From positions 1-55,563 of the forward strand of contig PABH01000006.1 in the NCBI GenBank assembly GCA_002702705.1: a stretch of 55,563 nucleotides of DNA, given 5' to 3'. Positions 1-55,563 of the stretch are shown piece by piece. A program made the position numbers and the translations under genes. This DNA comes from Anaerolineaceae bacterium (GTDB lineage: Bacteria; Chloroflexota; Anaerolineae; Anaerolineales; Anaerolineaceae). Every line of letters starts with the position of its first letter. The first letter of the stretch is position 1. The notes beneath the pieces were generated by a model, which saw only the letters and a list, made by a program, of their open reading frames with translations, was not told the DNA's origin and did no database searches.

Positions 1-45
1 GGGTTACATCTAGTGGTGTGCAGTCTGCACTACGGGGGTGTGATG

Positions 46-62
46 GTTTGGTAATCCCAAAC
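46..62. other. Small inverted repeat near window edge
   Basis: Six-base arms GTTTGG (46-51) and CCAAAC (57-62) enclose a five-base loop, just past the stop of the small minus-strand ORF. There is no T run after it on the minus strand, so a terminator role is weak. A second short palindrome with arms GTGCAG and CTGCAC lies close to the edge. Nothing else is recognisable in bases 1-74. Confidence 0.3.
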
Positions 63-74
63 ACCGCCAAAAAA

Positions 75-494
75 TTAAACAGACGAAATGCCAATTCGTC
101 TATCCAAATGTGTGTGTAGATTTTTCCATATTTGGAAGAGCGGTCTGTTTGCATCAACAAGAAAAATTGGAAAATTATCGGTAGTGTTTGAATTCCCAGC
201 GCCTTGTTGAGAAATAAAAGGTTTATTTATATTTTTTTTGAGAAAACTTCCATTTTGAATCTGATGTTTAAAATTATTTAATAATAGATTGAAATAAAAT
301 ATAATTTCATTCAAAACTGACTGAAACGACAATTCCTTTTTTTCATCAAGCACAAAAATAGTCGGAAAATCCATTGTTATTTGTGATTTTTGATATGGTG
401 ATTTATTATCACCAAAAATTTTTTCTAAGTTGAGCTCAGATTCAAAATGGTTATTTTTTCTCGAATGTGCTCCATAACTGCTCTCTAAAAACAT
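75..494 (-). CDS. Hypothetical protein, 139 aa
   Basis: I do not recognise this protein. It is rich in Asn, Lys and Phe, has no signal peptide or membrane segment, and no cysteine motif. The stretch is more AT-rich than the surrounding genes, which could mean recent acquisition or weak constraint. The ATG at 494 is preceded by a strong Shine-Dalgarno site, AAGGAGGT, with about seven bases of spacing, the main reason to believe it is translated. A 16-base perfect palindrome overlaps that ribosome site. It lies downstream of the PRC-barrel gene, separated from it by a terminator-like hairpin, so it probably has its own promoter. It could be the remnant of a longer gene. Confidence 0.45.
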   Translation of the reverse strand: MFLESSYGAHSRKNNHFESELNLEKIFGDNKSPYQKSQITMDFPTIFVLDEKKELSFQSVLNEIIFYFNLLLNNFKHQIQNGSFLKKNINKPFISQQGAGNSNTTDNFPIFLVDANRPLFQIWKNLHTHLDRRIGISSV

Positions 495-505
495 ATCCCA
501 ACCTC

Positions 506-521
506 CTTATAACGTTATAAG
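506..521. promoter_or_regulatory. 16-bp perfect palindrome over ribosome site
   Basis: CTTATAACGTTATAAG reads the same on both strands and overlaps the first bases of the Shine-Dalgarno site of the 139-residue ORF. A protein bound here, or dimerisation of the RNA ends, could affect expression. Operator function is inference only. Confidence 0.35.
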
Positions 522-544
522 AATTTACTCTGTGTTACCTTTCT

Positions 545-597
545 AAAAAGAAATTAATCACTTGTTCTGCAAGGGGATTTCCTTTGCAGAACAAGTG
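545..597 (-). terminator. Rho-independent terminator after PRC-barrel gene
   Basis: Fourteen-base perfectly complementary arms at 559-572 and 584-597 enclose an 11-base loop. Read on the minus strand the hairpin is followed by the T-rich tract ATTAATTTCTTTTT. It lies 57 bases past the stop of the PRC-barrel gene. Confidence 0.7.
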
Positions 598-653
598 TCC
601 CTAATTTTTAAAATATATCTCAACAAATAAATTAAAAATGATCGATTTTGGAA

Positions 654-1268
654 CTACCATCTAAGATGTGTTTTAATCGTGGGCAACTCATTAATCGCCT
701 TCTTATCGAGTTTAATCTCAACATATTCATCGTTAATTTTCGAAATTTCCGAAACAGGGATGGTGATATCTTTTGATCCCCACAAATGTCCTTCTCGCAT
801 AATCAGATGCGAAATTTGTCCATTGGCAGGATTAATTAAAAATTCATCCACTTTTCCTACGATTCCATCTGTTGCTTTCACTTTTGTACCGCGATGAATT
901 AATACTTCACCTTCAGGAATATGTTCATACTCAAGTGGAATATGGGCTTGATCGTACATGCTGTAAGGCCATAATAGATACGGGTCATCATAAGGAAGGC
1001 TTAAATCAACTCCATCACCAGTTAGAAAATCAGTTTCCATAAAAGTATCCATTTGAACTAATTCTGATGGTTTGCACCGCAACCTGATAAGCGATGGCGA
1101 CGACTCAACAATTTCATCAATCGGAACCAAATGCTCAATATATGGGAATTCTTTTTCTTTGATTACAATATGTGTAACCTCGTCATTAACAGGGTTAACC
1201 ACCAAATAAGTTGAACGACCACATACTTCCGTCACACACATCACATCTACATTCATAGGAATATCCAT
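654..1268 (-). CDS. PRC-barrel domain protein
   Basis: Two PRC-barrel-like halves are visible in 204 residues. The first is about residues 5-70, and the second about 122-200 with the typical pattern of a charged entry (KVKATDGIVGKV), then DEFLINPANGQISHLI and a strand pair ending in a PVSEI motif. PRC-barrels are small beta-barrel modules found in photosynthetic reaction centre H subunits, in RNA-processing proteins, and as stand-alone stress-linked proteins in many bacteria. No membrane segment is present, so a soluble cytosolic protein is expected. The ATG at 1268 has an AGGAGG site six bases upstream. It appears to be a single-gene unit ending at the hairpin at 559-597. The precise role is unknown. 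Confidence 0.8.
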   Translation of the reverse strand: MDIPMNVDVMCVTEVCGRSTYLVVNPVNDEVTHIVIKEKEFPYIEHLVPIDEIVESSPSLIRLRCKPSELVQMDTFMETDFLTGDGVDLSLPYDDPYLLWPYSMYDQAHIPLEYEHIPEGEVLIHRGTKVKATDGIVGKVDEFLINPANGQISHLIMREGHLWGSKDITIPVSEISKINDEYVEIKLDKKAINELPTIKTHLRW

Positions 1269-1293
1269 GATATTTCCTCCTTTGCCTCATTAA

Positions 1294-1327
1294 GTTATAT
1301 GAAATACTCATATTTACATCATATAAC
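1294..1327. promoter_or_regulatory. 9-bp inverted repeat upstream of PRC-barrel gene
   Basis: GTTATATGA (1294-1302) and TCATATAAC (1319-1327) are exact inverted copies separated by 16 bases, ending 25 bases before the ATG at 1268. The arm spacing of 25 bases (start to start) would place both on one helix face. Operator or leader hairpin is possible; function is inferred. Confidence 0.4.
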
Positions 1328-1544
1328 GCAGTTCGGCATAAGTCTTTATTCATCTCTTAAGCGAAGGTTAAGTCAACCTTAAACGACAGGTCCTAGTTGG
1401 AATCCACTAGCGTTGCTGACCATGATCCCTACACTATTCTTCTGTAAAATGATTTACCGGGATTCGTCCAGAACAAGCTTAAAAACTCCAATTTTAAAAT
1501 TGAAGAAAATCCAGGCTTGTTTTGTTTCCTTCGAGACAAAAATA
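1328..1544. other. Intergenic region, probable PRC-barrel promoter
   Basis: No convincing gene lies here. Around 1357-1386 there is a cluster of repeated TTAAG-type elements (TTAAGCGA, GGTTAAG, CCTTAAACGA) spaced about a helical turn, resembling tandem response-regulator sites. Further left-over structure includes the palindrome CAATTTTAAAATTG near 1488-1501 nested between AACAAGC and GCTTGTT. None has a proven role. Confidence 0.3.
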
Positions 1545-1586
1545 AAAACACGAGATATACCATTTAAAGGATATATCTCGTGTTTT
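1538..1586 (-). terminator. Strong terminator of the NapH-like operon
   Basis: Fifteen-base perfect arms at 1545-1559 and 1572-1586 enclose a 12-base loop. On the minus strand it is followed by T-rich sequence (TTTTTATTTTTG). It begins 14 bases past the stop codon at 1601. Confidence 0.85.
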
Positions 1587-1600
1587 GTTATCAACAGATA

Positions 1601-2419
1601 TTAATTTAGAGAATCTAACATCGTCTGCAATTCCGTCTTGATGGTTCCAAATTCTAATCCCTGTTCAAAACAGAAGTCCTTTACAGTCGCCAATGGGTTT
1701 GGCATGGCTTGCCCCAAAACGGTTTCAATCTCTTCCTGGGTCAAACCCCAATCAAGCACCTCACGAAAGGTGGTTTTTCCTTTGATCAGAACTTCGTCTG
1801 GGTCATGTTCCTCTTCTGAATTGGCCAGGTTTTGGGGTTGGGGAATATGTTCGGTTGCTGAAGTTTCATCATTTTCAGTGGCTGGTTCCCCTTCACTTAT
1901 CTCTGTGTTTGTTTGATTAAGCGGTTCAACGACTTGATTCATACGAACCACATGGTCCTGAAGGTAAGCCAGACGTTCTTCGCTCAGATTACCTTGTCCT
2001 TTAAGTACTTCCATAGCAGGTGCTAGCAGGAATTCTTCACTGGTTTCATACGGCAAACCTGTGTAAAATGCAACAAACATACGCACTGAACTGGTACCAA
2101 TCTCCATTCCTGCGTCAGCCAGATCTGCAAATCGTTCTTCTAATTCCTTTAAGTCCACTTCTGCCACATTTTCATCTTCCAACATAAAGGCAATTCCTAA
2201 ATCTTCCAGGGGAATATCAAACAAAGAAGAAACGTCACCAAAACTGTAAGAACCTCGAATATCAGCCGGGTTATATGCACCTGCCGCGTCACCGCTTTCA
2301 AACCGTATCGGTTCTTTACTAGACTCCGTTTGCCACCACCCCATCCAGGAAGAGAAGGCGATTCCACCAAAAATAAAACCAAGAACAATCACGCCTAAAT
2401 ATTTTGAAGTTAATCGCAT
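1601..2419 (-). CDS. Membrane-anchored partner of NapH-like protein
   Basis: This 272-residue protein has one N-terminal hydrophobic anchor (about residues 8-28, VIVLGFIFGGIAF) followed by an exported or cytosolic domain. Two related segments are visible: one after residue ~55 (DIRGSYSFGDVSSLF...IPLEDLGIAF) and one in the last 60 residues (LIKGKTTFREVL...LTQEEIETVLG), suggesting an internal duplication separated by an acidic low-complexity linker (about residues 170-205). The start is ATG 2419, not the longer frame, because AGGAGG lies seven bases before it. It follows the ferredoxin gene with a single-base gap, so the two are translationally coupled. The family is usually found beside NapH/NosR-like ferredoxins, but its function is not known to me. 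Confidence 0.7.
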   Translation of the reverse strand: MRLTSKYLGVIVLGFIFGGIAFSSWMGWWQTESSKEPIRFESGDAAGAYNPADIRGSYSFGDVSSLFDIPLEDLGIAFMLEDENVAEVDLKELEERFADLADAGMEIGTSSVRMFVAFYTGLPYETSEEFLLAPAMEVLKGQGNLSEERLAYLQDHVVRMNQVVEPLNQTNTEISEGEPATENDETSATEHIPQPQNLANSEEEHDPDEVLIKGKTTFREVLDWGLTQEEIETVLGQAMPNPLATVKDFCFEQGLEFGTIKTELQTMLDSLN

Positions 2420-2420
2420 C

Positions 2421-3248
2421 TTATTTTCCTCCTGCTGCAAATTCAACCGTGGCTGGCACCGGACAAATGCCTTCTGAAGTGCATTCCAGGCAACTGATAC
2501 ACTGGTGATCCCGCACCACTTTCACCGCATGCACCGGAATATTCATCGGGCAGTCACGTGAACAAACCTTACAAACTTTACAATCGGTCTCATTACGCCG
2601 GATCTTAAACACACGAAACAAGTTTGTAATGCCTAGTACCGCTCCATAAGGACAGGCATATTTACACCAGGGACGCTCCACTACCAGAGAAGCCAGTAAG
2701 GTCACCCCCAAAATAAGTAATCCGCCAATTGCAACTTCACTGGTCCAAAAATTAAATAGGGCAAAATAGGGATCAATCGAAGCAAAAAACAGTTTACCGC
2801 TGGTTGCCGTCATAAACACAACCCAAATTAACACCAGGTAACGGGTATATCGTAAAACACGATCCACTTTATAAGGAATAACATGATTGTGTTTTTTCTT
2901 AAAAATTTTCCGTCCAATGTTCGAAACCCATTCCTGGATTGTACCCAGTGGACAGACCCAACCACAAAATGCCGGCCCAACCAGAAAGGCTAGGGCAAAG
3001 GCGATGATCATTAAAACAAAAGAGGATTCATGAATCTTCTGAACGAAGGTGCCAACCGTCGCATATTGATAAAGAGAAACAACACCGCCAAAGGGGCAAA
3101 TGGCGTGTAATGACGCACTTGCTAATAAGGGGATTCCCCCGCCACTTTCCGCCAGCGTGTGATTTACCGCAATTAGGGCAACCAAAATAAAAAAGAACAA
3201 TTGCACCCACACCCGAGCCGCTAATTTCCGTCTTCCAAGGATCTTCAT
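2421..3248 (-). CDS. NapH/NosR-like membrane 4Fe-4S protein
   Basis: A 275-residue polytopic membrane protein with about five membrane segments, two cytosolic CxxxCP signatures (CGWVCPLGT and CKYACPYGA) and two C-terminal 4Fe-4S motifs, CxxCxxCxxxCP (CKVCKVCSRDCP) and CxxCxxCxxxxxCP (CISCLECTSEGICP). This architecture is that of quinol-oxidising or electron-shuttling ferredoxins such as NapH, NosR C-terminus and CcoG-like proteins. The partner reductase is not in the window, so the electron acceptor is unknown. I chose ATG 3248 because of CAGGAG upstream and because the membrane protein logically begins at the basic MKILGRRK segment; the longer frame adds an unconvincing extension. It is the first gene of a two-gene operon ending at 1545-1586. 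Confidence 0.85.
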   Translation of the reverse strand: MKILGRRKLAARVWVQLFFFILVALIAVNHTLAESGGGIPLLASASLHAICPFGGVVSLYQYATVGTFVQKIHESSFVLMIIAFALAFLVGPAFCGWVCPLGTIQEWVSNIGRKIFKKKHNHVIPYKVDRVLRYTRYLVLIWVVFMTATSGKLFFASIDPYFALFNFWTSEVAIGGLLILGVTLLASLVVERPWCKYACPYGAVLGITNLFRVFKIRRNETDCKVCKVCSRDCPMNIPVHAVKVVRDHQCISCLECTSEGICPVPATVEFAAGGK

Positions 3249-3359
3249 ATAAATAACTCCTGCTTTTTGGGAATTGAATAGGTTAATCTTAATCTGCAGA
3301 TGTGAAGAAGTTATGAAGATTTTGGAAAGAAAAGGTGAAGACATTATCACTGTAGACTG

Positions 3360-3371
3360 TATAATTGGGTA
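3360..3371 (+). promoter_or_regulatory. TATAAT box six bases before ATG
   Basis: TATAAT at 3360-3365 is followed by exactly six bases and then the kinase ATG at 3372, which lacks a Shine-Dalgarno site. Transcription would begin at or next to the ATG, giving a leaderless mRNA. The same layout recurs at three other starts in this window. Confidence 0.5.
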
Positions 3372-4880
3372 ATGGAAAACTCCTCACTAATTGGCGATGC
3401 GCGTTTGTTATTGTTAGTCAACAATTCCAATCACGCTGATCGTTTAACCAAAGCGCTCTTGCCAGATGGATACGTCTTCGATACCCTTCTTTTTGATGAA
3501 GTCGTTTCCAAATTAAATCAGCTTCCGATTCCCGATCTGGCCATCCTCTGGTTTCCTTATGCCAACCCGGAAGCATTATCTGCTTTTGAACAATTAATTA
3601 CTACGGTGCATGATTTAAACATTTCTACGCCGATTCCTGTGTTACTGATCATCGATAAATATGGCGTCGATTTTGTCGAACCGGGTTTTCAGTTGGGAAT
3701 CAGCGATATCCTCACCCGCCCTATTCATCCCCTTGTGCTGCGACAACGAATCAAACTTTTACTACAAGCCCGCCAGACCGAACAAGCCATAACTCGTTTT
3801 CAACAGAGTGAAGATTCATTACGCCTTGAAAAGGAAAGGTTTCGTACGGTCGCGGACTTTACATTTGACTGGGAATATTGGTTAGATCCACAAAGGAACT
3901 TACTTTACAATTCGCCATCATGCCAACGAATCACAGGTCGTTCAGCGTCAGAATTCATTCATAATCCAGACCTTTTATTACAAATTGTCCATCCTGAAGA
4001 TCAGGAAATGGTAAAAAAACATTTTTTTGAAATTGAAACATTACCACAACCTGCTACATTGGACTTTCGGATAATAACCAAAGATGGCTTAACACGTTGG
4101 ATTGGACATGCCTGTCAACCCGTATTCGATAGCAATCAATCACCAGCCGGACGACGGGTTAGTAATCGTGATATTACTGAGCGGAAACAAGCTGAACAAT
4201 CCGTTTTGCGAGCAGAACGATTGGCTGCAATGGGTCGCTTAACAGCATCACTCGCGCACGAAATCAACAATCCTTTACAGGCGATGTACAGTAATATCGA
4301 ATTAATCAGCGATTTTCCTCTGGATGATAAAGAGCGTGACCAACACTTAATCATCATTCGAAAAGAAACTGAACGATTAATCGGTATTGTTCAATCTATT
4401 TTGGATTTCGCTCGTCCACAGCATGCCAAACCACAACAGATCACAGTACCCAGTGTACTGGATCAGTCCATAAAATTGGTGCAAAAGAAACTTAACTCAG
4501 CAAATATTAACATCATTGTAAACAGCCAAGCTGATTTGCCAATGTTATTTATTCCACCAGGACAATTGCAACAAATCTTTCTTAATCTGATGATTAATGC
4601 GGCTGAACATATGCCCAATGGTGGGGATTTATCCATAACCACTTGTTTTGAAAACAAACAGGTAAAAATTTTTTTCCAAGATACGGGAGAAGGTGTAAAC
4701 CCACAAGACCTGGAATGGATCTTTGAACCGTTTTACACCACAAAACCCGAAGGAACCGGTTTGGGTTTATCTGTCAGTCAAAATATTATCCAACAATATG
4801 GCGGCACGATTCATGTTCAAAGCGAGGCAAAAAAAGGGAGTACGTTTGTTATTACACTGCCTATAACGGAGGAACTATGA
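3372..4880 (+). CDS. Sensor histidine kinase with pseudo-receiver and PAS
   Basis: Domain order in 502 residues: a receiver-like domain (about 10-130), a PAS/PAC domain (about 160-270), HisKA with phospho-acceptor H296 in LAHEINNP, and a HATPase with N box (NLMINAAEH), G1 (DTGEGV), F box (FEPFYTTK) and G2 (GTGLGLS). The receiver lacks the acceptor aspartate: the usual LLLD is read as AILW, so it is probably a docking or sensory pseudo-receiver. There is no membrane segment, so it senses an intracellular signal. It overlaps the response regulator gene by ATGA, making a two-component operon. The next gene downstream is amt, after a terminator, so a link to nitrogen status is possible but not shown. 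No ribosome site precedes the ATG. Confidence 0.9.
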   Translation: MENSSLIGDARLLLLVNNSNHADRLTKALLPDGYVFDTLLFDEVVSKLNQLPIPDLAILWFPYANPEALSAFEQLITTVHDLNISTPIPVLLIIDKYGVDFVEPGFQLGISDILTRPIHPLVLRQRIKLLLQARQTEQAITRFQQSEDSLRLEKERFRTVADFTFDWEYWLDPQRNLLYNSPSCQRITGRSASEFIHNPDLLLQIVHPEDQEMVKKHFFEIETLPQPATLDFRIITKDGLTRWIGHACQPVFDSNQSPAGRRVSNRDITERKQAEQSVLRAERLAAMGRLTASLAHEINNPLQAMYSNIELISDFPLDDKERDQHLIIIRKETERLIGIVQSILDFARPQHAKPQQITVPSVLDQSIKLVQKKLNSANINIIVNSQADLPMLFIPPGQLQQIFLNLMINAAEHMPNGGDLSITTCFENKQVKIFFQDTGEGVNPQDLEWIFEPFYTTKPEGTGLGLSVSQNIIQQYGGTIHVQSEAKKGSTFVITLPITEEL

Positions 4881-5659
4881 GTATTAAGCCCCATCGTCTC
4901 TTAATCGCCGATGATGAAGACCATACCCGGACTGCTTTGGTACGTGCTTTTCAATTGAAGGGTTATTACTGTCGGGGCGCTTTTAACGGAAAAGATGCCT
5001 TAACAATACTGGATGAGGAAGACTATGATTTGCTTTTATTAGATTTACGGATGCCCGAATTGGATGGTGTCGCCGTGATGAAGGCCGTTAAAAAACGCCA
5101 TCCCAATTTAATCGTTATAATTCTGACCGCACATGCTTCACTTGAAAGTGCAATTACAGCGGTAAAAGCTGGCGCGGCCGATTATTTAATCAAACCACAA
5201 AGCATAAATGATCTGGAAATAGCCATCCAGCGTGCCTTATCCGAACGTGCGCCTCATATTCACCGCGACCAATTAATTTCTTTCATGCAGCAATCCTTGG
5301 AAAAATTAAAAGAAGAACCCGTTATTCCCGATTACGAAATAAACCCTTCTATATCCATTAATCTGGACAACCATCAGATCGTTATTAAGAGAAACAATCA
5401 TCAAAAAACAGTTGATCTCACCCCAGATCAAACCAAAATCCTTTATTATCTAAATGCAAATTATGGAAAAGTCATCACTTGTCGTGAAATAACATTAAAC
5501 GTGTTGGGGTATCCTGATCTTAGCGAAAAAGAAGCGGAAAACATGGTGCGGCCGCATATTTTAAGAATTCGACGGAAAATAGAGACCAGTCCCAAAGATC
5601 CACAAATCCTCCGTACAGTCCGAGGATGTGGATATATTTTGCGATTGGAAAATGAATAA
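4877..5659 (+). CDS. Response regulator, REC plus winged helix
   Basis: The N-terminal receiver (residues 5-120) has the acidic pair D12/D13, acceptor D56 in LLLLDLRMP, the conserved Thr in ILTAHA and Lys in YLIKP. A linker with a coiled-coil-like stretch leads to a C-terminal OmpR/PhoB-type winged-helix DNA-binding domain (about 160-260) containing the NMVRPHILRIRRKIE recognition helix and the TVRGCGYIL hairpin. The protein should be the phosphorylated partner of the kinase encoded immediately upstream, with which it shares an ATGA overlap. Its targets are unknown; the tandem TTAAG-type elements upstream of the PRC-barrel gene and the amt promoter are candidates. A hairpin terminator follows at 5702. 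Confidence 0.92.
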   Translation: MSIKPHRLLIADDEDHTRTALVRAFQLKGYYCRGAFNGKDALTILDEEDYDLLLLDLRMPELDGVAVMKAVKKRHPNLIVIILTAHASLESAITAVKAGAADYLIKPQSINDLEIAIQRALSERAPHIHRDQLISFMQQSLEKLKEEPVIPDYEINPSISINLDNHQIVIKRNNHQKTVDLTPDQTKILYYLNANYGKVITCREITLNVLGYPDLSEKEAENMVRPHILRIRRKIETSPKDPQILRTVRGCGYILRLENE

Positions 5660-5701
5660 ACCTATCAATTAAAAAAGTTAACAACCAACTAAAGATATTT
5701 G

Positions 5702-5742
5702 TGATTGCAATTTAACTGCAATCATATTGTTATTTTATTCCT
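5702..5742 (+). terminator. Terminator of the two-component operon
   Basis: Arms TGATTGCA (5702-5709) and TGCAATCA (5717-5724) with a seven-base loop are followed by a T-rich tract (ATTGTTATTTTATT). It lies 42 bases past the response regulator stop. Confidence 0.65.
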
Positions 5743-5837
5743 TATGCTGCTCCTTATACTCAATAAGGGGAGACTGCTTCCAATCAGTCTTCCTAAAATT
5801 ACCCCATCCCCCATTTTAAATAGGAGAATATTTTTTC

Positions 5838-7049
5838 ATGATTGACACTGGAAATACTGGATTTATGTTAGTTGCAACCAGCCTGGTGATGTTAATGACC
5901 CCTGGTTTGGCGTTCTTTTATGGTGGTCTTGTCGGAAGAAAAAACGTATTAACCATCATGATCCAAAGTTTTGTTTCAATGGGAATCACTACGATTTTGT
6001 GGTTCGCCGTAGGGTATTCGCTCAGCTTTAGCGGAGATGTCGGTGGTATCATCGGCAACTTGGAACACGCCTTTTTAAATGGTATCAATATCAATGATGT
6101 CATCACCTCTGCCGGAATTCCTACCTATGTATTCGTAGCCTACCAAATGATGTTCGCCATCATCACACCGGCATTAATTACAGGTGCATTCACCAACCGC
6201 GTCCGGTTTGGCGCTTACCTCATTTTTATCACTGCCTGGCTGCTTTTGGTTTATTTCCCAATGGTACACATGGTTTGGGGCGGCGGTTTGTTGCAGCAGT
6301 GGGGCGTTTTGGATTTTGCGGGCGGTATTGTGGTTCACAATATTGCCGGAATGGCAGCACTCGCTTCCGTTATCTTCTTGGGCAAACGTATCTTTCCGGA
6401 TAAAGGACCGCACAGCATTCCATTGGTAGCCCTTGGAACGGGTTTATTATGGTTTGGATGGTATGGGTTTAATGCCGGCAGTGAATTACAGGTAGACGCA
6501 GTCACAGCAACCGCATTCTTAAACACGGATATTGCAGCTTCTTTCGCTGGAATCGTTTGGCTGATCATTGCCTGGTTCTATGAAAAGAAACCAAAGTTCA
6601 TCGGTTTACTGACCGGTGCTGTGGCAGGTTTAGCTACCATCACACCGGCTGCCGGATTTGTCTCACCCACCAGTGCGGCCATCATTGGTATTGTCGCTGG
6701 TATCGTCTGTTATTTTGCAGTCAGTTTAAAAAACAAACTCAAACTAGACGACGCCTTGGATGTTTGGGGTGTACATGGTGTCGGTGGCGCCATTGGTATC
6801 ATAATGCTTGGTATTTTTGCAGATGCTTCTATTAATAGTGCTGGAACCAATGGTTTATTATTAGGAGGCACAAGCTTTTTCTTTAAAGAACTTGTCGCTG
6901 TTTTGGGGACTTCCATTTACGCCTTTGGTATTTCTTACGCCATGTTATGGCTGATCAACAAAATTACACCGGTGAAAGTTTCTAACACCGATGAAGAAAA
7001 TGGTCTGGACGAAGCACTGCACGGTGAAGCTGCTTACGAAATGATCTAA
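5838..7049 (+). CDS. amt: Ammonium transporter (Amt family)
   Basis: A 403-residue protein with eleven predicted membrane helices that carries ammonium or ammonia across the cytoplasmic membrane. Family hallmarks are the N-terminal PGLAFFYGGLVGRKN, the first pore histidine in VHMVWGGG, the DFAGGIVVHNIAG segment, the second pore histidine in WGVHGVGGAIG, and the C-terminal GLD...HGEAAYE tail that contacts PII proteins. There is no separate signal peptide. ATG 5838 is preceded by TAGGAG. No glnK/glnB gene lies beside it, which is unusual, so PII control must come from elsewhere. The gene is monocistronic, bounded by terminators at 5702 and 7060. The 178-base leader contains an imperfect hairpin around AGACTG/CAGTCT near 5770-5790. 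Confidence 0.96.
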   Translation: MIDTGNTGFMLVATSLVMLMTPGLAFFYGGLVGRKNVLTIMIQSFVSMGITTILWFAVGYSLSFSGDVGGIIGNLEHAFLNGININDVITSAGIPTYVFVAYQMMFAIITPALITGAFTNRVRFGAYLIFITAWLLLVYFPMVHMVWGGGLLQQWGVLDFAGGIVVHNIAGMAALASVIFLGKRIFPDKGPHSIPLVALGTGLLWFGWYGFNAGSELQVDAVTATAFLNTDIAASFAGIVWLIIAWFYEKKPKFIGLLTGAVAGLATITPAAGFVSPTSAAIIGIVAGIVCYFAVSLKNKLKLDDALDVWGVHGVGGAIGIIMLGIFADASINSAGTNGLLLGGTSFFFKELVAVLGTSIYAFGISYAMLWLINKITPVKVSNTDEENGLDEALHGEAAYEMI

Positions 7050-7059
7050 AGATCAAAAA

Positions 7060-7113
7060 GGTGGGTTGGTTACTTCAGGATAACCAACCCACCGCTAACT
7101 TTTGTTTGTCTTT
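7060..7113 (+). terminator. Terminator of amt
   Basis: Perfect 13-base arms (7060-7072 and 7081-7093) with an eight-base loop begin ten bases past the stop codon and are followed by the T-rich tract TTTTGTTTGTCTTTT. Confidence 0.9.
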
Positions 7114-7176
7114 TAAGATCGTTCCTTATAAATCTATTAACACAGGGTCAAATTTAATGTGGAAGATATATTAGTT

Positions 7177-9021
7177 CTACTCCACTGGCAAGCCTTCCAA
7201 CTTCATGATCTTAAGCGCATTGGTCGTGGGTGATGGCCCTGTGCGTAAGATGTAATCAAATGCCATCCGCCCATCCACAACATCGTCCCTGAAATTATAA
7301 TTTAGGATATCCCCATCTTCTTCTGCGAGTTTACTTAATTCCAAATCATGGGTGGAAATCAAACCAGCACCATTAGCCTTGGTCAAAGCACGTACATAAG
7401 CCTGGCTGCCAATCCTGCGTTCCTGGTTATTAGTGCCGCGGAAAATTTCGTCAATCAAAAACAAAACCGGTGGTTGAGTTCCAATCTGCAGAGCGTCAAG
7501 TAGTTGTTTTAAACGAAACACCTCAGCGTAAAAATAAGAAAACCCGTCGTTTAGTGAATCACTGACTTGAATACAAGTAAACAATCGAACTACCTGCAAG
7601 CGTAAAGATGCCGCTGGAACAACCGCCCCCGCCAATGCCAGCGCTGTATTGATGCCGACCGTACGTAAGAATGTACTCTTGCCGGACATATTGGAACCAG
7701 TCACAATCACCACTTGCCCTTTCGCCGTAAGACCAAAATCATTACAAACTCTCGTCTTCATCGGAATAAGGGGATGTCCCATTTGTTTCGCCTCAAAAAT
7801 CATCTCATCTGCATTTTCGCTGGTGTTAATAAACTCTGCAAATTGGTACTCGGGGAATAAATAGCTGAAATTCGCCAATGCGTTTAATGCCTCAATTTCA
7901 TACCAGGTATCCAACCAATCCGGCAGCAAGTGATGAATGGTTTGTTTATAGCTCGAAAGTTGCCTGGCAAAAATCAAATCCCAGGGAATAATCGCATTCA
8001 CGATAAGAGTTAATATCTGGTTATTCTGTAGGCTGGCCGCGGAAATCAACCTTGATACTTTTTTTAGGATGATGGACGGTGATTTTCCCGGTTGTTTTAA
8101 CCTTGACGCGATTTGTCCCAATTTGCTGCCTGCCGGATAAGGATATTTTTCAAGAAAATTTAAGACAAGCTGAAATTGTTGTAAAACTTTTCCAAGGGTC
8201 ATCGCGTCATGAAACAAAGACTTAAATTGTTGGTACTGAAAGAGATAAATACCCATATATAAGATCAAGCCAAACTGCCAAAACGCCGGAATAATCTGGA
8301 ATAACCACAGGAAGAGTAAGATTAAGTTCACTCCAACCAAAGTCAACAAAACAATCAAAGTGGTATTTAAAGAAGTTGGTGCAATACCACTTTCCAACCA
8401 CTTTAATATCTTTTCAGCTTGCAAATCCTCTTTTTTGTTTTCAGAGTTTGGTTGGCTAATTAACATCAACCGGTTTCGGAAACCCGGCAAATAAACCATC
8501 TCTTGCAATACTTCCTGGCGATAACGAATTTTATCCGCTTCCAGATCGGGGTAACAGAGCCAGTTTTGCAAACGTGAATGGCCGCCTTGAGTGGTACAGG
8601 TATCAATCAGATGCAAAAGGGATTTAGGTCCGACAAGGTTCAAATCACGAGCAAATGGATGATCAGCCGGAAGGTTTCCCACCGGAGGTGAAGGAAGCTG
8701 CTGCCAATCGTAGGTTAAACGGGCAACCTGGCTGGAAAACCAGCGGTTCGCACTGGCATATCGAAGTTGAATCTCATCCAATCGCCGGTGATAAAAAACA
8801 ACGATCACAAACGCCAAAACACTGCCCACAGCTGCAAAAATCCAGCCAAAGCCAGGAAACAAATAACTAACAGCAAACGTAACCAACCAACCGCCAAAAA
8901 ATATACCCATCCGCAGCCAAAAGAAACGTTGGTCCGCTTTCTTCAACCGGGAAAGAATTATCTCAAGACGTTTCAGGCGGCTTTGATAAGTTTCGTATCG
9001 ATTTTGATGAGTACTTGGCAT
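7177..9021 (-). CDS. Membrane-associated MutS-family ATPase
   Basis: A 614-residue protein whose C-terminal third is a MutS domain V ATPase: Walker A GSNMSGKST (about residues 440-448), the SDSLNDGFSYFYAE segment, Walker B FLIDEIFRGTNNQER and the STHD loop. The N-terminal part has two hydrophobic pairs (about 37-80 and 220-265) and a MutS core-like lever region, but no mismatch-recognition domain I and no Smr nuclease domain. It therefore belongs to the membrane-linked MutS-like group found in Bacteroidota and Chloroflexota, not to MutS1 or MutS2, and its role is not known. ATG 9021 follows TGGAGA. The gene stands alone, divergent from the peptidase at 9230. Confidence 0.85.
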   Translation of the reverse strand: MPSTHQNRYETYQSRLKRLEIILSRLKKADQRFFWLRMGIFFGGWLVTFAVSYLFPGFGWIFAAVGSVLAFVIVVFYHRRLDEIQLRYASANRWFSSQVARLTYDWQQLPSPPVGNLPADHPFARDLNLVGPKSLLHLIDTCTTQGGHSRLQNWLCYPDLEADKIRYRQEVLQEMVYLPGFRNRLMLISQPNSENKKEDLQAEKILKWLESGIAPTSLNTTLIVLLTLVGVNLILLFLWLFQIIPAFWQFGLILYMGIYLFQYQQFKSLFHDAMTLGKVLQQFQLVLNFLEKYPYPAGSKLGQIASRLKQPGKSPSIILKKVSRLISAASLQNNQILTLIVNAIIPWDLIFARQLSSYKQTIHHLLPDWLDTWYEIEALNALANFSYLFPEYQFAEFINTSENADEMIFEAKQMGHPLIPMKTRVCNDFGLTAKGQVVIVTGSNMSGKSTFLRTVGINTALALAGAVVPAASLRLQVVRLFTCIQVSDSLNDGFSYFYAEVFRLKQLLDALQIGTQPPVLFLIDEIFRGTNNQERRIGSQAYVRALTKANGAGLISTHDLELSKLAEEDGDILNYNFRDDVVDGRMAFDYILRTGPSPTTNALKIMKLEGLPVE

Positions 9022-9154
9022 GATTTCTCCAGTTGTTTTTTTGGTAAAAAATGATCGGTGGATTTATTTGCGTTAATTATTGTAATCGAAAATTTTTTGT
9101 CCAATAAGTCAAAAGACCTCTATAAATTCATTACAAATTCGATAAACAACAGCG

Positions 9155-9160
9155 TATAAT
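9155..9160 (+). promoter_or_regulatory. Candidate -10 box for the C39/M23 gene
   Basis: TATAAT at 9155-9160 lies about 70 bases before the ATG at 9230. The only -35 candidate is a poor TTACAA with an 18-base spacer. Weak evidence. Confidence 0.35.
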
Positions 9161-9229
9161 AAAAATCCCCAAGGGATAAACACCAACAGCTTACCTGCTA
9201 CCTGCCCTGCCAGATAAAGGTATATAAAA

Positions 9230-11089
9230 ATGATTAAAGTACAAACTGGATTTCATCCGGCATATCATGGCTTTTTATTTAAAAATGAATTTTCAGAGCC
9301 ACTGCCAATCGTTTATAAACTGCCATTCGGGGGATCCATCGAAACAAATCAGGTACTTGACGGGTTATGCGGCGGGATGTGTTTCACCGCACTTGATTAT
9401 TATTACGCGGAGAGCGGCCCACCCAGTTTTACAGACCCAGCTGATTTAAACCTCAAACTACGGGTTTATATTTATGACCGCCACCTGGAAGTGATTAAGA
9501 TCGAGTTTATTCTAGAAATGCTGCAGTGGATGGTTATGGAAGAAAAAAAATCCGCAGCAAGGATGGCGCGTTATGAAATCCCAAAACTGAAACGTAAACT
9601 GGAGAAGGGTGAACCAGTGGCATTAATCCTGATTCGGGAAAATAAAACACATGGTTCTGAACCCAACCACTGCGTTGTCGCTTATGGATACGAACTGGAT
9701 GAGGAAAATAAAAATTTAAGCATACAAGTATATGATCCTAATTACCCGGATCAGGAAACAAATCTGCATGTCACTTCCCATCAATCCGCAAATGGTTTTT
9801 CTCTCACCCATTCCGAGGGAGATTCACTCATTGCCCTATTCAGTATTCCCTATCAAGTGCAAAAGAAACCACACCCATTGATCAAGCCCGCACCACAGCC
9901 TGCCTTTTCCTTTGAACCCGGTCAGCTGCCAGGTTTCAAACTGCATTGGCCAGTAGACAGCCATTATGTCAACCAGTATTTTAATGAAAATCCGCAGTGG
10001 TATAAACCCTTTAAACTACCAGGCCATGAAGGTCTGGATTTGTTCGCTTTATCCGGGGCAAATATCTACGCTGCCGCAGATGGTGTGGTATATCAAGCCA
10101 ATTTCCCGCCAAAACATCCCTATGGTCAGCAAATCCGCATTAAACACAACTTGGGAGGAAAGGTCGTACATACCATCTATGCTCATCTTTCCAAGATTTT
10201 GGTAAAAAATGGACAAAAGGTATCTGCCGGAGAAATAATAGGACTGGCCGATAATACCGGCAATTCCCAAGGTTCCCATCTCCATCTCACCTTAAAAATC
10301 GAAGGTGAAACAACACCAGGTTATCCATCCAATATCGTTGACCCATGGCCCTATTTGAAAGAAGGACCGATCCTCAATCCGGACCCGCCGGAACCATTAA
10401 GCGGTATCACTGTTTTTACGAAGGAACAATTAAATATGCGCGCAGCGCCAACTATATCCGGTGAATTATTAACCACCCTGCCAGCAGCGGAATCCCTAGA
10501 AGTATTTGGAGATCCGGAAGTGGTGAAAGCAAAAATTGGGGTGGAAGGAGAATGGCTGCATGTCCAAACGGCCGGAAATCTGGTAGGGTATGTAGCAGCC
10601 TGGTATGTTCAAAGCAGCGAACAGGCTTTTCCACCCAGTGATTTGGTAGTGTATCCCTTTGATGAGGTCAATCTTCGTTCGGGGCCAAGTATTCGTTTTG
10701 AGCTGCTTGATACGCTTAAATTTGATGACCCGCTCATTATCCTGGGTGATGCCGATTTGGCACGGGGGAAAATTGGGCAAGAAAATGAATGGGTGCAGGT
10801 TCAAACACAGACCGGACAGCGCGGTTTTGTAGCAGCCTGGTTAGTGCATATCACTGGCGAACAAGCCCCACCCACCGATTTAGTTGTTCATCCCTTTATC
10901 TGGGTTAATGTACGCGCCCGTCCAACAATTGAAAGTAATATCTTGTGTGAAGTTACAGATCAAGATGCGTTGGTGGTATTGGGTGACCAAGACGAAGCAG
11001 AAGCAAAAATCGGACAGCAGGATCTATGGCTGAATGTGAAAACCCCAGAAGGTTTTATTGGTTATGTGGCGGCCTGGTTAGTACATTAA
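9230..11089 (+). CDS. C39-like/M23 peptidase with three SH3 repeats
   Basis: Three modules lie in 619 residues. Residues 1-185 resemble a papain-like C39 domain, with C51 in LCGGMC, H147 in NHCVVAYGY and D169 in VYDPNYP as the likely triad. Residues 235-360 form an M23 (LytM) metallopeptidase with zinc ligands H266 and D270 (GHEGLD) and H352 in SHLHL, plus H319 in YAHL. Residues 395-619 hold three SH3-type repeats, each ending in a GYVAAWYV/GFVAAWLV motif. M23 enzymes cut peptidoglycan cross-bridges and SH3 modules bind wall or sugar. No signal peptide is visible at the N-terminus, which is odd for a wall hydrolase. AAAGGT precedes the ATG. The gene stands alone. Confidence 0.82.
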   Translation: MIKVQTGFHPAYHGFLFKNEFSEPLPIVYKLPFGGSIETNQVLDGLCGGMCFTALDYYYAESGPPSFTDPADLNLKLRVYIYDRHLEVIKIEFILEMLQWMVMEEKKSAARMARYEIPKLKRKLEKGEPVALILIRENKTHGSEPNHCVVAYGYELDEENKNLSIQVYDPNYPDQETNLHVTSHQSANGFSLTHSEGDSLIALFSIPYQVQKKPHPLIKPAPQPAFSFEPGQLPGFKLHWPVDSHYVNQYFNENPQWYKPFKLPGHEGLDLFALSGANIYAAADGVVYQANFPPKHPYGQQIRIKHNLGGKVVHTIYAHLSKILVKNGQKVSAGEIIGLADNTGNSQGSHLHLTLKIEGETTPGYPSNIVDPWPYLKEGPILNPDPPEPLSGITVFTKEQLNMRAAPTISGELLTTLPAAESLEVFGDPEVVKAKIGVEGEWLHVQTAGNLVGYVAAWYVQSSEQAFPPSDLVVYPFDEVNLRSGPSIRFELLDTLKFDDPLIILGDADLARGKIGQENEWVQVQTQTGQRGFVAAWLVHITGEQAPPTDLVVHPFIWVNVRARPTIESNILCEVTDQDALVVLGDQDEAEAKIGQQDLWLNVKTPEGFIGYVAAWLVH

Positions 11090-11223
11090 TTTACCTGGCT
11101 TTTGGAAAAGACCTTCCATCTAGATTTTGATCTGAATTGAAACTCGGTTTTAAAAATTTACCTTTCTCGAGGTTTGTTCAATCACGGGGAAAGCTGTGCC
11201 GAGTAGTTATTTTTTAATATTTT

Positions 11224-11232
11224 TGCTACAAT
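11224..11232 (+). promoter_or_regulatory. Extended -10 promoter for the zinc-peptidase lipoprotein
   Basis: TGCTACAAT is an extended -10 element (TGn plus TACAAT) in a T-rich context, 77 bases before the ATG at 11310. No clear -35 box is seen. Confidence 0.45.
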
Positions 11233-11309
11233 ATTATTGGAATAAGATTGGGGGAAAATGATCCATCCCAACAACATACAACAATTTAAAATCACTGGGA
11301 GTGTAACGC

Positions 11310-13103
11310 ATGCATACATCAAAATACAGTTTCCAATTTACTGCTCAACTGCTGAGTTTGCTTCTGATTACCTGTTTAATGGCGGCCACACTGTCGGCTT
11401 GTTCAGCCCAGGTGGATGCCGGGCTGACGGAGCAGCAAAAACCCACCTCGGAAATTCTTTCAACACCTACACCCATTCCAACGCTGCCGCCATTCGATGA
11501 GACAACGGTTGTATTTGCTGAAGAGCGGCATAACCGAAATGAAACGTGTTCACGAACATTTGACCTTCATAAAACCAGCTATGGTACACTCACCATCAAC
11601 ATTGCAGACAATCTTGTCGAACCCAGAGATTTTGAGGAACTGGCTGGTCAGGTAGTGGAGCGATACATGGCGTTATCCAACACCTTCCCGAACTTCATGA
11701 ACCGTCCAATATCCGTTTTCATCCTCTCCAATCCTGCGGTGGGAGATTGTTATTCCAAAGATACCTTTGTATTTGTTGATCCGAACGAACTTGATTCAAG
11801 ATCCTTTATCGAAAACATGCTGGGAGCCGGATTGGACAGCAGCGAATATTGGGTGCGTGCCGGGTTGGCGTCCTTGGTGCTAGGTGAAGGGCTGGATCAG
11901 GCAGTTTTACAAGCCTGGTATGAAACCACCGATGACCTCGATATGGCTGGTTTGTTTTATGCCCGTTTTTTGGATGATTGGGCAAGTGAAGAAGAACGAG
12001 AAATTGCACGTATGTCCGCAGCCTCGTTGGTGCAGTATGCGCTTGAAGCAGAATCGATCCAGCCAGGTCAATTGGTAAAAAGGGTCAATAACGATGTGCG
12101 CACCCGCTGGTTGGCTTCTCTGGGCGTTGATAGAGCGGTTTCTTATCCATATGATGGTTTTTTTACTGATTTCCTTTATTCCGAAAGCAGGGATTGTCAA
12201 TTGATCGTTAAGACAGACACCATGAAATTTTGCCTAAACCGGATCCCACAACAGGAATACTTCGATGAAATTTCTGAGGCTGAATTCTTTATTTATGATG
12301 CTTATTATGGTCGAAAGGTTCTTGCAGAATACATCATGTCCGAAGCGCCGTCTATAGGGCATTTGATGAGTCCTGAAGAAACTATCAATCTTGAAGTGAT
12401 AGATCTTGGCGACCGCCTGGGCTATACTCATGAAAATTCAATTAAGATAAACAGGAGTTCAACTTATTATGACATTCTTCATGAAGTCGTACATACCTTC
12501 GAATGGAATTCAACCTTAAATAATGGCGATAGGATTTGGATGGTTGAGGGTTTTGCTGAATATCTTGGGAAACTTTTGACAATTTATCCACAAACAGCCA
12601 AGCGCTGTGTTTATGAGGATTTGACTGGCCCTTTGAATACCGAGGAGACAAGTAGTGCCCTAGGGACACCAGGGACAACCTATTGGTATCAGCTCGATTC
12701 TGAGCAATTTAATGCATCGAAAGCATGGTACCTAGCCCAAGGGGGGCAAATGGAAAATGAAGAAGTTATTGATCCCCGTCTATACACAGATGCGGTTGCC
12801 TTTGCGACCATGTATCGTGATGCTTATGGTGGGTCAAGGGGAAACCCAATAGGCGTGAAATATTCTAGCCTCTATCCAAATTATAATTTGGAAGATCAGA
12901 ATGGTTTGGAGCTGAGTTACACCCAAGCGGCTTCGTTTGTAGCCTGGCTTTGTGATACCTATTCAATTGATCGTGTGTTGGATGTCTATGTAAACCAGGC
13001 GGAAGATGGGTTGTTAGATGGAAAGACGTATCAGGAATTAAAATCTGAATGGCAGGCTTATCTATTATCAAAAGGTGAAGGGATTACAATACCAGGACGA
13101 TAA
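11310..13103 (+). CDS. Lipoprotein with HExxH zinc-peptidase motif
   Basis: A 597-residue protein starting with a lipoprotein signal (basic start, hydrophobic run, lipobox LSAC near residue 31) followed by a Thr/Pro-rich linker (PTPIPTLPP). The C-terminal half has H391-E-V-V-H395 and, 18 residues later, E413 in WMVEGFAEYLG, the gluzincin arrangement of the peptidase MA clan. The region before this (residues 60-330) also resembles an alpha-helical domain of MA-like proteins, with an unrecognised fold. It would be anchored outside the cytoplasmic membrane and may act on extracellular proteins. GGGAG precedes the ATG. Substrate and exact family are unknown. It is convergent with the polyamine operon. 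Confidence 0.8.
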   Translation: MHTSKYSFQFTAQLLSLLLITCLMAATLSACSAQVDAGLTEQQKPTSEILSTPTPIPTLPPFDETTVVFAEERHNRNETCSRTFDLHKTSYGTLTINIADNLVEPRDFEELAGQVVERYMALSNTFPNFMNRPISVFILSNPAVGDCYSKDTFVFVDPNELDSRSFIENMLGAGLDSSEYWVRAGLASLVLGEGLDQAVLQAWYETTDDLDMAGLFYARFLDDWASEEEREIARMSAASLVQYALEAESIQPGQLVKRVNNDVRTRWLASLGVDRAVSYPYDGFFTDFLYSESRDCQLIVKTDTMKFCLNRIPQQEYFDEISEAEFFIYDAYYGRKVLAEYIMSEAPSIGHLMSPEETINLEVIDLGDRLGYTHENSIKINRSSTYYDILHEVVHTFEWNSTLNNGDRIWMVEGFAEYLGKLLTIYPQTAKRCVYEDLTGPLNTEETSSALGTPGTTYWYQLDSEQFNASKAWYLAQGGQMENEEVIDPRLYTDAVAFATMYRDAYGGSRGNPIGVKYSSLYPNYNLEDQNGLELSYTQAASFVAWLCDTYSIDRVLDVYVNQAEDGLLDGKTYQELKSEWQAYLLSKGEGITIPGR

Positions 13104-13294
13104 AACTTATTTGTCACTGTTCTACCTATCCAAAGTTATTTCTCTTTAGCCATTTGTCCCCTGAGAGATTTATCCTCTTTTGTTGGACACAGTAGTTTTA
13201 TCACTCAGCAAAATCAAGTCTCATCTCACAAACAAGCAACACGATTCATATCCCTTGCCCAACTACAACACCTGACTTATCACCGGGTGAATTT

Positions 13295-14368
13295 TCATCC
13301 GTTCCGCAACCCCGTCAGCAGCCTGGCGGCCAAACGGCCGTTCGCTTCCACCGCATATCCGCCCTCATGAACGACAACTACCGGGATATTCAATTCGCTG
13401 ATCTTTTCCCCAATATGGGAATACATCGAATCGGAGAGCGTAAACGAGGATGTTGGATCATCAGCACAGGTGTCAAAACCAGCGGAGAGCACCAGCCAGT
13501 TCGCTCCTTTATCCTGAATAGTTTTTAAGGCTGTATCCAGCGCTTCCTTATAGGCTGCATCCCCACTGCCCATCTGCAGGGGTAAATTTAAATTCCAACC
13601 TGGTGCATCTTCTCCACCGATTTCATCTGTATAACCGGCAAAGAGGGGGTATTCTTCATTGGGATCGGCATGAATGGAAACATATAAAACATCTTTACGC
13701 TGCCAAAAAATTTCCTGGGTACCGTTGCCATGATGGTAATCAATATCAAGAATCGCACCGCTGCCAAGTGGTATTAAAGTCTGAGCAGCAATAGCAGCAT
13801 TGTTTAGATAACAATAGCCGCCCGTGTAATCCGGCCCGGCATGGTGCCCGGGTGGCCGGCAAAGTGCGTACGCTAACCGGGTTTCACCATTGCGCACACC
13901 CACAGCAGCAGAATATGCCAGATTGGCACTGGCCTGGATTGCTTCCCAACTATGGATCCCAATCGGTGCATCCACATCAAACGCGAAACAACCACTTGGG
14001 TCAGAAGATTTTAATAGTCCCTGGCGCATATGCGGTTTTAACGGGTAGATCCAGGGTGTTATATAAACCTCTCCTTGTTCAGGATGCTCAGCCTGCCAAG
14101 CTGCGGCATTTCGGGAAGCCTGTTTTAAATACGCTACCAGGGCAGATTGATGCACGCTAAAAAGGATAGAATCCGGAACAGATTGGTTCGCGGGTTCCAA
14201 ACAGGTAAACGGTAAACCTTCCAATGCCTCTTTAGCAGCTTCAATCCGGCGCGGCACTTCATGATACGGGATCTGAAAACCTCTGTCATGCTCGTGGGGC
14301 GGGTTGTGGAATTGGTGAATCGTGCTGTAATAAACTGGCACCATTGTATTGGGCGGAAGGTCAACCAT
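13295..14368 (-). CDS. Acetylpolyamine amidohydrolase (HDAC superfamily)
   Basis: A 357-residue arginase-deacetylase-fold enzyme with all catalytic signatures: RPPGHHAG (paired histidines), the zinc site in LDIDYHHGNGTQ, LSAGFDTCADDP supplying another metal aspartate, and the catalytic Tyr in HEGGYAVE. HDAC-like proteins of bacteria deacetylate acetylpolyamines, acetoin-linked or other small substrates. Here it is the last gene of the spermidine/putrescine uptake operon, seven bases after potA, so removal of acetyl groups from imported acetylpolyamines is the best supported role. ATG 14368 has AGAGG four bases upstream. The 190-base gap to the convergent lipoprotein gene shows no strong terminator. 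Confidence 0.9.
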   Translation of the reverse strand: MVDLPPNTMVPVYYSTIHQFHNPPHEHDRGFQIPYHEVPRRIEAAKEALEGLPFTCLEPANQSVPDSILFSVHQSALVAYLKQASRNAAAWQAEHPEQGEVYITPWIYPLKPHMRQGLLKSSDPSGCFAFDVDAPIGIHSWEAIQASANLAYSAAVGVRNGETRLAYALCRPPGHHAGPDYTGGYCYLNNAAIAAQTLIPLGSGAILDIDYHHGNGTQEIFWQRKDVLYVSIHADPNEEYPLFAGYTDEIGGEDAPGWNLNLPLQMGSGDAAYKEALDTALKTIQDKGANWLVLSAGFDTCADDPTSSFTLSDSMYSHIGEKISELNIPVVVVHEGGYAVEANGRLAARLLTGLRNG

Positions 14369-14375
14369 AAAACCT

Positions 14376-15476
14376 CTAATCCGATAAAATTTGAGCGTCG
14401 TCTTTGTCGTATCCCAAGGTTACCGTATCACCAACCTGGTAAGCAGGTAATCGGTGAAACCCCGTATTTTGAATCCGTACTGCAGCTTTTTCACCGCCGG
14501 GTATATCTACGATATAACGGGTATCTGTACCCAAAAAGGTTACTTCACTGACTACAGCCGGTAAGGCTTCATATTGATTATTGGGCGGCATTAGCGTTAA
14601 TTTTTCTGGCCGGATAGCAACCGTAACCGTATCGCCACGATGGACTCCATTGGTACGATGACGCACATCCACTTCCTTATCACCAAAAGCTACCTTTACT
14701 ACTTCGCCAGGAACGATTTGGTTAATTTTGGCAGTTAAGAAATTGGTTTCTCCCACAAAATCAGCCACAAATCGGGTTGTTGGTTTTTCATAAATATTCA
14801 TGGGAGAATCCACCTGCAATATCCGGCCTTGATTCATCACAGCAATCCGGTCAGACATCGTCAAGGCTTCTTCCTGATCATGAGTAACATACACAAAGGT
14901 AATGCCTACTTTTTGTTGCAAAGTTTTTAATTCCAACTGCATAGCTCGTCGCAATTTTAAATCTAATGCACCGAGGGGCTCATCCAAAAGTAACACGGCG
15001 GGACGGTTTACCAATGCTCGCGCCAAAGCTACCCGTTGTTTTTGACCACCTGATAATTGTCTAGGTTTACGCTGCTCATAACCGGATAACTGCACGATCT
15101 CAAGAGCTTTCAAAACACGTTCGTCAATCTCTTGTTTACCAACCCGTTTCACTTTTAAACCAAAAGCTACGTTTTGTTCTACATTGAGATGCGGAAATAA
15201 AGCATAATCTTGAAACACCATATTAACCGGACGACGATATGGTGGTACTTGATTCATGGATTTCCCTTGAATTTTGATTTCCCCGCTGCTGGGCTGGATA
15301 AAACCAGCCATCAAACGTAATGCGGTTGTTTTTCCACAACCACTTGGTCCTAATAAGGTGAAAAACTCACCTTCCTCAATTGTTAAATTTGCTGGTTGTA
15401 AAGCCTGAACGACCTCACCTGATTTTTCTCGGTATACTTTCGAAATATTTTCTAATTCTATGATGTTTTTGACCAT
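14376..15476 (-). CDS. potA: Spermidine/putrescine ABC transporter ATPase PotA
   Basis: A 366-residue ATPase that powers polyamine import. Walker A GPSGCGKTT (43-51), Q loop (VFQDYALFPH), signature LSGGQKQR (141-148), Walker B LLLDEPLGALD (162-172) and the H loop in VTHDQEEAL are all intact. The last ~90 residues form the TOBE regulatory domain typical of PotA/MalK-type ATPases. ATG 15476 is chosen over the longer frame because GGAGGAGG sits a few bases upstream and it overlaps the preceding 57-residue ORF by TAATG. The ABC-transporter class is certain; the polyamine specificity rests on the potD-like binding protein and the downstream deacetylase. Confidence 0.94.
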   Translation of the reverse strand: MVKNIIELENISKVYREKSGEVVQALQPANLTIEEGEFFTLLGPSGCGKTTALRLMAGFIQPSSGEIKIQGKSMNQVPPYRRPVNMVFQDYALFPHLNVEQNVAFGLKVKRVGKQEIDERVLKALEIVQLSGYEQRKPRQLSGGQKQRVALARALVNRPAVLLLDEPLGALDLKLRRAMQLELKTLQQKVGITFVYVTHDQEEALTMSDRIAVMNQGRILQVDSPMNIYEKPTTRFVADFVGETNFLTAKINQIVPGEVVKVAFGDKEVDVRHRTNGVHRGDTVTVAIRPEKLTLMPPNNQYEALPAVVSEVTFLGTDTRYIVDIPGGEKAAVRIQNTGFHRLPAYQVGDTVTLGYDKDDAQILSD

Positions 15477-15649
15477 TAATCCTCCTCCGGGCACAAGGTG
15501 TATCCTGTTTGATGCCACCAATAAGTTAAAACTGAATTTGCAACCTGTTTGACACAACGAATGGAAACGCCCGCGAAGGGATTCTGGGTTTCCGCCAGTA
15601 TCTGTCTATCCTGAAAAGTATTCAAATGAAAAAATTCATACGTACTCAT
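15476..15649 (-). CDS. Unrecognised 57-aa ORF inside the pot operon
   Basis: This small ORF is embedded between potC and potA with ATGA overlap on its 5' side (start 15649, potC stop 15646) and TAATG overlap on its 3' side (stop 15476, potA start). AAGGAG lies five bases before the ATG. Such fit with both neighbours strongly suggests real translation, at least to carry ribosomes from potC to potA. The product has no signal or membrane helix, two cysteines (one in the SIRCVKQVAN segment, one in TLCPEED) and several aromatic residues. I do not recognise it. It could be a small regulator of the transporter, or a vestigial gene retained for coupling. Confidence 0.55.
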   Translation of the reverse strand: MSTYEFFHLNTFQDRQILAETQNPFAGVSIRCVKQVANSVLTYWWHQTGYTLCPEED

Positions 15650-16458
15650 ACTAACTCCTTCTTTTTTGGACGTTCCGTACCCATGCGCCTCAGCCACTCC
15701 GCCAAGATAACGACGGCGGCGGATGCCACCATGATAATGGAACCCATCGCTACTGCCACGGGTAAACGCCGAGGAAAACGCAGTAGTGAATATAAATAAA
15801 CTGGCAACGTTGTGTCCGTGCCTGTGATTAAGGTAGTCATCGCATATTCATCAAAAGAGGTAGTAAAGGCTGTTAAGAACGCAGCCACCAAAGCCGGCAG
15901 ACTAACCGGTAAGGTGACCTTTAACAAGGTTAACCAATAATTGGCACCTAAATCCATAGCCGCCTCTTCAAGATTATGCGAAAAATTAGCCAAACGAGCC
16001 ATCACAATTAAGATCGAGGTTGGAATACTAATCAAAACGTGAGCAGTGATAATCAACCATAAGGTTAATTCTAAATCAAATACCCGGCGAAATAGGACCA
16101 ACATGGCAACACCCAAAACAATGGAGGGCATCACCATCGGTACGCTGGATAATCCTAAAAAGAAATTACGAGCGGGTAAGTTTTTTCGCATTACAGCTAT
16201 TGCAGCCAAGGCACCCACAAATGTAGCAATCAAAGAGGAAACCAGACCGACAAACAAACTGTTACGAGCTGCAAGCAATAATTCATGCGCTCCAAACATT
16301 TGGCGATACCACTCAAAAGTAAATCCTTTAAAAGGAAACGCCAAAATGACTGAATCATTAAAAGAAAATATCATCAAGATCAGAATGGGCAGGTATAAAA
16401 ATACAACCATCAACCAAAAATAAACATTCCCAAGCAGGGATTTTTTTTGCTCATTCAT
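15646..16458 (-). CDS. potC: Polyamine ABC transporter permease PotC
   Basis: A 270-residue inner-membrane permease with six predicted helices. The start region YLPILILMIFSFND and the EAA loop (EEAAMDLGANYWLTLLKVTLP), where the ATPase docks, are typical of PotC. ATG 16458 is preferred to an upstream GTG because GGAGG lies five bases in front of it. It overlaps the end of potB by eight bases. With PotB it forms the translocation channel for spermidine or putrescine. Confidence 0.93.
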   Translation of the reverse strand: MNEQKKSLLGNVYFWLMVVFLYLPILILMIFSFNDSVILAFPFKGFTFEWYRQMFGAHELLLAARNSLFVGLVSSLIATFVGALAAIAVMRKNLPARNFFLGLSSVPMVMPSIVLGVAMLVLFRRVFDLELTLWLIITAHVLISIPTSILIVMARLANFSHNLEEAAMDLGANYWLTLLKVTLPVSLPALVAAFLTAFTTSFDEYAMTTLITGTDTTLPVYLYSLLRFPRRLPVAVAMGSIIMVASAAVVILAEWLRRMGTERPKKKELV

Positions 16459-17383
16459 CGCCACCTCCGGTTAACCCCAGACGTTCTGCCAATCCGGATG
16501 ATAAAAACAAAGGCACGATCACAATTAACATCATCATCAACGAGAGGGTTGCACCCATCGGCCAATCTAAACCCCGAGAAAATTGATCCCAAATGATATT
16601 ACCAATCATCAAGCCATTAGGTCCACCAACCAAAGCCGGGGTAACATACTCACCCACGGTAGGAATGAATACAAATAAAAAGGCAGCCAAAATGCCAGGT
16701 AAACTCAACGGAAAAATGACTTTCCAAAAAGTCTGCCAGGGACGGGCACCCAAATCAGCAGATGCTTCAAATAAATTCCCTTCAATACGCTGCAAGGAAA
16801 CATATATTGGCAAAACGGCAAACGGAATCCAAATATATACCAATGTAATGATGACGGCCGGTGTACTAAAAAACAAGCCGGTAATCGGTTCTTGAATGAT
16901 CCCAATCCCCATTAAAAAGGTGTTTAATAACCCATTGGAACCCAAAATGAGCCGCCAAGCCAAAACCCGCAAAAGAAAACTGGTCCAGGCTGGGATGATT
17001 AGGATTGTTAGGAGTAAGTTTTGGCGTTCTCCGGCAAAATAAGCCATAAAATAAGCAACCGGGTAAGAAAACAAAAGGGTCAACACAGTTACCAACAAGG
17101 CAATTCCTAAGGATCGCCACAATAATCGTTGGTAAATTGTATTTTGCAAAAAGGCACGGTAATGTTCAAGTGTTAAAACCGTACTTCCTTCCCCAAAGGC
17201 AGTCTTCACAAAACTTAACATCACCAGAGTAGCCAAGGGCAAAATCAACAAGAAGAATAGCCACAACGACGCCGGAGAGATCAGGGCGATCAACTGCCGA
17301 CGACGTGGAATTCCAGTGAGTTGTTCTTTAATTCCCCTGCGGTTGTGAACCGCAGGGGTGTTTGTCAGATTCTGCGTACTCAT
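16451..17383 (-). CDS. potB: Polyamine ABC transporter permease PotB
   Basis: A 310-residue permease with a ~30-residue cytosolic start followed by six membrane helices (first at about 33-55, LIALISPASLWLFFLLIL). The EAA loop is FEASADLGARPWQTFWKVIFPLS. PotB-type proteins pair with PotC. The ATG at 17383 overlaps the potD stop by ATGA and has no strong ribosome site, so translation is probably coupled to potD. Confidence 0.93.
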   Translation of the reverse strand: MSTQNLTNTPAVHNRRGIKEQLTGIPRRRQLIALISPASLWLFFLLILPLATLVMLSFVKTAFGEGSTVLTLEHYRAFLQNTIYQRLLWRSLGIALLVTVLTLLFSYPVAYFMAYFAGERQNLLLTILIIPAWTSFLLRVLAWRLILGSNGLLNTFLMGIGIIQEPITGLFFSTPAVIITLVYIWIPFAVLPIYVSLQRIEGNLFEASADLGARPWQTFWKVIFPLSLPGILAAFLFVFIPTVGEYVTPALVGGPNGLMIGNIIWDQFSRGLDWPMGATLSLMMMLIVIVPLFLSSGLAERLGLTGGGDE

Positions 17384-18480
17384 GGAGCAGCTTTAATTTC
17401 ATTCCACATGTCTGAAAGCTTGTCACGTCTTTCCGCAGTTAACGGTTGGTAAAACTCTGTGTTAGCTAAAACAAAGTCCAGATCATTCAAACGCAGCAGC
17501 TCAGCTGCTTCCGGATCAATCAGTTCCGCCGCAGCAGCATTCGATGCGCCATACCAATATTCATTGGAGAAGTTTGCCATGGACTGTTTATCAATTGCCG
17601 CACTTAAGAATTCATAAGCCAGATCAAGATTTGTGCTTTCACTCCCAATACCATATCCACATACACCAGCTAAATAGCCTTCTTCTGGTTCCACATAGGT
17701 AACATCATAACCTTCATCAGCTAAAGCGGAATAGGTGTCCTGCCATGCACTGGCAACAACCCATGCATCACCTGAAGCGGATAGATCAATCGCTTGGGTA
17801 TAATCCAACCAATACGTAATCAGATTGGGTTTAATCTCAATTAGTTTTTGCTTCAGAAACTCATCTTCTTCATCGGTTAAGTTCCAGGGGTCAAGTCCAA
17901 AAGCCATCGCTGCGGCAGCAAATGAAACTTCACCATTATCCCATAAGGAAACATGCCCAGCATATTGGGGATCCCAAAGATCAGCCCAGGAAGTAGGCAT
18001 TTCGGGTACCAAATCAGAGCGAACTAACAAGGCCTCATAATACCAGTCCCACGGCACAAAATACTGCTGGCCGTTAAATTCACCTTGTTTTTGCAATACT
18101 TCAGGAATTTCATCCCAACTAGCAAGGCGTGAGGTATCAATTGGCTGAACAAGACCAGCATCAACATATAAACCCCACCATGATGAACATGGATGGATGA
18201 TATCGGCATCAAAACCGCTTTGTACTTTGGAGAAGGCTTCCGCATCATCACCAAAAACACTTACAGAAACAACTTTATTTAATTGATCACCATACTTTTC
18301 AGAAAATGGTTCAAAAAATTGAGGATATTCGGTTACTTCGTAACCAGTCCATTCCAGAATAACCAACGGTTCTTCTGGTGTATCGATTCCCTGCGTTCCA
18401 GCCCCAGCCGAACAGCCAGACAATAGCGCTCCAATAAGCGCAGCCAGTAAGAATACTGCATGAAATCGGTGATTTCTCAT
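17380..18480 (-). CDS. potD: Polyamine-binding lipoprotein PotD
   Basis: A 366-residue extracytoplasmic binding protein. It begins with a lipoprotein signal and lipobox LLSGCSAG and then shows the PotD/PotF fold: ILEWTGYEV near the start of the mature part, DIIHPCSSWWGLYVDAGLVQPID, and VPWDWYYEALLVRSD in the ligand region. Acidic and aromatic residues in these segments match polyamine contacts in the family. The start is ATG 18480 because AAGGAG is ten bases upstream. It is the first gene of potD-potB-potC-orf-potA-deacetylase. Its leader (18481-18819) contains a candidate small ORF and a stem-loop close to the ribosome site. Confidence 0.93.
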   Translation of the reverse strand: MRNHRFHAVFLLAALIGALLSGCSAGAGTQGIDTPEEPLVILEWTGYEVTEYPQFFEPFSEKYGDQLNKVVSVSVFGDDAEAFSKVQSGFDADIIHPCSSWWGLYVDAGLVQPIDTSRLASWDEIPEVLQKQGEFNGQQYFVPWDWYYEALLVRSDLVPEMPTSWADLWDPQYAGHVSLWDNGEVSFAAAAMAFGLDPWNLTDEEDEFLKQKLIEIKPNLITYWLDYTQAIDLSASGDAWVVASAWQDTYSALADEGYDVTYVEPEEGYLAGVCGYGIGSESTNLDLAYEFLSAAIDKQSMANFSNEYWYGASNAAAAELIDPEAAELLRLNDLDFVLANTEFYQPLTAERRDKLSDMWNEIKAAP

Positions 18481-18513
18481 TTCTTTGTAACTCCTTAGTT
18501 TCCACAAAGTGCT

Positions 18514-18551
18514 GGCAAAAATCCCTTATTTTTGTGGGGTGATTTTTAGCC
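18514..18551 (-). promoter_or_regulatory. Stem-loop in potD leader
   Basis: On the minus strand GGC-AAAAAT-CCC pairs with GGG-ATTTTT-GCC, with small bulges and a ten-base loop. It ends about 18 bases before the Shine-Dalgarno of potD. The stop codon of the 20-codon ORF lies in the loop, so a translating ribosome would open it. Regulatory role is inferred. Confidence 0.4.
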
Positions 18552-18588
18552 AATTTTTGGTTTCAGTACTCGCTTTTGAAAGCCGCAT
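18526..18588 (-). CDS. Candidate leader peptide, 20 aa, upstream of potD
   Basis: An ATG at 18588 follows TAGGAAAATT, a fair ribosome site, and opens a 20-codon frame ending at TAA (18526-18528). The peptide starts MRLSKAST and has five lysines and one arginine. It lies 45 bases before the potD ATG and its end overlaps a stem-loop. Polyamine-responsive leader ORFs are known in other bacteria (speF leader), so a similar control of polyamine uptake is conceivable. It may also be chance. Confidence 0.3.
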   Translation of the reverse strand: MRLSKASTETKNWLKITPQK

Positions 18589-18819
18589 AATTTTCCTACA
18601 AACTGTCTAAAAAAGCAACCATTTAACCAACTATTGGTGCCAGCAATTTTGTTATTTTTTTGGGGGCCTACTGGGTGAGTTTAACGACTTTCAATATATA
18701 TTATACAAAATTTAGGACTAATTTTATAAGGCTTGTTCAGGTTTCTTAATTAGGCCGATTTTTTACAGATAAAAGTGTATTTTTCTTTATATTCTTAATC
18801 ATTTTTTAGATTAATAAAC
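18589..18819. other. Intergenic: potD promoter region
   Basis: Together with the 108 bases before potD this gap exceeds 300 bases. It is AT-rich; on the minus strand a TATAAT box lies near 18702-18707 (in TTGTATAATATATATT), which would give a leader of about 220 bases. No clear -35 element is seen. No terminator hairpin was found for the ABC exporter gene that ends at 18820 (it is upstream on this strand). Confidence 0.3.
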
Positions 18820-20640
18820 TTAATCAACGAACTGCCGTTCATGCAATTTATAATACAATCCGCGATTTTTTAATAAATCTTGATGTTTTCCTTGCTCACA
18901 GATTCGGCCATCCTCCAACACACAAATCCAATCAGCAGAACGAACTGTGCTTAAACGATGTGCGATTACCACAGCCGTACGTCCATGCAATAGTCTTTCT
19001 AATGCTTGTTGAATCAATACTTCAGTGACTGTATCGATATTCGCTGTAGCTTCATCCAGGATCAGAATTTTTGGATCGGTAAGAATTACCCGAGCAATAC
19101 TAATTAACTGGCGCTGACCCACGGATAAATTTACCCCTCCTTCTAATACCCGCGTCTGGTATCCCGCTGGCAAAGCTGCAATAAATTGATGTGCATTGGC
19201 TTGCCGTGCTGCCACTTCCACCGCTTCATCCGAAGCATTCGGACAACCGTAACGAATATTTTCAGCAATTGTTCGAGAGAATAAGAAGGGATCCTGAGAG
19301 ACTACTCTAACGTACTGATGCAGCGATTTCTGGGTTACTGACCTAATATCGATTCCATCAATTAAAACACAACCCTCACTGACATCATAAAATCGGGTAA
19401 TCAGGTTAGCAATTGTAGTTTTTCCTGCCCCAGTTGGCCCTACCAAAGCCACAATCGTTCCAGGTTGGATAACCAAATTAATTCCTTTTAAAACAATCGG
19501 GCTATCTTCACGATACCGGAAACCAACTTCCCTTAATTCAATTTTCCCGTTTCGTGATTGCAGGTCCACAGCATCTTCTTCATCAAACACATCAATCGGT
19601 GTATCCAAAAGTTTAATCACCTGCTCGCCACCAGCCATAGCTGATTGAAAAGTGGTATACATCCGACTCAATTCCTGGATCGGATTAAAAAATCGGGTAA
19701 CATACGAGAGGAAAGCCGCCATCACACCAAAGGTTACCTGTCCCTGGATAACAAAGTTTCCGCCAAACCACAATACGACCCCTGTTGCCAGCATGCCCAA
19801 AAACTCAATTGTGGGTAAAAAAATAAAAGACAATGACATCGCATTGACATAGGCATTCCGATTTTCGATATTTACACGCTTAAATCGTTCCTGAGAAGCC
19901 TCTTCCTGTGAATAGGCTTGGATAGCACGGATTCCACTGATGTCTTCCGCCAGGTCGCCCACCACCGCTGCTACTTTCGACCGCGTTTCACGAAAAGCAG
20001 TTCGGGCATGACGAGAGAATAACCACGTTGCAACAAACATAAAGGGTAAAACAGCGAAGGTTAATAAGGCAAGGCGAAAATCCATCGAGAGCATAACGAC
20101 AATAATTCCGATTAAAACCAGGAGATCTCCGAACAAGGTAATCACTCCCTGAGAGAGTAATTCATTAATTTCTGCAACATCATTTATCACGCGTGAAACA
20201 GTGACCCCAACAATATGATTATCATGATAACCTTGTTGCAAACGCTGTAATTTTTTAAAAAGGTCACTTCGTAAGGTAGCTAACACCCGCTGCCCCACCC
20301 AGGAAATAAGATAACGCTGGCTTGCGTTGACGAGAAACACACCAATAAAGGATAAACCGATCCATATAACAATCCGTAACAGTCCATTTGTCTTACCGGG
20401 GACAATATATTGGTCAATCGCTATTTTCAACAAATAGGGAGATAATAAAACCAAACCGGATTCGCAAATTGTCAGCAGAAAAGCAGCGAACATTTTCCAA
20501 CGATGGGGTTTCAAATAGGCCAACATCCGGATGACAACTTGTTTGTTAAACAAATCACCTTCCCGCTGATTACCGCCAAATTGTTCCATTGCAGAACGGG
20601 GTCCCATACCCGAGGAAGTTGAGCCGATAGAAAAACTCAT
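18820..20640 (-). CDS. ABC exporter half-transporter (canonical Walker B)
   Basis: A 606-residue half-transporter: a ~30-residue cytosolic start, six membrane helices (about 50-330), then a nucleotide-binding domain with Walker A GPTGAGKTT (401-409), Walker B ILILDE (E530) and H561. The signature is LSVGQ (505-509) instead of LSGGQ. Its partner, encoded four bases upstream by an ATGA overlap, has a normal signature but Asp for the catalytic Glu. In heterodimeric exporters such as TM287/288 and BmrCD the two defects fall in the same composite site, leaving one active site. That is what is seen here. Substrate is unknown; lipids and drugs are usual in this group. Confidence 0.92.
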   Translation of the reverse strand: MSFSIGSTSSGMGPRSAMEQFGGNQREGDLFNKQVVIRMLAYLKPHRWKMFAAFLLTICESGLVLLSPYLLKIAIDQYIVPGKTNGLLRIVIWIGLSFIGVFLVNASQRYLISWVGQRVLATLRSDLFKKLQRLQQGYHDNHIVGVTVSRVINDVAEINELLSQGVITLFGDLLVLIGIIVVMLSMDFRLALLTFAVLPFMFVATWLFSRHARTAFRETRSKVAAVVGDLAEDISGIRAIQAYSQEEASQERFKRVNIENRNAYVNAMSLSFIFLPTIEFLGMLATGVVLWFGGNFVIQGQVTFGVMAAFLSYVTRFFNPIQELSRMYTTFQSAMAGGEQVIKLLDTPIDVFDEEDAVDLQSRNGKIELREVGFRYREDSPIVLKGINLVIQPGTIVALVGPTGAGKTTIANLITRFYDVSEGCVLIDGIDIRSVTQKSLHQYVRVVSQDPFLFSRTIAENIRYGCPNASDEAVEVAARQANAHQFIAALPAGYQTRVLEGGVNLSVGQRQLISIARVILTDPKILILDEATANIDTVTEVLIQQALERLLHGRTAVVIAHRLSTVRSADWICVLEDGRICEQGKHQDLLKNRGLYYKLHERQFVD

Positions 20641-22430
20641 AACTTTTCCTCCTGATGTTTGAGCTGATGATTGTAAATATCAACATATTGGGTTGAGGTT
20701 TGCAAAAGCAATTCATGGCTGCCTTGTGCAACAATCTGACCATTTTCAATAACCAAAATAAAATCTGCCCGGCGAACCGTGCTTAACCGATGAGCAATAA
20801 CAAAGGTTGTTCTTCCCTTAATGAGTTTTTCCATAGCGAGCTGGATAAGATGTTCCGTCTCAGTATCCACAGCGGCGGTTGCATCATCCAGAATTAATAT
20901 TTTTGGATTCATCAGCAATGCCCTCGCAATTGCCAAACGCTGTTTCTGTCCACCAGAGAGTGTCACACCACGTTCACCCACGCGGGTGTTATAGCCTTTT
21001 TCCGTTTGTAAGATAAACTCATGTGCCTGTGCTGCTTTTGCTGCTTGCTCAATCTTTTCCTGAGTAACATCCTCACAGCCAAAAGCAATATTTTCACGGA
21101 TTGATGTGGCAAACAAGGTAGTCTCTTGTAAAACTATTCCGATTTGTCTTCTTAAAGATTGAACGGTAACATGGCGTATATCTAATCCGTCAATTAATAT
21201 TCTTCCTGCTGAAGGATCATAAAAGCGGGGAATTAAACTGACAATGGTTGATTTTCCCGATCCAGTCGGCCCTAGCAGCGCTACTATTTGGCCTGGTTTT
21301 ACCTCAAAATCGACACCATCTAAAATTTTTCGTTTCCCGTAATAAAAAACAACATGTTCAAAACGGACATGGCCCTTCAGATCAGTCAAATATTGCGCAT
21401 TCGGTTCATCCTGTACTTCGGAAACTGTGTCAAGGATATCAAAAACCCGCTCAGCCGATGAACCAGCGATGGCAACAGCAGGGATGATCATACCCAGCCT
21501 GCGTACTGGTTCAATCAGTTGCCCTATATATGTAATAAAAGCAATCAACACACCAAGACTAATCTGTCCATTAATCACACTGTAGCCCCCATATAAAATA
21601 ATGGCTACCGAGCTTACATTGGCTATCAAAAAGAGTAACGGTATTTGAATGGCTTGCATCTTCGCAGAGCGAGCAGACAGATCGAACCAACGGTTATTTT
21701 CATATTGAAACAGTTCGTTCTCAGCTTCTTCCTGGGCATATGCTTTCACAACCCGGCTGCCGCGTAAATTTTGTTCTACTGTGGTTGTTAAAATTGCTAA
21801 CTGCTTTTGGATTAACAAAGAAAGGGGGCGAAAACGCACCCCAAAATGCAAAGCCTGGTAAACCAATAAAGGCATCATTACCAATACCAGCAAACCAAGC
21901 CGAAAATCCATCACCAATAATATTACTGCTGTAACTACCAGAGTCAAAACACCTTCCAGAATCCGTAAAGTTGCCCTGCCTGTAAGAAAACGGAGTCGTT
22001 CCACATCTTGTACAGCACGTGAAAGTAATTCTCCGGTTTCACTTTGGTCATGAAAAGAAAAAGAAAGCTGTGTTAATTTTTTTTGAATTAAATTACGCAG
22101 ATCAAAAGCCACATTCTGCGAAGCTATTTCACTGAATGTACCCAAAAAATAGTTTAATATACCCTTTATTAATGTTAAACCAAGTAAAGCCAAAACAGAC
22201 CAGTTTAAAACATTTGGCTGGTTTCCTTTAATCCCCGTATCGATAATCCAGCGAATAAACTGGGGTACCAGGGTGGTGATTGCCATAACAAGTAACAAGG
22301 AAAAGTAAGTGACGACAGCATATTTCCAGTATAGCCGCAAATAGCCATATACCCGCCATAACAATGGCCATAATGAAACTGATGTTTTTGGAAGTGAGGT
22401 TTGTGGTGTTAATGTATCTTTGGTTGCCAT
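20637..22430 (-). CDS. ABC exporter half-transporter (Asp in Walker B)
   Basis: A 597-residue half-transporter with six membrane helices (about 35-320) and a nucleotide-binding domain: Walker A GPTGSGKST (387-395), signature LSGGQKQR (491-498), H547 in VIAHRLST. Walker B reads ILILDDATAAVD, so the catalytic Glu is D516. This subunit contributes the degenerate site of a heterodimer, together with the LSVGQ signature of the following gene. ATG 22430 was chosen over an upstream TTG because AAGGTGG lies five bases before it. First gene of the two-gene operon, divergent from the YhfC-like gene at 22615. Confidence 0.92.
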   Translation of the reverse strand: MATKDTLTPQTSLPKTSVSLWPLLWRVYGYLRLYWKYAVVTYFSLLLVMAITTLVPQFIRWIIDTGIKGNQPNVLNWSVLALLGLTLIKGILNYFLGTFSEIASQNVAFDLRNLIQKKLTQLSFSFHDQSETGELLSRAVQDVERLRFLTGRATLRILEGVLTLVVTAVILLVMDFRLGLLVLVMMPLLVYQALHFGVRFRPLSLLIQKQLAILTTTVEQNLRGSRVVKAYAQEEAENELFQYENNRWFDLSARSAKMQAIQIPLLFLIANVSSVAIILYGGYSVINGQISLGVLIAFITYIGQLIEPVRRLGMIIPAVAIAGSSAERVFDILDTVSEVQDEPNAQYLTDLKGHVRFEHVVFYYGKRKILDGVDFEVKPGQIVALLGPTGSGKSTIVSLIPRFYDPSAGRILIDGLDIRHVTVQSLRRQIGIVLQETTLFATSIRENIAFGCEDVTQEKIEQAAKAAQAHEFILQTEKGYNTRVGERGVTLSGGQKQRLAIARALLMNPKILILDDATAAVDTETEHLIQLAMEKLIKGRTTFVIAHRLSTVRRADFILVIENGQIVAQGSHELLLQTSTQYVDIYNHQLKHQEEKL

Positions 22431-22614
22431 CTTTTCCACCTTACACAGCAACTATACCATAACTATAATAACCCGAACCTATTATTCGAAACAACAAAAA
22501 ATTAACCTAAACTATCCACTTGACCATTCCAATCCCCCACCACCTTCCAGGGCTTATAAGATAAAAAAAGCTATCATTATCATTGAAAAAATGACCGTCT
22601 TGAAAGGAAAATTT

Positions 22615-23862
22615 ATGTCTACTAAAAATGAAATCGCCACAAATAATGTGAGGTTTTTACTTACCGTCTTTTTTGTTCTCCTCATGTTAAGCTTGCTGAC
22701 TGGATGTTCAGCCCAATCTTCTGATATCCCAATGAATCAACGCTGGGCAACTGTGGAAGGCAGCCAATTAAATGAAACACAGGCTGGTGAACAGTTTTAC
22801 TTCAATATACCCGTTGATGAGGGTTTAATCGCACAAGACCAACCCATTAAAATAAAGGTCAATGGTACTGTCCAAAGCGGCTCACTGCGTTTTGAATTAC
22901 GAAACCCATCTGGAGAAGCTGTTTGGAACTCAGGGACAATTAACCCAGGCGATTTTTCGTTAAATGCGGAATACGAAATACCTGTTGGACAAACTGGCAC
23001 TTACCAACTTGGACTGGTTTACGGTGAGAATACATCCGCTACTTATAACTTGGGCTGGCACATCATTCGACTAAGCCTTACCATCCTCATTCCAGGGGTA
23101 GGAATGCTTTTGGTCGCCACGGCTTTTGTTCTCTATGCCGGCTTCAAAAAAATGCTGGGATGGCGTTACTTGGGACTTGGCGCACTCTTTTGGGTATTAA
23201 CCGTAGCCGTCAAATTTGCCTGGGCAATTCCGATCAACCCCTTCGTTTACAGGGTTCTGGGTGTGACAACTGAAAATATCTTCGCAGCCGGGAACCTAAT
23301 AGCCTATCTCTATATTGGTGCATTAACCGGCATCTTTGAAGCTGGGCTCGCCTGGCTGATCTTGAGTAAAATCCGGTGGGGTAAAGCTACTTGGAACCAG
23401 GCTTTGGTTTTTGGGATTGGTTTTGGCGTAATCGAGGCATTCCTGCTTGGGATTAGCGGGCTTGGTTCAGGTCTGGTTGGAGTTTTTTCTCCCGATGGTC
23501 TACCGATTCCGACGTTGGTTGGGCTGGCTAACAGCGCAACCCTCAGTATGAGCCTGGCTCCGATTGTCGAGCGTTTATTTGTCATCTTTGCACATGTCTT
23601 TGCCTGTGTGTTGATCTTTTATGCAATTACCAGTGGAAAGGCAAAATGGGGATGGCTGGCAATTCTTTACAAAACACTCCTTGATACTCCCGGTGGATTT
23701 GCTGCTTTTTGGGAAACTGGCACGGTCGGAAAAATCTGGACTTTGGAAGCAATTATCGCCGTTTTCGGTTTGATTGGCTTATTCGGAACGATCTGGGTTG
23801 CCGGGCGATACGAACACGATCGTGAAAACCAATCTCCACAGAAGCTAACGGATAAAAGGTAA
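22615..23862 (+). CDS. YhfC-like membrane lipoprotein
   Basis: A 415-residue protein with a lipoprotein signal (lipobox LLTGC near residue 28), a beta-rich extracytoplasmic domain (about 35-135, including SGSLRFELRNPSGEAVW), and a C-terminal membrane domain of seven or eight helices. The membrane part resembles YhfC intramembrane metalloprotease-like proteins, with an FGIGFGVIEAF segment containing the conserved Glu and an APIVERLFVIFAHV segment with Glu and His as possible metal ligands. ATG 22615 follows AAAGGAAA; an upstream in-frame extension lacks support. The fusion of an extracellular sensing-like domain to YhfC is notable. Function is inferred only from fold. Confidence 0.65.
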   Translation: MSTKNEIATNNVRFLLTVFFVLLMLSLLTGCSAQSSDIPMNQRWATVEGSQLNETQAGEQFYFNIPVDEGLIAQDQPIKIKVNGTVQSGSLRFELRNPSGEAVWNSGTINPGDFSLNAEYEIPVGQTGTYQLGLVYGENTSATYNLGWHIIRLSLTILIPGVGMLLVATAFVLYAGFKKMLGWRYLGLGALFWVLTVAVKFAWAIPINPFVYRVLGVTTENIFAAGNLIAYLYIGALTGIFEAGLAWLILSKIRWGKATWNQALVFGIGFGVIEAFLLGISGLGSGLVGVFSPDGLPIPTLVGLANSATLSMSLAPIVERLFVIFAHVFACVLIFYAITSGKAKWGWLAILYKTLLDTPGGFAAFWETGTVGKIWTLEAIIAVFGLIGLFGTIWVAGRYEHDRENQSPQKLTDKR

Positions 23863-24078
23863 AGAAATTATTTAGGAACTCAAATTAATTAATCAGGTCA
23901 ATAGTTTCAATATAAAAATTTTTCCAAAATCAATATTTCTAATTTCGGTGAATAATCATATCCTTTAGCCGCACACCAAACTGCCCGATGAATAAACACC
24001 ATTGATTTAGAAACAGGTCTAGCCAACCGATCTTTTCTAGCAGGAAGACACGGTGACTTAGACCTCTTTTTTATCAAA

Positions 24079-25359
24079 TCATATCAATTGCACCTGGATC
24101 ATTGCCACGGTTTGTACTGCCTGCTCCACATCTTTCAACACAGGATTTCCATTTTCATCAATCTTGACATCATAAAACTTTGCATCGAAATGGGATTTTT
24201 TCAAATGAGTTGAAAGCTTATCCACTATCGCTTGTTTATCTTCAAAAGTTGTCTTAGCAACACCATGAAGCTCCCGACCTCGCAAGTGTAAACTAACTGG
24301 TGTAGCTTCAGGAAAATTTCGCCACCAGTTTGCGTGTGTAAAAATGGTTATCTTTCCTTCTTGCTCCATATAACTGACCGGTGTTGTATACTTTTTACCG
24401 CTCTTAATCCCATTGAACGTAATTAATAGGAGATATTTACTGATAACAGCGTGCAAAGGCGAGCGCAAGAGTAGTTTCATCAAGGTATTAAGAATCGGTG
24501 GAACGGGTGCCTTTTGATACGCTTTATCCACAACTTTCCGATTAATCAATTTTAAGACCACGAATACTAAAGCCCACAGCACAAAAGCCCAAGCGAGAAT
24601 CCAAGCTAACAATGACTCACCAGATAGGTCTGCAGGGACGATTGCAGTAAGACTAAACATCAGGCTGGCATGCATTAATACCGAAATTAGAAGACTCTCT
24701 GTCCGATCGTAGACCCAGACCATTAACACCCGATATGGTGGTAACCAGGAAAAAAGTTGTCCCACCAAAAGTAAAAACGGTAGGGTTGCTGAGAATGTAT
24801 CCAATTTCCAAAATGGTGGAAAGTGCCAGACTCCCCATACAAGACCCACTAACAAGCCAGTGCTCAGGATCCCTTTTTTCTGTTTCAACTTATGAACAGC
24901 AAATCCACTCCATCCAAGTTCTTCAAAAAGACCAACGGCAAATCCGGCTGCGACTGCAGAGATCATTATGGACAGTTTATCAGACCTAAAAAACAAGGTG
25001 GGATAAAAAGGCGGAGAAATTAACGAAAGCAGAAACAGAAGCAAAGTCGAAAACAGTGGCGCAGTTAGTAATGCTATTAAATACCAGCGTGGATGCACAC
25101 GCCAGCGAAACAAACGGGAAAGTAATTCTCGAAAACCTGTTCGCCCTTCTAGCAGACCAATCAGGAGTAGACTTGCACCTGTAGGTCCGACCAACATGGC
25201 TATATATACAAATGCGCCGGATACTTCAAGCTGCTCTTCTGAAAGCGGAAAGCCACTCGGATATGCTGCAATTGCCATCCCGCCCCACGTGAATATTATG
25301 GTTAGTATGAAAAAAACCATTACCGCGTGCTTTTGAATAAAAACTTTAATATTTCTCAT
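24079..25359 (-). CDS. CAAX protease fused to split-barrel domain
   Basis: Residues 1-275 form a CPBP/CAAX-type intramembrane metalloprotease with about eight helices and the three motifs FEELGWSGF (paired Glu), WGVWHFPPF (His) and VLMHASLMF (His). Residues ~305-426 resemble the deazaflavin (F420)-dependent nitroreductase-like split barrel, with LITFNGIKSGKKYTTPVSY and the HANWWRNFPEATPVSLHLRG segment, which in that family positions the cofactor. ATG 25359 is chosen because AAGGAG precedes it. It follows the 72-residue gene by 18 bases. The fusion is unusual; the split barrel may bind a flavin or lipid substrate. Confidence 0.75.
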   Translation of the reverse strand: MRNIKVFIQKHAVMVFFILTIIFTWGGMAIAAYPSGFPLSEEQLEVSGAFVYIAMLVGPTGASLLLIGLLEGRTGFRELLSRLFRWRVHPRWYLIALLTAPLFSTLLLFLLSLISPPFYPTLFFRSDKLSIMISAVAAGFAVGLFEELGWSGFAVHKLKQKKGILSTGLLVGLVWGVWHFPPFWKLDTFSATLPFLLLVGQLFSWLPPYRVLMVWVYDRTESLLISVLMHASLMFSLTAIVPADLSGESLLAWILAWAFVLWALVFVVLKLINRKVVDKAYQKAPVPPILNTLMKLLLRSPLHAVISKYLLLITFNGIKSGKKYTTPVSYMEQEGKITIFTHANWWRNFPEATPVSLHLRGRELHGVAKTTFEDKQAIVDKLSTHLKKSHFDAKFYDVKIDENGNPVLKDVEQAVQTVAMIQVQLI

Positions 25360-25377
25360 TTTAAACTCCTTCAAAAT

Positions 25378-25596
25378 TTAATTTGGATTTGGACCTTTAT
25401 TCGAAACCGAGATCAATTCCATGTTCAGATCACGGATCCGTTCAAGGATTCCATGAAGTGCTGCTTGGTCGGGAATATAACCAGCAAGCATGGTTACTTC
25501 TTTGTTTTTTAAGTGGGACAAACTCAAGCCATCAAACCACGTTGACCAACCTTGATCAAGACATCCTTTGATGATGATTTCGTAATAATCCGGCAC
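25378..25596 (-). CDS. Conserved small protein, 72 aa
   Basis: A small cytosolic protein. The pattern Y-E-I-x-I-K-G-x-L-D-x-x-W-S-x-W-F-x-G-L followed by a strand and DQAALHGILERIRDLNMELI recurs in many Chloroflexota and Actinomycetota proteins of similar length, but no function is known to me. GTG 25596 is the likely start because AGGAGG lies six bases before it; the longer frame would begin at TTG inside the ribosome site. It lies between a LuxR-type regulator (113 bases upstream) and the CAAX fusion (18 bases downstream), suggesting one operon. Confidence 0.75.
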   Translation of the reverse strand: MPDYYEIIIKGCLDQGWSTWFDGLSLSHLKNKEVTMLAGYIPDQAALHGILERIRDLNMELISVSNKGPNPN

Positions 25597-25709
25597 AACA
25601 ATCCTCCTCAATTAGATACTGAACCCAGTTTAAAGCACGGCAATACAACCCACATCTGCCAAATGGGTTAATCAAGGGTTTATTTTGGAACCATCACATC
25701 TTGTATTAT

Positions 25710-28469
25710 TTAGAAAATAATGCCTAATTCCCTGGCACGTGCTGCAGCTTCTGTGCGATTGGCTACATCAAGCTTACGAAATATATTGGCTGTGTGTGCT
25801 TTAACAGTACCGCGAGCAACAACGAGTTCTTCAGCAATTTGTGGATTTGTTTTTCCCTGTGCCATAAGTTGAAGTACTTCAAGCTCACGCTGACTTATGG
25901 GATCGATCAGGGCTTGTTTAGAGGAATCCTTTGAGAAAGATTTTTCTGTAGTTTCTGTAATTGTTTTTGGTTCATTTTCAAATTCGATAAGAAGATATAC
26001 AACGTAATCTTTTAGTTTGTTTTCACTGTTGCTTGCCAACCATCTTGAGAGCATTATGTGCATTACTCTTCCTTCATCCAGAAAAGGTCGAGAATAACCT
26101 TCTTTCTCTGCAAAGAATAAACTTTTTTCCAGGCAAGATATAGCTTGTTTCATTTTCCCCATTTTCTGGAACGCCAAAGCTTTAATAATTAGACTTTTGA
26201 TAACCCTGTCTTTTCTTTGCTGTAATTGTGAATCAAATTCCATGCGTTCTAACAATTTAATACACCGATTAAATTTTCCCTGGACAAGATAAACTCTCGC
26301 GAGCGTAATAAGAGATAATTCATTGTTATAACAGAAGGAAAGTTTTTGGTCTAAATCTTTTTCCATGACATTGACCCATTGACGAATAGTGATTGGATCC
26401 CCTTTGACCAATTGCAGTCTGATATTCGTTGTTTCCACAACCTGCTGTGCTTCTGGGAAAAGGCCACTTGAATGAACAATTTTAATTCCCTTTTCTATTG
26501 TTTCCAATGCAACGTCAATTTCGCCAAGTGACTGGTGTATTTGTGTAGCGGTTGCCAATGCGAGAACTACATCATCAGCTTTTCCCCATAGATGAACGTT
26601 CTGCAATCCTCGTTCAATATGCGTTTGAGCATCTTGCAGCATATTTCTTTCATACATAATATCTGCAAGCCCCATTTCCACGATACTCATAGCTCCTTGA
26701 TGTTGAAAATCCGATGTTTCAATCAATTTCTGTGCTTCTCGGTACAATGTAAGCGCTTTGCCTAACTCCCCATGCAATTTATATAATCTAGCCAAAACAC
26801 AATATGCTCCAATTGTACTGTTTATTGCTCTAGCGGTGATTCCCGCCTGAATGGTTTCCTCCAACACCTTGATGGCATTTAAGAAGTCACCATTCAAGAA
26901 ATAACCATAACCCAGCATGACACCAATTCCACCCAGTAAGGCTTGATTGCTCTCAGGTGTATTGGACTTAGCCTCAAGACAAAGGTCAATTGCCCCAGGA
27001 AAATCACCACGCATGGCGGTAATTCGGCTTTTTACATATGCAAATTGCCCTTTAATAGCGCGAGTTTCCACGGTTGAGGGTTCTGATTGAAAATGTTTTT
27101 CTGCTTCATTAAGTAGCAATTCTGCCTCATCTAATTCCCCTAACCAACATCGGGTCATAGCTGCGTGAATACACAAACCAGGGCGTTTGAAAATTAACTC
27201 TTTGCTCAGTTCACCCGTCCAAAGGCTTAAAAATGCTGAATTTCTCCTTTGAAATATTTCCATAAAATTTTTTTCGATTAAACGCTCTACCCACACATTA
27301 TCTTCTGTAATAGACGCATGGTGGAGTGCCTCAAAAGTCAAATTATTGTTTTCATACCACTTCGCAGCTTTGGAATGTAATGCGGAAAGCTCTTTTGAAT
27401 CACAGGTTTGTTGCAATCGGGCTTGCAAAAGATCAGCAAATAAATGATGATAGCGATACCAGGTTCTTTCTTCATCCAAAGGTACAAGAAAAAGATTTGT
27501 GTTTTCAAGATAATCAAGGCATGAGGCGGAATGATTTGACAATCCTGCTACTGGTTGATCTAAAGGATTATTTTCAATTACATCAATCTTATCTTTCTTC
27601 ATCACTGCATCACACAGTGGAGCTGTAAATCGTATTAATATGGATGTGTTAAGTAGGAATCGTTGAATTTCTGGCGTTTGGTTGGCAAGCACTTCTTCCA
27701 ATAAATAGTCCAGGATAAAACGGTGTGTTCCCGAAAATTGCACAATAAATTCGTGTTTATTTTCGCGATTTTGTAGAGAAAGGGCAGCCATTTGTAATCC
27801 AGTAATCCAACCTTCTGTGCGTTTTTCAAGTAATGCAACAGATGAAACTTCCAAATCCAATTGCATCAGATCATTCAGGAATTGGTTTGTTTCATTATCA
27901 TTAAAGCGCAAGTCAGCAGTTCGAAGTTCCACCAGTTGGCCTCGAGCACGAAGCCGGGCAAGAGGAAACGGTGGGTCAGAACGACTAGCAATTGTTAAGT
28001 GGAAATGACCAGGGCAATTTTCAATAATAAAGATGACTAATTCGTGGATCTCCCTGTTTGTAATGAATTGGTAATCATCCAACACAAGGATAGTTTCCTT
28101 CTTTGAAAAATTCATTTCATTAATCAGGCTGATCAAAATAGTTTCTGTATTAACTTGTAACCCCTGCATTAATTGAATCGTTCTTTCACCAAACGTGGAA
28201 TCAGTTTTATGAATCGCCGCAATCAAATAAATTAGGAACCGCTCGATTTGATTATCATTTTTATCGAGTGATAACCAAGCAACGGATATCCCAATATTAT
28301 TGATACAAGATGCGATAAGCGTAGTTTTTCCAAAACCTGCCGGTGCTGAAATTAATAAGAGTTTTTGCTGGATACATTCATTAATTTTTGTTTCTAAACG
28401 GGGACGCTTTACAAGAATTGGCTTGGTTGGTGGGATAATTGTCTTTGTCGTTAAAAGGGTGTCGAACAT
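25710..28469 (-). CDS. MalT-like LuxR-family transcriptional activator
   Basis: A 919-residue LAL-type activator. The N-terminal STAND ATPase has Walker A SAPAGFGKTT (41-50) and Walker B ILVLDDYQF (about 121-129). The middle (about 400-830) is a TPR-rich MalT-like helical sensor domain, and the last 65 residues carry a LuxR helix-turn-helix (ISQRELEVLQLMAQGKTNPQIA...GTVKAHTANIFRKL). These proteins use an inducer plus ATP to oligomerise and activate nearby promoters. The inducer is unknown. AGGAAAGG precedes ATG 28469. The gene is followed by the 72-residue protein and the CAAX fusion, plausible targets or operon members. Confidence 0.93.
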   Translation of the reverse strand: MFDTLLTTKTIIPPTKPILVKRPRLETKINECIQQKLLLISAPAGFGKTTLIASCINNIGISVAWLSLDKNDNQIERFLIYLIAAIHKTDSTFGERTIQLMQGLQVNTETILISLINEMNFSKKETILVLDDYQFITNREIHELVIFIIENCPGHFHLTIASRSDPPFPLARLRARGQLVELRTADLRFNDNETNQFLNDLMQLDLEVSSVALLEKRTEGWITGLQMAALSLQNRENKHEFIVQFSGTHRFILDYLLEEVLANQTPEIQRFLLNTSILIRFTAPLCDAVMKKDKIDVIENNPLDQPVAGLSNHSASCLDYLENTNLFLVPLDEERTWYRYHHLFADLLQARLQQTCDSKELSALHSKAAKWYENNNLTFEALHHASITEDNVWVERLIEKNFMEIFQRRNSAFLSLWTGELSKELIFKRPGLCIHAAMTRCWLGELDEAELLLNEAEKHFQSEPSTVETRAIKGQFAYVKSRITAMRGDFPGAIDLCLEAKSNTPESNQALLGGIGVMLGYGYFLNGDFLNAIKVLEETIQAGITARAINSTIGAYCVLARLYKLHGELGKALTLYREAQKLIETSDFQHQGAMSIVEMGLADIMYERNMLQDAQTHIERGLQNVHLWGKADDVVLALATATQIHQSLGEIDVALETIEKGIKIVHSSGLFPEAQQVVETTNIRLQLVKGDPITIRQWVNVMEKDLDQKLSFCYNNELSLITLARVYLVQGKFNRCIKLLERMEFDSQLQQRKDRVIKSLIIKALAFQKMGKMKQAISCLEKSLFFAEKEGYSRPFLDEGRVMHIMLSRWLASNSENKLKDYVVYLLIEFENEPKTITETTEKSFSKDSSKQALIDPISQRELEVLQLMAQGKTNPQIAEELVVARGTVKAHTANIFRKLDVANRTEAAARARELGIIF

Positions 28470-28632
28470 GAGCCTTTCCTGGATGAGCTAATGCTACGAT
28501 ATTATTTATATGATACATGATATTGCAATTTGCGCAAACTACGATACCAGTTGAATTGAAATGGAAAAAATGAAATTAAATTGTTGAGTTTTTCCCTGAG
28601 TTTTTGATTTGTCAAGTTTATCTTTCCAATAT

Positions 28633-28666
28633 AAAAATCACCCCGATTAATTTTGGGGTGATTTTT
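28633..28666 (-). terminator. Terminator of the M32 carboxypeptidase gene
   Basis: Perfect 12-base arms AAAAATCACCCC (28633-28644) and GGGGTGATTTTT (28655-28666) enclose ten bases. On the minus strand the hairpin ends in TTTTTATATT. It begins 18 bases after the stop. Confidence 0.88.
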
Positions 28667-28683
28667 CTTAGAAAGGTTATTTT

Positions 28684-30186
28684 TTAAAGTCCGTACACTT
28701 CGCTGTATTTTTTGTTCAAATAACGCAGATAGGGATTTGGATCGATTTTGGAACCAGTCACACGCTGTACCAATTCTTGTGGTTCAAACTTACGGCCATG
28801 AATGTGGACATTCTCTCGCAGCCAACCCAATAATTCACCAAATTCCCCTGTGCGGATTTGGTCTTCCATATTCGGGATTTGTTTATCAATCAGTTCCCAC
28901 CACTGGGCAGAGACCAGATTTCCGAGAGCATAAGTGGAGAAGTAACCCATCATACCGTAAGACCAATGGACATCCTGCAAAACACCAAGGGCATCTGTAG
29001 GCGGGGTAACGCCTAAATATTCCTGCATTTTTGCATTCCAAATTTCCGGTAGATCCTTAATCGCGGCTTTGCCTTCAATCATTGCAATCTCAAGTTCCAA
29101 ACGAAGCATAATATGCAAATTATAAGTGGCTTCATCCGCTTCAACACGAATCAGGGAGGGCTGAACTTTGTTAATCCCTTTATAGAAGGTATCTAAGCCT
29201 ATATTCCCTAACTGGGTTGGGAAAACTTCTTGTAACCGTGGGTAAAAATGCTGCCAGAATGGGAATGAACGTCCTACCAGGTTTTCCCATAGACGGGACT
29301 GTGACTCGTGAATCGCCAGGGAAGCGCCGCCGCCCATGCCGTATTTTTCCAATTCAGGATTAATTCCTAAATTATATAAGGCATGCCCACATTCGTGCAT
29401 TGTGCCAAACAACATCGGGTTATAAAATTCCGGGTTAACACGGGTTGTGATACGCACATCATCGGAGTTAAAGCTGATGGTAAATGGATGGGGTGCTTTG
29501 TCCTGACGGCCGCGGTTCCAATCATAACCAAATTTGGTAATCACTTCCTCACCAAAGGCCCACTGTTTATCCTCTTCAAAATGTTGGTGCAAAAATGAAT
29601 CATCAACTTGTTGAGATTCAGATATTTTCTGGATCAATTCCACTTGTTGAGGCCGGATGGTATTAAAAATGAATTTCACATCATCTGTTTTCATCCCCGG
29701 TTCAAATCCATCCAATAAGGCATCGTAAGGATGTTCAAATTCCGGGAAAAAGGCAGCATACCGCTGATTGAGGTCTACTACTTTTTCAAGATGGGGTTCA
29801 AAGATAGAATAATCATTTTTCTGGCGTGCTTCCGCCCAGGCCGAATATGATAATGTTGTAACTCTCGATTGTTCAATGACAAATTCTTGGGGAATTCGTT
29901 TGGTACGATCATAATCTTTCGCAGAAACCTTGATCAGACGAGAATCATCAGAATCTGGATCTAATTGTTCGGCGTATGGTTTTAATTCATCCAACAGTTT
30001 GCCTAACTCGTCTGAAGTTGCCATTTCGTGTGCGATCTTTCCCAAGATTGCTTGTTGCTCTCCTCGACCAGCTGCCCCACCTGTTGGCATATATGTATTC
30101 TGATCCCAGCTTAATACTGCTCCGATAGAGCTTAAAGATTGGATTTCTGCTAACTTTTCTTTCAGTAATTTCAGTTTTTCTTCCAT
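28684..30186 (-). CDS. Carboxypeptidase M32 (Taq type)
   Basis: A 500-residue zinc carboxypeptidase. The HECGHALYN motif near residue 263 supplies two zinc ligands and the catalytic Glu, and HESQSRLWEN ~30 residues on holds the third ligand Glu and the family signature. DPNPYLRYLNKKYSEVYGL closes the protein as in other M32 enzymes. It is cytosolic and removes C-terminal residues from peptides, excluding proline. ATG 30186 follows AAAGGAG; the longer frame is rejected. A consensus promoter lies about 310 bases upstream, with a 59-residue ORF between. Confidence 0.95.
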   Translation of the reverse strand: MEEKLKLLKEKLAEIQSLSSIGAVLSWDQNTYMPTGGAAGRGEQQAILGKIAHEMATSDELGKLLDELKPYAEQLDPDSDDSRLIKVSAKDYDRTKRIPQEFVIEQSRVTTLSYSAWAEARQKNDYSIFEPHLEKVVDLNQRYAAFFPEFEHPYDALLDGFEPGMKTDDVKFIFNTIRPQQVELIQKISESQQVDDSFLHQHFEEDKQWAFGEEVITKFGYDWNRGRQDKAPHPFTISFNSDDVRITTRVNPEFYNPMLFGTMHECGHALYNLGINPELEKYGMGGGASLAIHESQSRLWENLVGRSFPFWQHFYPRLQEVFPTQLGNIGLDTFYKGINKVQPSLIRVEADEATYNLHIMLRLELEIAMIEGKAAIKDLPEIWNAKMQEYLGVTPPTDALGVLQDVHWSYGMMGYFSTYALGNLVSAQWWELIDKQIPNMEDQIRTGEFGELLGWLRENVHIHGRKFEPQELVQRVTGSKIDPNPYLRYLNKKYSEVYGL

Positions 30187-30218
30187 TAAATCTCCTTTTT
30201 CCTTGTTAAGAATTGTCA

Positions 30219-30398
30219 TCAAATTCCCAGATCACATACCATACTATTGTTTTCGGTGGTTGGATTTAGGGAATCATAGTCCGGATAATTTTTATTCAAG
30301 GTATTCTCCTGCCTCCGAGATTTTTTTTGTAAGGATTCATCGGCAGGGAAAGATAACACCTTGATTTGTTCTTGGGAAGTTTTATTTATGATCTTCAT
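30219..30398 (-). CDS. Small hypothetical ORF, 59 aa, ahead of M32 gene
   Basis: ATG 30398 is preceded by GAGGTG seven bases upstream and the ORF ends 33 bases before the carboxypeptidase ATG, downstream of the TTGACA/TAAAAT promoter. The product is hydrophilic, rich in Asn, Ser and Lys, with one cysteine near the C-terminus (MVCDLGI). I do not recognise it. It may be a short peptide with RiPP-like composition, a leader ORF, or chance. Confidence 0.35.
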   Translation of the reverse strand: MKIINKTSQEQIKVLSFPADESLQKKSRRQENTLNKNYPDYDSLNPTTENNSMVCDLGI

Positions 30399-30492
30399 TT
30401 GATTACACCTCAATTACACAAAACGAGAGAAACCAATGGCGGTTTATTTTTATTATTTTTTACCGCTAAAATTATTTTTTACGACAAAACCT

Positions 30493-30521
30493 ATTTTACA
30501 GAATAAATATACACTTGTCAA
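30493..30521 (-). promoter_or_regulatory. Consensus sigma-70 promoter for the M32 unit
   Basis: On the minus strand TTGACA (30521-30516), a 17-base spacer, and TAAAAT (30498-30493) form a near-perfect promoter. Transcription would begin around 30486, about 90 bases before the small ORF and 300 before the carboxypeptidase. Confidence 0.7.
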
Positions 30522-30542
30522 TCAGCCAAGTGACCAGTTAAC

Positions 30543-30580
30543 AAAAAAACCTCCTGGTCTTACTGAACCAGGAAGTTTTT
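30543..30580 (-). terminator. Terminator of the BMP transporter operon
   Basis: Arms around CTCCTGGT/ACCAGGAAG with an AAAAAC/GTTTTT extension and an eight-base loop; on the minus strand it ends in seven T residues. It is 77 bases past the ATPase stop. Confidence 0.82.
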
Positions 30581-30656
30581 CATAAGAGTAACTATAATCC
30601 TTTTGGTGCCGCCTTGTTTGAAAGAGATTTAGCCTATTTAAAGGTAATCCTTTTCA

Positions 30657-32219
30657 TTAACATTCAGGTTCCTCGCCTATTCTTTCCCCCGCCATCATGA
30701 GACCTAATTTTTCCGGGGTGGCATCAGCTCGATCCACAATACCCATAATTTCTCCATGAAAAATGACTGCAATTCGATCGGAGAGGGCTAAAATCTCATC
30801 CAAATCCTCCGAGATTAACATCGTAGCAGTACCAGCACTGCGTTGTTGGATGATCATATCATGAATATATTCGGTCGCTCCAATGTCTACGCCGCGGGTT
30901 GGCTGCGCCGCAATCAGCACCTTTGGATTCCGGGATAGTTCTCGTGCCAGGATCACTTTTTGAGCATTACCCCCTGAGAGACTTTTCATCGGAGTATCAA
31001 TTGAAGGGGTTTTGACTTTATAACCTGCCACTAATGACTTGCTGCGTTCGGCTATTGAGGGCATATCCAAAAACCCTTTTTTTGAATAAAAGCCGCTGTT
31101 CAAATCGCGCAAAATAATATTTTCCGAAACGGTAAATTCACGAATTAAACCGTCCCGGTTGCGTTCCTCCGGAATAAAAGCTACACCAATTTGGATCAAT
31201 TCTTCCGGTGTAGCTTTGGTAATATCTTTTCCATCCAATAAAATGGTGCCCCCCGTTTCATTGCGTAACCCTGCAATAACCTGGGCTAATTCGGGTTGAC
31301 CATTACCGGACACACCGGCCAATCCTAAAATTTCTCCTGCCCGAATTTCGAGATCAATACAATTAAGGGCCGGCGAATCAAAATCATTTAATGCCGAGAT
31401 ACCTTTAATTTCTAATCGGGGTTGTCCAATTTGTGATTGATCCAATAATTTTGCAGGTTTTAATTGCCTCCCCACCATCATCTCAGCTAACTGGCGTTTA
31501 TCAGTATCTTTGGTTTGCACGGAGCCTACATTTTTTCCATCACGTAAAACAGTCACCCGATCAGTAAAAGCCATCACCTCATGCAATTTATGAGAGATAA
31601 AAATCAGCGAGTGTCCCTCAGCTGCCATTTGTTTTAAAATAACAAAAAAGTCATCTACTTCTTGCGGGGTTAGTACCGCTGTCGGTTCATCTAAAATCAA
31701 TAATGCTGCCCCACGATAAAGGGCTTTAATAATTTCTACTTTTTGCTGCTGGCCAACTGATAACTGCCAGATCAGCGCGTCAGTTCTTACATCCAGTCCA
31801 TATAATTTGGCTAACTCGTTAATCCGTTCTGTAACCTTATCAAGATCGGTTAACATACCTCGTGAAGATGGCAAACCCAAAGCCACATTCTCAGCCACTG
31901 TCAACGTATCCACCAGCATAAAATGTTGATGGATCATGCCTATTCCTAACCGAATCGCATCTGCTGGTGAAGAAATGCGTAATGATTTTCCATCAAACAG
32001 AATTTCACCTTCATCCGGATGATACAGCCCATAAAGCTGCTTCATCAGTGTGCTTTTTCCGGCACCATTTTCACCGAGCAAAGCATGCACTTCCCCCGCC
32101 TTAATATCAAAATGAACGTGATCATTTGCTAAAACGCCGGGAAAACGTTTGACAATATTTTTCATCTCTAAATGATGAATTTTTGGATGTCCGGAAGGGA
32201 GTAATTCTTGTTCAGTCAT
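30657..32219 (-). CDS. BMP-type ABC transporter ATPase (tandem domains)
   Basis: A 520-residue protein with two ATPase domains as in the RbsA/NupO group. Domain 1 has Walker A LLGENGAGKST, signature LSVGQQQKV and Walker B LLILDEPTAVL. Domain 2 has the degenerate GLAGVSGNGQ in place of Walker A, LSGGNAQKV, and LIAAQPTRGVD. The ATPase drives uptake through the two permeases encoded upstream. CAGGTG precedes ATG 32219. It is the last gene of the operon, set apart from the binding-protein gene by a GC-rich hairpin. Confidence 0.93.
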   Translation of the reverse strand: MTEQELLPSGHPKIHHLEMKNIVKRFPGVLANDHVHFDIKAGEVHALLGENGAGKSTLMKQLYGLYHPDEGEILFDGKSLRISSPADAIRLGIGMIHQHFMLVDTLTVAENVALGLPSSRGMLTDLDKVTERINELAKLYGLDVRTDALIWQLSVGQQQKVEIIKALYRGAALLILDEPTAVLTPQEVDDFFVILKQMAAEGHSLIFISHKLHEVMAFTDRVTVLRDGKNVGSVQTKDTDKRQLAEMMVGRQLKPAKLLDQSQIGQPRLEIKGISALNDFDSPALNCIDLEIRAGEILGLAGVSGNGQPELAQVIAGLRNETGGTILLDGKDITKATPEELIQIGVAFIPEERNRDGLIREFTVSENIILRDLNSGFYSKKGFLDMPSIAERSKSLVAGYKVKTPSIDTPMKSLSGGNAQKVILARELSRNPKVLIAAQPTRGVDIGATEYIHDMIIQQRSAGTATMLISEDLDEILALSDRIAVIFHGEIMGIVDRADATPEKLGLMMAGERIGEEPEC

Positions 32220-32245
32220 AGTTCACCTGCAACTTGGTGAGTTTT

Positions 32246-32271
32246 ACGGCGGCGGCAAAAACCGCCGCCGT
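32246..32271 (-). promoter_or_regulatory. GC-rich intercistronic stem-loop
   Basis: Ten-base arms ACGGCGGCGG (32246-32255) and CCGCCGCCGT (32262-32271) with a six-base loop lie between the BMP lipoprotein and ATPase genes. No T run follows on the minus strand. Such hairpins usually stabilise the upstream binding-protein mRNA so that it is made in excess. Confidence 0.65.
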
Positions 32272-32299
32272 CTTCCACAAGGAGTGTGGGAATTATCGC

Positions 32300-33301
32300 T
32301 TATTCACCAACACCAGTTTTAATGGAGCCATCTTTTAAACCGGCAATTGTATTTTCAGCAAGGGTCTTAACATCAGCAGACAAATCATAACCGTCATTAA
32401 AAACGATCAATAAACCTTCATTTTCTAATGTCACAACATAGGCTTTTCCACCAAGTGTGCCTTCTTTGATGAGAGCGATCATGTCATCAACAACAACTGT
32501 CCAGTCATAAACCTGGCTGGCAACAACAATGCTTGGAGCTAAAGAAGATTGATCGGCCTGAGTGCCGAACCACAAAATGCCACGTTCTTCAGCGACACCA
32601 ATCGCGCCAACAACCATCTGGGCAGATCCGGTTAACACATCCGCACCGGCACCTGCATGGGTTTGGGCAGCTTCTGAGGCTAAAGCTACGTCACTGAAAG
32701 AACCAATGTAGTTTACGTTGACGGTGATATCAGGTTTGGTGGCTTTCGCACCAGCAATAAAACCATCCACATATAATTTGGCATCACCAACTTCAATTGG
32801 GCCAACAACGCCGATTGTGCCGCTTTGGGATAATGCTGCAGCCATCACACCATTTACATATCCACCTTCTTGTGAATAAGCTTCATAAGCGAAAATATTC
32901 GGAATATCGAAGGTATCACCAGCGGTACCCCAAGCAAAACTGGTTTTCGGAAAATCAGGTGCAATTTCTTTCAAGGATGCACCATACTGCGAACCATGGG
33001 CGATGATCAGGTTATACCCTTGGGAGGCATAATCCCGAATGGCGGCAGCGGCATCATCCACCACAAACATATTATCAGAATAGACAAAATCAAAGTTTTC
33101 CGCACCCATTTCATTTTTGATTTGGGTTAATGCCTCGAACATACTTTGGCTAAAGGCAAGATCATTCACGGCACTGGGCATAACCACAGCCACTTTGAAA
33201 GGACCATCCGATGTGGTTTGTGCTTCTTGAGCACCACCACATGCGCTGAGCAATAAAGAAGCCAGCATCACCAATACAAACAATTTTAGTACACGTTTCA
33301 T
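32300..33301 (-). CDS. BMP-family substrate-binding lipoprotein
   Basis: A 333-residue lipoprotein (lipobox LLLSACGG near residue 21) of the basic membrane protein family, periplasmic-binding fold type I. The family motifs are KVAVVMPSAVNDLAFSQSM near the mature start, IIAHGSQYGASL, EGGYVNGVMAA and GADVLTGSAQ. Characterised members bind purine nucleosides, but the ligand here is not readable from sequence. ATG 33301 follows AAGGAGG. It is encoded between the permease and ATPase genes and is likely the most expressed component because of the downstream stem-loop. Confidence 0.92.
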   Translation of the reverse strand: MKRVLKLFVLVMLASLLLSACGGAQEAQTTSDGPFKVAVVMPSAVNDLAFSQSMFEALTQIKNEMGAENFDFVYSDNMFVVDDAAAAIRDYASQGYNLIIAHGSQYGASLKEIAPDFPKTSFAWGTAGDTFDIPNIFAYEAYSQEGGYVNGVMAAALSQSGTIGVVGPIEVGDAKLYVDGFIAGAKATKPDITVNVNYIGSFSDVALASEAAQTHAGAGADVLTGSAQMVVGAIGVAEERGILWFGTQADQSSLAPSIVVASQVYDWTVVVDDMIALIKEGTLGGKAYVVTLENEGLLIVFNDGYDLSADVKTLAENTIAGLKDGSIKTGVGE

Positions 33302-33355
33302 TACTTCCTCCTTAAGGATTGAGCCGAACAAAGATTTTTTTCGCAGAAAATTAGT

Positions 33356-34288
33356 TTAATCCATACGTTCATATGCTTTGCTTAATGCTTTTGGCTGGCG
33401 AACGCGCTGCGCCGAAATCACCAACACCACAATTGTTAATAAATATGGCATCATCACGGCAATATCTGATGGAATTTCGATACCAATTACTTGGACCCAC
33501 ACCTGAAGTGAATTTACCATGCTGAATAATAAGGAACCGATCAACACCCAACCAGGACGCCACCCACCAAAATAGACCAGTGCAATGGCGATAAAACCTA
33601 AACCATTGGTCAAGTTCTGTTGGAAAACATTTAATAAAGCAATCGAAAGGGAGGCTCCGGCAATACCGGACATGATCCCACCAAACGTTACTGTAAGGTA
33701 GCGGACTTTTGCGACGCTGACACCCAGTGTATCGGCCGCTTCCGGGTTTTCACCAACTGCACGCATTTTTAATCCAAATGTAGTTTTGTTAATGACAAAC
33801 CAGGCGATGGGCACCATAAGATAAGCGCCATATACTAAAATATTTTGTTGAAAGAAAATTTCACCAATGACTGGAATATCACTTAATAACGGAATATGTA
33901 GTGGCTGAAAACCGCGAACTGTTTCCACATTATTCACTAATTTTTGGAAAAGAAGGTCGCTCATACCTAAACCAAATAAATAAACGCCAATACCACTGAT
34001 ACCCTGTTCAGCGTTGAGGGTAACACTAATAAACGCCATTGCTAAACCCATAATTGCGCCTACGATAATGGCCAATAACAACCCAAGCCACAGGTTCCCC
34101 GTCAGGAAAACTACATAAAACCCTGAGAATGCGCCCATCAGCATAATGCCATCCACTCCCAGGTTTAAAACGCCTGAACGCTGCCCAAAAGTTTCACCAA
34201 TCGCAGCATAAAGATATGGGGTGGCCAGCCGAATGCCGGAAGACAATAAACCAACTAACACTGAACCAGTAAATAAATCAGCCCACAT
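33356..34288 (-). CDS. BMP-type ABC transporter permease (NupQ-like)
   Basis: A 310-residue permease with eight to nine membrane helices of the BPD_transp_2 type. The segments TPYLYAAIGETFGQRSGVLNLGVDGIMLMGA and AVGENPEAADTLGVSV are typical of NupQ/YufQ proteins. ATG 34288 follows GAGGAGG. It overlaps the preceding permease gene by eleven bases. Confidence 0.92.
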   Translation of the reverse strand: MWADLFTGSVLVGLLSSGIRLATPYLYAAIGETFGQRSGVLNLGVDGIMLMGAFSGFYVVFLTGNLWLGLLLAIIVGAIMGLAMAFISVTLNAEQGISGIGVYLFGLGMSDLLFQKLVNNVETVRGFQPLHIPLLSDIPVIGEIFFQQNILVYGAYLMVPIAWFVINKTTFGLKMRAVGENPEAADTLGVSVAKVRYLTVTFGGIMSGIAGASLSIALLNVFQQNLTNGLGFIAIALVYFGGWRPGWVLIGSLLFSMVNSLQVWVQVIGIEIPSDIAVMMPYLLTIVVLVISAQRVRQPKALSKAYERMD

Positions 34289-35423
34289 GGTGTTCCTCCT
34301 CTTGCGGATTCACTGGAATTGCTGGTTGGGGTTCTCCAGCCTTGTTTGCTTCCAAAGCCTGAATAGCACGGCGCCGTGCATTTTTCCGCCGCCAAATTTC
34401 ACTGGAAACAACAAACACGACCACCAAGCCATTTAATGCGGTAATCAAGGCCGCCGGAACCTGAGTCACACGTTGTAACTTATTTGCACCAACTAGCAAA
34501 GCCCCAAATAAAAACGAGGCTGGAATAGTACCAATTGGATGCAGCTGGCCAAATAAGGCGGCGACAATACCATTAAACCCAGCGGATCCGGTAAATCCGG
34601 CTGCAGTTCCATCGGTAATCATGAAGTGATTGACACCATATACTTGCACTGCTCCAGCCAATCCCGCAAAAGCACCGCTTAATGCTAACGAAAGAATGAT
34701 GTACCGCGGTACTTTTATACCTGCATAACGAGAAGCATGACTATTTAGACCTACTGCTCGAATACGATAACCAATGGTAGTCCGCCAGAGGAAAAAATAC
34801 ACACCAATGGCCAGGATAACTGCAATCAAAGCGCCAAGATGTAAACGTGTAGGGACCAAACGGGGCAGATCATAAGCCGTGGAAAGCCGGGCAGTCTGTG
34901 GAATGCGAGCGGCCCCTTTTTGCAACTTATCGATCATTAAATCACGTAACAGAAAATTCATACCCTGCACAGCAATAGCATTCATCATAATCGTGCTTAA
35001 AATTTCATTGACGTTAAATCGAGCTTTTAGATAACCAGGAATCCCACCCCATACCCCACCGGCGACAAAACCAACCACTAAGACTAAGGGAATCATAATG
35101 ATGCCAGGTAAATCAGGAAAAGCAAGGCCAAGACCGGTGGCAGCAAGCGCACCTAAAATCATTTGACCCTCACCGCCGATATTTATCACACCACTCCGGA
35201 AAGCAATACAAATTCCAATTCCTACCAAGAGAAGCGGTGTCGCCTTTACGGCTGTATCAGCCAGGGCATTCATGCTGCCAAAAGCACCTTCGAACAAGGC
35301 TGCATATCCGCTTATTGGATTGGCACCCAAAATCAATAACATAATTGCGCCAATTAATAAAGCCGCCAGGGTTGCAATCAGCGGCAATAGCGCATCAAAT
35401 AAGGCACTCCAACGTACACGCAT
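34278..35423 (-). CDS. BMP-type ABC transporter permease (NupP-like)
   Basis: A 381-residue permease with about ten membrane helices. Motifs TPLLLVGIGICIAFRSGVINIGGEGQ and AVGLNSHASRYAGI are those of NupP/YufP proteins. The C-terminus is a charged cytosolic tail. I chose ATG 35423 because GGAGG lies upstream (12-base spacing, longer than usual) and the alternative start is TTG. It pairs with NupQ-like protein to form the channel. First transporter gene after the GntR regulator, 46 bases away. Confidence 0.92.
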   Translation of the reverse strand: MRVRWSALFDALLPLIATLAALLIGAIMLLILGANPISGYAALFEGAFGSMNALADTAVKATPLLLVGIGICIAFRSGVINIGGEGQMILGALAATGLGLAFPDLPGIIMIPLVLVVGFVAGGVWGGIPGYLKARFNVNEILSTIMMNAIAVQGMNFLLRDLMIDKLQKGAARIPQTARLSTAYDLPRLVPTRLHLGALIAVILAIGVYFFLWRTTIGYRIRAVGLNSHASRYAGIKVPRYIILSLALSGAFAGLAGAVQVYGVNHFMITDGTAAGFTGSAGFNGIVAALFGQLHPIGTIPASFLFGALLVGANKLQRVTQVPAALITALNGLVVVFVVSSEIWRRKNARRRAIQALEANKAGEPQPAIPVNPQEEEHHVG

Positions 35424-35469
35424 TTGTTTACTAATCCTCCTTCCGAAGGTGAAAATCAACCATACCCGG

Positions 35470-36207
35470 TTACTGCCAGGCTTGAACCAAACGCAGTTTC
35501 AAAATCGTGTCGTCATAATAACTGCTACCACTTACGATAGGCCGGTTATTTGCGTCATAAAAACAAATATGGATATTTAATAAAGGGGTTTGTGAGGGTA
35601 ATTTTAAAAATGAAGAAACTTCCGAATTTGCCAAATTGGCACACACTTCAGATAGTGCATAAGCAATATTTTCATTACAATACAATTGCAAGATTTCACG
35701 GATCGATAATCGTCCATTAATTTCTTCAACTGGAACTGCTAATAAGTTTGCTGGAATCAAATTTATGACATATATAACTGGGCGTTGATTAGCAAAAAAC
35801 AATCGCTTTAACTCAACAACTGGTTCACCGGGTTGAATAGCCAAAACACTTGCTTCTTCAGTTCCAGCATCACGTTGTCCAACAAAAATTGATTGAATGG
35901 AGGCCTGAAAACCATTTTTTTCAATCAATTCTCCAAATTCCCACAAACCACCCAAGTTCGTTTGAACACCTTCCAATCGTTTATTCACATAGGTACCATC
36001 GCCTTGTTTGCGAATGACTAGCCCTTCTCCCGCCAAACGTGTGAGCGCTGTGCGGACTGTTGCGCGGCTAACACGAAACTCGCTGCACAATAAACTCTCC
36101 GAAGGCAAACGACTGCCTGGCGGATAAACATTGTCGCGAATACGATCTCTTAAGACCGCATTTACTTGTTGAGTGATCGTCTTGGGACGATGAATGGGGA
36201 GGCTCAT
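35470..36207 (-). CDS. GntR/HutC-family regulator with UTRA domain
   Basis: A 245-residue regulator. Residues 8-75 are the GntR winged helix (NVYPPGSRLPSESLLCSEF, then RATVRTALTRLAGEGLVIRK). Residues 95-240 form the UTRA ligand-binding domain. It is the first gene of the BMP operon and presumably senses the transported compound or a metabolite. No clear ribosome site precedes ATG 36207; the six bases 12 to 7 bases upstream (CAAAAT) are a poor -10, so leaderless translation is only a weak possibility. Two palindromic elements in its upstream region could be its own operators. Confidence 0.9.
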   Translation of the reverse strand: MSLPIHRPKTITQQVNAVLRDRIRDNVYPPGSRLPSESLLCSEFRVSRATVRTALTRLAGEGLVIRKQGDGTYVNKRLEGVQTNLGGLWEFGELIEKNGFQASIQSIFVGQRDAGTEEASVLAIQPGEPVVELKRLFFANQRPVIYVINLIPANLLAVPVEEINGRLSIREILQLYCNENIAYALSEVCANLANSEVSSFLKLPSQTPLLNIHICFYDANNRPIVSGSSYYDDTILKLRLVQAWQ

Positions 36208-36534
36208 TATAATATTTTGGGTTTCTTAGTGAAAAGGTCGGACGACTGCCAACTTGTACTACTTGTTTTTAGCACATTTTGAAGTTAAATTCAAGATGCA
36301 TTTGTGACCAATTTTACAAATGGTGTCACACAAGAATCGAAAAACCATCCCATTCCTTAATTTCAGCCAAAAATAACACACCAAGAGGGAAAAACAAATT
36401 TCGCAATCGGTATTACATAACCCTCAGAACCTTAATGTGCTTCCTTTAGGTATTTTCTAGATTAATATCGAAATACTATCCAACTTTAAACTTGTTAATT
36501 CTAAATATCATTTAATGGGCAATTATGTACCAAG
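36208..36534. other. Intergenic region with GntR promoter elements
   Basis: No gene was found in these 327 bases. GTCGGACGAC (36238-36247) has perfect four-base arms around two bases. ACTTGT occurs twice with nine-base period near 36252-36266. An inverted repeat lies at 36302-36333. The part next to the sulfatase stop (36340-36534) is AT-rich and featureless to my eye; I saw no clear terminator, and the region may carry promoter sequence only for the GntR gene. Confidence 0.35.
36302..36333. promoter_or_regulatory. Imperfect inverted repeat upstream of GntR gene
   Basis: TTGTGAC and GTCACACAA, with extra CCA/TGG pairing inside, form an inverted repeat about 95 bases before the GntR ATG. One extra base in the right arm makes it imperfect. 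It may be an operator or a hairpin. Confidence 0.35.
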
Positions 36535-38433
36535 TTATTGAGTGCTTGATTCAATTGACGAAATATCATATCCGTTTTGATCAAGAAAATCCTTCATCAT
36601 TTCCAATACTTCAACCTGGGTAGGTTCTTTTGTCTCACACATGCCTATATATTCAGAAATCTTTTGCTCTTCCCAAGTAAAATCATCCAGATTTAACCGA
36701 TACCAATTATCACAAATGACAACACCTAAAAAACCAAATTGGTAAAAAGGTGGCTGAATGGTTTGAGGAATAACAGCTCCATTCTCAACCTCAACATTCC
36801 CTACACCAGTAGAAAAAATGGGGCGGTTTTGAGGAATATCGTTTAACAGTGATTTACCTTTCATCCACTGTGGCTGATCCATGTCAAGATAATCTAAAAT
36901 GGTGGGGGCAATATCCATATTCTGAGCATTGTTGTATATTTTCGACTGAAATTCCCCGTTTGGAAACCGAAAAACTAATGGTAATCTTTTATATGTTTTA
37001 AAACGCTGTCCATGATCACTGCCTACGATAATGATCGAGTTTTCCAATAATCCCCGACTTTCAAGTTCATGGTAAAAAACAGACATAGCTTGATCAAATT
37101 CTAAAATACTATCGTCGTAAAAATCCAGATCGTATTCAGCCTGTACAGCTCTATCAGCATCCTTACCGGCCGAGAAAACCTGTTTTTTAGGATAAAATCT
37201 TGCACCGTGGGTTCCCATCCAATGAATATGGGCAAAAACCGGTTCATTTACTGTATCCATTAAAACCATCAAGGAATCAAATTTATCCTCATCATTGTAA
37301 CCTTTTGGACTTGATACTTCCAAAAAAGGATTTGTCATTTTTTTTATAAAAAAGATGTGCCGTATCCGATCAAGAATACGATTTGAAAGTTCATAAACAA
37401 AATAACCAATATTGGTTGGCAAAAATTTGTTAATCTTAATTAAGATATTACTTTGATTTGACCTACCATTCGCTTCATCAAATCCATTTTGGAGATTTAA
37501 ATTATAGGCATCGACATAATGATCAAAACTAAATTGAGCTGTATAGTAACCATTTAATGTCAAAATTCCCGGCAAATGTTGGTAAACGTCTTCCGATTTT
37601 AAAATATTGGGGGGGTACAACACATGGGTTTCAAGAGGGCTTTTACTAGTAAATATCGAGATAATTGACCCCGTGGTATTCGCAGAATTTGAAAAATTAT
37701 TTTGTGCGACCAAGGAAGAATTTGCCATTTCATTTAAAAATGGTGTCGTTTCCCTTTCGTAGCCATACAACGACATATTTTCAGCATTGACCCCATCTGC
37801 TGTAATTAAAAAAATATGAGGACGTTTACTGGATTGGATCACAGAATCTAATCCAGTCGAATTAAAATACTGAGTAATTACGGGGATTGTTCCAATTAAA
37901 ACAAAAACTAGCAATACTACAGATAACAATATTGTTCTGGTACGTTTTTTAATTTTTTGAAAAAGGACTTCAATCTGGTTTGTATATTTATAAATTTGCT
38001 TTACTGAACCAAAAATTAGCACCAAAAAAAGAACCCCATAAAAAGCCCTAAACAAGCCATTTGAGGTTACAATCCCGATTCGGAACAGTGTGTATGTAAA
38101 ATTATCAATCAGTAATAGAATTAAAAAAGCTGCAATAAATCCAGGAATAAAAAAACTTAGACCAATGATCAGATTTCTTAACAGGTTGATTTTTATCTGA
38201 CTTAAAAACACCAGAATACCTACTAAGAATAGATAAATTGAAATAAATAGAGATGTGGTAATGAGTAAGATGGATAGTTGTTCAATAAAACCGATTGGAC
38301 TCATAAAAGACGGCTTTGTTAAAAGAAATATCCATTCCATAAAAACATAAAAAAATAAAACCAATATCGTAATTACAGTTACGCTCAACCATTTAATCTC
38401 AATAAAACGATTGATATTCTTAAAAAATTTCAT
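36535..38433 (-). CDS. Membrane sulfatase-like phosphotransferase
   Basis: A 632-residue protein with five to six N-terminal membrane helices (about 15-190) and an extracytoplasmic alkaline-phosphatase-superfamily domain of the LTA-synthase/sulfatase type. Metal residues are visible in FLITADGVNAENMSLYGY (Asp) and IVGSDHGQRF (Asp-His). The likely nucleophile is a Thr or Ser in NSANTTGSIISIFTS; the usual Cys-x-Pro-x-Arg of true sulfatases is absent, so phosphodiester or phosphoethanolamine/glycerol transfer is more likely. AAGGGG precedes ATG 38433. It follows the methyltransferase and 59-residue protein in one operon, a surface polymer module. Confidence 0.82.
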   Translation of the reverse strand: MKFFKNINRFIEIKWLSVTVITILVLFFYVFMEWIFLLTKPSFMSPIGFIEQLSILLITTSLFISIYLFLVGILVFLSQIKINLLRNLIIGLSFFIPGFIAAFLILLLIDNFTYTLFRIGIVTSNGLFRAFYGVLFLVLIFGSVKQIYKYTNQIEVLFQKIKKRTRTILLSVVLLVFVLIGTIPVITQYFNSTGLDSVIQSSKRPHIFLITADGVNAENMSLYGYERETTPFLNEMANSSLVAQNNFSNSANTTGSIISIFTSKSPLETHVLYPPNILKSEDVYQHLPGILTLNGYYTAQFSFDHYVDAYNLNLQNGFDEANGRSNQSNILIKINKFLPTNIGYFVYELSNRILDRIRHIFFIKKMTNPFLEVSSPKGYNDEDKFDSLMVLMDTVNEPVFAHIHWMGTHGARFYPKKQVFSAGKDADRAVQAEYDLDFYDDSILEFDQAMSVFYHELESRGLLENSIIIVGSDHGQRFKTYKRLPLVFRFPNGEFQSKIYNNAQNMDIAPTILDYLDMDQPQWMKGKSLLNDIPQNRPIFSTGVGNVEVENGAVIPQTIQPPFYQFGFLGVVICDNWYRLNLDDFTWEEQKISEYIGMCETKEPTQVEVLEMMKDFLDQNGYDISSIESSTQ

Positions 38434-38469
38434 GAAACCCCTTCATTTTGAAGCATTTTAATTTGTTTA

Positions 38470-39879
38470 TTATGAATTCTTTTTCTTCAACTGAAAAATG
38501 ACTCGATCCGAATTTTCAATTGGAAATTGTTTAACAATAGTAAATTCTGTTTGCATAGCCACAACAAAACCATCGATTGTATATTGATCAAAAATATCAT
38601 CACGTGTTAAGAGTAATCTTTTCACCTGAGAATCTTCTTTGGGAACAAATTCAATAATTACATTATCAGCCATTTCCGACAATGTTTTAGCAATGTTTCG
38701 TAACGGAATATTGTTTGCGATTGCTAAATGATGGATTAAAGCTAATGCCATCGTAACATCCACATGTGCTCGGGAAAGAAAAGAAACTCGTTCTTGATTC
38801 TTCCATCCAATAGAAGGCGAAGGATTGGTAAGATCCAAAACCAAGGGTAAAATATTTTTTTCTTTCGCTCGTTTGACTTCAAGGTAATTTAATTCTACAG
38901 CACCAGGGTCAATATCTGTAGAAACAATAAAACAGTCTTGCAGGTTTTTCCCTTCCCGACTGAATACTCCCGTATTGGCTCCTAAATCCAATACAGATTT
39001 TGGATTTAATTCGGATAAAATTTGATGAACTATTTCTTTTTTCTTTTCAAAGGCGGCATCAGAATAATTTGTCGCCTGATAATAGGCTAACCAATCTGTA
39101 CCATGGGGTTCCCATTTTAATTTCTTAATCGTTTTCTCAAGATTTTCAATTAAACCAATGAAAGCAGTTTTAGATAGCTTGGTCTTTGGTTTATTCTTTT
39201 CTGCATCATCACTGGAAATATTTTTTTGTGCTCTGGCATGAAGATGTATATGTGATAATAGTCCAAAATTTACCCAAGATGATTTGGGCAACATTTTACT
39301 GGTTAAATCGAGAGGAATACCGTCAATGTGATTTTTTAACATTCCATTCAACCGAATATCGGTAAGGCTCATCAAGGCTAATGGCGAAAGAAAATGCTGA
39401 CAAAACTGCTTATAAGCCACCCACGGTTGACCTTCATGATAGATTGTAAAACTCAAAGTATCGATTAAGATCGGATGACCATCCTTGAATTGAATATTAT
39501 AAGCACTTGCATCTTTTAAAGTCATCCCTGACAATAAGGCTTCTTTTTGAATATTTAGCGTTAATAAAGCGGCATCTTTTAACTGAGAGAAAGACCACTC
39601 ATAAGGGTATGAAAGAAATTCTATTTTTTCCGGTTTGATAATCTTATAAGCGCAATCCGGATTCGGAATTGGATTATCGACTTCTTGATGGGATACCAGT
39701 TTTTTCTTTTTCGTTATCCGTTCATATAAACCTGATGAATGCAAAAGCTCATAATCCTCCTTGCAAATCAGATTTATTTGGCGGTAAATTTGATGATCGT
39801 AGTAAAAAATAAAACCACTTGGGTCACGAAAAGAGGAATCCTCTTTATTTATCTTCGGTAACGCCATAATCGATGTCAT
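38470..39879 (-). CDS. SAM-dependent methyltransferase, polymer module
   Basis: A 469-residue protein with an N-terminal half (1-250) containing GMTLKDASAYNIQF and HPILIDTLSF, a kinase-like or receptor-like fold seen in this family, and a C-terminal class I methyltransferase (about 285-460) with VLDLGANTGVFS as the SAM-binding loop and LALIHHLAI in place of motif IV. It probably acts on a surface glycan or lipid carrier. ATG 39879 is the longest start; ATG 39867 is equally possible, as neither has a well-spaced ribosome site. Its start overlaps the 59-residue gene by 35 bases, pointing to coupled translation. Confidence 0.82.
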   Translation of the reverse strand: MTSIMALPKINKEDSSFRDPSGFIFYYDHQIYRQINLICKEDYELLHSSGLYERITKKKKLVSHQEVDNPIPNPDCAYKIIKPEKIEFLSYPYEWSFSQLKDAALLTLNIQKEALLSGMTLKDASAYNIQFKDGHPILIDTLSFTIYHEGQPWVAYKQFCQHFLSPLALMSLTDIRLNGMLKNHIDGIPLDLTSKMLPKSSWVNFGLLSHIHLHARAQKNISSDDAEKNKPKTKLSKTAFIGLIENLEKTIKKLKWEPHGTDWLAYYQATNYSDAAFEKKKEIVHQILSELNPKSVLDLGANTGVFSREGKNLQDCFIVSTDIDPGAVELNYLEVKRAKEKNILPLVLDLTNPSPSIGWKNQERVSFLSRAHVDVTMALALIHHLAIANNIPLRNIAKTLSEMADNVIIEFVPKEDSQVKRLLLTRDDIFDQYTIDGFVVAMQTEFTIVKQFPIENSDRVIFQLKKKNS

Positions 39880-40024
39880 CTCTTATTTCAGTGGACTCAG
39901 TTTGATTCTTACTAAAAATGCCCTTAATTTTTTTCCAAAATAACCGGACAATAACTCCAGCACCAAGCAGACCAGCTAAAACAAGTTGAAGCACCATGCT
40001 TCCAAAACCAGGATCAAGATACAT
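39845..40024 (-). CDS. Small membrane protein, 59 aa (MYLDPG type)
   Basis: A 59-residue ORF starting MYLDPGFGSM, followed by one hydrophobic helix (about residues 11-30, VLQLVLAGLLGAGVIVRLF) and a basic-then-acidic tail (KKIKGIFSKN...). Small proteins with the MYLDPGxGS start recur upstream of exopolysaccharide methyltransferase and sulfatase-like genes in several phyla. AAGGGA precedes ATG 40024. It overlaps the methyltransferase start by 35 bases. Its probable role is as a membrane scaffold or anchor of the polymer-modifying complex; exact function is unknown. Confidence 0.85.
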   Translation of the reverse strand: MYLDPGFGSMVLQLVLAGLLGAGVIVRLFWKKIKGIFSKNQTESTEIRDDIDYGVTEDK

Positions 40025-40125
40025 ATCAATTTCCCTTCGATTTTTTATTGGATGGTAGTGTAGTACAAAATTCTAATCTTAGCAAGTAAGAACCGGATCA
40101 AATGTAACTACCGGAAATTAATTCT

Positions 40126-40935
40126 TTACCCCAACTGTTCCATTTCTTCTGAACTTAACACAATCTCACCTGCTTGTAGATTCTCTTTCTGGTGTTGAGG
40201 ATTGGTGGACATCGGAATTGTTATAACCCGTTCCTGAGAGACAAGCCAAGCTAAAGCTACCTGCTGTGAGGTTAGTCCGCGTTTCGCTGCTATCTTTTTA
40301 AGAACAGGATTACTTTTAATATTCCGGCGTTTTACCGGACTGTAAGCGGTTAACAAAATATCATTTTGCTGGCAGTATTCCAAAACACCATTTGTTTGAT
40401 AAGTGCGTTCAGGAACACTGTAGGGTACTTGATTGGTGAGTAACGCAGTTTCACTTTGTGCCACAGCCTCTTTTAAGTGTCGAAGTTTAAAATTACTTAC
40501 ACCCAAATGACGGACTTTGCCCTGCCGCACCAACTGGTTTAATGCACGAAAACTTTCTTTTAAATCCATACCCACTTTCGGCCAATGAATAAGGTATAGA
40601 TCAATGTAATCCATTCCCAAACGATCAAGGCTATTCTCGCAAGAATGCAAAACCTGGTCAAATTTTAAATGTTCAGGAGATACCTTAGAAGTGATGAACA
40701 ATGATTCACGGGAAACACCCACCTCACGGATGGCAGTGCCTAATAATTCTTCCGTATGACCATTGGCATAAACTTCGGCTGTATCAAAATGGGTGTACCC
40801 TAATTCCAAGGCAGAGCACAGCGCTTGTAATGAGGCAGGATCACTGCTTGGGTCAGCCTGGCTTTCTCCCCCGATTTTCCAGGTTCCAAAACCAATTTTC
40901 GGTAATTTTAAGTTGTTTACGGTTTCATATCTCAT
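40126..40935 (-). CDS. Aldo/keto reductase
   Basis: A 269-residue NADPH-dependent TIM-barrel enzyme. Catalytic residues are all present: Asp and Tyr in FDTAEVYANG, Lys in FITSKVS and His in YLIHWP. The cofactor region near the C-terminus includes TIPMSTNPQH. The substrate cannot be predicted. ATG 40935 is preferred to a longer frame: it is preceded by TATAAT exactly six bases upstream and no ribosome site, suggesting a leaderless transcript. Divergent from the acetyltransferase at 41114. Confidence 0.9.
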   Translation of the reverse strand: MRYETVNNLKLPKIGFGTWKIGGESQADPSSDPASLQALCSALELGYTHFDTAEVYANGHTEELLGTAIREVGVSRESLFITSKVSPEHLKFDQVLHSCENSLDRLGMDYIDLYLIHWPKVGMDLKESFRALNQLVRQGKVRHLGVSNFKLRHLKEAVAQSETALLTNQVPYSVPERTYQTNGVLEYCQQNDILLTAYSPVKRRNIKSNPVLKKIAAKRGLTSQQVALAWLVSQERVITIPMSTNPQHQKENLQAGEIVLSSEEMEQLG

Positions 40936-40947
40936 ACCGTCATTATA
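40936..40947 (-). promoter_or_regulatory. TATAAT box six bases before ATG
   Basis: On the minus strand TATAAT (40947-40942), six bases GACGGT, then ATG 40935. A predicted leaderless start. Confidence 0.5.
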
Positions 40948-41113
40948 AAAGAAAAGTAAGGGAAAAATCCGCCAATTGCATAACCCACGTAGACCTGCCA
41001 TAACACGCTCAAGAGGAATAATAATTGCTCTTTTAGACTTATTGTGGTCAAATAATTCATATCTCTTTAATAAGATAAGAGGAATTAAAAAATTTGTTCA
41101 GAAACAAAAACAA

Positions 41114-41686
41114 ATGATAACTACTAAACGATTGACCATTCGTTCCTTTCAATATAGCGACTTGGAAAGAGTTCACCAGGTATTAAGTTCCGCTTTTAAT
41201 GAAGATCCCAATCAAACGGGAGCATTAAATAACCGGGAATCCTGGTTAAACTGGTCAATTTTAAATCAAAAATGGTTCCATCGTTTATCCCAGCCCCCTT
41301 TTGGTGAGCAAGCTATTTGCCGCAATAATGATGGCTTATTAATTGGCGTGATTGGTTTGGTTCCCTGTTTGGACCGGTTCGATCAGTTTCCTGAATTATC
41401 AAACATGGAAAAAACTTCTGGTCTGACCCAACCTGAGGTTGGTTTATTTTGGGCAATTGATCCTGATTATCAAAAACAAGGATACGCTACAGAAGCAGCC
41501 AAGGGTTTTTTGGAAATGATTTGGAACGAACTAAAGATTAAACGCATCATAGCCACTACTGAGTATGAAAATTATCAGTCTCAAAATGTCATGCGAAAGA
41601 TTGGTATGAAAATCTTAAAAAACAATTCTTCTAAACCACCTTGGTTACAGGTAGTAGGTGTGATCAACCATCCTAAATTAGATTAA
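41114..41686 (+). CDS. GNAT acetyltransferase, RimJ/RimL-like
   Basis: A 190-residue GNAT protein. The N-terminal TTKRLTIRSFQYSDLERV strand-helix, the LFWAIDPDYQKQGYATEA acetyl-CoA binding segment with the Q/R-x-x-G-x-G/A motif, and the final NxxSxxVMxKxGM-like stretch (NYQSQNVMRKIGM) match the family of protein N-terminal or small-molecule acetyltransferases. ATG 41114 was chosen because the family starts here; the longer frame has no homology. There is no clear ribosome site. Its stop overlaps the convergent SulP gene by four bases. Substrate unknown. Confidence 0.85.
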   Translation: MITTKRLTIRSFQYSDLERVHQVLSSAFNEDPNQTGALNNRESWLNWSILNQKWFHRLSQPPFGEQAICRNNDGLLIGVIGLVPCLDRFDQFPELSNMEKTSGLTQPEVGLFWAIDPDYQKQGYATEAAKGFLEMIWNELKIKRIIATTEYENYQSQNVMRKIGMKILKNNSSKPPWLQVVGVINHPKLD

Positions 41687-43383
41687 TCATTTTTTATCAA
41701 TTTGTGTTTCTCTGCCAGGAAATCCTCAGCCTGGTGTACAGCTGATCGTGTTGAGGAAAACAGAAGCCGCTCTGAATCAAAAGTGTACTCTTCTCCTAAT
41801 AAATCCAAGACGCCACTTTCCAATAAATGTAGGTGTAAATTCTTATCTACACCACATAAAATTACTTTTTTGCCCAGTTTTTCCGCATGCAGAATTTCAG
41901 CAGCCAAAACAGTAATGGCGGAACTAGCCACTACCTGTGCTCGCCTCAATCGCAATATCACCACCTCAGCACCACTTTCCAATGCTTCACTAAGGTGTTT
42001 TTCCAACTCATCGACTGCCGCAAAATGCAGCGGTCCTTCAGGACTGATAAGTATGATCGGCAAATCCGGACGAAGGCGGCGCATGGTGTCATACTGATAA
42101 AAACGCCGCTCTTCATCCATTTCAAAATACGTCAGTTTCAGTTGGCTGCTTTCAAATAAATAAATCAACAGAGATAAAACTGCACCCAAGAAGATAGCTT
42201 CTTGCAACGGAAAAATCAATGTCGCACCAAAGGTAACCAACAAAACCATCTTGCTGGTACCCTTACTAAACCAGGTTAAGTGAACGTGTTTCCAGTTCAC
42301 AATCCGCGTTGCCGACATGATTACTACCGCCGCCAAGCCTGGCAATGGGATATACCCTAATAATTTGGGTAATAAAATAACTACCGGAATCACCCACAAA
42401 CCGGAAAATACAGCACCAAACCGGGTACGGGTTCCGGCGCCTATACTAACAGCCGTACGGGAGGGAGAGCCGGATGCTGGTGGAGATTGAAATAAACCAC
42501 CGGTTATGGAGGCGATACCCTGCCCTACTAATTCTTTTGAGATGTTTAGTTTTTCACCACGCGCCAAAGCCACACTTTTTGACACCGATAAGGCTTCCAT
42601 AATACTTAACAAGGAAACAGCTAAACCACTGGTTAAATAAAATTGCCAATCTTCAGGTGGTACCTGCGGTAAGCGCAATGACACTCCCAATACCGGCATA
42701 GGTCCTAAATCAGAAACAACCATTACGCCATTATCAGACCACCCAAAAAGGTACACGGCTAAAGAAGCAAGAACGATCACAATCATTTCCGCGGGTAACT
42801 TCGCGTTCAATTTACGAACCAAAAATAATAGTACCAAACTGACCACACCCGTTAAAAACACATACCCATTAAATACACGCCAGCCTTGCACAAGAGAAAT
42901 TAGGGTTTGGATGGGATTGGCATTAAAAGGACGAGGAATACCGGTAATTGAACCCAATTGATTAATTATGATCAACAAACCCAAGCCCATTAAAAAACCG
43001 GTTAACACTGAATTGGAAATAAACCGCGTAATCCAGCCGAGTTTGAAGGCTCCAAGTAATAATTTTATTACCCCGCTGATAATAGCAATTAGAAAAACCA
43101 ACTGCAAATAACCCGCCTCACCAGTATAATTACTGAGCACTCCAGCGGTAGCCATAGCCACAGCATTGGTGAATCCACTCACCAAATAAGAGGAATCGCC
43201 TAATATAGCCGCAATAACTGTTGGAATGATCACCCCAATCAAACCATAAATAGGATTAATTCCACAAATCAAAGCATATGCCATTGATTGGGGTATGGCA
43301 ATTAATGCCACAGTTAACCCGGCTGACAGATCGCCGCGTAATGAATAATAAAAATAACTTTGTACTTTTTGAAAACTAAACAT
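41683..43383 (-). CDS. SulP-family anion permease with STAS domain
   Basis: A 566-residue protein with about 12-14 membrane helices and a cytosolic STAS domain in the last ~120 residues. The start SLRGDLSAGLTVALIAIPQSMAYA is the SulP signature and SRTAVSIGAGTRT a core motif. These carriers move sulfate, bicarbonate or other anions; the substrate here is not known. The ATG at 43383 has no Shine-Dalgarno site but TATAAT lies six bases upstream. The gene is transcribed away from the beta-helix lipoprotein that ends 54 bases upstream of it. Confidence 0.93.
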   Translation of the reverse strand: MFSFQKVQSYFYYSLRGDLSAGLTVALIAIPQSMAYALICGINPIYGLIGVIIPTVIAAILGDSSYLVSGFTNAVAMATAGVLSNYTGEAGYLQLVFLIAIISGVIKLLLGAFKLGWITRFISNSVLTGFLMGLGLLIIINQLGSITGIPRPFNANPIQTLISLVQGWRVFNGYVFLTGVVSLVLLFLVRKLNAKLPAEMIVIVLASLAVYLFGWSDNGVMVVSDLGPMPVLGVSLRLPQVPPEDWQFYLTSGLAVSLLSIMEALSVSKSVALARGEKLNISKELVGQGIASITGGLFQSPPASGSPSRTAVSIGAGTRTRFGAVFSGLWVIPVVILLPKLLGYIPLPGLAAVVIMSATRIVNWKHVHLTWFSKGTSKMVLLVTFGATLIFPLQEAIFLGAVLSLLIYLFESSQLKLTYFEMDEERRFYQYDTMRRLRPDLPIILISPEGPLHFAAVDELEKHLSEALESGAEVVILRLRRAQVVASSAITVLAAEILHAEKLGKKVILCGVDKNLHLHLLESGVLDLLGEEYTFDSERLLFSSTRSAVHQAEDFLAEKHKLIKND

Positions 43384-43395
43384 TTTTTAATTATA
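43384..43395 (-). promoter_or_regulatory. TATAAT box six bases before ATG
   Basis: TATAAT (43395-43390), six bases TAAAAA, then ATG 43383. Predicted leaderless start of the SulP gene; no -35 box is clear. Confidence 0.5.
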
Positions 43396-43437
43396 AACCG
43401 TTCATCAATTGATTCTGAAATGATTCATAATTAAAGG

Positions 43438-45222
43438 TCACCTCGAGTCAATTACATCACCGGATGTATTCTGTTGGCAGTCGTTACTTCCAAGGGTAGG
43501 GTTGGTTGTTCCTTCTATATAAATACCGATGTTATTACCAATACATTGGTTATCCTGAATGGTTGGATAAGCCTGATCAAATACACCAATGCCTGCTGAT
43601 CCATTTGCTTCAACAATATTCATTTGCACGATTGCTTCGGATGAACCTTGAATACTAATCCCATGCTCAATATTCCGACTGCATACATTATTAATCAATT
43701 CCCCGTAGTTGGTATCAAATAATACAATTCCCGTCAGTAAATTTGCTTCGATGGTGTTTTGACGAAGTATGACTCGGGCATTATCTTTCAATTTAACGCC
43801 AAAACTCTCGTTCTCTCGCATAAAATTATTAATAGCCGTAACTTGGGATGCATCATACAACGAAATGCCATCTGATTTATTTTGGTCAAAGACATTATCT
43901 GAAATTTCAGCAGAAGCGTTTTTAAAAACAGCCAATCCGGATTCGGTGTTTTTGGTGGAAGTATTCGCGCTTATGGTAACATTTGAATCGTCGGTCAGGA
44001 TGATTCCGCTTAATGTATTTTCATTAAAGCTATTTTGATTAACATCACCAGTTGCTTGATCCCCAAATCGAATGCCAACTTCATTTTTTTCCGCTATTGT
44101 ATTGGTGACAATAACATTTCCAGTATCATAGACGGAAATACCATTAGCGCTATTTAAATAAATGGTATTGTTTTTGATCTCTGCCATTCCTGATCCTGCA
44201 ACGCGAATGCCATTTGATTCATTCTCATAAATCTGATTCTGTTCGATTAACCCTTGGGCTGCATCGATAACACTTATACCGGAACTTTGGTTTTTAAATA
44301 TAAAATTACTTACAGCGGTTAACTGAGCTGTCTCAAATACATCTATTCCGTAGTCTGTGTTCTCGTATACGCTTGATTCTTGAATCGTAAACTTCGAGTT
44401 TCCGATAAGGGAAAAACCATTGTACTGGTTTCCATATGATTCGCTTTGGGTAATGGTACCGCTGCTGTTTTCAAAAAAAGCAGCTCCACTTTGTTGATTA
44501 TTAGCAAACGTATTTTGTATCGCCTCTACATTGGCATTCTCAGAAACAATCAAACCGGACCAACCATTTTCCGAAAATAGATTATTGTTCAATATTCCTT
44601 TTGAATCATCTCCAAATCTTAATCCCCCGCCAGCATTCTGACTGAATTTGCTACCAGAGATCTCTACCACGGCTTGATCATATACAGACAAACCATGCAT
44701 CGAATTCTGATTAAAAAAGCTATCCGTGATCGTTACCTTGGTGGTTCCGGTAATATATAATCCGGCAGCCACAAAATCTTCTTCATCCCCCACTGCTCCG
44801 CTGAATGTACAGTCTTTTATACTTAGGATACCCGAATTAGCCCGAAAAACATCTGTCGGGGTCGTGCTTTGATTTTGAAAAATAATACCTTCTAGTGTCA
44901 GTGTTTCTTCAGGATTTTCATACATAAATCCATAGTCGGATGTGTTGGTAATAATCGTTGTTGAATCAATCATGCCCTTAATCGTTAATCCTTTTAGGAT
45001 ATTAATTGATTCACCAACATAATACGTACCTGGACTGAGTGTAATGGTTGATCCCGAAGCTAATTTTTCAATTGCAATTTGTAGCGTCTCAAAATCACCA
45101 CTACCATCCTCATTTAATACAACCTCCCGCGGCCCGCTGTTGCCTACGGGTAAATTGCACATAGAAAATACAAATAAAAACAATACACCAATCAACAAAC
45201 GACTGCGAGCGGAAATTTTCAT
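43438..45222 (-). CDS. Parallel beta-helix lipoprotein, copy 2
   Basis: A 594-residue lipoprotein (lipobox SMC near residue 22) with a right-handed beta-helix filling almost the whole mature part. The N-terminal REVVLNEDGSGDFETLQIAIE segment is a NosD/pectate-lyase-like start; repeats of about 22 residues follow, each with an N-x-x-x-x-x-x-G-I/A-x turn. It is the same length as its paralogue at 45877 and retains the same order of domains. No catalytic residues stand out; surface binding or glycan handling is likely. ATG 45222 is chosen because GAGGG lies just upstream. It has its own extended -10 promoter behind the terminator that ends the gluconokinase gene. Confidence 0.85.
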   Translation of the reverse strand: MKISARSRLLIGVLFLFVFSMCNLPVGNSGPREVVLNEDGSGDFETLQIAIEKLASGSTITLSPGTYYVGESINILKGLTIKGMIDSTTIITNTSDYGFMYENPEETLTLEGIIFQNQSTTPTDVFRANSGILSIKDCTFSGAVGDEEDFVAAGLYITGTTKVTITDSFFNQNSMHGLSVYDQAVVEISGSKFSQNAGGGLRFGDDSKGILNNNLFSENGWSGLIVSENANVEAIQNTFANNQQSGAAFFENSSGTITQSESYGNQYNGFSLIGNSKFTIQESSVYENTDYGIDVFETAQLTAVSNFIFKNQSSGISVIDAAQGLIEQNQIYENESNGIRVAGSGMAEIKNNTIYLNSANGISVYDTGNVIVTNTIAEKNEVGIRFGDQATGDVNQNSFNENTLSGIILTDDSNVTISANTSTKNTESGLAVFKNASAEISDNVFDQNKSDGISLYDASQVTAINNFMRENESFGVKLKDNARVILRQNTIEANLLTGIVLFDTNYGELINNVCSRNIEHGISIQGSSEAIVQMNIVEANGSAGIGVFDQAYPTIQDNQCIGNNIGIYIEGTTNPTLGSNDCQQNTSGDVIDSR

Positions 45223-45276
45223 CATACCCTCTTTGATATTCAATTATCTTTTTTTCGGAAAAATCTTGATAGATTG

Positions 45277-45285
45277 AGTATAGCA
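45277..45285 (-). promoter_or_regulatory. Extended -10 promoter, beta-helix copy 2
   Basis: Minus strand TGCTATACT, an extended -10 (TGn plus TATACT), followed by CAA; the same element TG(T/C)TATACTCAA precedes the paralogous gene. It lies about 55 bases before ATG 45222, downstream of a terminator. Confidence 0.55.
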
Positions 45286-45290
45286 AAAAT

Positions 45291-45352
45291 TTATTAAAAA
45301 ATCTCCTCCGTCGCCGTCGGGCTTTTATAAAAATACAAGGAGGAGGATTTTG
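45291..45352 (-). terminator. Terminator of gluconokinase unit
   Basis: AAAATC-TCCTCC and GGAGGA-G-GATTTT pair with one bulged base around a 29-base loop; the minus strand then reads TTTTTTAATAAATTTTT. It begins about 20 bases past the stop at 45373. Confidence 0.65.
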
Positions 45353-45372
45353 CAAAATATGATGGTTAACAT

Positions 45373-45870
45373 TTACAAAATAGAACGAATTTCTTTTAGA
45401 ATTTTCTCAGGTTCTTGTTCAATATCCACAATCAAGGCATCCATTGGTTCTTCTAATAAATCGAATTGACTTTGCAGCATATTCGCCTTCATATAATGGC
45501 CTGTTCGATTTTGCATCCGGTTCAAAATCAATTCGTAACTTCCTTTTAAGTACACTGTTTTCACCCCATTATTTCCCGTTAACAACAAAGTACGATAACT
45601 GTTTTTTAATGCGGAACAAGCCAAAATAGGATTTTTGCCATTTTTTATGGATGTTGAAAGCAAATTCTGGAGGTTTTTTAACCACGGCAACCGATCTGAA
45701 TCGTTTAAAGGTATTCCGGATGCCATTTTTTGAATATTTTCAACAGGATGAAAATCATCCGCATCGTAAAATTCCCAATCTAATAACTTAGCAAGACGTT
45801 TACCAATGGTCGTTTTTCCACTACCTGAAACCCCCATTAAGATCAAACCCTTTGTAGCTTTAGAAACCAT
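45373..45870 (-). CDS. gntK: Gluconokinase
   Basis: A 165-residue P-loop kinase of the GntK family that phosphorylates D-gluconate to 6-phosphogluconate for the pentose phosphate or Entner-Doudoroff route. Walker A GVSGSGKT (13-20), the FYDADDFHP substrate segment, the SALKNSYR motif and the NRTGHYMKANMLQSQFDLLEEP stretch are diagnostic. CAGGTG precedes ATG 45870. It starts six bases past the first beta-helix gene, so they are cotranscribed. No gluconate transporter or dehydrogenase is nearby. Confidence 0.93.
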   Translation of the reverse strand: MVSKATKGLILMGVSGSGKTTIGKRLAKLLDWEFYDADDFHPVENIQKMASGIPLNDSDRLPWLKNLQNLLSTSIKNGKNPILACSALKNSYRTLLLTGNNGVKTVYLKGSYELILNRMQNRTGHYMKANMLQSQFDLLEEPMDALIVDIEQEPEKILKEIRSIL

Positions 45871-45876
45871 AACAAA

Positions 45877-47661
45877 TCACCTGTAGTCCAAAATATCTTC
45901 AGTTAGATTATCATGACAATCGTTTCCTAGTAAAACCGGGTTGGATCCCTGATCGATTAATATCCCTGCCTCATTCCCATAACACTGGTTGTTTTGAAGC
46001 GTTGGGGTTGCCTGTTCAAAAACCCCAATTCCAGCACCCTTGTTATCCGAAACAATATTTAATTCCACAATTGGGTTAGATGCCCCTAACAGCCGAATGC
46101 CTAACTCGTCGTTCCCGTAAATCTGATTATTTGAAATTGTTCCTTGGTTTTGGGCATTAAAAACAATACCGGAATAACCATTATTATAAATATTGTTTTG
46201 AATAATATTCGCTTGACTGGCAGCCTGCAGCACAATTCCGCTTACCAGGTTTTGGTGAATCTGGTTATTCACAATCTGCGCTCTTGTATTTTGATCAAGG
46301 CTTATTCCGCTAGTAATATTATGACTAAATGTATTCGCTTCGGCATATACAATCGAATCATCGAAAGCTGCCAAACCGGACTCGCTGTTGTTTTTAGATT
46401 GGTTTTCATTTATGGTAACTTCGGCTGATTCAACAACAATAATTCCACTAATTGCACTCTGTGTAATCTCATTTTGAATCACTTCACCCGTTGCGACATT
46501 TCCAAATCGAATACCGGTTTGGTTCTGATCAAACATATTATTTGAAACGACAGCATAGGCTGAATCAAACACAGAGACCCCATTATAAGTATTGGAAGCA
46601 AATGTATTGTTTTTAATTTCTGCTTGGGCAAATCCGCTCACTTCAATCCCATTAAATTGATTTTGGGAAATTTCATTCTGATTTATCGTAGCTAAACTTT
46701 CGTCTTGAAGGATAATGCCATCTTTCAAATTGTCAAAAATATGATTACCTACCGCAGTTAATTGAGCCTGATTAATCACAACAATTCCCCGATCTTCATT
46801 TAAAGAGATCTGATTCTCTTCCAATGTCACATTTGCCTGGTCAATTACAGAAAAGCCACTGAAGTGATTTCCTGAAGATTCGTTTTGGGAAAGTGTGCCG
46901 CTACTGTTTTCAAAAAATACTGCTCCCGTTTCCTGGTTATTGGCAAACACATTTAACACCCCATCCACATGAGCTGTGTCTGTCACAATCAAACCGGAAT
47001 AACCGTTTTTATGAATCTGGTTATTCGTAAGCGTACCAGAGGATTGATCAAGAAAATGTAATCCACCACCCGCATTTTGGCTAAACTCACTATCAGCTAT
47101 GGTCAGCACCGCGGTCTCATGGGCAGAGATACCGTAATAGAGATTTTCCGTGAATTTACTATTGTTAATGTTAACTTGCGCTGTACCGCCAACAAATAAA
47201 CCGGCGGCAGAAAACTCTTGATCGTCCCCAAACGCTCCAGTAAACGTACAATCTTGTATATTAACAATACCAGCCGTAATCCGAAACACATCTGCATATT
47301 CGCTACCCTGATGTTGGAAAATCACCCCTTCAATTGATAAAGTTTCCACTTCATTCTCAAACAAAAAACCATACAATGCGGCATCTGTTAGAACATAGGT
47401 TTCTTCAGGTATCCCAATTAAAGTTAAACTGGATGAAATAGTGATAGACTGATTTACGTAAAAATTACCTTTGCTGAGATGAATGGTTGACCCAGCGGGA
47501 AGATTGATAATTGCAGACTCGAGAGAATTAAAATCACCACTACCATCTGCATTTAATGTTACATCACGCGGTCCACCCTGATTAACAGGCAAGTTACAAT
47601 TGGTTAATAAAACAATATATAACAAAACCATTATTAATCGAAACTGAATAGAAACTTTCAT
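45877..47661 (-). CDS. Parallel beta-helix lipoprotein, copy 1
   Basis: A 594-residue lipoprotein (lipobox LLTNC near residue 22). The mature part opens with PRDVTLNADGSGDFNSLESA, then shows many ~22-residue beta-helix rungs containing N-x-F/I-x-x-N and SGI/V-type turns. It is clearly the paralogue of the protein encoded at 43438, with aligned termini and equal length. Such proteins are surface lyase-like or adhesin-like; no metal or acid pair that would fix a reaction is recognisable. ATG 47661 follows a GAAGG site. It is cotranscribed with gntK. Confidence 0.85.
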   Translation of the reverse strand: MKVSIQFRLIMVLLYIVLLTNCNLPVNQGGPRDVTLNADGSGDFNSLESAIINLPAGSTIHLSKGNFYVNQSITISSSLTLIGIPEETYVLTDAALYGFLFENEVETLSIEGVIFQHQGSEYADVFRITAGIVNIQDCTFTGAFGDDQEFSAAGLFVGGTAQVNINNSKFTENLYYGISAHETAVLTIADSEFSQNAGGGLHFLDQSSGTLTNNQIHKNGYSGLIVTDTAHVDGVLNVFANNQETGAVFFENSSGTLSQNESSGNHFSGFSVIDQANVTLEENQISLNEDRGIVVINQAQLTAVGNHIFDNLKDGIILQDESLATINQNEISQNQFNGIEVSGFAQAEIKNNTFASNTYNGVSVFDSAYAVVSNNMFDQNQTGIRFGNVATGEVIQNEITQSAISGIIVVESAEVTINENQSKNNSESGLAAFDDSIVYAEANTFSHNITSGISLDQNTRAQIVNNQIHQNLVSGIVLQAASQANIIQNNIYNNGYSGIVFNAQNQGTISNNQIYGNDELGIRLLGASNPIVELNIVSDNKGAGIGVFEQATPTLQNNQCYGNEAGILIDQGSNPVLLGNDCHDNLTEDILDYR

Positions 47662-47708
47662 AAGGACTACCTTCTTGAAGGAATCAAAATAATTTATCCA
47701 TCGATTTG

Positions 47709-47717
47709 AGTATAACA
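47709..47717 (-). promoter_or_regulatory. Extended -10 promoter, beta-helix copy 1
   Basis: Minus strand TGTTATACT, extended -10, followed by CAA, ~48 bases before ATG 47661. Matches the element in front of the paralogue, which suggests that the promoter was duplicated with the gene. Confidence 0.55.
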
Positions 47718-47798
47718 AAATCAATTCAGAAAAAGATACATTTATAGATAGATTGGCCGAACACTTATCGATACAGAATCGCCAGTTGAGAAGAAGCG

Positions 47799-48731
47799 TT
47801 AATTTTTATTTTTTGCAGGACGTAAAGCAAAATAATCGTATTGGTGAGTGATCAATATCAATGCTCCACTTTTTATCTGACCTCGCCGCTGCTCTAACCA
47901 ACCCTGGAATTGATCTGACTCTATAACACCCCTTCTTCCTACACTCTCTTCGAAGAAATCAAGAATACATTCTAAAAAATATGCTTCATCGGATGGGTAC
48001 AATCCCTCATTCGCAAAAACAAACCAGTCCGAAGCCCCCGCCCCTTGAATCAAAAAATTGTATTCTTGCAGCGCAAAAAACAATTTGCGGCCGGTTAAAC
48101 TCCCAGCGCTGGTTAATTCACCCAACCGACGGGCATCCATGCTATTGTGATAAGCCCGCATAATCTGGTAATCCAATATCGGGTCTATTTCAGGTTCCAA
48201 CAGAGTCATTCCATCGAAATTAATGGTACTGTATAACCATCCCCCTGGCTTCAAGCAAGCAAATAATACAGGTAAAGCAGCATCTAATGGCAGTAAATCC
48301 AAAACAGCATGTGTGATAATACCATCCCAAGGTTCAAAATCGAAATCCGGTAATTTGAGTAAATCCCCTTCTAGCAAGTGAACACGAGCTTTTTTGCCAT
48401 CTGTTGATAAAATAAAATGGTCTTTTTCCAGGATGTCCATGTGAATATGATGACAACTGGCATAATCAGAAAAAACAGACAAGACAACTGCCAAATTGTC
48501 TGCTTCAACATCCATTAAAGTATAGTCCACATCAAAGAAAGGTACAGTTTCAAACAAACGTTGGATCATGGTACCAATTCCCCCACCCACTTCTAATATA
48601 CGCTTTCGCCCGGATACTTTTAATTGTTGATTCACATATTGAAATACGTCTTTGTTTAAAGCGCGGTCATCTACCGTTTTTTTTGCCATCAAGTAACGTT
48701 GAAAACCGAATAATTCATGTTGTTTCTTCAT
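47799..48731 (-). CDS. SAM-dependent methyltransferase (pterin-type cluster)
   Basis: A 310-residue class I methyltransferase. Motif I is ILEVGGGIGTMIQRL, motif II DVDYTLMDVEADN and motif IV WDGIITHAVLDLLPL. The C-terminal part (about 200-300) is a substrate cap with no strong relatives known to me. ATG 48731 is the start, overlapping the glycosyltransferase end by 17 bases, with AGGT upstream. It is the last gene of the nine-gene operon, so it may methylate the product of the cluster. Confidence 0.85.
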   Translation of the reverse strand: MKKQHELFGFQRYLMAKKTVDDRALNKDVFQYVNQQLKVSGRKRILEVGGGIGTMIQRLFETVPFFDVDYTLMDVEADNLAVVLSVFSDYASCHHIHMDILEKDHFILSTDGKKARVHLLEGDLLKLPDFDFEPWDGIITHAVLDLLPLDAALPVLFACLKPGGWLYSTINFDGMTLLEPEIDPILDYQIMRAYHNSMDARRLGELTSAGSLTGRKLFFALQEYNFLIQGAGASDWFVFANEGLYPSDEAYFLECILDFFEESVGRRGVIESDQFQGWLEQRRGQIKSGALILITHQYDYFALRPAKNKN

Positions 48732-49809
48732 TTTGATATACCTGTTCGACGATAAATTTGCGTATGGTTTCCCCTGTTTGTTCCCAACTTGGAAACTGGT
48801 CAAATTTTTCCAATGCTGCCTGCCCCATCCGAGCCAACTGAGTACGGTCTTTCATTAAAGTTGCAATATGATTCGCAAGCGCTTGGGGATCTTCCACCGT
48901 CACTAAATATCCATTTATACATTGGTCAATGATCTCAGCGGCTCCACCCGCCTCAGTTGCCATTGGTACTACCCCAAAAGCCATCGCTTCCAGATATACG
49001 ATACCAAAGCCTTCATACAAAGAAGGCACAACCAGGACATGAGTATTTTGGTAGTGGTTTTCAAGGTTTTTGTCTTTGATTTTCCCTAGAAATTGGACCT
49101 GCCCCATTAAACAATACCGTGATACCAATGTCCAAGCCTCATCCACATAGGCTGGATCAACACTTTCATCACCAACGATCTTTAGTGACCAATCACTTGA
49201 TGGCAAAAATGTTAAGGCTCGGATCAGGGTATGGAGGCCTTTACGCGGAATAAGATTACCAACAAACAAAATTTGCAATGGACTCATCTTAGCTCGCTGC
49301 TCAATCTTTTCTGGTGTGGTTTTTACTTCAAATCTTGCCCCAGAGGGATAAGCAACCACACTTGGTTTATCGACCTTGCTCAAACTTTCAACTGCCTTAC
49401 GAGTTGCATGGCTGTTAAAAATAAAACCATCAACAGAGCATAAAAAGCTTTTCTCTAACCAGCGAAAAACCCCAAAAAAAGGGTTTCTTACTGGCTCACT
49501 AGAACGGAGATGATGCACTAAAGCGAAAATTGGATACGTTACTCGTTTTTTAATTTTTCGATTTAACCAAACCAAAGAAAGAAAATTTAACTCATCTTGT
49601 ATCAGAACATCAACCTTCAGATTTATTAATTTATGATAATATTCTGTCTTAAAATTCTGAGCAAAATGATAAACATCATTCATCCAGGGGAAAGAAATTA
49701 TTTCCACTGTATCACCACGGGATTCGAGGTATGATACCAGTTTTCGATCATAAAGATACCCTCCCGAGAGGGTATCCAAACTGCCATATATGAGCAGCCC
49801 TACCCGCAT
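48715..49809 (-). CDS. GT4-family glycosyltransferase
   Basis: A 364-residue GT-B fold enzyme. The N-terminal acceptor domain (MRVGLLIYGSLDTLSGGYLYD, then VLIQDELNFL) is followed by the donor domain with ILFVGNLIPRKGLHTLIRAL and the EGFGIVYLEAMAFGVVPMAT nucleotide-sugar motif. Retaining transfer from a nucleotide sugar is expected. ATG 49809 has AGGA about nine bases upstream; it lies two bases past the stop of the PTPS-like gene. It would glycosylate the pyrimidine/pterin product or a lipid partner. Confidence 0.9.
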   Translation of the reverse strand: MRVGLLIYGSLDTLSGGYLYDRKLVSYLESRGDTVEIISFPWMNDVYHFAQNFKTEYYHKLINLKVDVLIQDELNFLSLVWLNRKIKKRVTYPIFALVHHLRSSEPVRNPFFGVFRWLEKSFLCSVDGFIFNSHATRKAVESLSKVDKPSVVAYPSGARFEVKTTPEKIEQRAKMSPLQILFVGNLIPRKGLHTLIRALTFLPSSDWSLKIVGDESVDPAYVDEAWTLVSRYCLMGQVQFLGKIKDKNLENHYQNTHVLVVPSLYEGFGIVYLEAMAFGVVPMATEAGGAAEIIDQCINGYLVTVEDPQALANHIATLMKDRTQLARMGQAALEKFDQFPSWEQTGETIRKFIVEQVYQNEETT

Positions 49810-49811
49810 AG

Positions 49812-50189
49812 TTAACAATCCTGTTCAAACGCAGCCCAGGCGTCATCATTTTCCCATAACACAACACGCACCTTCTGGATATTCTCCGCTTTAATTTGTC
49901 CTTTAAACCTGTCACAAAGAATTTTCGAAAATCGTTCTAATGAAGGATTGTGGTCCGCAAATTCTGGTAATTCATTTAACAATTTATCCCGATAACGATC
50001 CACTGCGGAGTCCAGCATGGCATTAATTTCTACAATATCCACTAGATAATTATGCTGGTTGAGACTATCACCACTGAGGATTAATTCCAATAAAAATGGA
50101 TGCGCGTGTGGAAAATTTTCATTTCCCCAATCTCCGCCAATCAAAAAATGATTACTGATAAATTTACGCTGAACGCTAACCTGATACAT
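49812..50189 (-). CDS. PTPS/QueD-family protein, Cys replaced by Glu
   Basis: A 125-residue T-fold enzyme. Zinc ligands are H14, H28 and H30 (in FPHAHPF), the catalytic Asp-His pair is D79-H80, and the substrate Glu is E113 in LWENDD. The catalytic cysteine four residues before the first HxH histidine (CxxxHGH in QueD and PTPS) is E24, and HGH is HAH. Replacement of Cys by Glu is the mark of the PTPS-III type, reported to act on dihydroneopterin in place of FolB. ATG 50189 follows GGGAGG. It could make a pterin or act on the pyrimidine made by GTP cyclohydrolase II. Confidence 0.85.
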   Translation of the reverse strand: MYQVSVQRKFISNHFLIGGDWGNENFPHAHPFLLELILSGDSLNQHNYLVDIVEINAMLDSAVDRYRDKLLNELPEFADHNPSLERFSKILCDRFKGQIKAENIQKVRVVLWENDDAWAAFEQDC

Positions 50190-50206
50190 CATACCTCCCA
50201 AAAAAT

Positions 50207-51193
50207 TTAATACGTTAATACAACCTGCACACAACTCTCAGGTTGTTGAGCAATAAACTGATATGCTAAAGCGGCATCATCAATAGGAAAATGATGGGTG
50301 ATTAACTGCCTGGGCTTGAGCTGTTTTAGCAGCTGCCATACCACAATCGTACGTCGCGCTTTGTCCCACCGGTTAACCAAAGCTGGACTGATGGAGCTTA
50401 CCTGGCTGGATATTAGTCGCAAGCGTTGGCGATGAAAAGTAGTTCCCAAATCGAGGGAAACGAGTTTGGTGCCAAACCAAGAACCCACAATGATTCGTCC
50501 ATCAAATCCAACAACATTGATGGCTTGCTGTAAGGCTGTAGGTGACCCGGAAATTTCCATAGCAAAATCATATTTTTGGTCGGAAAAAATATCTTTTGGG
50601 AAAACAACCTGATTTAATCCGAGTCTTTGTGCCATTGTTTGTCGGTACGAATGTGGTTCTACTAATGTTAAAGCTGTCAAAGGGAATTGATTTAAAACCA
50701 GTGCAGTTAATAAACCAACAACACCCAAGCCAAATAGCACGCCTCTTTCTCCCAAAACGGGCGCAGCATCCTGAACCAGGTTAACCGCTGTTTCTAAATT
50801 AGCAAAAAATAAAGCATCTTCGAATTCCACTTCATCTGGTATCGGGATTACACCTGCCGGCGGACTCACAAAATAATGTTGGTGTGGTTGAAAAGCAAAA
50901 ACCCGTTTTCCAATCCATGATTCTAAGGATGAATCACCCACCTGAATAACTTCACCTACACAGGCATAACCATACTGCATTGGATATTCAAAATTCTCTT
51001 GTAAGGACGATATGGATTCATCTTGACGCATCTCACTTGGTACTAAACCACGATAAACCAACATCTCAGTACCGGGGCTAATCGCACTGAATTGCACCTG
51101 CACAAGTAGTTCCCCCGCTTTTGGTTGGGATAGTTTTCCTTTTAAAGTGGCCACCTGATAAGGTGCCTCAAAAACAACAAAAGAATTTTTCAT
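50207..51193 (-). CDS. BchC-like MDR dehydrogenase
   Basis: A 328-residue medium-chain dehydrogenase/reductase with the ISPGTEMLVYRG start, YGYACVGEV, and a Rossmann fold with GLGVVGLLTALVL. The usual catalytic zinc ligands (CGxD and GHE) are missing; the SPGTE/YGY pattern is that of BchC-like proteins, which act on bulky ring substrates. It would oxidise or reduce a side chain of the pathway intermediate. Its ATG overlaps the RibD-like gene by ATGA and it precedes the PTPS-like gene by 17 bases. Confidence 0.85.
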   Translation of the reverse strand: MKNSFVVFEAPYQVATLKGKLSQPKAGELLVQVQFSAISPGTEMLVYRGLVPSEMRQDESISSLQENFEYPMQYGYACVGEVIQVGDSSLESWIGKRVFAFQPHQHYFVSPPAGVIPIPDEVEFEDALFFANLETAVNLVQDAAPVLGERGVLFGLGVVGLLTALVLNQFPLTALTLVEPHSYRQTMAQRLGLNQVVFPKDIFSDQKYDFAMEISGSPTALQQAINVVGFDGRIIVGSWFGTKLVSLDLGTTFHRQRLRLISSQVSSISPALVNRWDKARRTIVVWQLLKQLKPRQLITHHFPIDDAALAYQFIAQQPESCVQVVLTY

Positions 51194-51879
51194 AAACGTT
51201 TCCCCGCCAATAAAATGTCTGTTCCTGCTACTTCAAATTGTACATCTATTAAGGGGATATCTGTTAATGGTGGACCAACACCGCCATACCCTCCCAACCA
51301 ACGCGGAGCGATTGTAATAACAGCCAAATCCCACAAATCAGAAACCAAAAAAGATGACAAGATCTTAACTCCACCTTCCACCATTAAAGTTTTTATTCCA
51401 AAAGCGTAAAGTTTCGTGAGCACTTCTTTTAAATTCAAGTTACCATCCTGATCACCACACACCTGTACTTCAACACCTAAAGCTTGCAAAGCAGCTGTCT
51501 TTTCTAGTGGTGCAGCTTCGCTGGTAAAAACGATCAAACCTGAAGTTGATTTAATCACGTTTGCCGTTAATGACAATTTTAATTCGGGATCTACCAATAC
51601 TGGTCGCGGACTCTCACCTACAACCAAACGTACATCCAATTTCGGATCATCTGCCAACACCGTACCAATCCCAACCAGAATGCCATCATGCAATGCACGC
51701 AATTGGTGAGTGAATTTCTTGGATTCTGATCCACTGATCACCGTTGGCTGACCCTGTCGTAGTGTTAAACAACCGTCAATCGATTGGGCATACGCCAGCG
51801 TTACGATTGGATAAAGCCGCGAAATTTCTGAAATTTCGGCTTGTTTCAATCTAACCCAGTGTAAGACGTTTGAATCCAT
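51190..51879 (-). CDS. RibD C-terminal-type reductase
   Basis: A 229-residue NADPH reductase of the DHFR-like RibD C-terminal family. Motifs are YAQSIDGCLTL, RALHDGILVGIGTVLADDP and LMVEGGVKILSSFL, all diagnostic. The cytidine-deaminase-like N-terminal domain of bacterial RibD is absent, so it resembles the fungal/archaeal Rib7-type reductases that act before deamination. It likely reduces the ribosyl chain of the GTP cyclohydrolase II product to the ribityl form. ATG 51879 lies within the 3' end of ribA, a 29-base overlap. Confidence 0.9.
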   Translation of the reverse strand: MDSNVLHWVRLKQAEISEISRLYPIVTLAYAQSIDGCLTLRQGQPTVISGSESKKFTHQLRALHDGILVGIGTVLADDPKLDVRLVVGESPRPVLVDPELKLSLTANVIKSTSGLIVFTSEAAPLEKTAALQALGVEVQVCGDQDGNLNLKEVLTKLYAFGIKTLMVEGGVKILSSFLVSDLWDLAVITIAPRWLGGYGGVGPPLTDIPLIDVQFEVAGTDILLAGKRL

Positions 51880-52513
51880 TTCCGCTCGGTTTCGTTACTG
51901 GTTGTAGTAAGTCTACATTTAACAAATGGTTCATACGAGCCGCTTTTGTAAACAGGTACGCTACATTATCTGGCCGAATTTCCGCATCTGAGTGAATTCT
52001 TTCTGATACTTGAATATCATATTGTTCCAATTGAGATATTTTTTCAGGATTGTTTGTAATAAGACGCACGGATAATACACCCAAATCTTTTAACATGGCG
52101 GCAGCTATACCGTAATCCCGTTCATCCGCTTCGTGACCTAACGCCAGATTGGCGTCCACTGTATCCAAACCGTTATCTTGCAAATTGTAAGCACGTAGTT
52201 TTTCCAACAATCCAATCCCACGTCCTTCCTGCCGTAGGTATAACACCACCCCTTCTCCAACTTCTTCTATTAATCGCATGGCATGCTGCAGCTGTTGCCC
52301 ACAATCGCAACGGTTAGAACCTAACAAATCGCCAGTTAAACATTCTGAATGGACACGCACTAACACATTATCTTTACCAAACACATCCCCTTTTACCAGA
52401 GCTAAATGCTCTTTATTGTCTTTGGGGCCCAGATACAAACACAATTGAAAATCACCATATTCAGTTGGCAGCCGGGTTTCAACATTTTTTTTGATATGAA
52501 TTGGTTTATTCAT
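51851..52513 (-). CDS. ribA: GTP cyclohydrolase II
   Basis: A 220-residue enzyme converting GTP to 2,5-diamino-6-ribosylamino-4(3H)-pyrimidinone 5'-phosphate, formate and diphosphate. Zinc ligands are C58, C69 and C71 (HSECLTGDLLGSNRCDCG), the LRQEGRGIGLLEKL segment binds phosphate, and LRAYNLQDNGLDTVDAN carries the catalytic region. The DHBP synthase domain found in bifunctional RibBA is absent. It is followed by a RibD-type reductase and not by ribE or ribH, so a dedicated route outside riboflavin is likely. It lies 38 bases after the small membrane protein gene. Confidence 0.95.
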   Translation of the reverse strand: MNKPIHIKKNVETRLPTEYGDFQLCLYLGPKDNKEHLALVKGDVFGKDNVLVRVHSECLTGDLLGSNRCDCGQQLQHAMRLIEEVGEGVVLYLRQEGRGIGLLEKLRAYNLQDNGLDTVDANLALGHEADERDYGIAAAMLKDLGVLSVRLITNNPEKISQLEQYDIQVSERIHSDAEIRPDNVAYLFTKAARMNHLLNVDLLQPVTKPSGNGFKRLTLG

Positions 52514-52551
52514 TTAAATTCTCCAATAATTTTTCATAAACGATCTGTACA

Positions 52552-52896
52552 TTACTTTTGTGAATCGATCACAAGTAAAAACACCAATAAAATTTCAATT
52601 AACTTATCCACATAACCGATGGTTGTATAGGGTTGACCAAGAAAAACCCATAAAATTATGGTCAACAAAGTGAACCCGATGAACAAGACTCGTATCCACA
52701 TTTTAAATGGCTGTAAAAAATCCCAGGGAAGCAAATATAAAGCAACCAATCCTAAATAGCCAAATCCATTCAGGGTGAACAATAAATCAATTTTTCCCAA
52801 TAGAACATTGAGATAAAAATGGATAAATGCAGTACCCAACGTCAATACCAAAATCATCCATTTTTTCCAACTCCATTCCAATTTCTTTGTATTCAT
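52552..52896 (-). CDS. Small four-helix membrane protein
   Basis: A 114-residue protein with four hydrophobic helices (about 12-32, 37-57, 66-86 and 96-112) and short charged termini. I do not recognise a named family. Its ATG overlaps the stop of the flippase-like gene by ATGA, and the next gene is ribA. It probably serves the membrane side of the cluster. Confidence 0.75.
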   Translation of the reverse strand: MNTKKLEWSWKKWMILVLTLGTAFIHFYLNVLLGKIDLLFTLNGFGYLGLVALYLLPWDFLQPFKMWIRVLFIGFTLLTIILWVFLGQPYTTIGYVDKLIEILLVFLLVIDSQK

Positions 52897-53912
52897 AATT
52901 CTTTTACCTCCAAATTGCGTGGTTTATACCAAAACCAACCGCCCAACATTAATCCAAAAACACCAAACAACACATCACGCAAACGAACGATAACAGCCAG
53001 CCCAATGCCCAAAGCTGCTGGCAAACCCAAAGCCTGCATTACCAATACTTGCCCAGCTTCCAATGCTCCTAATCCACCCGGGATAGGAGTTAAAAATGCC
53101 AACCGGGCCGCACTAATGACGGTAATAACCTCTACCCATGAACCCTGCCAACCCAAAAAAGACATCAGTAATCCATATTCCAGGATCATTAAACCCCATG
53201 TGAAAAAAGCCAGGCCAATCACTTTGAAAAAGATAAGTGGTTTTACACGCATGAAATCACGAATCTGAGATTCTGCTCGGAGGATTATTTCGGACTGGGT
53301 TTTAAAACGCAAGGGAAACCAACGGTTTTGTACATAGGAAATACCTGAAGAAAGAGGTGTTTTTCCGTACCATAATGCCAGTGTGTGGAGAAACGGTAAC
53401 AGTAATATAAACACAAATAAAAAGGCAAAATTGTTAAAACCGAGACTTGTTTTTAAACCGGCCTGAAGCACCACCGCCAAGCCTAAAAATAAGACCGTAA
53501 AATTAACCAACAGATCAATCAAACGATCCAGATATACACTTGCAAGACTGGTTTCGAGTGGCAAACCATCTTGTTTTAATAGACGGATTTGTGCGGGCTC
53601 ACCACCAAATTGAGGTCCCGGCGTAAAATAACTGATGCCAAATGAAACCAACCGATATGCGAACAAACGCTGCCATGAAACCTTTTCTGCCAGGCTATTT
53701 AGGATCAAACCCCAACGTTTACTGAATAAATAAAAAATGACCAGATTTAAAAACAAAATAAATATAATTTCCCACCCACTGAAATTACGAAAAATGGACT
53801 GCATTTCCACCCAATCCGTCTGGCGGAAAGACCAAAGAAGGAGTGGAAATATAATAGCCAGCAAGGTAAGAAAGGCTAAAAGCCGTTTTTTGGTTAACGA
53901 ATTAGCCTTCAT
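52893..53912 (-). CDS. LPG-synthase-TM/UPF0104-type flippase-like protein
   Basis: A 339-residue protein with about eight membrane helices. The conserved FTPGPQFGGEPAQIRLLKQDGLP and SVYLDRLIDLL, and the FLTPIPGGLGALEAGQ motif later, identify the lysylphosphatidylglycerol-synthetase TM family, also found in stand-alone lipid flippases. It lacks the soluble transferase domain. A role in moving the lipid-linked product across the membrane is plausible. ATG 53912 overlaps the end of the phosphatidyltransferase gene by eleven bases. Confidence 0.88.
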   Translation of the reverse strand: MKANSLTKKRLLAFLTLLAIIFPLLLWSFRQTDWVEMQSIFRNFSGWEIIFILFLNLVIFYLFSKRWGLILNSLAEKVSWQRLFAYRLVSFGISYFTPGPQFGGEPAQIRLLKQDGLPLETSLASVYLDRLIDLLVNFTVLFLGLAVVLQAGLKTSLGFNNFAFLFVFILLLPFLHTLALWYGKTPLSSGISYVQNRWFPLRFKTQSEIILRAESQIRDFMRVKPLIFFKVIGLAFFTWGLMILEYGLLMSFLGWQGSWVEVITVISAARLAFLTPIPGGLGALEAGQVLVMQALGLPAALGIGLAVIVRLRDVLFGVFGLMLGGWFWYKPRNLEVKEL

Positions 53913-55032
53913 CCGGTGCTGCTCCGATTCGTTGATAAAGAATAAAGTTTTCCGGCTGCCATATTGAAAAACGCCCGCTGCCAAGCCAAAAAACCATTAA
54001 ACTAAGCAACAGCAAAGCCCATTGCCAGGGATCAAGCGGATTGACACGTAAGGCGAAACCGGCAAATAACATCAAACCTAAGGCAGCAATACGAGCAGCT
54101 GTACCAGTTAAAACTAACAAAATACAGGCAGAAAATAAAATTAACTGAAACAATGGTCTAGTAGGAAAAAGAAGTAATAAGACCAAACCAACCGAAGCTA
54201 AAAGGAAACGTAAAACAAAAACCCAATTTTTGAATTCAACCCAAATGTGACTCTTCTTCTCTGTCGACCAACCGGAAACGGCCAAAAAATCAAGCAAAAA
54301 AAATAGCACAAAGGGGGTCAGAAAAAAATAAGCGCTTATATAGGTGGCTGGTGGGTTAAAAATCGGAAACAGAACAACTGCCAAAAAACCCATTTGTGCC
54401 CCAGCTAACCCCCGCCGAAAACGGCGCAGCGGCAGGTCATATACTGGCAAATGTTTTTGTTTTCGAATCCATATTCCAATTAAGAACAAATAACGTGCCA
54501 ATCCCACCAATAGAAAAACTAAGGGCACTTGACCCATATTTAAGGCGACCAGCGTAGCGATCAATATTCCCAGGCCATCCATATCCATATCCAGTTTTTC
54601 ACCAAGGATACTCGTTGTATGGGTCAACCGTGCGACAGCTCCGTCAATATAATCCAATAGGACGGCTGTCAGATATAATCCAGCTGGTAACCAGGCTAAC
54701 CAATTCTCGAATTTAGGCAGCAGCACAAAACCAGCTAAAAAGGCAAACATTGATCCCCGAATTAACGTGATCCAGTTAGCAGCACCAAAACCATATCGAA
54801 GTGGTTCCTGAGGTTTGGTCCTATTAAACGGTAAAAATTTCCATAACCTACCAAACTGCCAAAATAAAACCGGTGCGCTGGTTAAAAAATAAACCCATAA
54901 TTCCTGTCCAGATAAGGATATTAAAAGACCTAAACCAACCCATACCACGCTGGTTATCAAAACCCATCGCCCCCATTGTTGTTTCAGATGGGTTAAAGAT
55001 TGCGAATCTACCGGAACTATTTCTGTAATCAT
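53902..55032 (-). CDS. CDP-alcohol phosphatidyltransferase
   Basis: A 376-residue integral membrane enzyme with about ten helices. The complete family signature D127-x2-D130-G131-x2-A134-R135-x8-G144-x3-D148-x3-D152 is seen, so metal binding and catalysis should be intact. The family joins a CDP-linked alcohol to a hydroxyl acceptor, usually making a phospholipid. It is longer than PgsA-like members, with an additional C-terminal membrane region (about 220-376). It starts the operon. No ribosome site precedes ATG 55032, but an extended -10 box lies six bases upstream. Confidence 0.93.
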   Translation of the reverse strand: MITEIVPVDSQSLTHLKQQWGRWVLITSVVWVGLGLLISLSGQELWVYFLTSAPVLFWQFGRLWKFLPFNRTKPQEPLRYGFGAANWITLIRGSMFAFLAGFVLLPKFENWLAWLPAGLYLTAVLLDYIDGAVARLTHTTSILGEKLDMDMDGLGILIATLVALNMGQVPLVFLLVGLARYLFLIGIWIRKQKHLPVYDLPLRRFRRGLAGAQMGFLAVVLFPIFNPPATYISAYFFLTPFVLFFLLDFLAVSGWSTEKKSHIWVEFKNWVFVLRFLLASVGLVLLLLFPTRPLFQLILFSACILLVLTGTAARIAALGLMLFAGFALRVNPLDPWQWALLLLSLMVFWLGSGRFSIWQPENFILYQRIGAAPDEG

Positions 55033-55047
55033 ATTGGGATTTTAACA
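55033..55047 (-). promoter_or_regulatory. Extended -10 box six bases before ATG
   Basis: Minus strand TG-T-TAAAAT (55047-55039), six bases, then ATG 55032. This would start transcription of the nine-gene operon at the ATG. Confidence 0.5.
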
Positions 55048-55149
55048 AATCCAATACCAGAATAATGTTTTTTGCAAAACGTTTGTAGATATTATCAATC
55101 GTATTATTTAACATATTTAGTGAAAACACATACCAATTTCACACATAAT

Positions 55150-55195
55150 AATATCGTTTAACGAGTAGATCAAAGTCCTAACGTTAAACGATATT
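55150..55195. repeat. 14-bp perfect inverted repeat
   Basis: AATATCGTTTAACG (55150-55163) and CGTTAAACGATATT (55182-55195) are exact inverted copies with an 18-base spacer (32 bases start to start, about three turns). It is ~115-165 bases upstream of the operon start. Operator is possible; another short palindrome (TTAGTC/GACTAA, 55212-55229) lies beside it. Confidence 0.6.
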
Positions 55196-55291
55196 GTCAG
55201 ATGTTTTTAAATTAGTCTGTTTAGACTAAATCTCAGCTTGTAATCGAGTTTATCTAGGGTTGGTTATACAAGACTAGCGGAAAGTGAATTA

Positions 55292-55314
55292 CCGCTATGC
55301 TAAAAACATAGCGG
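55292..55314 (-). repeat. Hairpin at the tnpB 3' end (RE-like)
   Basis: CCGCTATG (55292-55299) and CATAGCGG (55307-55314) form an eight-base stem with a seven-base loop, overlapping the TnpB stop codon. Subterminal hairpins mark the right ends of IS200/IS605 elements, where TnpA recognises DNA and from which the guide RNA scaffold is read. A TTCAC at 55288-55284 (minus) may mark the end. Confidence 0.5.
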
Positions 55315-55563
55315 CTTCCGGTTTCAGCGAGGACTGCCAGCTTTTCAAGGCTGGTCTTACATCCTCTCCACCAGCGTAAGTTTGGGCGATTCCCGCCCTA
55401 CTTCGAGCCAAATTTTCGAGGTTAATTGCCGCGTTAAAATCGCGATCGTGGTGTACGCCACAAACAGGGCAGTCCCATTCACGCACACTGAGTTTGAGTT
55501 CCGGCAAAACATGATTGCAGTGCGAGCATGTCCGACTTGACGGGAAAAATCGGTCAACGACAA
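55295..55563 (-). CDS. TnpB (IS200/IS605) C-terminal fragment, edge-truncated
   Basis: About 89 codons are visible; the gene runs off the right edge, so the N-terminal RuvC parts are not seen. The reading frame gives VVDRFFPSSRTCSHC, then REWDCPVCGVHHDRDFNAAINL, the TnpB zinc ribbon (two CxxC pairs) and the last RuvC aspartate in HDRDxNAA. TnpB is an RNA-guided nuclease that promotes element retention. Whether it is intact or a decayed remnant cannot be judged. No tnpA is in the window. Confidence 0.88.
   Translation of the reverse strand, partial: VVDRFFPSSRTCSHCNHVLPELKLSVREWDCPVCGVHHDRDFNAAINLENLARSRAGIAQTYAGGEDVRPALKSWQSSLKPEAAMFLA

Follow-up and report, generated by a model that had tools for sequence, protein, structure and literature searches.

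A PTPS-fold protein with glutamate at the catalytic cysteine position, encoded in a gene cluster with GTP cyclohydrolase II in Chloroflexota and other prokaryotes

The gene cluster in the window

The window, by which we mean the whole analysed stretch of 55,563 nucleotides from an Anaerolineaceae bacterium, carries nine consecutive minus-strand genes, running from a CDP-alcohol phosphatidyltransferase (55032) to a methyltransferase (47799) in the order CDP-alcohol transferase, flippase-like protein, small membrane-type protein, GTP cyclohydrolase II, RibD C-terminal reductase (RibD_C), MDR-type dehydrogenase, PTPS-like protein, GT4 glycosyltransferase and methyltransferase. The PTPS-like gene occupies 50189-49812 of the minus strand as a clean frame translating into 125 aa, with GGGAGG directly 5' of its ATG; the plus strand across 49812-50189 contains many stops. 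Its product scores 78.3 bits against Pfam PF01242 (cut-off 22.4), and its predicted structure (pLDDT 94.4, pTM 0.87) has the PTPS fold, which matches PTPS/QueD structures with Z of 10.5-18.7. The PTPS homologue recognised by the initial annotation is thus a real gene, and the above-cut-off PF01242 match together with the tunnelling fold places its product in the PTPS/QueD superfamily (COG0720). The closest solved fold is that of SCO6650 (PDB 3d7j; Foldseek 1.1e-10; VIA Z 18.7, rmsd 1.9 over 125), which is also the top solved sequence match of the protein's profile (4.8e-16), with QueD structures behind it at Z of about 16. The gene is the sole PTPS-family match in its own genome.

The CDP-alcohol phosphatidyltransferase (53902-55032; PF01066, 52.8 bits) belongs to a set of 20 sequences in which D127, D130, G131, A134, R135, G144, D148 and D152 are near-invariant. 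It is followed by an LPG_synthase_TM or flippase-like membrane protein (52893-53984; PF03706, 136.2 bits; TIGR00374 above cut-off), by a small membrane-type protein (52552-52896) that matches DUF7475 below its cut-off, and by GTP cyclohydrolase II (51851-52513; PF00925, 240.1 bits; TIGR00505 above cut-off), which in alignment keeps Cys58, Cys69, Cys71 and Tyr109, the counterpart of Tyr105 in E. coli. In RibD_C (51190-51879) PF01872, at 130.7 bits, is the only family found, the Pfam search giving no deaminase domain, and the nearest solved proteins are riboflavin-pathway reductases.

The dehydrogenase (50207-51193) resembles BchC and threonine and sorbitol dehydrogenases: the Pfam ADH models lie just below their cut-offs, BchC is the best NCBI model with 87.8 bits, also below cut-off, and the solved relatives include threonine and butanediol and then sorbitol, xylitol and galactitol-1-phosphate dehydrogenases. 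Throughout this protein and 104 relatives Ser36, Ser39 and Tyr76 are near-invariant and no conserved zinc-ligand cysteine pattern was found, which makes the reaction uncertain; judging by these residues, the name 'zinc-binding alcohol dehydrogenase' given to the family in plasmid annotation is probably misleading. The GT4 glycosyltransferase (48715-49818, with an alternative ATG start at 49809; PF00534, 128.9 bits) matches UDP-glucose:tetrahydrobiopterin glucosyltransferase (5ze7) at 1.3e-6, below many other GT4s. The class I SAM methyltransferase (47799-48803, with a probable start at 48731 by alignment) stays below the Pfam cut-off and is modelled with a methyltransferase fold at pLDDT 93.2. 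The matches for both proteins are to GT4 glycosyltransferases and class I methyltransferases of the usual kind and do not reveal the substrates; a search with Pfam and NCBI models detected no queuosine genes among the nine of the cluster.

On the methyltransferase side of the cluster, in the region 43438-47724, a gluconokinase (45373-45870; TIGR01313 above cut-off) stands between two long proteins that are rich in repeats (601 and 615 aa; candidate NosD-like). On the other side, the minus strand at 55295-55561 carries an open-ended frame that runs off the end of the window and encodes a CxxC...CxxC zinc ribbon, presumably of the kind typical of TnpB-like transposon proteins.

Active-site residues

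Residues were compared in a MAFFT alignment of 132 sequences, 98 of which, the window's included, make up what we call the Glu24 clade; many of these 98 are from Chloroflexota and hence not independent. Sequences below 100 or above 300 aa, the distant L198, L199 and L203, and rows with identical last 115 residues were excluded. A profile-profile alignment against 11 PTPS-I/III proteins, used as a second method, agrees with MAFFT, and the residue equivalences below are based on both the sequence and the profile alignments. The label PTPS-IV covers 17 sequences: three contain FGPAQ, and the other 14, from Chloroflexota, have FGxA and for the most part lack the exact FGPAQ. Motifs described in the literature are CxxxHGH for PTPS-I, CxxxxxHGH for PTPS-II and ExxHGH for PTPS-III (PMC5041015), and FGPAQ for PTPS-IV (PMC5445326).

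The column of the catalytic cysteine holds Cys in 11/11 PTPS-I/III proteins, Ala in 17/17 labelled PTPS-IV sequences, and Glu24 (codon 50118-50120) in 98/98 clade members and 6/6 haloarchaeal proteins. Both alignment methods agree on this, and the initial annotation was therefore right to see glutamate in place of the catalytic cysteine. The equivalence depends on gap placement; the spacing of His14 and His28 differs by one residue, an insertion, from that in PTPS-I/III, both methods set the gap before Glu24, and the WGP/FGP common to the clade and PTPS-IV agrees with it. Where PTPS-IV has its FGPAQ signature the window's protein reads W-G-N-E-N, with Glu in 98/98 at the place of the Ala.

The HAH noted in place of HGH (H28-A29-H30, 50100-50108) is correct for the window's copy and fails as a rule for the clade, in which it is in the minority: column 29 holds Ser in 81/98, Ala in 17/98 and Gly in 0/98, and HGH occurs in 0/98. 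Similarly, the zinc ligands H14, H28 and H30 and E113, described as kept, are all present in this copy, and across the clade His30 is invariant (98/98) and the ring-anchoring Glu113 is found in 97/98, but column 28 is divided between His (49/98) and Asn (49/98), so that the first of the two HxH histidines varies.

Two further readings of the site have to be given up. The D79-H80 pair, taken earlier for the conserved dyad, is a chance pair in a variable loop, with Asp in 5/98 and His in 2/98 (window included), column 79 being Gly in 89/98 and column 80 Leu in 81/98. The columns with Asp-His in 11/11 PTPS-I/III proteins correspond to R67-D68 of the window's protein, where the clade has Arg/Lys (90/98) and Asp/Glu (97/98), and neither CxxxHGH nor the Asp-His dyad of QueD/PTPS-I is present. 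The proposed PTPS-III pattern, ExxHGH, needs Glu three residues before the first His, and position 25 is Asn in 97/98, Ser in 1/98 and Glu in 0/98 of the clade, against Glu in 10/11 PTPS-I/III proteins; Glu24 stands one residue before the Glu of ExxHGH, which leaves the likeness to PTPS-III off by one.

Invariant in 98/98 are H14, E24, H30, H46, Y48, D51 and N72; the six haloarchaeal proteins keep, of His46 and Tyr48, only Tyr48. The active site predicted from these alignments is different from those of the known PTPS/QueD enzymes, and with the His28/Asn28 split and the loss of Asp-His the known PTPS mechanisms would not be simply transferable.

Placement in the family

A tree of COG0720, suggested with the initial annotation, was built from 55 sequences chosen to span the groups. 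It separates the clade from PTPS-I/III, without any clustering with QueD, and joins the clade and the haloarchaeal proteins with 100/100 support. A branch with 90/74 places the clade on the PTPS-IV side, apart from PTPS-I/III, in a tree that is unrooted (midpoint only) and on a stem that is long (1.9), so that the siding of the clade with PTPS-IV rather than PTPS-I/III, as drawn from these sequences, has modest support. The genomes G081 and G177 contain a PTPS-I/III paralogue alongside the clade protein. The closest partner of the window's protein in the tree is that of L070 (99/90, 58% identity); this locus and L112 come from bins titled Treponema that carry the cluster, and such bin names are perhaps unreliable.

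SCO6650 of Streptomyces coelicolor, a protein of the PTPS-IV type, is the best match in both sequence and fold, though at only about 25% identity. Its relatives on Streptomyces plasmids share the ADH-PTPS-GT4-methyltransferase arrangement and have CDP-alcohol phosphatidyltransferase and RibA nearby. The plasmids of Streptomyces and Thiodictyon carry the PTPS-IV version, and three such sequences have, unlike the clade, Ala at the Glu24 and His30 positions.

Gene neighbourhoods of relatives

A single scan of 84,980 species genomes yielded 534 stretches that match, and the best 80 were examined as loci. These best 80 of 534 are mostly from Chloroflexota, the others being from Gammaproteobacteria, Deltaproteobacteria-type and Syntrophobacterales bins, two Treponema-titled bins and Cohnella. 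Carriers with a cultured strain given in their records include Methylomonas koyamae R-45383 and Cohnella silvisoli NL03-T5. Neighbours were counted in the 76 loci above 4 kb, the four of 80 shorter than 4000 bases being excluded. Among these 76, drawn from the best 80 of 534, the dehydrogenase (ADH) is found in 69, GT4 in 73 (on the PTPS strand in 66/73), RibD_C in 34, methyltransferase in 32, cyclohydrolase II and the flippase-like gene in 25 each and CDP-alcohol transferase in 13, while of the 11 PTPS-I/III loci one has GT4 and none has any of the other six. A further 29 clade loci, partly from the same genomes, contain ADH in 25, GT4 in 24, methyltransferase in 9, cyclohydrolase II in 7 and RibD_C in 6. 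Cyclohydrolase II, RibD_C, ADH, PTPS and GT4 occur all together in 23 loci; RibD_C is absent from 42/76 and cyclohydrolase II from 51/76 of the retrieved stretches, some of which are short. Three of the genomes concerned (G005, G018, G028) have the cyclohydrolase II/RibD_C pair elsewhere, and their RibD_C, 28-29% identical to the window's, could by this measure be of another type.

L214 and L217 repeat the gene order of the window except for the small membrane protein; L208 does likewise, with no methyltransferase detected. At L208 one open frame joins flippase and cyclohydrolase II, with an internal start likely. A single open frame holds both cyclohydrolase II and RibD_C in six loci (L050, L052, L070, L097, L112, L125). 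Of 17 loci with both PTPS and a member of the 2-phosphosulfolactate phosphatase family, 15 have the latter immediately upstream of the former; this is 15/80 loci, at 602-759 bases start to start, with PF04029 found for the one member tested.

Beyond these, haloarchaeal plasmid regions show ADH-PTPS-GT4-methyltransferase in 4/6 cases (one with an opposite-strand gene between) and no adjacent GT4 in the other 2/6, and relatives of the CDP-alcohol transferase are found near 3/6 haloarchaeal and 3/3 Streptomyces/Thiodictyon loci. In Haloarcula sp. GH36 the place beside ADH and PTPS is taken by GTP cyclohydrolase III, an unrelated protein. The Tyr105 position of cyclohydrolase II is Tyr in 40/43, Met in two Streptomyces loci and Ser in one. 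Streptomyces SCO6655, with Met for Tyr105, reportedly stops the reaction at the formylated pyrimidine. Two Streptomyces loci and one Haloarcula locus have a creatininase-family neighbour, which is best described as MftE-like and weakly as ArfB, all matches being below cut-off; a creatininase-family enzyme has been shown to deformylate AFRPP, the product of the partial cyclohydrolase reaction (PMC9478397).

Co-occurrence across genomes

In 41 genomes of the order, 20 carriers of the PTPS-like gene and 21 non-carriers, cyclohydrolase II is present in 20/20 carriers and 5/21 non-carriers (Fisher p 2.4e-7), and RibD_C of at least 100 bits, a threshold chosen after seeing the list, in 20/20 and 4/21 (p 4.7e-8); the carriers are related and the p values overstate independence. 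A family search of the same 41 genomes found lumazine synthase missing in 16/20 carriers, one RibH match (G424) below the family cut-off being counted as present, and of the 34 genomes that lack this synthase, 16/16 carriers and 2/18 non-carriers have cyclohydrolase II. With lumazine synthase missing, cyclohydrolase II and RibD_C would not serve riboflavin in those 16 carriers, and riboflavin supply was accordingly rejected as the role of the cluster in most carriers. Some of the strong RibD_C matches are in genomes that also make riboflavin.

Discussion

According to our analysis, the cluster seems to turn GTP into a compound that is probably decorated with sugar. Cyclohydrolase II yields 2,5-diamino-6-ribosylamino-4-pyrimidinone 5'-phosphate, and the reductase converts this into the ribityl form. 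Three lines point to the former, 2,5-diamino-6-ribosylamino-pyrimidinone phosphate, as the precursor: the co-occurrence with cyclohydrolase II and RibD_C, the fused cyclohydrolase II-RibD_C frames, and the replacement of the enzyme by cyclohydrolase III or by the Met variant, the unrelated GTP cyclohydrolase III in the haloarchaeal cluster suggesting a single precursor in common. The neighbours and the co-occurrence lend good support to the suggestion of the initial annotation that the pathway starts from the cyclohydrolase II product, and we infer a pathway that begins with a diaminopyrimidine and is distinct from those of folate, riboflavin and queuosine. On the whole, what that annotation observed at the locus is partly confirmed, and what it made of it is partly supported.

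We tentatively favour, as possible and short of probable, the proposal that the PTPS-like protein is a tunnelling-fold enzyme of a GTP-derived route via dihydroneopterin phosphate, whose product is glycosylated. The dehydrogenase would oxidise C2' of the ribityl chain, as polyol dehydrogenases and BchC do with secondary alcohols, to the same ketone that arises in the cyclohydrolase I reaction through Amadori rearrangement; ketone and 5-amino group could then condense to 7,8-dihydroneopterin 3'-phosphate without any GTP cyclohydrolase I. The PTPS-like enzyme would anchor the ring via Glu113, the side chain would perhaps be held on a metal bound by His14, His30 and His/Asn28, and Glu24, with Asp/Glu68 replacing the usual His, would cleave or rearrange it, after which GT4 may glycosylate and the methyltransferase methylate the product. 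The phosphatase-family gene upstream of PTPS would be in keeping with a phosphate ester at the step of this enzyme.

The CDP-alcohol transferase keeps the residues of its family, which makes a phospholipid-linked form conceivable, the least supported part of the proposal. An extended version, which we consider doubtful, takes the cluster for a cyclohydrolase I-independent pterin route to a glycosylated, methylated and membrane-anchored glycopterin of bacteria and haloarchaea. Cyclohydrolase II (or cyclohydrolase III with a deformylase), the reductase and the dehydrogenase would replace the Amadori step, and where CDP-alcohol transferase and flippase-like genes occur the pterin would be joined to phospholipid and moved across the membrane.

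It would be conceivable, if on balance unlikely, that no pterin is formed and that the enzyme acts on a 2,5-diamino-pyrimidine with a ribityl or oxidised chain by cleavage, epimerisation or some other ring closure, GT4 and methyltransferase then decorating the pyrimidine. All the linked precursors (cyclohydrolase II or III, RibD_C) are indeed diaminopyrimidines, and the loss of the Cys and Asp-His of the pterin-converting members is what a changed substrate would lead one to expect; the retention of Glu113 in nearly the whole clade, a fold closest to pterin enzymes, and a reduce-then-oxidise pair of neighbours that suits closure to a pterin speak for the dihydroneopterin route instead. The absence of the known catalytic residues could also mean that the fold is non-enzymatic or moonlighting, a binding protein for a pterin-like ligand, which is highly improbable in view of the seven invariant residues, since these argue for a new active site. 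Nor can a place in F420 (deazaflavin) synthesis be given much weight. The ribityl-pyrimidine from which the deazaflavin is made also arises from the RibA/RibD branch, so that RibA and RibD_C neighbours would suit such a role, and an F420-dependent oxidoreductase is annotated close by in one Streptomyces region, but deazaflavin is built from the deaminated uracil form, the window's RibD_C is without a deaminase domain, GT4 and methyltransferase would be unexpected, and the annotated neighbours on the plasmids include none named for F420 synthesis. A role of PTPS-IV in F420 is stated as unpublished work in PMC5041015; for the Glu24 clade it is less likely than for PTPS-IV, and we regard it as very unlikely.

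The initial annotation took the protein for a PTPS-III that replaces dihydroneopterin aldolase, that is, an enzyme that makes 6-hydroxymethyl-7,8-dihydropterin for folate and bypasses FolB. Glu does mark PTPS-III (PMC5041015), the folds are alike (1y13 Z 14.4, 2a0s Z 14.7), and both lack Cys and have Glu near HxH; in the clade, however, this Glu stands one residue earlier, HGH and Asp-His are absent and the gene context is another. In the own genome HPPK adjoins DHPS (G000:C22:175341-176691), and no FolE, FolE2, FolB or second PTPS was detected in this assembly of 96.8% completeness, which makes the cluster the only candidate seen there for a way from GTP to a pterin and leaves a folate role conceivable in this one genome. 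That gap may reflect folate salvage, an assembly gap or another pterin source: HPPK is likewise accompanied by no FolE, FolE2 or FolB in the non-carrier G176, a single contig with 99% completeness, and since FolE, an HPPK and FolB lie together in G104, a single gap could explain their absence from an assembly of this completeness. FolB is equally common in carriers (13/20) and non-carriers (14/21; p = 1), FolE is present in 16/20 carriers, and on motif and FolB distribution PTPS-III membership was rejected, the folate function being improbable. QueD, the 6-carboxytetrahydropterin synthase of queuosine as which haloarchaeal and Streptomyces relatives are annotated, has in its favour the database names and a common fold, with the ring-anchoring Glu and the first and third His shared with PTPS-I/III; against it stand Cys replaced by Glu, Asp-His replaced by Arg/Lys-Asp/Glu, the one-residue insertion, other neighbours, a QueD model score of 37.3 bits (cut-off 89.25), the separate clade and the additional PTPS-I/III paralogues of G081 and G177. 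The QueC model PF06508 has matches in 35/41 genomes, 29 above its low 22-bit cut-off and the best at 37.1 bits, most of them spanning about 60 of 210 positions (the four of the own genome 49-75, at most 27.6 bits), and we judge these weak and mostly partial matches to be other PP-loop proteins. QueD identity was rejected as hardly credible, and the initial annotation was justified in excluding queuosine by the lost Cys and Asp-His, the separate clade and neighbours that are not que genes.

Relation to known systems

The link of PTPS-IV with RibA and RibD is already published: cluster-node 62 of the 2017 AGeNNT study, a PTPS-IV group, has PF00925 and PF01872 neighbours (PMC5445326), as does the window together with part of the related loci. 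The description of that node assigns no reaction and calls PF00925 a folate enzyme (PMC5445326). Compared by description, node 62 has preferentially FGPAQ and the clade WGxEN, and the account of the node is without dehydrogenase, GT4, methyltransferase, CDP-alcohol transferase, replacement by cyclohydrolase III or missing riboflavin genes (PMC5445326). In the open-licence PMC literature searched we found nothing on such a cluster beyond PMC5445326 and PMC5041015, and there the Glu24 clade, the wider gene set, the cyclohydrolase III replacement, the independence of lumazine synthase and the end product, perhaps glycosylated and lipid-linked, were not met with; a 2026 pterin review searched for PTPS and cyclohydrolase II gave no match for either (PMC13259868).

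The early steps of riboflavin synthesis (cyclohydrolase II, or cyclohydrolase III with ArfB/BrbF, followed by a reductase) resemble the cluster in the cyclohydrolases, RibD_C and some creatininase neighbours, and differ from it in the deaminase domain that the window's RibD_C lacks and in the lumazine synthase missing from most carriers, in which riboflavin would then not be the product. For the glycosylated pterin that we tentatively favour a possible parallel is cyanopterin, the 4-O-methylglucuronyl-galactoside of 6-hydroxymethylpterin (PMC3546692), a GTP-derived, glycosylated and methyl-bearing pterin that would fit GT4 and methyltransferase; unlike the route proposed here, the review names GTP cyclohydrolase I for it (PMC3546692).

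Proteins of COG0720 are commonly named QueD or PTPS, and the plasmid relatives are annotated as 6-carboxytetrahydropterin synthase, a name that, going by the different active site and the consistent gene set, is probably wrong for the clade. The neighbours give a concrete pathway from GTP and, if a pterin forms, a way to it that dispenses with GTP cyclohydrolase I. The clade itself is common, with its 534 matching stretches in one scan, and extends across several bacterial phyla and the haloarchaea.
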